Source: Planctomycetota bacterium
Lineage (GTDB): Bacteria > Planctomycetota > Planctomycetia > Pirellulales > Pirellulaceae
DNA length: 40,003 nucleotides
Assembly: GCA_963204995.1 (NCBI GenBank)
Contig: CAUJKL010000454.1
Location: 1 to 40,003 of the forward strand
Direction: 5' to 3'
This document shows positions 1 to 40,003 of the stretch, in pieces. Made by a program: the position numbers and the translations under genes. Within the stretch, counting starts at the first letter, position 1; every line of letters begins with the position of its first letter. Under the pieces are notes generated by a model, which saw only the letters and a list, made by a program, of their open reading frames with translations, did not search any database and was not told where the DNA came from.

Positions 1-23
1 AGGTAAGTCGTTGACATCGTCAT
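1..23 (-). CDS. First codons of a divergent gene cut by the window edge
   Basis: On the minus strand an ATG at 23-21 is preceded by GGAGGAG (36-30) at a 6-nt spacing, a near-ideal ribosome binding site. The frame reads M-T-M-S-T-T-Y and leaves the window. Nothing can be said about the product. A second in-frame ATG lies at 17-15. The 24-266 stretch would then be the shared upstream region of this gene and the sulfatase. The call rests only on the start context. Confidence 0.45.
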
Positions 24-266
24 CGTTCTCTCCTCCAATGCCTTCTTGTTTTCCTGGCTGGGTCTTTTTGCCAGTTGTCAAACCGCAACCACCCGTTACG
101 AGTTAGCGGCACTTTTGCTGAGACGAATTCGTCTTTAGAGCGGTTGCGGCAGCGCCTTGGCAGACTGCTTCGTGAAGCGGTGCAGATCGCGCCGCAATGA
201 GAATGACTGACAACCCTTGATTGGAGTCCCATGCGTAACCTATCTTCCAGAACGACGGAGTCACCA

Positions 267-2249
267 ATGGCTTTCACCTCACTGCTGGCGGTTATCGGAC
301 TCTTGGCGATAACGGGAACCCTCCGCGCCGCGAACGCGGAACCACCCCGACATCAAAACGTCGTGTTCATTCTGGCTGACGATCTTGGGTGGAGCGATGT
401 GACGCTGCATGGCACGACGAAGTTTTACCAGACGCCGAACATCGAGCGATTGGCGAAGCGGGGAATGATGTTTACGCGAGCTTACTCGGCCAGCCCGCTG
501 TGCTCGCCCACGCGCTCGGCGATTCTCACTGGACTCAGCCCCGCGCGGACGGGCATCACCACACCCAACTGCCACTTGCCGCAGGTTGTGCTGCAAGCGA
601 CGATCGACAAGAAGGCGGCGGCGAGTCAGCATGCGATCCAGCCGTCATCGGTGTCGCGGTTGAAGACCGAGTACCGCACGCTGGCCGAGTCGCTGCACGA
701 TGCCGGTTATGCCACTGGGCATTTCGGCAAGTGGCATCTCGGCGCGGAGCCTTATTCGCCGCTCCAACACGGCTTTGATGTCGACGTGCCGCATTGGCCT
801 GGCCCGGGACCGGCTGGTAGCTATGTGGCACCGTGGAAGTTCAAGGACTTTGACCACGACCCGGATGTCCCCGATCAGCACATCGAGGATCGCATGGCCA
901 AGGAAGCGGTGGCGTTCATCGAACGGAACAAAGATCAGCCGTTCTTTCTCAACTACTGGATGTTCAGCGTCCATGCGCCGTTCGACGCTAAGAAGTCGCT
1001 GATCGAGAAACACCGTGCCCGCGTAGACCCGGACGATCCACAACGCAGCCCGACCTACGCCGCCATGATCGAGAGCATGGACGACGCCGTCGGCACGCTG
1101 CTAGACACACTCGACCGACTCGGCCTTGCCGAGCGGACGATCATTGTCTTCACCTCGGACAATGGCGGTAACATGTACAACGAGATCGACGAGACCACGC
1201 CCACGAGCAATGCGCCACTCCGAGGAGGCAAGGCCACGATGTTCGAAGGCGGGACGCGCGTTCCCTGTGTGGTCGTCATGCCCGGCGTGACGCAGGCTGG
1301 CTCGCGCAGCGACGCGCTGATTCAAAGCGAAGATTATTATCCCACGCTGCTTGACTCGCTCGCGCTCCAGCCCGCGCCGGATCAGCGTTTTGACGGTCTA
1401 AGCATCATGCCTGCATTACGAAGTGGGATAGGCATCCAGCCTGTCGAAACCGGTGAAGAGCGCGCAGCCGAAGACAGGCTGGAAGCCTATCCTACGAATC
1501 GCGCCGTCTTTCAATACTTCCCGCACAGCCCCGGAGTGCCCGACTGGTTGCCGCCAGCAGTCTCGATTCATCGCGGCGATTGGAAGTTGATTCGCATCTT
1601 CCACGGCGGCGAAAAGGGAACGCATCGCTACTTGTTGTTCAACCTGCGTGACGACCTCGGCGAGAGTACGAATCTTGCCGCTCAGAGACCTGAGCTGGTC
1701 GTTGAACTCGACGCCCGCATTGAAGCTTTCCTCGCCGAGACGAACGCTGTCGTGCCGACTCCGAATCCCGACTTCGATCCCACGAAATATCATCCCGAGG
1801 ACGAAGGCCAGCCAAAGCCGAAGGCTCGAGCGAAAGCCGCATCGCCCGCTGCGGGTGTGGCCAAACCAGACGACAGCGACCCTGCGTTACAAGGCTGGAA
1901 GATACGCAACGGTACGGCTATCGTGAAAGACGGCATCGTTACGGTGCGAGGCAAGGCCGAACCATTTCTCGGTGTTGGTGCGGGCCTCAGCGGGCCGGCA
2001 AAAGTGACCTTCCGCGTTCGCAGCGCTGCCGGTGGTGCTGGCAAGGCCGAGTGGATTCCCAGCGGTGGCCAGCCACAGTCGCTTCCCTTCGTCATTGCGG
2101 CGGGCGACTGGCAGACGATCATGCTCGACATTCCGGCCACGGGCCCGCTTGGCATCTTCCGTCTGTACTTGCCTGCGCAAACGCAGTCGGTCGAAGTCGA
2201 TCACGTCGAGCTGACCGGTACTGGCAAACCGCGACGCTGGGATTTTTGA
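267..2249 (+). CDS. Secreted sulfatase (arylsulfatase A-like, formylglycine type)
   Basis: Hydrolyses sulfate esters, probably on a sulfated glycan, outside the cytoplasm. The frame is open from 231, but ATG 267 has GGAG six bases upstream and begins directly with a signal peptide (about residues 1-24, ending LRAANA), so I chose it (660 aa). Visible motifs are the metal-binding ADDLGWSD (D38, D39), the sulfatase signature CSPTR with C79 as the residue converted to formylglycine, GKWHLG near 154-159, and SDNGG (D298, N299) for the second half of the metal site. After the sulfatase fold come a Lys/Ala/Pro-rich linker (about 515-540) and a beta-rich C-terminal domain of about 110 residues that may bind carbohydrate. 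Residues about 385-411 are encoded by a palindromic repeat inserted in frame. The substrate cannot be told from sequence. Confidence 0.93.
1423..1495. repeat. Palindromic element inside the sulfatase gene (in frame)
   Basis: The left arm GTGGGATAGGC-A-TCCAGCCTGTC (1423-1445) and the right arm GACAGGCTGGAAGCCTATCCTAC (1473-1495) are inverted copies with two mismatches, separated by 27 bases. The arms are the same sequence as the intergenic palindromes at 24,082-24,144 and 34,079-34,141. Here the element is translated as part of the sulfatase, between the D-G-L-S-I-M-P segment and the F-P-H-S segment, where other sulfatases have a short variable loop. Confidence 0.85.
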
Positions 2250-2265
2250 CGATAGCTCTCGGGAA

Positions 2266-2305
2266 GTTCCGATGACGGGCAGGATTGTCCGTGCGACGCC
2301 GGAAC
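2266..2305. terminator. Possible hairpin between convergent genes
   Basis: GTTCCG (2266-2271) pairs with CGGAAC (2300-2305), with an inner ACGG/CCGT stem. It sits in the 75-bp gap between the convergent sulfatase and kbl genes. There is no clear T-run directly after it, so the terminator role is weakly supported. Confidence 0.3.
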
Positions 2306-2324
2306 TGCGAAGACTTGTTCCGGC

Positions 2325-3518
2325 CTACTTTTTCAGTGATCGCAGCTCTTTAAATGCTCTCAGCGCTTGCTCGATGTGTTCGTCCGTGTGAGCGGCGGAC
2401 ATTTGAATACGGAGGCGGGCGGTGCCTTCGGGGACCACGGGGAAACCGAAGCCGATGACGAAGATGCCTTTCTTCAATAACTCGTTGGACAGGCGAATCG
2501 CTTCGGCGGTCTCGCCGACAATGATCGGCAAGATCGCGGTGGGCGAATCGAGTACGTCGTAGCCGAGATTCTGCAGGCCGCTGCGCATCTTGGCGACGTT
2601 TTCATGAAGCCGCGTGACGCGTTCGGGCTCGCGTTGCAAGACCTCCAACGCCTTCGCGGCACTACAGGCGACGGTCGGTGGCAGTGCATTGGAGAACAAT
2701 TGCGGACGGCTGCGTTGAATCAAATAATCGATCACTTCGCGCGGACCGGCGACATAACCGCCTGCTGCTCCGCCCAAAGCTTTTCCCAACGTTCCGGTGA
2801 AGATATCGACGCCGCCTGGGCCGGTCGCGGGGAGGTGAAAGTGCTCGTGAACACCGCGTCCATGCTGGCCCAGCACGCCCGTGCCATGCGAGTCGTCGAC
2901 AACCAGCGTGGCACCGTGTTCGCTACACACCGAGGTCAACTCCGGCAACCTTGCGACGTCACCTTCCATGCTGAAGACGCCGTCCGTGACCACAATCTTG
3001 ACGGGAGACTGATCGACTTCTCGCAACACGGTTCGCAAAGCGTCGATATCGCTATGAGCGTAGACCTTCCGTGTTGCTTGGCGAGCGAGTCGTGTGGCAT
3101 CGATGATGCTGGCGTGATTCAGCTCGTCCGACACAATCGCGTCGCCTTCTTGCACGAGGTTCGCGATCAGCCCTTCGTTCGCGTTCCAACAACTGACATA
3201 AGTCAATGCGGCTTCGGTCCCTAGGAAAGTCGCAATGCGTTCTTCCAAATCGCGATGGCAATCAAACGTCCCACAAATAAAGCGAACGCTGGCGGTCCCC
3301 GCTCCGTACTTCTTCAATCCCGCGATGCCCGCTTCCACGACCTCGGTGTGATTCGCCAAACCGAGATAGTTATTCGAGCAAAAGACCAGGATCTCGCCGA
3401 GCCCATCGATGTGAGTGACTGGTGCCATCGGGGCTGTGAGGTAACGCAGTTGCTTGTAGGTGCCCGCACTGCGAAGTTCTTCGAGCGTACCGCGAAGTCG
3501 ACTGGAAAGCGTGGCCAT
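2325..3518 (-). CDS. kbl: Glycine C-acetyltransferase (2-amino-3-ketobutyrate CoA ligase)
   Basis: A PLP enzyme of the alpha-oxoamine synthase family that cleaves 2-amino-3-ketobutyrate with CoA to glycine and acetyl-CoA, the second step of threonine breakdown. At 397 aa it is the usual family length. The PLP lysine is K246 in TGTLGKALGG, and the cofactor site VDDSHGTG (D208, H211) is intact. The segments NNYLGLANH and ASVRFICGT are those typical of Kbl rather than of 8-amino-7-oxononanoate synthase or 5-aminolevulinate synthase, which are the nearest alternatives. A GAGGAG site lies about 9 bases before the ATG. The usual partner, threonine dehydrogenase, is not next to it, and the neighbours are unrelated. 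Confidence 0.9.
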   Translation of the reverse strand: MATLSSRLRGTLEELRSAGTYKQLRYLTAPMAPVTHIDGLGEILVFCSNNYLGLANHTEVVEAGIAGLKKYGAGTASVRFICGTFDCHRDLEERIATFLGTEAALTYVSCWNANEGLIANLVQEGDAIVSDELNHASIIDATRLARQATRKVYAHSDIDALRTVLREVDQSPVKIVVTDGVFSMEGDVARLPELTSVCSEHGATLVVDDSHGTGVLGQHGRGVHEHFHLPATGPGGVDIFTGTLGKALGGAAGGYVAGPREVIDYLIQRSRPQLFSNALPPTVACSAAKALEVLQREPERVTRLHENVAKMRSGLQNLGYDVLDSPTAILPIIVGETAEAIRLSNELLKKGIFVIGFGFPVVPEGTARLRIQMSAAHTDEHIEQALRAFKELRSLKK

Positions 3519-3568
3519 AATAGAAACTCCTCGATCTTAAGAAGACGGTCGTAGTTGATCGTCGCGGA

Positions 3569-4681
3569 TCAATCCCACTCGCCCAGCTGAATACGTCGTT
3601 CGATGATTTCACCGCCTCGACGTAGCGTCACATCGACGATTTGCCCGGCATCGTGTTCAGCGATCATATCTTTCAGCGACAAGTAGTCGCCCACTTTTTT
3701 GGTATCGTACGTCAAAAAGACGTCGCCGGGTCTCAGCCCTGCTTTGTCGGCCGCCGTGCCGGGAGTAACATGAGCGATCTCCCATATCGGGTTCTTTTCC
3801 TGCGTCGGGGAGATGCCGAGAAAGGCTCCTTTGCGTCGGTCGATCTTTGCCGCTAACGCCGCCTGGAGCTTGGTTTCTCCGTCCAGCGTCACCTTCGTTC
3901 CGTACAGATCCAGCTTTGTCACACGTTGACACTGCGCGAGGTGAACGACCGCATCGTCGCCGATATTCATATAAAACAGCCGCAGGAATTCTAGGCGTGC
4001 CAGAGTCTTCAGCGGAGCCAGCCCTTCATCCGTGATCTTGGCCCGTTTGATTTTTACCAGTTGGATGTTAGGCATGTTCGCGATGTGTGCCAGCCAGCTG
4101 TCTTCTACTTTCTCGCCGACGAACGATACTTGCTGCACATCGTGCAAGAATTTGAGCCATCGCAAGTCGTCCACTGTTCCGCGCCAATTGTCGCCGATCT
4201 CAATCATGAAGAGCGGCCCCATCGTGGACGCGAGCTCTTGGTAATTTTGATCGATCCTCGCACCCAAGCGTTGTAGCTCGGCGAGAGCGCGTTGTTGGCG
4301 AAGTGAATCGAGTTTATCCAGGGCATCCCGTGCATGTCTGGCCGCCGCAGTGACACGCGCTGCCGCGATCTTTTCCAGCGACGAACGCGCCGACGTTTCG
4401 GTGGCTTCATCTCCTGCAACGGCGAGTTGTTGGAGGATGTAGATGCCGCGCGTCGTAACTTCCAGGCCATGCTGGGCGATACCCTCCATCAGTGGTTCGA
4501 TCGCTGCGGCTCCAGCCGCGATCAGATGTTTCGTGGCGGCATCGCGCTTGGTGAATCGTTCCGCACCCAAGTCCGCGACCCACTCTTCGACCTGCGCGAG
4601 CGTCGGTAAAGTGTCTTGTGCGACCGCAGTCGCTGGGATGCTGGTGAGTGGAAGTAGGATGGCTATCGTGAGGAATCGCAT
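3569..4681 (-). CDS. Secreted protein with leucine-rich-repeat-like region and C-terminal PDZ domain
   Basis: 370 aa with an N-terminal signal peptide (about 1-21, ending VAQD). Residues 25-140 are helical and Ala-rich, resembling HEAT-like repeats. About 165-265 contains leucine-rich-repeat-like units (for example KITDEGLAPLKTLARLEFLRL). Residues about 285-368 form a PDZ domain with GFLGI-like and PGTAADKAGLRPGD motifs. It is probably a periplasmic or membrane-associated protein-binding scaffold. No protease catalytic domain is present, so it is not an HtrA/Deg protease. It lies 50 bp downstream of kbl's start on the same strand but with no obvious functional link. The exact role is unknown. 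Confidence 0.75.
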   Translation of the reverse strand: MRFLTIAILLPLTSIPATAVAQDTLPTLAQVEEWVADLGAERFTKRDAATKHLIAAGAAAIEPLMEGIAQHGLEVTTRGIYILQQLAVAGDEATETSARSSLEKIAAARVTAAARHARDALDKLDSLRQQRALAELQRLGARIDQNYQELASTMGPLFMIEIGDNWRGTVDDLRWLKFLHDVQQVSFVGEKVEDSWLAHIANMPNIQLVKIKRAKITDEGLAPLKTLARLEFLRLFYMNIGDDAVVHLAQCQRVTKLDLYGTKVTLDGETKLQAALAAKIDRRKGAFLGISPTQEKNPIWEIAHVTPGTAADKAGLRPGDVFLTYDTKKVGDYLSLKDMIAEHDAGQIVDVTLRRGGEIIERRIQLGEWD

Positions 4682-4833
4682 GAGTGGTTCTCGCGCCAGG
4701 CTGACTAATGTTGCATTCTGGCCTGTCTGCGGCGTTGACGCCAGACGAATCAGGCATTCGGCAGTTTCCCTTCCCGCACTGATCCGATTGGCCTAGAATG
4801 CGGCAGTTCGGTGATTTTCTGCTGGAGTTGAAC

Positions 4834-5844
4834 ATGCGAAGACCAGACGGCCAAACTATATTCCTCGGCGGTGCCGCCGTGGTTTTCATTCTGGTAATGT
4901 ATCTGACCATCTTCAATAACCGCGGAGATGCCGAGAGCCAGCTCCCGCGTTCCGGTCCCATCACGCTGGAAACCATCCCCTTCGATGGGCGACAGGCATT
5001 TCGGTTTCTGGAGGATATCTGCGATATCGGGCCGCGACCGAGCGGGTCGCCTGGCATGATCAAGCAGCAAGAGTTACTGACAACTCACTTCAAGGACCTC
5101 GGCGCGAAGGTCGATCTACAACAGTTCGACTCGCGGCATCCAGCCGATGGGTCGCGCGTGACCATGTCGAATGTGATCATCCAATGGCATCCCGAACGAA
5201 TGCAACGAGTGTTGTTGTGCGCTCATTACGACACCCGCCCGTACCCTGATCAGGACCGACGTAATCCGCGCGGCACGTTTATCGGTGCGAACGACGGAGC
5301 GAGTGGCGTGGCCTTGATGATGGAGTTGGGACGGCACATGCCCGCGCTCGAGGGCCCTTTCGGCGTTGATTTCATTCTGTTCGATGCCGAGGAATTCATC
5401 TTCGACGCGAATCGCGACAAGTACTTCCTGGGTTCGGAACACTTTGCGCGGCAGTATGTTGCTGATCCGCCCGCGTATCGCTATCGCGCGGGAGTTCTGC
5501 TCGACATGGTGGGGGACGCTCACCTGGAGATCTATCAGGAACGAAATAGCTTGTTTCATGCGCGCTCCCTCGTGGACGGGATTTGGAACACGGCCAATCA
5601 GCTTGGTGTTCGTGAGTTCGTGCGGCGACCGGGCTATGAGATCAAAGACGATCATTTGGCGTTGAACATGATCGCTCGCATCCCCACGTGCGACATCATC
5701 GACTTCGATTATCCTCGCCCACGTGCGACGAGTTATTGGCACACCGAGGCGGATACACCCGACAAGTGCTCGCCGTTGTCGCTGGCCAAAGTGGGTTGGG
5801 TCATGCTGGAATGGCTCAAGGGCATCCAACAGGCTCGCGAGTAG
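4834..5844 (+). CDS. M28-family zinc metallopeptidase / glutaminyl-cyclase-like protein
   Basis: 336 aa with an N-terminal membrane anchor (about residues 8-27), so it is probably displayed outside the cytoplasm. The frame is open from 4798, but ATG 4834 is preceded by GGAG at 9 bases and was chosen. Metal-site motifs of the M28 fold are in order: AHYDTRPY (H131, D133), GANDGASG (D154), DAEEF (E186/E187), LLDMVGD (D224 or D228) and WHTEADT near residues 310-316. The arrangement also fits bacterial glutaminyl-peptide cyclotransferase-like proteins, so aminopeptidase and cyclase activities cannot be separated by eye. It is divergent from the PDZ gene. Confidence 0.82.
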   Translation: MRRPDGQTIFLGGAAVVFILVMYLTIFNNRGDAESQLPRSGPITLETIPFDGRQAFRFLEDICDIGPRPSGSPGMIKQQELLTTHFKDLGAKVDLQQFDSRHPADGSRVTMSNVIIQWHPERMQRVLLCAHYDTRPYPDQDRRNPRGTFIGANDGASGVALMMELGRHMPALEGPFGVDFILFDAEEFIFDANRDKYFLGSEHFARQYVADPPAYRYRAGVLLDMVGDAHLEIYQERNSLFHARSLVDGIWNTANQLGVREFVRRPGYEIKDDHLALNMIARIPTCDIIDFDYPRPRATSYWHTEADTPDKCSPLSLAKVGWVMLEWLKGIQQARE

Positions 5845-5980
5845 CCAGTCACGAATTCGACTACAATCAGGTTCGTGCTCAGCACATGGCCGAGCACGCG
5901 ACACTACAAGCTCAGGTCGACAAGATCCGAAGGCGCAAAGGAAACGGGCAGGCACACGAGTGAGCTTCGGAGAGAATGCG

Positions 5981-6316
5981 ATGGAGGCCTTGAACGTCAC
6001 CACGATCCTATGTCCGAACTGTGGTGCCGCGTTGGAACCAACCGCCGCGACATGCCGACAGTGTGGTGGCATCATGGCGAAGCAGCAGTCGGACGAGTCG
6101 CTGGCCAGGTCGAAGCAGTTGCTCGATCGCCCGTGGGTCATTGTTGTGTTGCTGTTGCATGTGGGGCTTTTGGGGATTCCTTTGTATTGGAAGACGAATT
6201 ACTCCTTGGGCGTACGGTTGTTCTTGGTAGTCGCATCGATCATTTACACGGTCGGGGCTGTCACATTCATCGTAGTCATGGTGCAGTGGTTGTTTCATCA
6301 GGTCACAGGCGGCTAG
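5981..6316 (+). CDS. Zinc-ribbon membrane protein, function unknown
   Basis: 111 aa. The N-terminus has CPNC (C11, C14) and CRQC (C25, C28), a treble-clef or zinc-ribbon pair, followed by two hydrophobic segments (about 51-71 and 78-105). The frame extends upstream to 5723, inside the peptidase gene in another frame. ATG 5981 has GGAGAG about 8 bases before it and starts just before the zinc ribbon, so I take it as the start. It ends 13 bases before the glycosyltransferase gene and is probably co-transcribed with it. I do not recognise a named family. Confidence 0.7.
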   Translation: MEALNVTTILCPNCGAALEPTAATCRQCGGIMAKQQSDESLARSKQLLDRPWVIVVLLLHVGLLGIPLYWKTNYSLGVRLFLVVASIIYTVGAVTFIVVMVQWLFHQVTGG

Positions 6317-6329
6317 AGCTGGATAAGTT

Positions 6330-7484
6330 ATGAATGACCTGTTGTATTACTTGGCGATTGCCAACCTGTCGATTTGTGCGATCGTGGGGATTCCGCTGGT
6401 CTTCGGCATGCGAAAGATTCGCAAGATCAGTGACATCTCTGCCGACTTGGATGGCCAGTGGCCGCGAGTTTCCGTAATCGTGGCCGCTCGCAATGAGGAA
6501 CGCGATATCGAAGCGGGGCTGCGTTCGCTCTTGCAGCTCGACTACGACGATTTGGAGATTATCGTTGTCAACGATCGCTCGACGGATCGAACCGGGGAGA
6601 TCCTCGATCGAATTGCGAATGAGCATCCAAGGTTGGTCGTCGCACATCTCAGCGAGCTTCCCGCTGGTTGGCTCGGCAAGAATCATGCCTTGTATTACGG
6701 GACAACTCGCGCCACGGGCGAGTTGATCTTATTTACCGATGCGGACGTTGTGATGGAGCCATCCGTCTTGCGTCGCGCGGTCGGTTATCTGCTCCGGCAT
6801 CAGATCGATCATCTGCCGATGCTGTTCGAAGTGCGGATGCCAAGCTGGTTGCTCGAATCGTTCGTCATCACCTTCAGCGTCTACCTCATGACCTACTGTC
6901 GGCCGTGGCAATGCCCAAACCCCAAACGCTCTGGGCATATCGGCATCGGCGGCTTCAACCTCGTGCGAGCCGACGTTTATCAGAAGATCGGCACTCACGA
7001 AGTCATTCGCATGCGCCCCGATGACGACCTGAAGTTCGGCAAGCTGATCAAGCGCGAGGGCTTTCGGCAAGAGTTGCTGAACGGGGCTGGCATGATGTAC
7101 GTGCCTTGGTACGCCTCGATCCGCGAACTGATTGTGGGGCTGGAAAAGAACACGTTCTCGGGCGTCGACTACAGCATTGCATACTCATTGTTCGCTGGCG
7201 TCTGCATGTTGTTATTCAACGTCTTTCCCTTTGTCGCGGTTTTTTTCACGACGGGCACGACATGGTGGCTGTATGTCGCGGTGGCGGTGAGCCTGTGGGG
7301 AATGGGTGCGTGGGCCGCGTATCATGGCAAGGCGCGGCTGTCGTGTTGTCTGGGCTTCCCGCTTGCGGCGTTGATGTTCGTCTATATTCAGTGGCGAGCA
7401 CTAACCTTGAATTTATGGCAAGGCGGAATACGCTGGCGCGACACGCATTACTCGCTGGCGGAGCTCAAGGCCAACAAGATTTAG
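6330..7484 (+). CDS. Family 2 glycosyltransferase, membrane-bound (CrtQ/HpnB-like)
   Basis: 384 aa. A short N-terminal membrane helix (about 5-26) is followed by a GT-A domain: VSVIVAARNE (48-57), VVNDRSTD with D82 for the nucleotide, FTDADV with the DxD pair D137/D139, GGFN (207-210), and RPDDDLKFG (D231-233) as the probable catalytic acid region. Three or four hydrophobic segments fill residues about 275-355. This layout matches glycosyltransferases acting on lipid acceptors, including carotenoid and hopanoid enzymes. The true acceptor is not visible, and no carotenoid or hopanoid genes are adjacent. Confidence 0.85.
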   Translation: MNDLLYYLAIANLSICAIVGIPLVFGMRKIRKISDISADLDGQWPRVSVIVAARNEERDIEAGLRSLLQLDYDDLEIIVVNDRSTDRTGEILDRIANEHPRLVVAHLSELPAGWLGKNHALYYGTTRATGELILFTDADVVMEPSVLRRAVGYLLRHQIDHLPMLFEVRMPSWLLESFVITFSVYLMTYCRPWQCPNPKRSGHIGIGGFNLVRADVYQKIGTHEVIRMRPDDDLKFGKLIKREGFRQELLNGAGMMYVPWYASIRELIVGLEKNTFSGVDYSIAYSLFAGVCMLLFNVFPFVAVFFTTGTTWWLYVAVAVSLWGMGAWAAYHGKARLSCCLGFPLAALMFVYIQWRALTLNLWQGGIRWRDTHYSLAELKANKI

Positions 7485-7570
7485 GGAACACGGATGCCGC
7501 CTGTGGCAGCGGCAAGAACCAGCCTGTAGATTGAACGTGTCATTCAGATGTTCTTTGCTGCTGGTCGCCT

Positions 7571-8485
7571 ATGCCGATTGGAATCGATCCGAAAGTTGAC
7601 TTCGCGTTTAAACTGGTCTTCGGCAGTCCCGATCACACGCGAATCACCATCCATTTCCTGAACGCCGTGCTGAATCTTACTCAGCCGATTACTTCGGTGA
7701 AGATCTTGAATCCGATCCAAGGCAAGGACCGCGCGGACGACAAACTGGTCGTCCTCGACATCCTGGCGGCGGACGCGGCCGGTCGTCGTTACAACATCGA
7801 AATGCAGACGACGTTGCCAACCGATCTTCCCAAAAGACTGACTTATTACAATTGCCTCAATTTTGTCCGCCAGCTTTCGGAGGGCGACCCGTACTTCGAG
7901 CTGCGACCGGCGATTAGCATTTGCGTCTTAGATCGCGTACTGTTTGCTGAAGCGTCGGAGTTTCATTTAAGTTTTCGGCTTCGCTGCGATCAGCGAGAAT
8001 TGATTTTTGGTAACGATTTGGTCTTCCACACGCTGGAGTTGCCAAAGTTCCAGCCTGGGCGTCATAATACGAAAGTGCTCGGTTCGCTCGAGAAGTGGCT
8101 TTACTTTCTCAATCATGCCGAAGACTTGGAAGCGGATGAATTGACTGATCAGTTAATTGACGAAGAATATCGCGAGGCGGCGAGGATATTAGAAATGATC
8201 TCGAAATCACCCGACGATCGACAATTCTACGAAGCTCGAATGAAGTTCCTTCACGACGAGGAGGCCCGTCTGATTGCTGCCCATGAAGAAGGGCGTAAAG
8301 AAGGGATGGAGCGAGGGATGGAGCAAGGGGCGGCGAAAGGCTCAGTAGCGGGTAAGATTCAGGTATTGCAGAGTCTCTTGGGCGACTACGAAAGTCTTTT
8401 GAGTGACCTATTGCAGCTTGGGAACGACGAACTTTCCGCGATGCTGTTGGAGTTACAGGAGCGACTACGCTCTCGCGGCAACTGA
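7571..8485 (+). CDS. Rpn-family PD-(D/E)XK nuclease / transposase-like protein
   Basis: 304 aa of the Rpn/PDDEXK_2 family (recombination-promoting nucleases, often annotated as putative transposases). The opening I-D-P-K-V-D-F-A-F-K-L-V-F-G is characteristic. The nuclease core shows VLDILA (D63) followed by YNIEMQ (E77, Q79), matching the family's D...ExQ signature. The C-terminal third has a Glu/Lys/Gly-rich segment (about 236-257) with imperfect EGM/RGMEQG-type repeats before a final helical region. Families of this kind copy themselves around genomes and are strain-variable. No flanking inverted repeats are obvious here. Confidence 0.85.
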   Translation: MPIGIDPKVDFAFKLVFGSPDHTRITIHFLNAVLNLTQPITSVKILNPIQGKDRADDKLVVLDILAADAAGRRYNIEMQTTLPTDLPKRLTYYNCLNFVRQLSEGDPYFELRPAISICVLDRVLFAEASEFHLSFRLRCDQRELIFGNDLVFHTLELPKFQPGRHNTKVLGSLEKWLYFLNHAEDLEADELTDQLIDEEYREAARILEMISKSPDDRQFYEARMKFLHDEEARLIAAHEEGRKEGMERGMEQGAAKGSVAGKIQVLQSLLGDYESLLSDLLQLGNDELSAMLLELQERLRSRGN

Positions 8486-8678
8486 TCACGTTCCGAGGTG
8501 ACATTTGAGTCGACGAAGACTCTTCGATTTCGATTTCGCGATAACTGAATTGCGTTCGGTACGGGGAAAACATTCTGCGGCGAGCGTGTGTTTGCAGTAC
8601 CTCACTGCGCCGGTTATGATCGACGACGTCGCTCCTCGAAACACCCGCCCCACGCACCCCACCTTGTCGGAGACTACC

Positions 8679-10052
8679 ATGATTCGCTCGGCGTTTGCCA
8701 CTCTTCTGTTCGTCGTGTTGTCGTTGCAGTTCACTGCAGCCGCTGATGGTGCTTGGAAGGCTGGGGTTGCGAAAACGATCATCACGCCAGACACGTATAT
8801 GGCGATGTCCGGCTATGGTGGCCGCGATAATCCCGCCGAAGGCAAGCTGACCGATCTGTGGGCGAAGGCCGCTGCTTTGGAAGATGCGAATGGCCATCGA
8901 GGAGTGATCATAACGTTGGATCTCGTGGGGATCGATCGAACACTGTCGCAATCGATCTGTGCTGCATTGCAAGAGAAGTACGAACTCGACCGTTCGCAAA
9001 TCGCGATCTGCACGTCGCACACGCATACCGGACCCGTGGTCGGCATGAACCTCGGGCCGCTACATTACTTAATCCAGACCGACGAGCAGCGAACGTTGAT
9101 CGACGCGTATGCCGTTACCTTGCAGGCCAAGATCGTGGCCGTTGTCGGCGAGGCGCTCGCCGACCTCCAACCGAGCCGACTCAGTTGGGGAACCGGGCAC
9201 GCGACATTTGCCGTCAACCGGCGCGAGAATAAGCCTTACGACAAAGCCCCCGAGTGGCGAACGGCAGGTACGCTGAAAGGCCCCATCGACCACGACGTTC
9301 CTGTGCTGGCGATCCACAGCGAGGCCGGCGAGTTGCGGGGTGTTGTGTTCGGATACGCCTGCCACTCGACGACACTCAGCGGCATGCAATGGTCCGGCGA
9401 TTACGCTGGATACACTCAGATCGAATTGGAAGCATTACACCCCGGTTGTGTGGCGATGTTCTGGGCTGGCTGTGGCGCGGACCAGAACCCGTTGCCTCGC
9501 AGTACGGTCCAGTTGGCCGAGCACTACGGGCGACGACTTGCTGATGCGGTCGACTCCGTCTTACTGACCACCGCGTTGTTGCCGCTGTCAGACACGCTGG
9601 CAACAAGCTACGCAGAAATCGATTTGCCGCTGGGCGATTTGCCGACGAAGGACCAGCTTGAGGCCGATACGAATTCGACCAACCGCTACACCGTTGCGCG
9701 AGCGAAGATGCTGTTAGAGCAATTGGCGAGCGGCAAGCCGCTGAGTCCCACCTATCCCTATCCCGTGCAGACGTGGCAGATTGGTAGCGACGTTCAATTC
9801 GTCACGCTTGGTGGCGAGGTCGTCGTCGACTACGCGATCCGGTTGAAGGCGGAATTAAGAGGGACGAAAACCTGGGTGGCCGGCTATGCCAATGATGTAA
9901 TGGCGTACATTCCGTCGCGACGGGTCTTGGCGGAGGGGGGCTACGAGGGACGAGATGCCATGGTTTACTACGGGTTGCCGACCGCTTGGGCTCCCGAAGT
10001 CGAGAATGCTATCGTAGGCGAGGTCCATAAACACCTTTCGCCGAAACAGTAG
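8679..10052 (+). CDS. Neutral/alkaline non-lysosomal ceramidase-like secreted hydrolase
   Basis: 457 aa from ATG 8679. The longer frame from a TTG at 8505 is unlikely, because GGAG lies 6 bases before 8679 and a signal peptide (MIRSAFATLLFVVLSLQFTA) begins there. The motifs GVAKTIITP, MSGYGGR, TSHTHTGP (zinc-binding His) and WAGCGADQNPLPR are those of the ceramidase N-terminal family. Eukaryotic enzymes have a serine nucleophile near the equivalent of the GADQNP region, so true ceramide hydrolysis is uncertain. Planctomycetes carry many such paralogues whose substrates are unknown. It is probably periplasmic. Confidence 0.85.
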   Translation: MIRSAFATLLFVVLSLQFTAAADGAWKAGVAKTIITPDTYMAMSGYGGRDNPAEGKLTDLWAKAAALEDANGHRGVIITLDLVGIDRTLSQSICAALQEKYELDRSQIAICTSHTHTGPVVGMNLGPLHYLIQTDEQRTLIDAYAVTLQAKIVAVVGEALADLQPSRLSWGTGHATFAVNRRENKPYDKAPEWRTAGTLKGPIDHDVPVLAIHSEAGELRGVVFGYACHSTTLSGMQWSGDYAGYTQIELEALHPGCVAMFWAGCGADQNPLPRSTVQLAEHYGRRLADAVDSVLLTTALLPLSDTLATSYAEIDLPLGDLPTKDQLEADTNSTNRYTVARAKMLLEQLASGKPLSPTYPYPVQTWQIGSDVQFVTLGGEVVVDYAIRLKAELRGTKTWVAGYANDVMAYIPSRRVLAEGGYEGRDAMVYYGLPTAWAPEVENAIVGEVHKHLSPKQ

Positions 10053-10267
10053 TGTCAGGGGTCGTTAGATGTGTCGTCATAAAGTCACCGTCTTCCAAAG
10101 AAGCCGGTCAACGGAGCCGCCTCCGCGATCAAATCGCTTGACGCATCTGAAGGCCGAAGACGTTGTCTATATCCTGCGGAAGCGGTAGCTTAGTGGGCTG
10201 TAGATTCTCGACGATCGTGGGATCTCGATCGTCTTGCTAGTTTCACCTCTCGCGGACCTCGTCGACT

Positions 10268-11587
10268 GTGAGTTTATCGCCGCCCGATACCGCTTCCAAG
10301 ACAGATAGCGAGTTGCTCGAGTTTATGCTCTGGCTGCTCGCAGCGCTGGGATGTAAATGTCGGCGCCAAGACGAGACCATCGTTGTCGAATTTGTGCCGG
10401 ACTCATTACGCCCCAAAATCGGCGGCGATGCTGCGTTGAAGCTGGAGTTCCCGGCGACAGGTGCAATAGATCAAGCGTCCGTCGTCACGCTCGACTCGCC
10501 GATCATTCGCTCGCTGATCGACGAATTGAAGGCCACGCAGATCGTTGGGCGAGCCGCACCGGCCGACCAGCCGGAAAGCGTCCGCGAAGTCTCGCAACGG
10601 CTCTTCGATGCCTATACCGTCGACGGCGGGAGCGTTCACCTCGGTGGTTGTACATTGGAGGATCGAGCGGTCCTGCGTGTGACCTACGTCGATCGATCCG
10701 ACGCAGCTAAAATGAAGCCTCGCTTGCGACAGCACTTCGTCACCCTCAGTGGTGAACCGCTCAGCACGTCGCTCGTCGAAAGCTTGGGCCTGAAACACCT
10801 TGTCCCACTGACGCGTTCGATTCGGATGGCCGACGATCAGCGTGAACGCTGGAAGCACATCGCCGAGACGGCGATCAAGGGACTGGTGCGGGGCAACGAG
10901 TCGGACGTTCTATTGACGACCGTCGTCTGGTGTAAGTTTGCGGAAGGTAAGTTAGCGTTTGTCATTGGTGACGCGACAACAGCGATCGGTTTTTCTGGTT
11001 GGGCGCAGCTGTTCGTCGATGGCAGCGAGAAACCTCCGGCGTTGGTATGCGAATCGTACCCACAGGGCTCTCATCATCTGGCCGCCACCGACGATGGTAG
11101 GATCGTGCCGTTCGAGGCGGTGGTGACATGTTCCGAATCGGGAAAACGTGTGCTGTCTGGAGATCTGGAAACTTGCCAGGCGACCGGCTCGAAGGCGTTA
11201 CCGGAGTTCTTTGTGAGTTGTCCGACGAGTGGTGCGCGCGTGCTTCGCACGTCGCTCGTGGCGTGTGCAACTTGTCAGCAGATGGTCAGCCCGACATCAT
11301 GCGATGCGCGGCAGTGCAGCGGTTGTCGTTCCTTGGCGAAGGTAAGTAAGAATGATCCGCGAATGGCTCGCGTGCTAGACGAGTATCCCAAGCTCGATCG
11401 CTGGCCTCGGTGGAAGCTGGCAGAAACGAACGCCGCCTACGTTCTGGTCGCTAGTTCTCTGGCCAAACGACTGTTGATTGTGATCGACAAGCACGACCTG
11501 GAGGTCTTGCGGCTTGCCAAGGGATCATACTTCAGTACGAAGTGGACGGAAGCGACTGAGCTCGATCGTACCGCTTGCCTGCAGTAA
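10268..11587 (+). CDS. Uncharacterised protein with a periodic Cys-repeat near the C-terminus
   Basis: 439 aa from GTG 10268. An in-frame ATG at 10325 would remove 19 residues, and neither start has a strong ribosome site. No family is recognised. Residues 1-280 look globular without membrane segments. Residues 288-333 show cysteines at exactly 15-residue intervals (C288, C303, C318, C333), each unit containing C-x2-[S/T]-[S/T/G]-G-like and V/A-L residues. CATC (333-336) and three more cysteines (C345, C350, C353) follow, which suggests stacked zinc knuckles. The gene stands alone, 7 bp from the convergent next gene. Confidence 0.65.
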   Translation: MSLSPPDTASKTDSELLEFMLWLLAALGCKCRRQDETIVVEFVPDSLRPKIGGDAALKLEFPATGAIDQASVVTLDSPIIRSLIDELKATQIVGRAAPADQPESVREVSQRLFDAYTVDGGSVHLGGCTLEDRAVLRVTYVDRSDAAKMKPRLRQHFVTLSGEPLSTSLVESLGLKHLVPLTRSIRMADDQRERWKHIAETAIKGLVRGNESDVLLTTVVWCKFAEGKLAFVIGDATTAIGFSGWAQLFVDGSEKPPALVCESYPQGSHHLAATDDGRIVPFEAVVTCSESGKRVLSGDLETCQATGSKALPEFFVSCPTSGARVLRTSLVACATCQQMVSPTSCDARQCSGCRSLAKVSKNDPRMARVLDEYPKLDRWPRWKLAETNAAYVLVASSLAKRLLIVIDKHDLEVLRLAKGSYFSTKWTEATELDRTACLQ

Positions 11588-11594
11588 AATGTAT

Positions 11595-12125
11595 TCACGC
11601 CGAGATCTTGCGCCGACCAAGCATTGAACCAATCGCGCCCAACAAGCTGACGACACAGAGAGCGATCCCAATCGTGAGCATGCGTTGCCGCCCGGCGCGG
11701 AAGGCACGAATGTTGACCAGCACGTTCTGTCCGCGAGGCCCTAGTCCGTGTTCGCGAACCCGTTTCCATGTCTCATACGTCTCATCGAGCGACATTTCTT
11801 CGATGGACTTATCGAAAGATGCCCTCTCCAATTCACGCGTGATATTTGGAGTTCCTCGAAGCCCATCGTAACCGAAGAAAGAGACGGTTCCGCCGATGAC
11901 AAACAAAATGAGCGACCCGGCAAAGATCATGCCGCGCGACGCGTTCCATTCGTTGGTTTTTCGTGACGAAGCCTCACTCGCTTGAACTGGCTGTAACGCG
12001 CGCACACCTCGCAGCGTCGGAACCTCAAGCAGCTTGCCGCACTCACACGCGATCTGCTGGCCTGCTTGCTTGACATCAATGGCAATCCCTTTGCCACATT
12101 CACACGGTAACAAATACTTCGACAT
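11595..12125 (-). CDS. Zinc-ribbon membrane protein, function unknown
   Basis: 176 aa. The N-terminus carries two CxCG knuckles (C8/C10 and C27/C29), a compact zinc ribbon common in planctomycete membrane proteins. Two hydrophobic helices follow (about 66-87 and 148-168), separated by a charged region. No enzymatic motif is seen. It is convergent with the preceding gene and 41 bp downstream of the SDR gene on the same strand, so the two may share a transcript. No Shine-Dalgarno sequence is clear before the ATG. Confidence 0.6.
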   Translation of the reverse strand: MSKYLLPCECGKGIAIDVKQAGQQIACECGKLLEVPTLRGVRALQPVQASEASSRKTNEWNASRGMIFAGSLILFVIGGTVSFFGYDGLRGTPNITRELERASFDKSIEEMSLDETYETWKRVREHGLGPRGQNVLVNIRAFRAGRQRMLTIGIALCVVSLLGAIGSMLGRRKISA

Positions 12126-12166
12126 AGCTGCTGATTCTATCGTTGCTGAAGAGACGACTTACGGGA

Positions 12167-12973
12167 CTAGTGTGTTTGCTCGGGTACCGTCGAGCCGCGC
12201 TTGGCCCACCACGGGAGCGTGATTCCGCCGTCGATCAACAGACTGGCTCCGGTCATATAGTTATTCTGAGGATTGCACATGAAGAGAATCGCTTCCGCCA
12301 TTTCTTCCGCCGTTCCAAGCCGTCCGAACGGCAATTGTTTGCCGGCAGCTTCGAGAGTCTCCTCGCTAGCAAACTTTCGTTCCCCCGGCGTGTCCGTCCA
12401 GCCTGGCTGAAGGGTGTTAATTCGAATGCGGTAATCAGAGAGTTCGATCGCGGCGGTTCGCGACATATGTTCGACCGCTGCCTTGGAGATATTGTAGGCC
12501 ATCGAGCGCGGCACGGGGACGAATGCGTGTGGCGAGCTGACCAGGACGATTGCGCCGCCGTCGTTTTGCTTAATCATCTGCTGCGACGCAGCTCGGAGGA
12601 GATTAAAAGCGCCCCACATTGTGACATCCACCGTTCGACGAAAACGTTCCATATCGGCTTCGCAAAACATCTCTCGTTCGCTGTAGGCGGCGTTCGCCAC
12701 GGCAATGTCCAGTCTGCCGAACTCGTCGACCGCCCTGCCAACCATCGCCTCGACAGCCGCCAAATCGCTCACGTCAGCCCGGTACTTTACCGCCTGGGCA
12801 CCTGTGCTTTTCACGGCCGCGACCGCTTCGTCCGCCTGCTCCTCGTGGGAGAGATAGTTAACGAGAACGGAGGCTCCGGCGCGGCCTAGTGCTATTGCAG
12901 CAGCTCGCCCAATCCCCAAACTGGCTCCGGTGACAACCGCAACGGATCCACTTAAATCTATTCCTGATATCAC
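12167..12973 (-). CDS. Short-chain dehydrogenase/reductase (SDR)
   Basis: 268 aa, a classical SDR using NAD(P)H. The cofactor motif TGASLGIG is at 15-22, NAA at 94-96, and the catalytic set is S146/S147 with Y160 and K164 (Y-N-I-S-K). The tail NNYMTGASLLIDGG (about 235-249) is typical of glucose 1-dehydrogenase and 3-oxoacyl-reductase-like SDRs. The start is a GTG with no evident ribosome site, and no later in-frame ATG precedes the cofactor motif. The substrate cannot be assigned. Confidence 0.85.
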   Translation of the reverse strand: MISGIDLSGSVAVVTGASLGIGRAAAIALGRAGASVLVNYLSHEEQADEAVAAVKSTGAQAVKYRADVSDLAAVEAMVGRAVDEFGRLDIAVANAAYSEREMFCEADMERFRRTVDVTMWGAFNLLRAASQQMIKQNDGGAIVLVSSPHAFVPVPRSMAYNISKAAVEHMSRTAAIELSDYRIRINTLQPGWTDTPGERKFASEETLEAAGKQLPFGRLGTAEEMAEAILFMCNPQNNYMTGASLLIDGGITLPWWAKRGSTVPEQTH

Positions 12974-13816
12974 GTTCGGTAAGCGTTTCTGGGGCTGGAG
13001 TATTACGGGAGGAGAGATTGGAAGGCGACTTTCGCACGACCACCAAGGCCCATGCTACCGCGCGTCATACGGTGACGGCAAGCATTCCTGACTTTCCGTG
13101 AAAGTGCCCGGAACGCGGGGACGTTGGCAAATACGATGCCATCTCAGCGATGGTTCAAGAGTTTCGGTCGAGATCGTCGGAAGGTCGAACTGAATCGGTA
13201 TTGTCGAGTGAGGGGAGGTACTCCCAGCGGAGTAAAGTTTTCGGTTTAACCGCTTCCTAACACTAGACCTGCGGGTTCCTGTAGTTAGAATTTAGGCACG
13301 TCGCGAGGGTGCTAACGTTAGCAACCGCGCGGCATACTTGTGTCGGTACCAACGGGGGTCAGTACACAGGGGGTGCAACGCGAGTAATAAATACTCCACC
13401 CCGGGAGAGATATGGAAATCATTCCGGTCCATTGGCGCTTTGCGCACCCACTGAACTTTCCGCTCTGATCCCCGCCGGAATCCTTCGTAAGTGATTGGCG
13501 ACTGCGATATACAGATCAAAGTCGTCGGTTAGTCAGCAAGTCGAACGATTGGGTAAACCTTAAGTGGCCTGCGTCGATTTGCTAATCGCAATCTTTTACC
13601 AATTGCAGGAGGAAGCCAGACAAGTGCTCTCTTGGTGGTAGAATTGCTTGATTTGATTCGGACACGGATGTCACGACTCACAGACGTGAAGGCGAGACGA
13701 TACGCGGGATCGAGGATGCGACTCGCGATCGGATTTGCCTTTTGCGTTTGGAAGAAGGATGGATTCGATTTCCATGTGTTCCGGTCAACTTTGTTTCTAG
13801 CGTTAGGAGTCCTGTC
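12974..13816. other. 843-bp intergenic region upstream of the sigma factor gene
   Basis: No convincing gene is present: the short open frames here have neither ribosome sites nor family-like sequence. It holds a perfect 12-bp palindrome GCTAACGTTAGC (13,311-13,322) and a TAGAAT hexamer near 13,638 that could be a -10 box but lacks a good -35. The stretch probably contains the divergent promoters of the SDR and sigma genes and a long leader for the latter. No tRNA-like fold was recognised. Confidence 0.4.
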
Positions 13817-15382
13817 TTGTACGACACGCTACTCGATGACTTCGAGGACGATTTAAAGACACGAACATCAGAGGAGGAGGAGGGGTTTGCGAAGTTGCCC
13901 GCAGACGAGGTCGAAGATGATGGCCTCGACACTGACGATCAAGACGCCGACGAATCAAAAGCGGCGTCCGACGAGGACGACGAGTTCTTGCTATCCGCAG
14001 ACGACAACGAATCGTGGTCAGACGATCCGGTGCGAATGTATTTGACACAAATGGGCGAGATTCCACTTCTCACCCGACAGCAAGAGATCTATCTCGCCAA
14101 GAAGATCGAAGTTACGCGCCGACGTTTCCGGACGAAGTTGCTCGAATGCGACTACGTCATCCAAATGGCCTACAAGATTCTCAAGCGGGTTCATGAAGGG
14201 GAGCTTCCCTTTGACCGCACCGTGCAGGTCTCTGTTACTGACCGCCTTGAGAAAGAACAAATCTTAGGCCGTTTGCCGCATAACTTGCGGACACTAGAAG
14301 TCTTGCTCAAGCGAAATCGGCATGATTATCGTATCGCCTTGAGCAAGTCGCAGCCCAAGACCAAACGCCTGGAAGCCTGGCGACGTCTCGCTCGACGTCG
14401 TCGACGTGCTGTGCGATTGGTAGAAGAGCTTGGTCTGCGAACCCAGCGCATCGAGACGATGATCGGCGTTTTGGAGGATTTCAGCTCTCGGCTGAACGAA
14501 CTCCAGCGTTTGATTCTCGAACACAAGAAGGCACGGTTGCCAGCTTCCGAGCGTCAGCAGTGGCTATCCGAATACCGCAACATTTTGGTGCATACCCACG
14601 AAACTCCCCGCAGTCTGCGGAACCGTGTGGTCGCTCTTAAATCGGTTTACTCGGAATACCAACAGGCAAAACGCGAGCTGTCGGAAGGTAACTTGCGACT
14701 TGTTGTTTCGATCGCAAAGAAGTATCGCAATCGCGGTTTGAGCTTCCTGGATCTGATCCAAGAAGGTAATGCCGGTCTGATGCGAGCTGTGGACAAGTTT
14801 GAGTATCGACGCGGTTTCAAGTTCTGCACCTATGCGACGTGGTGGATTCGACAAGCGATCACCCGCGCAGTTGCCGACCAGAGCCGCACGATTCGAATTC
14901 CTGTTCACATGGTCGAGACGATGTCGCGCGTTCGAAATGTCTCGCGGCAACTGCTGCAACAACTCGGACGTGAACCAACGATCGAAGAAACGGCACGCAA
15001 AGCCAAAACGACCGTCGACGAAGCGCGTCGCGTGTTGGCGATGAGCCGCTATCCGATCAGCTTGGACCGTCCGGTAGGTAATAGCGAGGACAGCCAGTTC
15101 GGTGACTTGTTACCGGATGGCACGGCACAGAGCCCAGCGCTCGGTGCCGCGCAAGAGATGCTTCGCGGTCGCATCAACAAGGTGCTGAAAACACTCAGCT
15201 ACCGCGAACGCGAAATCATCAAATTGCGGTACGGACTTGGTGATGGTTATAGCTATACGCTGGAAGAAGTCGGTCACATTTTCAAAGTGACTCGAGAACG
15301 TATTCGCCAAATTGAAGCCAAGGCGGTACGAAAACTTCAGCAACCTAGCCGCAGCCAAGAACTGGTCGGTTTCCTCGACTAG
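13817..15382 (+). CDS. rpoD: RpoD/SigA-type RNA polymerase sigma factor (sigma-70 family)
   Basis: I place the start at TTG 13817, which has AGGAG seven bases upstream (13,805-13,809); the frame is open from 13,742 but no ATG exists before this point. That gives 521 aa. An acidic N-terminus (1-68) precedes region 1.2 ([16 protein letters not shown], about 70-85) and a non-conserved helical insert of about 190 residues. Region 2 follows (from about 289: [42 protein letters not shown]), then region 3 (REPTIEE) and region 4.2 (LEEVG...[16 protein letters not shown], about 479-506). All core and -10/-35 recognition elements are present, fitting a primary or primary-like factor. Planctomycetes may carry several, so whether this is the only housekeeping sigma is unknown. 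An intrinsic terminator follows. Confidence 0.88.
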
Positions 15383-15411
15383 GCCAAAAATGATCCGCTT
15401 CGACGACCCAG

Positions 15412-15445
15412 AAGCCCTCAGGCGAATTGCTTGAGGGCTTTTTTT
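15412..15445 (+). terminator. Intrinsic terminator after the sigma factor gene
   Basis: AAGCCCTCA (15,412-15,420) pairs perfectly with TGAGGGCTT (15,432-15,440) across an 11-nt loop and is followed by a run of T, 30 bases after the stop codon. This is the clearest rho-independent terminator in the window. Confidence 0.9.
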
Positions 15446-15662
15446 GTAAGCTCCCCACACTTCGTGTGCAAAGAGCGATTGCGATGGTCCAGCAATAGCG
15501 GACGTTATGGAACCGACGGAAACACCACAAAAGATGTCGTTTCATGGTTAGAAACAGCTGAAGAAGAACTTGTGGTGCAGCCGTCCCGGTTGCATGCGCA
15601 GGCGAGACGCCGTTCACAGTGAGAATAGGCAGCATGAACCTGCGATGCCAAAAAAACGCTCC

Positions 15663-16091
15663 TCACAGAGGTTTCACTTCACAGAGCGGCGGAACTAGGT
15701 CGGGTTGATTCAAAACCTGTGCGACGGTCACGCGAGAGAAAGCTTCCTCGACTGCGGCGTAGGCGGCATCGAGTTCGCGGTGCAGCGGACACAGACTGGT
15801 GTGAGACGGCAAGCCGAGCGGGCAGCAGTGAATGCGTTCGATGGGACCAACCGCATTGATCACGTCGAGGATCGTGATCTCTTCAGGTTGACAGGCCAAG
15901 CGGTAGCCGCCACCGGGCCCCGACTGCGATTGAACCAAGCCCGCCTTCACGAGATCTTGGAGCACCTTGTGCAAGTAACGTCTGGGCACTTGAATCGTTC
16001 CCGCAAGTAGGTCGGCAGATGCCGCTTTCTCTGGGGTCCGACCGAGCCAAACCGCAGCTCGCAATGCGTATTCGGCGGTCTTGGGCAACAT
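15663..16091 (-). CDS. Rrf2-family transcriptional regulator, NsrR/RsrR-like
   Basis: 142 aa from ATG 16091, which has GGAG seven bases upstream; a GTG at 16106 is the alternative. Rrf2 winged-helix features are KTAEYALRA at the start, [19 protein letters not shown] (recognition helix, about 35-53) and the wing GPGGGYRLA (58-66). Cysteines C89, C90 and C101 with H97 lie where Rrf2 regulators bind an Fe-S cluster. Family members such as NsrR sense nitric oxide. Its position beside an NO reductase and a molybdoenzyme operon suggests it controls them, but this is inference. The gene is downstream of, and in line with, the exporter operon, with a 235-bp gap, so it probably has its own promoter. 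Confidence 0.88.
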
Positions 16092-16326
16092 CTGTCTTCT
16101 CCTCACTCAAATATACTACACATTGACATGCATAATACAAATGATACAGATTTGCAAGTCGGGCGTGCGGAAGAACGCACCTCTCCCCGTCTGACCGCAA
16201 CGCGATGATCTTGTCTCCGCAGCTCTCCGACAGGCGGAGCAACAGACGCTGGATATCGTGATCGACAACGACCGGAGATAGCCACCCACAGCCTGCGGCG
16301 GCTACCAGCTCTGCCGTCTTCGGCGC

Positions 16327-17031
16327 TTACCCTTGCTGTCGCATGATGCCGTCTTCCATTTCGTAGATCGTATCGAAGACGTCGAGCGCGCGTTGATCGT
16401 GAGTAACCACGATGACACCAGCTCCCTGCTCGTGAGCGACCTTGGCAAATAGTTCCATTACCTGCCGGCCGCGGTGGCTATCGAGAGCCGCCGTTGGTTC
16501 GTCGGCCAGAATGACGCTGGGCCGGTTGGCCAGCGCACGCGCGACCGCGACCCGCTGTTGCTGTCCGCCAGAGAGCATCGAGGGGAGATTGCCGGCCCGG
16601 TCGCTAACACCCAGATAGTCCATCAATTCAATCGCTCGCTGACGGGCAGCTCGCGCCGTGTCGCCGTTTAGCTCCAAAGCGATCTGCACATTCTCGACCG
16701 CCGACAGGAATGGAATCAGATTCGACTTTTGAAAGATGAACCCAACGTGACGACGGCGAAAAGAGCGCAGGTTCGTGTGGGGAGTTTGGCCTTTCAGCAC
16801 CAGCTGCCCGCGGATGGAGATGCTGCCGGTGGTCGGTGGATTGATCAGCCCCACGGCGGTCAGAAATGTTGACTTCCCCGAACCGCTCGGTCCCAGCAAA
16901 GCGACGACTTCACCACGCTTGACCTTCATCGAGGCGTCGCGCATGGCCACCACCTCGGTGTTGCCGCTGCCGTAAATCTTCGTCAGACGATCGGCTTCAA
17001 TTGCAAAAGGCGATTGTTCGGCATCCGTCAT
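16327..17031 (-). CDS. ABC transporter ATP-binding protein (DevA/LolD/MacB type)
   Basis: 234 aa. A complete ATPase: Walker A GPSGSGKST (47-55), Q-loop Q101, signature LSGGQQQR (153-160), Walker B VILADEPT (173-180) and switch H211. It belongs to the MacB/LolD/DevA group that powers FtsX-like permeases. Its ATG overlaps the stop of the upstream permease gene in an ATGA, so the three exporter genes are translationally coupled. The complex would be the cytoplasmic motor of a tripartite exporter spanning the envelope. The exported substrate is unknown. Confidence 0.93.
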   Translation of the reverse strand: MTDAEQSPFAIEADRLTKIYGSGNTEVVAMRDASMKVKRGEVVALLGPSGSGKSTFLTAVGLINPPTTGSISIRGQLVLKGQTPHTNLRSFRRRHVGFIFQKSNLIPFLSAVENVQIALELNGDTARAARQRAIELMDYLGVSDRAGNLPSMLSGGQQQRVAVARALANRPSVILADEPTAALDSHRGRQVMELFAKVAHEQGAGVIVVTHDQRALDVFDTIYEMEDGIMRQQG

Positions 17032-18239
17032 GACAGCGCCTCGTTGGGAGAGACCTGCATGGCCTTCCAGATTCCCAGCAAGCTGGCACCAACAGAAATC
17101 GCCAGCACGATCATGGCTAACTGGAGCAAGTCCGATTCCGTCAGAATGACTCGTCGCGGAAACATCGGAAACACTCGCCGACCGAGTGCGTAGGCAATCC
17201 CAAAACCGATCGTTCCCAAGATCAATGCCTGCTGCATAATCAATCCCAGGATGACCGTGTTGGGAGCGCCGATAAGTTTGAGCAGAGCGATCGAATGGAT
17301 CTTGTCGAGCGTCAATGTGTACAAGATCAACGCCATGATGATCCCAGCGATCACGGTCAGCAGCACGCGAAATAGCCCTATTTGTCGACGGATCTTTTCG
17401 ACCGATCCCTTGAGCAGCAGTTCTCGTTGGCCTGACTTTGTAAACACGGAGACATCGTCCCAGCCGGAGATGATGTTGGCCACTTGTTGAACGTCCGCTC
17501 CTGGCGATAGTGCGACCACCACGGCACTCAATTGAGGGCGGGCGATGGCGGGCAGCTCGACACCGGGTTTGGCGGTGTTGTCCAGCAGCGCTGGCTGTTT
17601 CGCCCCCAACTCGCTGCGTTCGCCCCGTGCTTGCCTTGCTGCTCGCTCCAGCCGAACGGCTTCTCCCGGCACATCAAATTGAATCGACTGTGCGTCCGCG
17701 ACAGTGAAGAAGCCCAGTCCGTCCCCGCCGGAACTGATCATGCTGCTGGTCGTTCCGACGACCGAGTAGGTTTCCTTGCCGAGCGTAATCTGCTGGCCGA
17801 CGGCCAGCCCCAACGATTCATCGGCGATCATCTCGAAATGAGCCTGGCCGAGTTGGCGTCCAGCGGTCAGCGGCACCCATTCCCCTTTATCCGTCGGCCA
17901 ACTCAAACCCAGCACGGCGATACGCAACGGCTTGCCATCCCGTTCACGTTGAATCGTGTGGTAGACAAACTCTCGCGCCGAGTGGACTCCCGGAACGGTA
18001 AGCGCGCGATGAACGAGGCTAGGAGGTACACGTGACACTTCGGCGAACGGACCTCGCGTACTGCGTTGAACGATCCAGACGTCCGCCCCGATTCGATCGA
18101 TCAGCAAGGTCGCGTCTTCGACAATCCCTCGATAAATGCCTCCCATGCCCATCACAATCATGAGCAACATGCCGATGCCGACCGTCGTAAGAACAAATCG
18201 GCCCAAGTTGTGGCGAATATCTTTGGTGGCAAGGTTCAT
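17028..18239 (-). CDS. ABC transporter permease (DevC/FtsX-like)
   Basis: 403 aa with the DevC/MacB-type layout: one N-terminal membrane helix (about 15-35), a large periplasmic core (about 40-275), and three C-terminal helices (about 285-310, 325-350, 370-395). The opening MNLATKDIRHNLGRF and the A-D-V-W-I-V-Q region resemble DevC proteins. The start overlaps the stop of the membrane-fusion gene in an ATGA, and its own stop overlaps the ATPase start. It transmits ATP-driven motion to the periplasm and works with the adjacent fusion protein. Confidence 0.88.
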   Translation of the reverse strand: MNLATKDIRHNLGRFVLTTVGIGMLLMIVMGMGGIYRGIVEDATLLIDRIGADVWIVQRSTRGPFAEVSRVPPSLVHRALTVPGVHSAREFVYHTIQRERDGKPLRIAVLGLSWPTDKGEWVPLTAGRQLGQAHFEMIADESLGLAVGQQITLGKETYSVVGTTSSMISSGGDGLGFFTVADAQSIQFDVPGEAVRLERAARQARGERSELGAKQPALLDNTAKPGVELPAIARPQLSAVVVALSPGADVQQVANIISGWDDVSVFTKSGQRELLLKGSVEKIRRQIGLFRVLLTVIAGIIMALILYTLTLDKIHSIALLKLIGAPNTVILGLIMQQALILGTIGFGIAYALGRRVFPMFPRRVILTESDLLQLAMIVLAISVGASLLGIWKAMQVSPNEALS

Positions 18240-19405
18240 GGCGTCACAATACTTTGACCTTGACGCAAGGCAGCCTGCGGATCGGTTGGTATAACAACAA
18301 CATCTCCCGGTTGAAGCCCTTCCAGCACTTCGAGGGAATCCCGGCTACGCAATCCCGCGGTGACGGGCTTCCACCTGGCGACCCCTTCCGCGTTGACGAA
18401 CACGCCCGACTCGCCGCTGCGATTGACCAACAGTTTGGCGGGCAACACGATCGCATCCGCCTTCTCTGCAACTTCGATCATCGCTTCGGCCCGCTGTCCC
18501 ACCGCCCAGTTTTCCGGCAATTCCAAGACGCGGATATCCACGATAAACTCGCGTGTCTCTCGGTCAGCTTCGCGGCCCAGCCGAGCAACCGTTCCCGGAT
18601 ACGATCGATCCGGTTCGGATCGAAACAGTACTCGCGCGACCTGGCCCTGCCGAACTCGAGACATCTCCGTTTCGTCGACCCAGGCACTGATCCACAATTC
18701 GTCCGTCGAGATCAGCGTGAGCATCGAACTGCCCGGAACCACCACGTCCCCCGGCTCACGGCTACGTTTGACAATCAACCCGTCAAACGGTGTGCGAATT
18801 TCCGTGTCTTGCAATCTAGCGCGATGATATTCCAGCGTCTTCTCGGCGGAGACGAGTTCCTTCTGTCCCTCGGCAATCCCGGCTTCAGCTCGTGAAATTC
18901 CCACGATGGCGACGGCCAACGCTTCCGTCGACTTGTCGACGTCGTCGTGGCTGACGGCATTCTGTTCAATGAGGGCTCGCACTCGGTCATGGCTCTTCTG
19001 TGCCTGTTCGAAGACGGCGGTCGCTCGATTCTTGTCTGTCTTCAGCCGGTCAATGGCGGCTGCGGCAGCTTCTACGTTCGCTTGGGCGATGGCGACCTGC
19101 TGTTTGAGTTCCTCGTCATCCAGTCGCACCAGCACGTCACCCACCGACACTCGATCTCCCTGGTCGACGAGTACCTCTCCGATCCTTCCCGAGATCTTGG
19201 GACTGATCGTCGCTGCGACACGAGCTTCCAACGTGCCAGTACCCATAACTTCCGCCACGATCGAATCTCGTTGGATTGAATGGGCAATCACGGAGACAGG
19301 TGCAAATCTCATCCAGTAGATGACACCTCCTACGACGGACAACAGCACGATGGCTTTCAGAGCCCGCCACGACCAGCGTTTTATCGTTTTCCACGTACTG
19401 CTCAT
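18236..19405 (-). CDS. HlyD/DevB-type membrane fusion protein of the exporter
   Basis: 389 aa from ATG 19405. A TTG at 19456 would add 17 residues, but that codon lies only about 10 bases from the predicted -10 box, so I prefer the ATG. One membrane helix (about 15-32) is followed by a lipoyl-like half (GTLEARVAATISPKISGRIGEVLVDQGDRV), an alpha-helical hairpin (about 85-165), the second lipoyl half (IRTPFDGLIVKRSREPGDVV) and a beta-barrel domain. It is the periplasmic adaptor of the exporter. Being first in the operon and divergent from the NO reductase gene, it may respond to the same signal. Confidence 0.88.
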   Translation of the reverse strand: MSSTWKTIKRWSWRALKAIVLLSVVGGVIYWMRFAPVSVIAHSIQRDSIVAEVMGTGTLEARVAATISPKISGRIGEVLVDQGDRVSVGDVLVRLDDEELKQQVAIAQANVEAAAAAIDRLKTDKNRATAVFEQAQKSHDRVRALIEQNAVSHDDVDKSTEALAVAIVGISRAEAGIAEGQKELVSAEKTLEYHRARLQDTEIRTPFDGLIVKRSREPGDVVVPGSSMLTLISTDELWISAWVDETEMSRVRQGQVARVLFRSEPDRSYPGTVARLGREADRETREFIVDIRVLELPENWAVGQRAEAMIEVAEKADAIVLPAKLLVNRSGESGVFVNAEGVARWKPVTAGLRSRDSLEVLEGLQPGDVVVIPTDPQAALRQGQSIVTP

Positions 19406-19465
19406 CTCGATACAGCTCGCGTCGCGTATTTCGGAAGGTTCAACAACATTTTTCAACTCGGCCTT

Positions 19466-19503
19466 ATTCTACACCTTGACATATAGATTTCAATGTCTAT
19501 AAA
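19466..19503. promoter_or_regulatory. Overlapping divergent promoters between exporter and NO reductase operons
   Basis: Plus strand: TTGACA (19,476-19,481), 16-bp spacer, TATAAA (19,498-19,503), aimed at the NO reductase gene. Minus strand: TTGAAA (19,493-19,488), 16-bp spacer, TAGAAT (19,471-19,466), aimed at the exporter. The two overlap almost completely. An inverted repeat GACAT-N10-ATGTC (19,478-19,497) lies within both and is a candidate operator, for example for the Rrf2 regulator. The promoters are recognised by match to the sigma-70 consensus only. Confidence 0.6.
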
Positions 19504-19574
19504 ACGTATCGATGTGCATTGAAGTGTATGGTTTGCCAGCGGCTTTGCAAGTTGGCCTGCAAGGAGATAAGTTA

Positions 19575-21968
19575 ATGAAGTACAAAGGGTTATGGATCAG
19601 CTTCTGCTTGGTGAATGTCGTGTCCTTCGCCGTGCTGGGGTATTACGGTGGCGAGATTTATCGTCTCGCGCCGCCCGTTCCCGACCGTGTGGCAACACCG
19701 GACGGAACCGTGATTTGGCAAGGACAGGAGATCAAGGACGGTCAAAATGTGTGGCAGTCGATTGGCGGACAGCAACTTGGCAGCATTTGGGGACACGGTG
19801 CGTACGTTGCGCCCGACTGGTCCGCCGATTGGCTGCATCGTGAATGCCTGTGGTTGTTGAGCGATTGGTCGCAGCGAGAGTACAGCAAGCCGTTTGCCGA
19901 GTTGGACAATGAGTCGCAGGCAGTACTGAGAGCTCGGCTCAAGAGCGAGCTGCGCACCAACACTTTCGATGCCGGGGCCAACGAAATCATCATCTCGGCG
20001 GATCGAGCGCGCGCGGCGGAGGCTCTGGGGCGATACTACGCGGCGCTCTTCGGCGACGCGCAAGAGTTTCCTGAAGACATCCAACCGCTGGCCGACGGGG
20101 GTATGTCGCCTGCCGAGTTGCGAGACGCTTATGCACTGGCAACCAACACGATTCGCGATGCGGATCGGCAGCATCAAATGAACGCGTTCTTCTTCTGGGC
20201 AGCCTGGGCGTGTGGTACGGAGCGACCGGCTGCCGCGGATTCCGCCGCTTCAGATCGAGCAGCAAGCACTCCCGTCTCGGCGGCGGTGACCTATACCAAC
20301 AACTGGCCGCCCGAGGTGCTGATCGAAAATCGGCCGAGCGGCCCGATCATCGTCTGGTCAGTAATCAGTTTCGTGTTGCTGCTGGGAGGCATCGGCGGAT
20401 TGGCGTGGTACAACGCCGTTCTGAAGCACCGAGAGGACGAGTTCCACGAGCTGCCGCAAGGCGATCCCTTGCTGGCCTTGAAACCGACGCCCTCGATGAA
20501 GGCGACGTTAAAATACTTCTGGGTCGTTGTGGCACTGATTGTCGTACAAGTCGGGCTCGGTGCCGTCACCGCTCACTACACCGTGGAAGGCGAGAGCTTC
20601 TACGGGATCCCGCTCGCCGAGTGGCTGCCCTATTCCGTAACGCGCACCTGGCACACGCAGTTGGCCATATTCTGGATCGCCACGGCTTGGCTGGCGACGG
20701 GGCTGTTTATCGCACCGGCGGTATCCGGTTATGAGCCCCGCTGGCAACGAGCTGGCGTTAACTTTCTGTTTGTCTGTCTGCTGATCATTGTCGTCGGCTC
20801 GCTATTCGGCACCTGGTACGGCACGCGTCAGCAGATGGGACATGTCGCAAACTTCTGGTTCGGCCACCAAGGCTATGAGTACGTCGATCTTGGCCGCTTT
20901 TGGCAGCTGTTCCTGCTGGTCGGCCTGTTCTTGTGGCTGGGATTGATGTGTCGCGCCGTGTGGCCCGCCTTTAAACAGCCTGGCGAGCATAAGCACTTGC
21001 TGGCGTTGTTTGTCATCGCGTCGGCGGCCATCGCGTTGTTCTACGCCGCGGGCATCATGTGGCAGCGGCAAACGAATCTGGCGATCGCCGAGTACTGGCG
21101 TTGGTGGGTGGTGCATCTATGGGTGGAAGGCTTCTTCGAGGTGTTCGCCACGGTCGTCATCGCCTTCTTGTTCACGCGAATGGGACTATTGCGAACCGTC
21201 ACGGCGACCGTGACCGTGCTCTTTTCCTGTACGATCTTTTTGTTTGGCGGGATCCTCGGCACCTTCCATCACTTGTATTTTACCGGCACGCCGACGCCCA
21301 TCCTGGCGTTGGGTGCGACCTTCAGCGCGTTGGAAGTCGTCCCCTTGGTGCTGATCGGTTTTGAAGCCTACGAAAACCTGACACTCTCTCGCGCCAAGCT
21401 TTGGGTGACGGCGTATAAGTGGCCGATTTATTTCTTCGTGGCCGTGGCTTTCTGGAACCTTGTGGGAGCCGGCTTGTTCGGCTTCCTGATCAATCCGCCC
21501 GTGGCCTTGTACTACATGCAAGGATTGAACACGACCGCCGTCCACGGCCACACGGCGTTGTTCGGCGTCTATGGGATGCTAGGAATTGGCCTGACACTGT
21601 TTTGCCTCAAGGGGCTGGCCACCCGCAGCAAGTGGCGAACCGGCGCGTTGTCGTTCAGCTTCTGGTCGATCAACATCGGCCTGGCACTGATGGTGTTGAT
21701 ATCGCTATTGCCGGTTGGCCTGCTACAGACGTGGGCTAGCGTGGAACACGGTTTGTGGTACGCACGTTCCGCCGAGTTTCTGCAGTCGGACACGATGAAC
21801 GTCCTGCGCTGGCTGCGTATCGTGGGTGATACGGTCTTCGCGGTTGGCATCCTGGGACTGGCTTGGTTCGTCGTCGGTTTGAAAATGGGCTGGTCGGTAA
21901 TGCAAGAAGAGGATGTCGTGATTGAACAGCCCCGACTAGAACCGGTGGGCGCGGGAGCGGCTGATTGA
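19575..21968 (+). CDS. norB: Quinol-dependent nitric oxide reductase (qNOR)
   Basis: Reduces 2 NO to N2O in the cytoplasmic membrane with electrons from quinol. 797 aa from ATG 19575, preceded by AAGGAGAT; the open frame from 19,512 lacks such a site. The length and the N-terminal extension fused to the catalytic core (periplasmic domain about 30-250, no CxxCH heme motif) mark the single-subunit qNOR type, not cNOR. Core ligands are visible: H360 in HTQLAIFWIA (low-spin heme b), H514 and E518 in HLWVEG and H565/H566 in FHHLYFTG (non-heme iron site), and the HGH pair H657/H659 for the hemes. About 14 hydrophobic segments are present. It begins a plus-strand run of five genes with short gaps, and is probably driven by the promoter at 19,476. 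Confidence 0.95.
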   Translation: MKYKGLWISFCLVNVVSFAVLGYYGGEIYRLAPPVPDRVATPDGTVIWQGQEIKDGQNVWQSIGGQQLGSIWGHGAYVAPDWSADWLHRECLWLLSDWSQREYSKPFAELDNESQAVLRARLKSELRTNTFDAGANEIIISADRARAAEALGRYYAALFGDAQEFPEDIQPLADGGMSPAELRDAYALATNTIRDADRQHQMNAFFFWAAWACGTERPAAADSAASDRAASTPVSAAVTYTNNWPPEVLIENRPSGPIIVWSVISFVLLLGGIGGLAWYNAVLKHREDEFHELPQGDPLLALKPTPSMKATLKYFWVVVALIVVQVGLGAVTAHYTVEGESFYGIPLAEWLPYSVTRTWHTQLAIFWIATAWLATGLFIAPAVSGYEPRWQRAGVNFLFVCLLIIVVGSLFGTWYGTRQQMGHVANFWFGHQGYEYVDLGRFWQLFLLVGLFLWLGLMCRAVWPAFKQPGEHKHLLALFVIASAAIALFYAAGIMWQRQTNLAIAEYWRWWVVHLWVEGFFEVFATVVIAFLFTRMGLLRTVTATVTVLFSCTIFLFGGILGTFHHLYFTGTPTPILALGATFSALEVVPLVLIGFEAYENLTLSRAKLWVTAYKWPIYFFVAVAFWNLVGAGLFGFLINPPVALYYMQGLNTTAVHGHTALFGVYGMLGIGLTLFCLKGLATRSKWRTGALSFSFWSINIGLALMVLISLLPVGLLQTWASVEHGLWYARSAEFLQSDTMNVLRWLRIVGDTVFAVGILGLAWFVVGLKMGWSVMQEEDVVIEQPRLEPVGAGAAD

Positions 21969-22033
21969 CAACGGAGATGTTTTGACCGAGAACCATAGAT
22001 GATCATTCAACTTGGAAGAAGGAGAATCACGAG

Positions 22034-22372
22034 ATGGCTATTCCCCATGCGAAACCTGCGGAGACGATCGACGTCAGCCCGCTTGGCGCGGAGCTGAAGA
22101 ACGCGCGGACGACGACTTTGGTCAAGACCGATTCGCTGGAAGTGATCCGGTTGGTGTTACCCGCTGGCAAAGACATTAAGCCTCACGAAGTTCCCGGTGA
22201 AGTCACGGTGCAATGCCTGGAAGGCAAGGTCACTTTTCGGGCCGGAGAGGTGGACTGCGAACTGACGGCTGGCAAGCTGATCTACCTCGCTGGCTCGGAC
22301 GCACATTCGCTCCGCGCCGTCGAGGACTCGTCGCTGCTTATAACGATTCTTCTTCAGCACAAGAGCTCGTAG
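22034..22372 (+). CDS. Small cupin-domain protein
   Basis: 112 aa forming a single conserved beta-barrel (cupin_2-like). H51 and E55 (P-H-E-V-P-G-E) and H91 (S-D-A-H-S-L) are candidate metal ligands of the two cupin motifs. An AAGGAGAA site precedes the ATG. It lies 65 bp after the NO reductase gene in the same direction. Small cupins may bind metals or small molecules, and a role in handling NO-related stress is inference from position only. Confidence 0.75.
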   Translation: MAIPHAKPAETIDVSPLGAELKNARTTTLVKTDSLEVIRLVLPAGKDIKPHEVPGEVTVQCLEGKVTFRAGEVDCELTAGKLIYLAGSDAHSLRAVEDSSLLITILLQHKSS

Positions 22373-22451
22373 TTCGCGGCGCGAACCTCGACCGCAACGA
22401 GGTACAAGCTCGGGCACTACGGATGTGGAGTTCTCACGATGGAGACCGACG

Positions 22452-22694
22452 ATGTACTACTTGTATGGTTCAAAGAAGGACGTCGAGCGGCGGCTTGTTG
22501 CCACGTTCGGCTCGGAACAGCAACTGTTGGCTTACGTACGCTGGGCGACTCTGAAGAGTCTAGGCGATCAGCGCGGCAAGTTTGAACAAGGCAGCGCGTT
22601 GGCGAGCTATCACGCCTGGGAGCATTCAACGCAACCACTGACCGATGAGGACGAGACCGCAGTTTCTTATAACCCGACGCCCAGCATGCTTTAA
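22452..22694 (+). CDS. 80-aa conserved-looking protein of unknown function
   Basis: The start is ATG 22452, with GGAG 7 bases upstream; the frame is open from a GTG at 22,425. The protein begins MYYLYGSKKDVERRLVAT, is soluble and mixed alpha/beta in appearance, and has no Cys motif or membrane helix. It sits between the cupin and the SdhB-like gene in the same operon, which suggests a role in the same NO-linked process. I do not recognise the family. Confidence 0.6.
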   Translation: MYYLYGSKKDVERRLVATFGSEQQLLAYVRWATLKSLGDQRGKFEQGSALASYHAWEHSTQPLTDEDETAVSYNPTPSML

Positions 22695-22727
22695 CGCGAA
22701 GCACCTGAAGTAAAATGAGCTAGTTCA

Positions 22728-23579
22728 ATGAATGCTCCCGTATCTCAAACGACGGTGCCGAATGCGTTCGACGTGCGAATTCTGCGGCAGGACCATCCCC
22801 AGCAAGCGAGCTACTGGCAAGTCTTCCGTATCGATTACGAACCGGGACTGAACGTGACCAGTGTTCTTCAGAGAATTGCTACTCATCCAACCACGGTCAC
22901 CAGCCAGCATGTGACTCCAGTGGCTTATGACGTAAATTGCCTGGAAGAAGTTTGCGGTTCATGCACGATGCTGATCAATGGTCGCGTGCGCCAAGCCTGC
23001 TCGGCGTTGGTCGATTCGTTGCTGGAGGAACAGCCGGATCGCATCGAACTTCGGCCGCTCAGTAAGTTCCCTGTGATCCGCGACTTGGTCGTCGATCGCC
23101 ACCGCTTGTTTCGCGCCTTGGAGAAGCTTCAGTGTTGGATTCCGGTGGACGGCTATTACGACGCCGGACCTGGCCCGCTCCAGTCACAAGATCAGCAACA
23201 GCAGGCCTACCCGCTCAGCGAGTGCATGAGTTGCGGTTGCTGTCTGGAAGCTTGCCCGCAGTACACCAAAGCCCACTTGCAACAGGGCGCAGACGAAACG
23301 AATGAGGACTTCCGCAAACGCGAAGCGGAGGCCTTCGATCGCCAGTTCATTGGCGCGCACGCCATGAACCAAGCCGTCCTGATGCTCTCACATCCAACCG
23401 GCAAGATGACAGCGACGGCACGGCTAGAAGCGTTGATCGCACCGGGCGGCATTCAAAACTGCGGCAAGGCGGCCAACTGCCAAGCCGTTTGCCCAAAAGA
23501 AATACCACTGATGAGATCGTGGGCAAGAGCCGGTCGCGCGGCGACGTTGCACGTTGTCAAGAATTTCTTCGCTGGATAG
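22728..23579 (+). CDS. sdhB: Succinate dehydrogenase/fumarate reductase iron-sulfur subunit-like protein, unaccompanied
   Basis: 283 aa with all three SdhB clusters: [2Fe-2S] C71/C76/C79/C91, [4Fe-4S] C166/C169/C172/C176, and [3Fe-4S] C245/C251/C255 (NCGKAANCQAVCPKEIP). The last motif resembles the menaquinone-linked (B-type) enzymes. No flavoprotein (SdhA) or membrane anchor (SdhC) gene is adjacent; instead the gene sits in the NO reductase run. It may be the B subunit of an enzyme encoded elsewhere, or an electron-transfer protein recruited to this pathway. The start at ATG 22728 has no strong ribosome site. Confidence 0.85.
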   Translation: MNAPVSQTTVPNAFDVRILRQDHPQQASYWQVFRIDYEPGLNVTSVLQRIATHPTTVTSQHVTPVAYDVNCLEEVCGSCTMLINGRVRQACSALVDSLLEEQPDRIELRPLSKFPVIRDLVVDRHRLFRALEKLQCWIPVDGYYDAGPGPLQSQDQQQQAYPLSECMSCGCCLEACPQYTKAHLQQGADETNEDFRKREAEAFDRQFIGAHAMNQAVLMLSHPTGKMTATARLEALIAPGGIQNCGKAANCQAVCPKEIPLMRSWARAGRAATLHVVKNFFAG

Positions 23580-23622
23580 ACAACGGATGCCGCAGCAGGA
23601 CGGCTCTGTAGAGGTGAATTAA

Positions 23623-24009
23623 GTGTCGCAACGTCTCCCCTTGCTGTTTGCTTGTTCCGGCTGTTCCAACGCGGGCCAATTGGCGAACGATCTGGCCGTG
23701 GAACTCAACCGGCGTGGCATCGCCGAGATGTCGTGCTTGGCGGGCGTCGGAGCCGGAAAACCACATTTCCTCAAGCAACTCGCGGAAAGAGAAGTGTGGA
23801 TCATTGATGGCTGCGCGATTGAATGCAGTCTCGGGATTTTCGCTCAGCTTTGTGAACACGTTGACGTTCACATACGACTTCACGACTTAGGTATCCGAAA
23901 GAACGCCTCCCCGCCGACCGGCCCAATGTTCGACGAGCTAATCGAAGCCGTGCTTGAGCACGTGACTCAGTTGAAACAGCCTGCGGTCCATGCCCGCAAG
24001 GACATTTAG
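23623..24009 (+). CDS. DGC-domain putative zinc-binding protein
   Basis: 128 aa from GTG 23623, with GAGGTG upstream. Conserved cysteines match the DGC-domain family: CSGC (C11, C14), SCLAGVGA (C38) and the name-giving D62-G63-C64 with C68 (IIDGCAIECS). Such proteins are small, soluble and presumed to bind zinc or another metal, and are often found near nitrogen-oxide and metal-handling genes. It is the last gene of the NO reductase run; a small hairpin (24,013-24,029) and a repeat follow. The function is unproven for the whole family. Confidence 0.8.
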   Translation: MSQRLPLLFACSGCSNAGQLANDLAVELNRRGIAEMSCLAGVGAGKPHFLKQLAEREVWIIDGCAIECSLGIFAQLCEHVDVHIRLHDLGIRKNASPPTGPMFDELIEAVLEHVTQLKQPAVHARKDI

Positions 24010-24064
24010 TAGGTCACGCTATGCGTGACGAAATGCGGTCGGAATTGCCGCAGTTTTCTGCTAT

Positions 24065-24163
24065 GAGGTTGTGAAAAAATCGTGGGATAGGCTTCCAGCC
24101 TGTCATTTTCCCCGTATTTCTGACAGGCTAGAAGCCTATCCCACCCAATAAAATCACAGCCTC
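24065..24163. repeat. Palindromic element, copy B, at a convergent gene end
   Basis: Arms 24,082-24,105 and 24,121-24,144 are 24 bp each and pair with one mismatch around a 15-nt loop. Outer sequence GAGG-TTGTG ... CACAGCCTC extends the inverted symmetry to about 99 bp. A run of six T follows the hairpin on the minus strand. It is the inverted counterpart of copy C at 34,060-34,154; even the loops are exact reverse complements. It lies between the convergent DGC-protein and hemerythrin genes and could terminate transcription. Confidence 0.85.
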
Positions 24164-24191
24164 TATGCGAAGGCATGACCTACGTTTCTTG

Positions 24192-24331
24192 TTTGGACTG
24201 CGGTGACTTGTCACCGCTTTGCTCTCCAGTGCGAAGCACTTTTTCAGCACCACCGCAAGTTGCAGAGGATCGCGAATAGCTGACTCCAAGTCGAAAAATA
24301 CCAAAGCGGCGATATATCGCCGCACTCCAAA
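24192..24331. repeat. Repeat element with hairpin-forming terminal inverted repeats
   Basis: The left end (24,192-24,220: TTTGGACTGCGGTGACTT...) and right end (24,303-24,331, reverse complement TTTGGAGTGCGGCGATAT...) are about 29-bp inverted copies, and each end is itself a palindrome (GCGGTGAC/GTCACCGC and GCGGCGAT/ATCGCCGC). About 80 bp lie between them, including AGTGC-gaa-GCACT. The same ends recur inside the helicase gene at 37,174-37,405. There is no transposase gene, so it is at most a MITE-like non-autonomous element. Confidence 0.75.
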
Positions 24332-24367
24332 TGTCGCCGCAACTCCAACAAAAGTGCGACACTGGAA

Positions 24368-24925
24368 CTAAGATTCCGACGCCAGCCCGCGGCGCGTGCG
24401 CATCTCTTCACCCATTTCGCGAAGCTGATGATCGGTGAGTAATTTCGCCGCCGATGGAAAGATCTGTTCTTCTTCAAGATGAATGTGGGTTGCATAGAGA
24501 GACCTCAAAGCCGCCAGATCGGCTCGTAACGTGGCGAGCGAACCATCGGGTAGCGACTCTCCGGCAGCCAACCATTCGCCCAGCTGTCGATCGACCCGCG
24601 CGTGGAGATCGTCGGCGGTTTGATGCTCTTGTCGCAGTTGCTCAAGCAAGCTGCAGGTGGCTGGTTCGGCGGCGTCTGCGGAACGCATGCGGGGAAACAG
24701 CGATTGCTCCTCATCGGCCGTGTGCTTGGGCGCGGAGTTCGCGAAATACTGCCGTGCCACCACAATCGCCTGCCGGCCTTCGGCATCAAGGGCATGACTC
24801 GCATAGCGATCGACGACGCGGACGAGTACGTCGAGGAAGTGCTCGATGCGCCGGTGACAATCGATCAGCATGTCGATGGGCCGGTCGAAACCTGCGAGTG
24901 GTTTGGCATTGATTTGCACGGACAT
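24368..24925 (-). CDS. Hemerythrin-like domain protein
   Basis: 185 aa, an all-helical bundle with the His/Glu pattern of hemerythrin-like diiron proteins: H24 and H29, H68 with E72/E73 (KHTADEEQSLFP), H101 and H147/H149 with E152/E153 (HIHLEEEQIFP). Members bind O2 or NO, or serve in iron-sulfur repair (YtfE-like) and sensing. Its place between the NO reductase and molybdoenzyme operons points to a response to nitrosative stress (inference). GAGGTGA precedes the ATG. The C-terminus ends next to the repeat at 24,303-24,331. Confidence 0.85.
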   Translation of the reverse strand: MSVQINAKPLAGFDRPIDMLIDCHRRIEHFLDVLVRVVDRYASHALDAEGRQAIVVARQYFANSAPKHTADEEQSLFPRMRSADAAEPATCSLLEQLRQEHQTADDLHARVDRQLGEWLAAGESLPDGSLATLRADLAALRSLYATHIHLEEEQIFPSAAKLLTDHQLREMGEEMRTRRGLASES

Positions 24926-25122
24926 GACTCACCTCGTGGGCTGGCAACGCGATTCATCTCGCAGACGCATAGAAATTCTCGGTGGAACACCAAACTGTAC
25001 CATCACCGGAACCACAGGCATATCCTTGGCGCTCGGAGTGATGCCGTGCGAAGTCCGAGAATAAGGGCGCCTCACGATCGAATGTAAAGCGAGAAAGCAC
25101 GGAAAAATTCGATATCTGGACC

Positions 25123-25150
25123 TTGACATCCAGTTTGGCGGCAATATACA
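25123..25150 (+). promoter_or_regulatory. Sigma-70-like promoter upstream of the molybdoenzyme operon
   Basis: TTGACA (25,123-25,128), a 16-bp spacer and TATACA (25,145-25,150) lie about 145 bases before the cytochrome gene. The -35, its following T and the 16-bp spacing are shared with the NO reductase promoter at 19,476. The rest of the 370-bp region 24,926-25,295 contains no gene. Confidence 0.55.
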
Positions 25151-25295
25151 TTTTGTTCCACGCTTAGCGTTTTCAGGACAAAGGTGTTTATCACACAGCG
25201 GACTGGAAACCTGTTCGTATAACATCTCAGCACAAGGTCCGAGAGTGGGTGCCTGACGGGAGCCGACTTTCGAGCAATCCGAAGGAATGTGAGCC

Positions 25296-27245
25296 ATGCG
25301 AATCGAGTCAACGCAAGCACTTCGTACTGCGAGCCGTGGCACCTTGGTGATCGCAATTTTGGCCGCCCTTGGCGTCGCGGGATGCCAGCCTTCTAAGCCT
25401 TCGCGGTCCTCGCGACCGTCAGCGACAAAGAGCGAATCATCAACAACGGCCGCGCCCGACGCAACTGCCACGACAACCGAGGCCGTGCCTTCTCCCGCCG
25501 AGGATAGTTCGCTCAAAGGCGATGCGAACGAGGCGATGCCAGCTGAAACCCATGTCGCTGAAGCGCCGACAACTAAAGCACCTGCCAACGAAACAGCGGC
25601 TGCTGAGATGCCGAAAACGGAGACGCCGGAGAGTGCGGCCAACGCAGCCAAACCCGCAGACGCTCCGCCTTCGGAAGCGGTCGTTGCCGCTCCTGCTGAA
25701 GCGGGGCCGCAGCTTTACGCCCGTCACTGTGCGGCTTGCCACGGCGAAAAGGGCGATGGGCGAGGGATTGCGGCCGCTTATGTGTTTCCCAAGCCACGGG
25801 ATTTCCAGCTGGGTAAATTCCGCCTGGTGAGCACCTCGAATAATGTTCCTTCGCGTGAGGATCTGCACGCCGTGCTCGTGCGCGGCATGCCGGGATCTTC
25901 CATGCCGCCGTGGGCTCATCTGTCACAAGCCGATCGCGACAGTTTAGTCGATGAAGTGATGCGACTGCGACGGCAAGGAGCCAAGGATTTCTATATCAAG
26001 ACGCTCAAGGAGCAGGATGATCTGACCGACGAGGAAATCGCCGCAGATGACATCCAGGAAGAGATTCAAGAGTATGTCGACCGCTTCTCCACACCCGGCG
26101 AGAGTACCGAAGTGCCAGAGATGGGTCAGCCAACTCCCGAGGGACTTGCCGCTGCGGTCGAGACGTACGCGAAATCCGGCTGCCTGCAATGTCACGGCAA
26201 GGACGGCAAGGGAGATGGCGTGCAGAAAATGATTGATGACGAGCAGTATCCCACCGCGCCGCGTGACTTTACGGTTGGCATTTTCAAAGGCGGATCCGAT
26301 GAAGCGTCGCTCTATCGCCGCATTGCCTACGGTATGCCGGGCACACCCATGCCGGCCTCGAAGCAGTTAACGCCCGAGCAGATGGTCGGCTTGGTGCATT
26401 ACATTCGTGCGATGTCGACCGAGGAACAACGGAAGGCGGCTGTACTTAATCGCGACAAGATCGTCGCCAAGACACTCGATTCGTTGCCGGTGGACGCGAA
26501 TGATTCTGCCTGGTCAGAGATTCAGCCGGTCGCGTTGCGGATGGCACCGCTGTGGTGGCGCAACAATGCGGACCCCGGTCTACAGGTGCAAGCGGCTCAC
26601 GACGGGAAGGCGATCGCCGTGCGGATTGCTTGGAACGACGCCAGTCCGAATCGTCATGCGGCGAGTAGCGAATCGTTCGAGGACGCCGTGGCCATGGAGC
26701 TCTACGGTGGCGACGTGGAACCTTTCCTCGGCATGGGCGCAGCGAAGTCAGCGGTGGACGTCTGGTTCTGGGATGCCGATCGACAGGGTAAGCCGATGGC
26801 GGTCGAAGCGCTGTATCCAAATACCGTTGTCGACGTGTATCCCTTCAGTGAAACAGTCGCGGTATCCGCCGAGCTTGATCGTGCTGGAGCCCGCACGGCG
26901 GACCAGCCTGATATCTCGCTGCCAGCGAAAGCCAGCGGCAACCAGATCGTACCCACTGACGACGCTTCAGGTGCGACCTCATTGACGGGCGGAGGGCCCG
27001 GCACGGTGACTTTCCGCATTCCCCGCAACCAACTCGTGAAAGCAACTGGCCAGTGGAAAGACGATCGCTGGACGGTGGTAATGACGCGAGCCTTGGCTGT
27101 TGAATCCGAAGACGATGGCGTGGCGATCGCGCCTGGCCAACGCGTTTCGGCGGCCTTCGCTGTGTGGGACGGCGGGCATCAAGATCGTGACGGAAAGAAG
27201 TTGATCACGATCTGGCAAGATTTTGAGTTGGAATCGAAACCGTAG
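25296..27245 (+). CDS. Lipoprotein cytochrome: two c-type heme domains fused to an ethylbenzene-dehydrogenase-type heme-b domain
   Basis: 649 aa, the likely gamma (electron-transfer) subunit of the downstream molybdoenzyme. A signal peptide ends in the lipobox LGVAGC (C30), so the protein is anchored in a membrane by lipid. A Pro/Ala/Thr/Glu-rich linker (31-135) follows. Cytochrome c domain 1 has CAACH (145-149) with M198 or M203 as sixth ligand; domain 2 has CLQCH (296-300) with M347 or M352. Residues about 390-649 match the EB_dh/NxrC-type domain that binds heme b (M480 in FLGMG is a candidate ligand) in ethylbenzene dehydrogenase, perchlorate, selenate and periplasmic nitrite oxidoreductase systems. 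AAGGAA precedes the ATG. Carrying two heme c domains on the gamma subunit is unusual as far as I know. Confidence 0.85.
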   Translation: MRIESTQALRTASRGTLVIAILAALGVAGCQPSKPSRSSRPSATKSESSTTAAPDATATTTEAVPSPAEDSSLKGDANEAMPAETHVAEAPTTKAPANETAAAEMPKTETPESAANAAKPADAPPSEAVVAAPAEAGPQLYARHCAACHGEKGDGRGIAAAYVFPKPRDFQLGKFRLVSTSNNVPSREDLHAVLVRGMPGSSMPPWAHLSQADRDSLVDEVMRLRRQGAKDFYIKTLKEQDDLTDEEIAADDIQEEIQEYVDRFSTPGESTEVPEMGQPTPEGLAAAVETYAKSGCLQCHGKDGKGDGVQKMIDDEQYPTAPRDFTVGIFKGGSDEASLYRRIAYGMPGTPMPASKQLTPEQMVGLVHYIRAMSTEEQRKAAVLNRDKIVAKTLDSLPVDANDSAWSEIQPVALRMAPLWWRNNADPGLQVQAAHDGKAIAVRIAWNDASPNRHAASSESFEDAVAMELYGGDVEPFLGMGAAKSAVDVWFWDADRQGKPMAVEALYPNTVVDVYPFSETVAVSAELDRAGARTADQPDISLPAKASGNQIVPTDDASGATSLTGGGPGTVTFRIPRNQLVKATGQWKDDRWTVVMTRALAVESEDDGVAIAPGQRVSAAFAVWDGGHQDRDGKKLITIWQDFELESKP

Positions 27246-27307
27246 GGCAAGCAATCCGCTTGTCAGTTCAGACACTGAGACGCTCACGCGACGACAGGAA
27301 CTGGATC

Positions 27308-30300
27308 ATGGACATTACACGACGTCGTTTTCTCGCCACTTGTGCCGCCAGCGGCAGCGCGCTGTTGGCCACCGGTCCCCAGGCTTGGGCGTTCGAGCCG
27401 GTCAGCATCGATAATCCGCTCGGACAATATCCGAGTCGCGATTGGGAAAAGATCTACCTCGACCAATATCGGTATGACGAATCCTTCACTTGGATCTGTG
27501 CGCCCAACGATACGCACATGTGCCGCTTGAGGGCATTCGTGCGCAACGGCGTGATGATCCGCAGCGAACAAAACTACGACCACGACCGGTACGGTGACCT
27601 GTACGGCAATAAGGCGACCAAGGCCTGGAATCCGCGTGGCTGCCCGAAGGGTTTTACGATGCAGCGGCGAGTCTATGGACCGTATCGGCTGAAGGGCCCC
27701 GTACTGCGAGCCGGTTGGAAGCAGTGGGTGGACGATGGTTGCCCTTCGTTGTCGGACAATCCCGAGCTGCGTACCAAGTACAAATTCGACGACCGCGGCA
27801 ACGACACATACGTTCGCATGTCCTGGGGCGAGGTGTCGAAATACGTGGCCGAAGCACTGCATGCCATCGCCGGTACGTATAGCGGCGAAGAAGGTGCCGC
27901 GCGGTTGGGGAAAGACGGCTACGAGCAGCGAATGATCGACAAGCTGGAAGGTGCTGGAACGCGGACGATGAAGGTCGGATCGAATCTGCCGATTCACGGC
28001 ATGGTGGGCAAGTTCGGCATCTATCGCTTCGCAGCTGTGCTGGGTCTGTTGGATCATCACGTCCGTGGCGTACCACCGGAACAGGCACACGGAGCCCGCG
28101 AATGGAACGAGTACACTTGGCGCGGCGATCAAGCCCCCGGTCATCCCTTCGTTCACGGCCTCCAAACGTCGGACATGGATTTCAACGACATGCGGTTCTC
28201 CAAGCTGGTGATCCAGATTGGCAAGAACTTGATCGAAAACAAGATGCCCGAATCGCACTGGCTGAACGAGTGCATGGAGCGCGGGGCCAAGCTTGTTGAT
28301 ATTTCGCCGGAATATAACGCCCCAGCGACGAAGTCCGACTATTGGATCGGCGTCCGACCGGGTTTGTCCGATTTGGCTGTGCTGCTGGGTGTGACCAAGA
28401 TCATGCTCGACAACAACTGGTACAAGCCGGATTTCTGCAGGCAATTCACCGATTTTCCGCTGCTCGTTCGCACGGATACGTTGGAGCGATTGCGTCCGCA
28501 AGACATGCAGGCCGACTATCAGCCGAAAGACCTGTCCGCTGGTCCTTCGTATAAAGTCCAGGGCCTGACCGACGAGCAGCGCGCCAAGATCGGCGACTTC
28601 TGCGTGTGGGATAGCGACGCCAAGGCCGTCGCGTTTTTGAGCCGAGATGAAGTCGGTGCCAACGCCAAGATCAACTCGGCATTGGAAGGCACTTTCCAAG
28701 TCAAGCTGGCGGACGGCAAAGAAGTCGAAGTAATGCCGGTGATGGAGATGTACCGACAACACTTGAAGGACTATGACGAGAAGTCGGTCGAAGAGATTTC
28801 GGGCGCGCCAGCGCATCTCGTACAACGCCTCGCGAAAGACATCTGGGACACAACCGAAGCGGGGCATCCCGTGGCAATTCATGTTGGCGAGGGCATCAAT
28901 CACTACTTCCACGCGACGCTGCACAATCGCGCCACTTACTTGCCGCTGCTGTTGACAGGCAACATTGGCAAACATGGCGCGGGGTCTCACACCTGGGCCG
29001 GCAATTATAAAGGAGCCTTGTTCCAGGCCTCGTCGTGGAGCGGACCGGGAGTTGGCAGCTACACAGCGGAAGATCCGTTCGCACCGGTACTCGATGAATC
29101 GGCCCGGATCACGCACGAAAACATTCGACACTTGACCGATGTGGAAGATCCTTCGTATTGGGCGTGTGGCGAGAAAACGCAAACCGTCAATTTGCCCAAG
29201 GGCGGCGAACGCTGCTTTACCGGCGAAACGCACATGCCCACGCCGACGAAAGTGCTGTGGTACAACAACGCCAACTTCCTCAACCAATCGAAATGGATCT
29301 ACAACCTGATCGTCAACGTTCTGCCCAAGATGGACATGATTGTCGATCAGCAGATCGAGTGGACCGGCAGTGCCGAATACTCGGACGTCGTGTTGCCGGT
29401 GAATTCCTGGGTCGAATTGCAAGACGACGAGTGCGGCGGATCGTGCAGCAATCCGTTCCTGCAAATCTGGAAGGGTGGCATCAAGCCGGTCCACGACACC
29501 ATCGATGACGGTATGGTGTTCGCCAAAGCCGCCGACGCGTTGGCCGTCAAGACGGGCGACAAGCGGTTCTCGGACTACTTCAAATTTATCACCGAAGGAA
29601 AGTCCAAGGTTTACATCCAGCGGGTCTTCGACAACTGTACGACCACCCGCGGCAAGGACGGGCCGTATAATGTCGACAAGTTCATCGCGGGCGAATACGG
29701 TGGCGAACCCGGTGCCGGGTTGATGCTCTTCCGGACCTATCCGCGCGTGCCGTTCTGGGAGCAACTCCACGATTCGATCCCTTTCTACACGGACAGCGGG
29801 CGACTGGCCAGCTACTGCGATCTGCCTGAGGCCATCGAGTATGGCGAGAACTTGTGCGTGCATCGCGAAGGCGTCGAGGCAACGCCGTACTTGCCGAACG
29901 TGATCGTCTCGACCAGCCCGTTCATTCGGCCCGCCGACTACGGCATTCCGCTGGACACCATCGACCCTGATTTGCGACAGGTTCGCAACCTGAAGATGGC
30001 GTGGGACGAAGTCAAGAAGACTGTCAACCCACTGTGGGAACGCGGTTATTCGTTCTTCTGTACGACGCCCAAGAGTCGTCACTCGACGCATTCGTCGTGG
30101 TCGACGGTCGATTGGAACTGGATTTGGAGCGACAACATTGGCGACCCGCACCGCGTCGACAAGCGTTCCCCAGGTGTAGGTGATCGGCAGATTCAAGTCA
30201 ATCCACAAGCGGCTCGTGATGCCGGTCTGAACGAAGGCGATTACGTTTGGGTTGATGCCAACGACATCGACCGGCCCTACATCGGCTGGAAAGAAGACAC

Positions 30301-30775
30301 TGGGCCGAGGCACAAGGCGTTTCGCTGCATGGTCCGTTTGAAGTTCAACCCCGGCTTGCCCTATAACTTCACGATCATGAAACACACTGGTTGGATTGCC
30401 AGCGAGCGATCGGTCAAGGCACACGAGTCGCGGCCCGATGGGCGGGCGCTGGCGGCGGACACCGGGTATCAATCTAGCTATCGTTACGGATCGCATCAGA
30501 GCATCACTCGCAACTGGATGATGCCGATGCACCAGACCGATACGTTGTTCCACAAGAAAACCGGCGTGATGGCTTTTACGTTCGGCTTCGACGTCGACAA
30601 CCACGCGATCAACACCGTACCGAAGGAAACTTTGATTCGCATTACAAAGGCGGAAGACGGTGGCATCGGCGGTGTCGGTGCTTACAAAGCCACCGAGTCG
30701 ACTTACAGCCCAGGGTCGCAGACTCCGCTAAATAACCAGTACCTGACCGGCGGCTTCATCACCGTGAAGTCGTAG
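27308..30775 (+). CDS. Tat-exported molybdopterin oxidoreductase, NXR/NarG-like catalytic subunit (type II DMSO reductase family)
   Basis: 1155 aa from ATG 27308 (AGGA 8 bases upstream); a TTG at 27,260 is less likely. The start gives a twin-arginine signal TRRRFLATCAA (4-14) with cleavage near QAWA, so the enzyme faces the periplasm, unlike cytoplasmic NarG. The first iron-sulfur site reads C64-x3-D68-x3-C72 ... C112, with Asp where NarG-type enzymes have Cys. D274 in W-R-G-D-Q-A-P-G-H-P aligns with the molybdenum-ligand Asp of NarG (W-Y-C-D-L-P-P). The following GKNLIENKMPESHW and VDISPEYNAPATKSDYWIGVRPG match the NarG/NxrA core. Likely reactions are nitrite oxidation or nitrate reduction; chlorate-, selenate- or hydrocarbon-type substrates cannot be excluded by eye. 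It lies 62 bp after the cytochrome gene. Confidence 0.9.
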   Translation: MDITRRRFLATCAASGSALLATGPQAWAFEPVSIDNPLGQYPSRDWEKIYLDQYRYDESFTWICAPNDTHMCRLRAFVRNGVMIRSEQNYDHDRYGDLYGNKATKAWNPRGCPKGFTMQRRVYGPYRLKGPVLRAGWKQWVDDGCPSLSDNPELRTKYKFDDRGNDTYVRMSWGEVSKYVAEALHAIAGTYSGEEGAARLGKDGYEQRMIDKLEGAGTRTMKVGSNLPIHGMVGKFGIYRFAAVLGLLDHHVRGVPPEQAHGAREWNEYTWRGDQAPGHPFVHGLQTSDMDFNDMRFSKLVIQIGKNLIENKMPESHWLNECMERGAKLVDISPEYNAPATKSDYWIGVRPGLSDLAVLLGVTKIMLDNNWYKPDFCRQFTDFPLLVRTDTLERLRPQDMQADYQPKDLSAGPSYKVQGLTDEQRAKIGDFCVWDSDAKAVAFLSRDEVGANAKINSALEGTFQVKLADGKEVEVMPVMEMYRQHLKDYDEKSVEEISGAPAHLVQRLAKDIWDTTEAGHPVAIHVGEGINHYFHATLHNRATYLPLLLTGNIGKHGAGSHTWAGNYKGALFQASSWSGPGVGSYTAEDPFAPVLDESARITHENIRHLTDVEDPSYWACGEKTQTVNLPKGGERCFTGETHMPTPTKVLWYNNANFLNQSKWIYNLIVNVLPKMDMIVDQQIEWTGSAEYSDVVLPVNSWVELQDDECGGSCSNPFLQIWKGGIKPVHDTIDDGMVFAKAADALAVKTGDKRFSDYFKFITEGKSKVYIQRVFDNCTTTRGKDGPYNVDKFIAGEYGGEPGAGLMLFRTYPRVPFWEQLHDSIPFYTDSGRLASYCDLPEAIEYGENLCVHREGVEATPYLPNVIVSTSPFIRPADYGIPLDTIDPDLRQVRNLKMAWDEVKKTVNPLWERGYSFFCTTPKSRHSTHSSWSTVDWNWIWSDNIGDPHRVDKRSPGVGDRQIQVNPQAARDAGLNEGDYVWVDANDIDRPYIGWKEDTGPRHKAFRCMVRLKFNPGLPYNFTIMKHTGWIASERSVKAHESRPDGRALAADTGYQSSYRYGSHQSITRNWMMPMHQTDTLFHKKTGVMAFTFGFDVDNHAINTVPKETLIRITKAEDGGIGGVGAYKATESTYSPGSQTPLNNQYLTGGFITVKS

Positions 30776-30903
30776 AGCGGCAGGGCCGCAGCCAATGAGA
30801 GCTATCGGCGGTTTGAAACAACCCGCTCCCGTTGGTCGCTAGGTTCTGCAGAAAAAACAAGATTTTCATTGATAACGGTGTAGCAGCGATGTTGAAAGAT
30901 AAG

Positions 30904-31089
30904 TTACGGTTCGGCCACACCCAGTTGCCGACAGATCCTCTTGGCTGTGAAATCGGGAATCTCGCGGTGGCGTGGGATCGCGGTGCGACGACTGTTGGCC
31001 GGGTTTTCCCAGATCGAGTGGTCGCCCCCTTCGCGGACGAAGCGGCAACCGCAATCGCGAAGATGTCGCAACGAGTCGCGCCGTTTCAC
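30904..31089 (-). CDS. hicA: HicA-type mRNA interferase toxin
   Basis: 61 aa from GTG 31089. The gene starts inside the hicB stop (GTGA overlap, 4 bp), which implies translational coupling. The sequence KRRDSLRHLRDCGCRFVREGGDHSIW is the HicA double-stranded-RNA-binding-like fold, with catalytic H24 in G-G-D-H. The rest (R-R-T-A-I-P-R-H-R-E-I) is also canonical. It would cleave mRNA when free of HicB. The order antitoxin then toxin is one of the two orders known for this family. It lies antisense to the molybdoenzyme operon. Confidence 0.85.
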   Translation of the reverse strand: MKRRDSLRHLRDCGCRFVREGGDHSIWENPANSRRTAIPRHREIPDFTAKRICRQLGVAEP

Positions 31090-31370
31090 GTGGTCGCGTC
31101 CTGGGATACCGCGGCGATGTGGGTGGCGGCGGTGAGCAACAAATGGATCGGTTCTTCCAAGTCGGATTCCAGATCCGAAACTGCGGGGTTCGGCAACGGC
31201 AGCGGTTCGCCACGAAGTAAGCATTCGTCCGCCATATCGACTAACGCACTACGCAACATTCGCCGTGCTTCCTCCAAATCGCCCGCGCAGCTAATGGTGC
31301 CCGGAAAATCGAGAACCTCGGCATGAACACCATCATCCAAAAACTTAAACATGGCTCGATATGTCAACAT
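31086..31370 (-). CDS. hicB: HicB-family antitoxin
   Basis: 94 aa. The N-terminal domain (MLTYRAMFKFLDDGVHAEVLD, FPGTISCAGDLEEA) is the partial RNase-H-like HicB fold that neutralises HicA. AGGA lies 9 bases before the ATG. The C-terminus is short, with no clear ribbon-helix-helix DNA-binding domain, so autoregulation may work differently or be absent. It is transcribed against the flanking genes, in the 700-bp gap between the catalytic subunit and the 117-aa gene. Confidence 0.85.
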   Translation of the reverse strand: MLTYRAMFKFLDDGVHAEVLDFPGTISCAGDLEEARRMLRSALVDMADECLLRGEPLPLPNPAVSDLESDLEEPIHLLLTAATHIAAVSQDATT

Positions 31371-31484
31371 TGCAAAATTCCTGATGGGAGCCGCCTCGAA
31401 AGAGGAACCTAGTACGGTTCAATTCTAACGGCCCTGTCAGCCTTCGGCGACCCGAATAACTCAAAACGACATAGAAGATGCACC

Positions 31485-31838
31485 ATGAATCCTCTGCCAA
31501 ACAACGCGACTCCGAAAATTCACCCCGGCACGCGGGAAATCCTCCCGGAAGACCCGATGGAAATGCAGGGCTTCGAAGTGTCGGGCGATCCGGGTTTGAT
31601 GCTGAGGTTATTAGTCGAAGAGTATGCCCGCATCGGCTGGGGCACGACCGATATCATGCGTCTGGCCCGCGATCCGAACTACCAATCGTTTCACGGATTG
31701 CTGCAGTGCTTTGGCGAGGAAGAACTAACGCGGCGTGTGTCGGAAGCGATTTCACGCTGCGGCGTGATCCGAGTGACACAACAAGAAAAACCCCTTGAGT
31801 CATCCCCCACTGATCTCGTGCAAATCGATTTAACTTAA
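31485..31838 (+). CDS. 117-aa protein of unknown function in the molybdoenzyme operon
   Basis: Soluble and mostly helical, with no signal peptide or metal motif apart from C75 and C91. The central block G-D-P-G-L-M-L-R-L-L-V-E-E-Y-A-R-I-G-W-G and the following DIMRLARDPNYQSFHGLL look conserved and folded. It lies 43 bp before the iron-sulfur subunit, in the same direction. A role in assembly or regulation of the enzyme is inferred from position only. ATG 31485 was chosen; another ATG at 31,478 is out of frame. Confidence 0.65.
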   Translation: MNPLPNNATPKIHPGTREILPEDPMEMQGFEVSGDPGLMLRLLVEEYARIGWGTTDIMRLARDPNYQSFHGLLQCFGEEELTRRVSEAISRCGVIRVTQQEKPLESSPTDLVQIDLT

Positions 31839-31881
31839 CGGCCAGCGCGCGGCGCGTGACGGCTAACGAGGAGAGACAGAC

Positions 31882-33186
31882 ATGGCGAACGTCTATAACT
31901 GGCAAATCGGTCGCGAGATGAGCTATCCGCATGAGGAGCGCCATCCGCAATGGCAGTTCGCGTTCGTATTTAACCCCAACCGTTGCATTGGTTGTCAAAC
32001 CTGCACGATGTCGTGCAAAAGCACCTGGACATTCTCCAAGGGCCAGGAGCTGATGTGGTGGAACAATGTGGAAACCAAGCCCTACGGCGGCTATCCACAA
32101 CACTGGGACGGCAAGTTGCTGAACATGCTCGAAGAGGCCAATCCGGGCGGACAAGTCTGGGATGCCACGAAGAAGGATGGCAAAGAGCAGCCGTACGGCA
32201 CGTTCGATGGCAAGACCATCTTCGAAGCGGCGGACAAGAATCCGCGTCCAGACTATGGTCCGCAACAAGCACTTGGCTACTTGCCCACCGACGCCGAATG
32301 GCGAGCCCCTAACATCCACGAGGATACCTCCACCGGCGATCACTTCGCCACGCAAGGCAAAGACAAGTACGGCGGCGAAACACAACTGCCGGAACACAAA
32401 GTCTGGTTCTTTTACCTGGCTCGCATCTGTAACCATTGCACCTATCCGGGCTGTCTCGGTTCCTGTCCGCGGAACGCGATCTACAAGCGGCCCGAGGACG
32501 GCGTGGTGCTGATCGATCAAAGCCGTTGCCGCGGATACCGCAAATGTGTCGAGGGCTGTCCTTACAAGAAAGCCATGTATCGCCCCACAACGCGGACCTC
32601 CGAGAAATGTATCGCCTGCTACCCACGCCTCGAAGGCAAAGACGAAGTGATCAGTCCCACGGGCGCGCCCGCCGAGACTCGCTGTATGTCGGCCTGCGTC
32701 GGCAAGATTCGTTTGCAAGGCTTGGTGAAGGTGGAAGACGATGGACGTTGGGCGGAGGATCCGAAGAATCCGCTGTACTACCTGATTCGCGAGCGGAAAA
32801 TCGCCTTGCCTTTGTACCCCCAATTCGGCACCGAACCGAACGGCTTTTACATTCCGCCTCGCTGGGTGCCGCGCGGATATCTGACCCAAATGTTCGGACC
32901 CGGTGTCGAGAGTGCGATCGAGCAATACAGTTGCCCCGACCGCGAGTTGCTGGCGGTGCTGCAACTGTTTCGTGCCAATCAGCAAATCATCTATCGCTAT
33001 GAGATCGAGCAAGGGCCGAAGGTTGGCGAAATCGAAGTCACGATGCCGGACGGAACCAGCAAGACGCAGGAATTGTTTAACGATACGGTGATCGGTTTCA
33101 ATAAGCTGGACGAGGAAGTTGCCCGCATCACCGTCGAGGAACCGACCTTCGAGCGTCCCGCCGCCGAGCACGTGAACTCGATTTAA
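31882..33186 (+). CDS. Iron-sulfur electron-transfer subunit, NXR/NarH-like (beta)
   Basis: 434 aa. Sixteen ligand positions for four clusters are visible: C35/C38/C41/C45 (RCIGCQTCTMSC), C183/C186/C191/C195, C216-R-G-Y219-R-K-C222-x3-C226, and C243/C246/C268/C272. Y219 replaces the fourth Cys, as a Trp does in NarH, so that cluster should be [3Fe-4S]. The match to NarH (CRGWRMC, GCPYKK, EKCIxCYPR) is strong. There is no signal peptide, so it is probably carried to the periplasm with the Tat-signal-bearing alpha subunit. GAGGAG precedes the ATG. It links the molybdenum subunit to the heme subunit. Confidence 0.93.
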   Translation: MANVYNWQIGREMSYPHEERHPQWQFAFVFNPNRCIGCQTCTMSCKSTWTFSKGQELMWWNNVETKPYGGYPQHWDGKLLNMLEEANPGGQVWDATKKDGKEQPYGTFDGKTIFEAADKNPRPDYGPQQALGYLPTDAEWRAPNIHEDTSTGDHFATQGKDKYGGETQLPEHKVWFFYLARICNHCTYPGCLGSCPRNAIYKRPEDGVVLIDQSRCRGYRKCVEGCPYKKAMYRPTTRTSEKCIACYPRLEGKDEVISPTGAPAETRCMSACVGKIRLQGLVKVEDDGRWAEDPKNPLYYLIRERKIALPLYPQFGTEPNGFYIPPRWVPRGYLTQMFGPGVESAIEQYSCPDRELLAVLQLFRANQQIIYRYEIEQGPKVGEIEVTMPDGTSKTQELFNDTVIGFNKLDEEVARITVEEPTFERPAAEHVNSI

Positions 33187-33235
33187 TTGCAACCTAGTAC
33201 CGCCGTCCGTTCGCTTTGGACATGGGAGACGCGTC

Positions 33236-34021
33236 ATGCCCGATACGCTCAACGAAGTCACACGAGACCCCGCCGTTGGCATGTCGCGGCAGGCTCTGTA
33301 CCGTTTTGCCGCCTTGGCGCTGCTCGATCCGAAGTTCGGTTCGTGGGAACAGCTTGATGCCTTACGAAACGACGATGTTTTACACGAAGCAGCGGCACTG
33401 CTCGGCAGCCTACCGGAAGCGGTGGCGGATAAGTTCGCACTCGGTGAACGGCCACTCGCGGAGCTTGTCCCGCAGCGAGTGCTGGAACGCTTGCCAAACT
33501 CGCGCGATGAGTTCAACCGCCAATTTGAAGACACTTTTGGCCTGCTCGTCTCCAAAGCCTGTCCGCCCTACGAGACAGAATACATTGACGGCAAGCTGAC
33601 GTTCCAACGCAGCAACTCGATGGCCGACATCGGCGGTTTTTATAACGCGTTCGGCATGACGACTTCCGCCCAAAACCCGGAACGTCCCGATCACATCGTC
33701 CAAGAACTCGAGTTCATGGCGCTGCTGATCGGCTTGTCTCGACAAGCCGACGCGGGTGATCCTGCCTTGCGCGAGGAACGCATGGACGTCTGTCACGATG
33801 CCCAGGCCCGCTTCTTGAACGAGCATCTCGTATGGTGGACACCGGCTTTCGCCGCGTTGTTGGGCCGCGAGGGCGCGGGCGGCTTTTACGAAGCGGTCGC
33901 TGTGTTCTTGGCCGCCTTGATTGCCGCCGAACGGTCCTTGTTCGGCATCGCACCCGCACCGATCCCGCCTTCGCCCAGCGAACTCGAACCCCCTGAAGCC
34001 TGCGATGGCTGCCAAGTTTGA
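33236..34021 (+). CDS. TorD/DmsD-family molybdoenzyme chaperone
   Basis: 261 aa, all-helical, cytoplasmic. The segments FNRQFEDTFGLLVSKACPPYETEY, MADIGGFYNAFGM and PDHIVQELEFMALL are characteristic of TorD-like chaperones, which hold the Tat substrate until its molybdenum cofactor is inserted. It ends in C-D-G-C-Q-V. GGGAG precedes the ATG, 49 bp after the iron-sulfur subunit. It is the last gene of the operon and is followed by the copy C hairpin. Confidence 0.88.
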   Translation: MPDTLNEVTRDPAVGMSRQALYRFAALALLDPKFGSWEQLDALRNDDVLHEAAALLGSLPEAVADKFALGERPLAELVPQRVLERLPNSRDEFNRQFEDTFGLLVSKACPPYETEYIDGKLTFQRSNSMADIGGFYNAFGMTTSAQNPERPDHIVQELEFMALLIGLSRQADAGDPALREERMDVCHDAQARFLNEHLVWWTPAFAALLGREGAGGFYEAVAVFLAALIAAERSLFGIAPAPIPPSPSELEPPEACDGCQV

Positions 34022-34059
34022 CGCAATTACGAACTCGAAATTGAGTTTCGCCACCCAAC

Positions 34060-34154
34060 GAGGCTGTGATTTTATCGGGTGGGATAGGCTTCCAGCCTGT
34101 CAGAAATACGGGGAAAATGACAGGCTGGAAGCCTATCCCACTTTTTTCAGCCTC
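34060..34154. repeat. Palindromic element, copy C, probable bidirectional terminator
   Basis: Perfect 24-bp arms (34,079-34,102 and 34,118-34,141; GTGGGATAGGCTTCCAGCCT then GTCA) around a 15-nt loop, followed on the plus strand by six T (34,142-34,147). Outer GAGGCTG ... CAGCCTC completes the element. It sits between the convergent chaperone and helicase genes, as copy B sits between another convergent pair, so it is well placed to end transcripts. It is the inverse of copy B. Confidence 0.88.
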
Positions 34155-34167
34155 AACGCGAAACTTC

Positions 34168-37100
34168 TCAACTGCCGGTTGCTTTCGAGGCGGTCTTTTT
34201 CTTTCGCGAACGTTTCGACTTGGTAGTCTTCACCGTCCCTGCAGCTGCCGGTGGCTGGAATGAACTGGCGTGCTGCTGCTCAAACTGCTGCTTGGCCGCT
34301 TTCGTGATGAAGCGAGTTAGCTCGGTTTGTTCGTAGTCGTCGAAGTAACTGCCGCCGTATTGTGAGGCCCGCTGGCGGCACGGATGACAGACGTAGAGCC
34401 AATCGGCGGCCCGCGTCATGGCGACGTAGAACATGCGGCGCTCTTCTTCCAATTGCTCAGGGTCCGACATGCTGCGTTGGTGCGGAATCTTGCCGTCGCT
34501 GGCATGCAGGACGTAAACGACTTTCCACTCCAACCCCTTCGCCGAGTGCATGGTGCTGAGTACCAGGCGGTCGCGGTCGGCGTCGTCCGGCAGCGCTTCC
34601 TCGCCGTCGGGCGGGTCGAGCGTCAATTCCGCCAGCATGGTCGTGCGATCCTCGAAGCGGCCGGCCACTTCTTTCAGTTGTTCGAGGTCGCTCTGACGCT
34701 GCGGCAGATTGTCGTAACGGCCTGCCATCAGCGGTTCATAAAATGTCAGCACGCTTTGAATCTGCATGGCCAAGTCGCCGTCAGCTTGCTTGGACAGATA
34801 CTGAAGCAGGCTGACCATCTGCGGCCAATCGTCCGCGGCCTTGGCGGGCGGTTTGGTGGCCGACCAGACCGTGAAGTCGCCACTCGCTTCGTTCAACACT
34901 TGCTGAAGCTGTATTGCCTTTTTCGGCCCGATTCCGTCGAGCAACGTCAACACTCGCTGGCCAGCCACGCGGTCGCGCGGGTTTTCCGCCAGGCGGAGGA
35001 ACGACATCAGATCCTTGACGTGAGCCGATTCGACGAACTTCAGCCCGCCGTATTTCACATACGCGATGTTTTGCCGCGCCAGTTCGGCTTCCAGCAAGAT
35101 ACTGAGTTGGGCCGACCGAAACAGCACGGCTTGTTGCGGCAGCGGAATGCCTTGCTGCTGATGTTCGCGGATGCGGGCGACGATGAATTCCACTTGCTCG
35201 TGCTCGTCGTAGCACGTGATCAGTTGCGGCGACGCTCCTTCGTTCCGCTCGGACCACAAATCCTTCGTGTATCGTTCGCTGGCCTGCGAGATCACACTGT
35301 TGGAAGCCGCCAGGATCGGCGTTACGCTGCGGTAGTTTTGCTCCAACGCGATGACCTGCGTCCCCGGAAACTGGTTGGGAAAGTCGAGAATGTTGCGGAC
35401 GGTGGCGGCCCGGAACGAATAGATCGACTGGGCATCGTCGCCCACAATGGTCAGCCCGCGTCCATCCGGACAGAGCCCCTTGAGCAACCGCGATTGCACG
35501 CAGTTCGTGTCTTGATACTCATCGACCAGCACGCAGTCGAACCGGTCGCGGATCGTTGGCCCCGCTTGCTCGTGTTCGAGCAACTCGCACCACTTCACCA
35601 GCAAGTCGTCGTAATCGAACACGTTCAACTCGGATTTCCTTTTGCCGTATGCGGCGAAAAGTTTCGCGAGCGGCTCGGCGTATTTCTGTTGCGCGGGAAA
35701 TTGCTGCTTGAGCGTCGCCGCGAGCGATAACTGGGCGTTCACCATGTAGCTGTGAATCGACATGCAGGTTCCTTTCTTCGGGAACAGCTTGTCGCCTTTG
35801 CCAAGTTCGAGTTCCTGGCAGACGGACTGCATCAACGACTCGGCATCGCCGCGATCGTGGATCGTGAACCGTGCGTCAATGCCGATGTGTTTGCCGAAGA
35901 TTCGCAACAATCGCGCGCCAACCCCGTGAAACGTGCCGCCCCACACGTTGCGCCGGACTTCACTTTGACGCAGCACGTCGCCCACTCGCTGCAGCATCTC
36001 GTTCGCCGAGCGGCGGGTAAACGTGAGCAACAGGATGCGATGGGCCGGTATGCCCTGCGAGATCAAGTGCGCCACGCGATGTACGAGCGTCGTCGTCTTC
36101 CCGGTGCCAGCGCCGGCGATAATCAACAGCGGGCCGCTGCCGTGTATCACTGCGGCTTGCTGTTGCTCGTTGAGGTTGGCGAGAACGGCGGGCACGTCTT
36201 CTGATGCTCTGCCAGACGGCTTCGTTGCGATCGCCTTCTTGGGCGGTGTTTTCTTTTTTCGAGGCATCTCCGTGTTCTCCGGTGTATCGATCCGCAGCAG
36301 CCTTTCCGGTCTGGCTTTGTCAGACTGGATAGGCTGACGTACTTCCTCGGGCTCATCAACAAATAATCGCAGATTTTCATCACCAGCGAAACGAACATCC
36401 CGATCCCGCCCAGTTACTTCAAAGCACCGATCGGCACGAATCACTTCCGCGGTCGCCCCGTCTTCCAATTCAAACGACTTCGTTTCGCCGCAACGCGAAG
36501 CCGCAGCCACCATCTCGCGCATGTAGGACAAACCTCGGATGGCTTCCGGTCGATCCCAGATTTGTGGCGAGGCATCCAATAACGGCCGCGGCAAGAACAC
36601 CACGCACTTCGAGCGAGCACGGGTGACCGCGACGTTCAACCGGTTCAGCCCGTAGATGAACTCGGCTTCCTGCACGGCAAACTCGGGATCGGACACGCCG
36701 TAGCTGACGATCACCGTGTCCGCTTCTTGGCCCTGCATCTTGTCGACCGTATCGACGAACGGCGGGTGCTGCCACATCCGCTGACGCCGCAGTTCGCGTT
36801 CGATCAAGCGGATCTGGGCGCGGTGCGGACTGACCAGAAACACGCCGCGACGGAAGAAATCGTCGTCGTTCGCATACAGCTTGCCGCTGGCATCCCGCAA
36901 CGCACCGCGCAGCCCAATGACCAGCTTGGCGACCAGTTGCGCTTCCAACTGATTCTCGCGAGCGGCCCAAACGCCATCGAGGATCACGATCGTCAGCGGG
37001 CAATTCGGATCGAGACAAGCGTCGACGAACGGATCGAAACAGCGTTCGGGCAACAGGTCCAAGCGGCCCGAGGCAATCTCGTCATCAAACGGCAGATAGT

Positions 37101-40003
37101 CGGGTCCATACAGCAATCCCGCCGCAAAGCTCGTCAACACATCGTTCATGCGGAAGTTTTCAGTGAGTTGCACTTTGGAGTGCGGTGACTTGTCACCGCT
37201 TTCTCCCTTTTCCTCTCGTTCCTCTCGTTCCCAGGCTCCCGCCTGGGAACACACCGTCTTGGAGGCTCCTGCCTCCTGCAATGGGCCTGCAGGCGGAGCG
37301 ACTTTGGAGTGCGGTGACTTGTCACTGCTTTCCCCCTGTTTCGTGTTTGTCTTTCCATCTGTGTTGCCAAAATGAGAAAGCGGCGACAAGTCGCCGCACT
37401 CCAAAATGGCCTCAAACACCGAGCGATGCAGTATCGGCTGACCTGCGGGCGGATCGGGATAGACGCCTTTGACGATCGGCGGAAGTTGCAAGTGATCTCC
37501 GGCCAGCACCAAGCGACCACGACTGCCCGCCAGACTGATTGGCACCGACGCTTCGGGCACGCGGACTTGCGACGCCTCGTCGATCACGACAAGATCGAAT
37601 TCAGGCAGCTTGTCGTACGCTTTCAAACAGGCGTACGTCGTCGCTCCGACAACCGCACAAGTCTGCCGCTTGAGCCACTTGGCTAACTGCTTCTCTTCAA
37701 TCACGTTAGCCGACAGTTCGCCGTCGCCGTACCACGCTTTGACTTTGGCAACTTGCAGCTCGTTGGCCAGACCGAGCGAAGTTTGCAGCGCCGTCACCTT
37801 CCGCAGCAGGTTCTCGATAGCTGCGTGCGTGTAAGCGGAAACAAGCACTCGGAACGGCCGCTTCGCAGCCAGATGCGCCGCTGCCAAACCGAGAATCACC
37901 GACGCCAGGAAGTACGTCTTGCCCGTTCCCGGCGGGCCCCACACGGGCACGACTCGTTGATTGCAGATGGCGTGATAGGCCTGTGTTTGGCTGGCGGTCA
38001 ATTGCAAACCGTGGATTTGTTCCATCGCCATTGAATAAACATCGTCCGCCAGCGGACTTGGCTGGCAAGCATCCATCGGGTCGCGCAGTAACCGCAGAAA
38101 CAATTCATCCTGACCCAGCCGCTGGATCACGTCGCCGTACTTCTGCAAGAACTCGACCACGCTGTCCGTACTGTAATCGGTAAATCGCGGGTACAAGAGA
38201 TAACGTTGCCCCGCTGCGGGCGATCCGTCGATAAACGGCTTCGCGTATTCGACCGTCAGTTTCGCGGGCGTGCCGAGCTTATCTTTCTGGATGTCACCAA
38301 CGCCGACGACGGCCAGATTCGGTTGCGGCTTGCCGGTCCAGAGTTGCTTGCGGCAGGCGTAGTCTCGATATTCCAATTGGGCACGCCGTCCGCCTTCGTC
38401 GTCGGTCACCAGCAGCCATTCGGGAAACCCACCGGCATCGATCGGCATCGCGGCCCCCGAAGTGATTTCGAACTCCGTCTCGCTTGTCGCCCGTAACTGC
38501 ATGACCTTGCCGAGCAACGACTGCACGGCCTGCGGTTCACAACGCGTGTGGCGTTTGTCGAGACAGTCGAGCAGACTTTCGTAGCGCGCGAAGAACGCCA
38601 ACCGCGAAAGCAGCGGGTCGGCGTATTGCTGCCGCGTGGGTAAAGCAAACTTGGCGGCCCAGGCGTAGATCGCATCCGCCCCTCGGTGCCTGATCGATTG
38701 CAACAACTCGCGAGTGGCCCGCAACCGTGCCGCCGCCTGGCTCTTGATCTGATCGATCAGTTCGTTTTTGCCTCGATACCACGCCGCGTGAATCGGTTCG
38801 GCCCGCATGCCGTGGCCGAGCGGAAAATGAAAGTAGTTGTTTCGCTGGAGGCGGAAACGGCTGCCCAGCGACTCAAGCGATTCGGGCAACGTGTAACTCA
38901 CCTCGACCGGCAATGCCAAGACGTGCCCCAACGCGTCGAGCAACACGACGACCGGAAACGGCACCTCACGGTCGGGATGGCTGTCGGCGACCATCAACTC
39001 CGGCGCTTGGAAGTGAAACAGCAGCGTCATCGCCTGCTCGGCCAGTTCGGGTTCATCTGCGTCTTGCAGCGATTCCAGCAGCCACTCGATCAGCAGCCCG
39101 CGTTCTTCTTCGGTCAGCACGTACGCTTGCAGGCTGAGTTGCTCGCGCCACTCGCGCTGCTGATTGAATCGTTCGATACCGATAATGATCTCGTACAACA
39201 CGCGGACCCACTGACGGCGAATGCTGGACGCGTCGTCAGGCGTTTCAGCCAACAGCACGTAAGGCTGTGACTTGTTGCCGACGTAGAAGTTCTGCACCAC
39301 GTCTTCAGACAATACCTCGTCGCGAAGATCCTTCCGCATCGTGAGATGAATGCCTGCCAGATAGATCGTTTGCGCCAGCGGCTCCTTTTGCAGGGTGAGG
39401 AACAAGCCGATGTTTTCGCCCTTGGACAACGACGGCGACGCGGCACCGTGTGTTTGCGGCTCGCCCGTTTCCAACGCGGTCACTTGGCGTTCGAGTCGCG
39501 GGCCGCGTCCAGCGAGCGACGCACAACGCGACAGGACATTGTCGGCGTCACTGGTCTGGAGGAACTCGCCCAGCTCCGTGACGGTCGTCACGTTCACTTC
39601 GCTGCGAAGAAACTGCTTACCGTAGGACGTGAGCTGCGAGATGCGCGAGATGTCGTTATCTTGCTGCATTTGCGCGCGGCAATGATCGAAGTAGTCGCAC
39701 CATTCACAACGATGATAGACGTGCCAATTCGCGGCGTTTGGCGGAGCTTGCAGAATGGTCGCTAGATCGCGACGCAGAAAGCCTTCCAGGTGCGGACGCA
39801 GCTCGCTGAGATCGAATTCACTCGGAGCCGTTTGCGCGCCGAGCCACACTTCGCCCAGTTGCATATCGACCCGCACATCGTCGATTGATTCCGCCCACAG
39901 GATCGCTTCGAGTTCCAAAGCGTACAACAATACCTGCACGCGATGGGTCAAGTGCATGGCCTCGCCGCGTTTCACGTCCATTACCCGCAGCAAGCGGCGG
40001 CCG
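34168..40003 (-). CDS. Fused RecB/Cas4-like nuclease, Dna2/UPF1-type helicase and UvrD-type helicase (5' end outside window)
   Basis: At least 1944 codons; the frame is still open at the right edge. Numbering is from 39,993. Nuclease part: V-M-D-V-K (D6, K8) with Q20-V-L-L-Y24 and C96/C99/C105 match RecB/Cas4-like nucleases of the TM0106-like group, where such cysteines may hold an Fe-S cluster. SF1B helicase: GPPGTGKT (about 685-692), DEAS (about 801), GDHLQLPP (about 826), LTENFRMN (about 941) and DTVDKMQGQEAD...NVAVTRARS (about 1080-1125). Residues about 862-940 are translated palindromic repeats. From M1243 comes a complete UvrD/PcrA-like SF1A helicase: GAGTGKTTTL, VDEYQDTN, GDDAQSIYSFR, LEQNYRS, STMHSAKGLEW, VAMTRA. 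The likely role is DNA repair or end processing. A good internal ribosome site means the UvrD part could also be made separately. Confidence 0.88.
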   Translation of the reverse strand, partial: GRRLLRVMDVKRGEAMHLTHRVQVLLYALELEAILWAESIDDVRVDMQLGEVWLGAQTAPSEFDLSELRPHLEGFLRRDLATILQAPPNAANWHVYHRCEWCDYFDHCRAQMQQDNDISRISQLTSYGKQFLRSEVNVTTVTELGEFLQTSDADNVLSRCASLAGRGPRLERQVTALETGEPQTHGAASPSLSKGENIGLFLTLQKEPLAQTIYLAGIHLTMRKDLRDEVLSEDVVQNFYVGNKSQPYVLLAETPDDASSIRRQWVRVLYEIIIGIERFNQQREWREQLSLQAYVLTEEERGLLIEWLLESLQDADEPELAEQAMTLLFHFQAPELMVADSHPDREVPFPVVVLLDALGHVLALPVEVSYTLPESLESLGSRFRLQRNNYFHFPLGHGMRAEPIHAAWYRGKNELIDQIKSQAAARLRATRELLQSIRHRGADAIYAWAAKFALPTRQQYADPLLSRLAFFARYESLLDCLDKRHTRCEPQAVQSLLGKVMQLRATSETEFEITSGAAMPIDAGGFPEWLLVTDDEGGRRAQLEYRDYACRKQLWTGKPQPNLAVVGVGDIQKDKLGTPAKLTVEYAKPFIDGSPAAGQRYLLYPRFTDYSTDSVVEFLQKYGDVIQRLGQDELFLRLLRDPMDACQPSPLADDVYSMAMEQIHGLQLTASQTQAYHAICNQRVVPVWGPPGTGKTYFLASVILGLAAAHLAAKRPFRVLVSAYTHAAIENLLRKVTALQTSLGLANELQVAKVKAWYGDGELSANVIEEKQLAKWLKRQTCAVVGATTYACLKAYDKLPEFDLVVIDEASQVRVPEASVPISLAGSRGRLVLAGDHLQLPPIVKGVYPDPPAGQPILHRSVFEAILECGDLSPLSHFGNTDGKTNTKQGESSDKSPHSKVAPPAGPLQEAGASKTVCSQAGAWEREEREEKGESGDKSPHSKVQLTENFRMNDVLTSFAAGLLYGPDYLPFDDEIASGRLDLLPERCFDPFVDACLDPNCPLTIVILDGVWAARENQLEAQLVAKLVIGLRGALRDASGKLYANDDDFFRRGVFLVSPHRAQIRLIERELRRQRMWQHPPFVDTVDKMQGQEADTVIVSYGVSDPEFAVQEAEFIYGLNRLNVAVTRARSKCVVFLPRPLLDASPQIWDRPEAIRGLSYMREMVAAASRCGETKSFELEDGATAEVIRADRCFEVTGRDRDVRFAGDENLRLFVDEPEEVRQPIQSDKARPERLLRIDTPENTEMPRKKKTPPKKAIATKPSGRASEDVPAVLANLNEQQQAAVIHGSGPLLIIAGAGTGKTTTLVHRVAHLISQGIPAHRILLLTFTRRSANEMLQRVGDVLRQSEVRRNVWGGTFHGVGARLLRIFGKHIGIDARFTIHDRGDAESLMQSVCQELELGKGDKLFPKKGTCMSIHSYMVNAQLSLAATLKQQFPAQQKYAEPLAKLFAAYGKRKSELNVFDYDDLLVKWCELLEHEQAGPTIRDRFDCVLVDEYQDTNCVQSRLLKGLCPDGRGLTIVGDDAQSIYSFRAATVRNILDFPNQFPGTQVIALEQNYRSVTPILAASNSVISQASERYTKDLWSERNEGASPQLITCYDEHEQVEFIVARIREHQQQGIPLPQQAVLFRSAQLSILLEAELARQNIAYVKYGGLKFVESAHVKDLMSFLRLAENPRDRVAGQRVLTLLDGIGPKKAIQLQQVLNEASGDFTVWSATKPPAKAADDWPQMVSLLQYLSKQADGDLAMQIQSVLTFYEPLMAGRYDNLPQRQSDLEQLKEVAGRFEDRTTMLAELTLDPPDGEEALPDDADRDRLVLSTMHSAKGLEWKVVYVLHASDGKIPHQRSMSDPEQLEEERRMFYVAMTRAADWLYVCHPCRQRASQYGGSYFDDYEQTELTRFITKAAKQQFEQQHASSFQPPAAAGTVKTTKSKRSRKKKTASKATGS
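36265..36282 (-). promoter_or_regulatory. Internal start with ribosome binding site for a stand-alone UvrD helicase
   Basis: On the minus strand GGAG (36,280-36,277) lies 9 bases before ATG 36,267-36,265, in the frame of the long nuclease-helicase gene. Translation from here would give a 699-aa protein beginning MPRKKKTPPKK and containing every UvrD motif, about the usual UvrD length. There is no stop codon before it in the upstream frame. Confidence 0.55.
37174..37405. repeat. Cluster of palindromic repeats inside the helicase coding region
   Basis: Three copies of the TTTGGAGTGCGG(T/C)GACTTGTC family lie at 37,174-37,202, 37,302-37,331 and, inverted, 37,378-37,405. Between them are a perfect 10-bp-arm palindrome GTTCCCAGGC-tccc-GCCTGGGAAC (37,227-37,250) and GGAGGC-tcct-GCCTCC (37,261-37,276). 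All are translated on the minus strand without a stop; the peptide D-K-S-P-H-S-K occurs twice and G-D-L-S-P-L once. They lie between helicase motif III and the L-T-E-N-F-R-M motif. Confidence 0.88.

Follow-up and report, generated by a model that had tools for sequence, protein, structure and literature searches.

The helicase gene and its insert

The window, by which we mean the whole 40,003-nucleotide stretch of DNA analysed, belongs to a Pirellulaceae MAG (9.69 Mb in 1093 contigs, incomplete and with 7% contamination), referred to below as G000. Its minus strand carries, in one frame, a RecB-like nuclease region (TM0106/RecB-like), a DNA2/IGHMBP2-like SF1B helicase and a UvrD/PcrA-like helicase, and the same fused layout is found in the orthologues of G001, G062, G026, G120 and G263, which are 2067–2128 codons long. 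A cluster of palindromic repeats lies within this frame, between two conserved helicase motifs, and a related doublet lies between genes. The relevant features are the following:

34168–40002, minus strand: host gene, a long open frame of at least 1944 codons whose 5′ end is cut by the contig end
37174–37405, minus strand: REP-derived insert of 78 codons, between motif III (GDHLQLPP) and motif IV (QLTENFRMN)
37380–37402, minus strand: GGAG-tagged unit encoding the peptide LECGDLSPL, the first to be read in the coding sense
37306–37328, plus strand: GGAG-tagged unit, partner of 37380–37402 in a head-to-head doublet
37303–37405: the head-to-head doublet including its 51-bp spacer; G001 carries the counterpart of this doublet and no other insert here
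37329–37379, no strand: the spacer of this doublet (51 bp), found once in the genome and common to the orthologous locus of G001
37259–37276, no strand: palindrome TTGGAGGCTCCTGCCTCC, which probably forms the inner part of a second element and in this form occurs nowhere else in the genome
37228–37249, no strand: palindrome TTCCCAGGCTCCCGCCTGGGAA, belonging to a second dispersed family
37177–37199, plus strand: third GGAG-tagged unit, last in the coding sense, peptide SGDKSPHSK
24192–24331, no strand: intergenic GGAC/GGAG doublet with a conserved 88-bp spacer
24195–24217, plus strand: left unit of the intergenic doublet
24306–24328, minus strand: right unit of the intergenic doublet

The segment 37174–37405 is open throughout in the helicase frame, its 78 residues being bordered by FEA on one side and VQLTENFR on the other. 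The three matches to the palindromic unit GGAGTGCGGYGACNNGTCRCYGC, at 37177–37199, 37306–37328 and 37380–37402, compare with 0.01 expected by chance, and half of the second element (TTCCCAGGCTCCCGCCTGGGAA plus TTGGAGGCTCCTGCCTCC) sits between the first two of these positions. Sites of TTCCCAGGCTCCCGCCTGGGAA number 8 in this genome and 57 in G001, where they are often paired 78–111 bp apart. The first-pass annotation had described here palindromes of three families, about 230 bp long, read in frame as about 78 residues of the helicase; the in-frame palindromes, their extent and the length of the open frame are borne out, but the families are two, the candidate third family having been rejected upon finding that TTGGAGGCTCCTGCCTCC is genome-unique and matches the inner palindrome of the composite TTCCCAGGCTCCCGCCTGGGAA element. 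The recurrence of D-K-S-P-H-S-K, likewise pointed out earlier, is real, since the peptide occurs twice in the insert and SGDxSPHSK-type peptides are encoded in other genes. Searching Rfam gave no match anywhere in the window.

The repeat family in the genome

Across the whole genome the 23-bp core of the unit has 274 matches with at most two mismatches, compared with a single match for a reversed-pattern control. The context of the sites was determined in 459 kb surrounding about 100 of them, with a home-made gene finder based on codon usage; 149 of the 168 unique sites sampled are intergenic, although approximately 81% of the sampled DNA is coding. The genes flanking the sites are in tandem in 36 cases, convergent in 21 and divergent in 6, a pattern that has been published for REPs (PMC3733652).

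The units are organised predominantly as doublets. Indeed, 70 of the 79 neighbour pairs are head-to-head, with the tags outside, the others being tail-to-tail (8) or tandem (1); the doublet spacers mostly measure 48–108 bp, with modes at 88 and 76–77 bp, and the subfamily with the 88-bp spacer is nearly identical at many sites. The intergenic copy at 24192–24331, which the first-pass annotation had related to the insert, is genuine and belongs to this well-conserved subfamily, represented by 19 doublets in the sample. Among 174 units retrieved with a search pattern carrying GGAS and allowing up to 3 mismatches, the tag is GGAG in 116 and GGAC in 53. The two arms of the stem covary: position 5 is C-G in 67 and T-A in 61 of 146 units, the observed Watson–Crick fraction being 0.89 where independent arms would give 0.45, and the corresponding values for position 3 are 0.99 and 0.65.

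The core with at most one mismatch is present, in a patchy distribution, in 12 of the 100 genomes sampled from the bacterial family. Contig ends of the MAG often coincide with these repeats (C583, C71, C80 and C267 are examples), and such copies suggest that the true copy number is undercounted.

Origin and inheritance of the insert

Alignment of the helicase with its orthologues shows that the segment is absent from the Pirellulaceae G062, G120, G262, G034, G011 and G166 and from distant phyla. The distance from GD..Q to RM is 52–58 residues in the REP-free Pirellulaceae orthologues and 118 residues here. In G001, a genome of the same genus (locus L107), it amounts to 75 residues from GD to RM and the insert consists of exactly one doublet with identical junctions and a spacer having, as in the window, a length of 51 bp. 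A 66-nucleotide probe comprising the spacer and its edges finds one match per genome in G000 and G001, both within the helicase gene and 83% identical. The occurrence in both genomes of one doublet at the same site and with a genome-unique spacer implies that the insertion was inherited from a common ancestor. The comparison establishes that the doublet entered the motif III–IV loop before the split from G001 and that the third unit and the half of the second element were gained later, in the lineage of the window only.

The insertion was not a pure addition. A native loop of about 13 residues has been lost in both G000 and G001 and, because of this loss, the net gain with respect to the orthologues is about 60–66 residues and not 78; the residues called extra by the first-pass annotation are thus present between the motifs, but in part they stand in place of others.

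These comparisons bear on two trivial accounts of the locus. That the residues are ancestral protein sequence, coincidentally similar to intergenic repeats, might be proposed in view of the open frame and of the presence of the insert in the sister species G001; it is refuted by the absence of the segment from all other orthologues and by the existence of hundreds of identical units, most of them outside genes, and we regard it as practically untenable. The two findings named by the first-pass annotation as refuting its own reading, the same residues in distant orthologues and absence of the repeat elsewhere in the genome, are accordingly both contradicted by the data. It is scarcely more credible that the structure reflects a pseudogene or a mis-assembly of the MAG joined at a repeat: the contig ends mentioned above and the level of contamination would be compatible with a false join, but both flanks are collinear and in frame with one orthologous protein and G001 displays the same junction independently. 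As to the pseudogene, the host gene is under purifying selection, the comparison of G000 and G001 outside the insert yielding a dS of 0.73 and a dN/dS of 0.12 (0.067 for the helicase domain alone); since these ratios are low with the insert in place, the gene has stayed working. Read from the sequence, the host protein would be an expressed and active helicase bearing a tolerated passenger insert.

Other in-gene copies and loops used by other families

The same family is found in frame, as doublets, in isoleucyl-tRNA synthetase (IleRS; contig C456, ileS score 865 bits, the sole copy found in the genome) and in a DUF1156 protein (contig C210). In G062 units occupy the linker of two paralogous kinase-FGE-sulfatase proteins and occur in an FG-GAP/UnbV protein. 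Five independent deep intragenic insertions were seen altogether and all are read in one and the same peptide frame (LECGDLSPL / SGDKSPHSK); the probability of this happening by chance lies between (1/3)^4 and (1/2)^4, i.e. about 0.01 to 0.06, so that the agreement is only suggestive. This insertion count excludes one in-gene site close to the 3′ end of a gene (L196), and six in-gene calls at the 5′ ends of ORFs (e.g., L201, L205, L236, L243, L257 and L265) were rejected as probable start-codon errors. No copies deep within genes were found in G028 and G061, which represent two other genera. The other intragenic copies of the family are not conserved between species.

Two of the loops involved are used also by other repeats. 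The IleRS loop of G001 contains a GTAG-tagged doublet, GTAGGTCAGGCTGTGCCTGAC, of an unrelated family having 43 matches in G026, 12 in this genome and 7 in G001, and the IleRS loop of G018 contains a single GGGCAGGCTTCCAGCCTGCC palindrome. The repeat-bearing IleRS loops are 59, 58 and 57 residues long versus a norm of 52, and this closeness to the norm implies that native residues were replaced. In the case of the helicase, the loop of G026 is occupied by GTAGGTCCCGCTTGCCGAGCGGGACC, which belongs to an unrelated GTAG-tagged family matched 13 times over 398 kb of G026 sequence.

Divergence and predicted structure of the insert

Within the insert the comparison between G000 and G001 covers 35 codons of one locus. 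Over these, 22 synonymous sites show 2 changes, where the host gene has changed at 47% (P ~2e-4), and 83 nonsynonymous sites show 9, corresponding to an omega of about 1.2, a value that indicates no constraint on the amino acids. In the first stem of G001 a paired change, GGC>GAC with CCG>TCG, keeps the palindrome at the expense of two residues, and the mRNA of the insert folds far better than its shuffles (z = −8.5). The pattern of changes points to a constraint acting at the nucleic acid level instead of the peptide level or, as can be envisaged from the same sequences, to homogenisation by conversion or by palindrome-templated repair.

The insert might accordingly be kept for its hairpins, whose role could lie in mRNA structure, translational pausing, stability or DNA binding, in which case selection would see the palindrome instead of the peptide. 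The low synonymous divergence together with the omega value, the compensated stem of G001 and the folding energy all speak in its favor; on the other hand, the divergence concerns 35 codons of a single locus, slowly changing stems could reflect gene conversion with other copies or palindrome-templated repair, the palindromes by themselves suffice to make the folding strong and, as seen above, other intragenic copies are not kept across species. We consider maintenance for the hairpins rather unlikely.

An AlphaFold2 model of the helicase segment, built together with 29 relatives, has a mean pLDDT of 82, with most of the helicase fold above 90; residues 206–273, within the insert, are the only stretch below 50. 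The model matches the structures of UPF1, IGHMBP2, nsp13 and DNA2, the folds of DNA2, IGHMBP2 and UPF1 being recovered at Z 21–28, and in alignments with human or mouse-type DNA2 a short turn is found at the position of the insert. The prediction is thus of a DNA2-like fold, confident elsewhere, from whose surface the insert projects as a disordered extension; this is the surface loop that the first-pass annotation had thought possible.

A selected protein function of the peptide, such as providing the helicase with a new segment for interactions, could be invoked from its being inherited and not lost and from the same peptide frame recurring in five independent genes. However, the omega of about 1.2, the predicted disorder and the unrelated families filling the same loops elsewhere argue against it, and that one frame is shared follows from which frames lack stops and are hydrophilic; such a function is very improbable and the insert peptide is probably without one. 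The earlier suggestion of a selection for tolerated peptides therefore holds insofar as five insertions share one frame, but does not account for the omega value and the reduced synonymous divergence.

Relationship with known palindromic elements

The canonical tag of REPs and REPINs is 5′ GT[AG]G (GTAG or GTGG), located at the foot of the hairpin (PMC6006769, PMC3686654). The present family resembles the REPIN/RAYT systems in its head-to-head doublets with outward tags, covarying stems, subfamilies of conserved spacer, mostly intergenic location and scarcity at divergent promoters, but differs from them in its GGAG/GGAC tag and in that no RAYT flanked on both sides by the family was found. 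The GTAG REPs of this and related genomes (GTAGGTCAGGC..., GTAGGTCCCGC...) share with it the IleRS loop (in G001) and the helicase loop (in G026), but have another stem sequence and the canonical tag, and constitute separate families.

The RPEs of Rickettsia (R. conorii RPE-1, RPE-4 and RPE-6) are dispersed palindromes lying in frame in working genes, where they encode about 20–80 residues, and RPE-4 and RPE-6 are tagged CGTC (PMC3733652). The parallel with these elements drawn by the first-pass annotation is apt as regards mechanism, namely in-frame insertion into functional genes (here the helicase, IleRS and the DUF1156 protein), the differences being that the tag is GGAG/GGAC instead of CGTC and that most copies here are intergenic. 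Judging from the wrong tag and the lack of a convincing transposase link, membership of the family in the canonical REPs or in the RPEs is not supported.

A candidate mover was looked for among the 24 Y1_Tnp hits of the genome. Only that of contig C134 (L034) adjoins a doublet, on its 5′ side only; a second one (C451) has a single unit within about 400 bp and the other 22 have no unit nearby, so that adjacency between Y1_Tnp and repeats is not clearly above chance. L034 scores 46.6 bits against NCBIfam REP_Tyr_transpos, below the cut-off of 80. None of the 24 hits in this incomplete MAG is a RAYT gene flanked on both sides by the family.

Di Nocera et al. (2013) described tagged palindromes and their dimers in several bacteria (Opitutus terrae, Xanthomonas, Thauera and others), where they lie within genes of DNA repair, helicases and tRNA synthetases, and where different REPs occur at about one recB site in two Xanthomonas species (PMC3733652); our literature search found nothing closer for in-frame REPIN insertions. 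Those repeats bear GTAG or CGTC tags, unlike the GGAG/GGAC family, whose host is one of the Pirellulaceae and one of whose coding insertions could be traced as inherited across two species and later enlarged. Although the planctomycete setting noted at the outset is correct, it is no first, since both the GTAG-type REPs of R. baltica and the in-gene REPs of O. terrae, a verrucomicrobium, have been published (PMC3733652). In-gene REPs are thus known as a kind; the present case adds to it another lineage and another tag, follows an insertion through its inheritance and growth, and shows two loops being used more than once by families that are unrelated.

Interpretation and significance

The data are best explained if REPIN-like mobile repeats have entered, in frame, a loop that can accommodate them in a functional helicase, a reading to which we assign a probability of about 0.86. 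According to this explanation, copies would be dispersed as doublets of single-stranded hairpins that a HuH transposase (Y1, RAYT-type) cuts and pastes in trans; most in-gene insertions would be lethal and lost, while the few that fall in frame within surface loops or interdomain linkers would persist as near-neutral passengers, a tolerance presumably made likelier by the single open, hydrophilic frame of the repeat (LECGDLSPLS...ESGDKSPHSK). The loss of native loop residues is not predicted by a simple insertion of the IS200/IS605 type and may have resulted from insertion followed by deletion or from the nesting of one repeat in another.

A more far-reaching proposal, which we put forward as unlikely yet worth stating, is that some loops of conserved proteins are standing landing sites where unrelated palindromic families repeatedly replace one loop in different species with length and frame kept, the coding copies being retained at the nucleic acid level, as hairpins, so that mobile DNA would dictate the sequence of the loop.

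The insertion of palindromic repeats into the helicase offers a dated case of selfish palindromic DNA that has turned into protein sequence, passed on by inheritance, of a conserved helicase and that also entered a single-copy tRNA synthetase, in a setting outside the proteobacterial lineages where the phenomenon is best known. Sister species filling the same loops with different families would make it possible to distinguish hot spots of insertion from mere survivors, and the system may serve to test whether it is constraints on peptide, RNA or DNA that hold palindromes within coding sequence.

Palindromic elements and the genes that they adjoin

The presence of a GTAG-tagged unit indicates that three families of palindromes are combined, mosaic-like, in the intergenic stretch 24000-24345:

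24009-24029, GTAG-tagged unit, GTAGGTCACGCTATGCGTGAC

The window also holds two hairpins of 63 nt each with 24-bp arms (GTGGGATAGGCTTCCAGCCTGTCA), located at 24082-24144 and 34079-34141, which are at least 96% self-complementary and mutually opposite in orientation; the latter lies between convergent genes, immediately 3′ of the helicase gene. The helicase gene itself (34168-40002) joins nuclease-like, DNA2-like and UvrD-like parts in one frame, a fusion conserved in several Pirellulaceae (2067-2128 codons), while shorter frames are found in G034 and G166 (1300 and 1280, respectively). Elsewhere in the genome (L223, contig C210), a repeat doublet with a 108-bp spacer is in frame within a DUF1156 protein that weakly matches, below cut-off, NCBIfam DUF1156_antiphage, whose name refers to anti-phage islands.

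Copy number and candidate transposases

Contig ends of the genome frequently coincide with GGAG/GGAC repeats (e.g., C583:3-25, C71:10024-10046, C80:119-141 and C267:92-114), so that their copy number in the MAG is probably underestimated. A possible mover of this family is encoded directly downstream of an 88-bp-spacer doublet:

C134:477-815, Y1 transposase (L034), similar to REP-associated tyrosine transposases

Further Y1 transposase genes, L041 (C205) and L042 (C499), are close to different palindromes of their own (GCACTGCTGG... and CCATCCGG..., partial), which suggests that several repeat-transposase pairs exist within a single genome.
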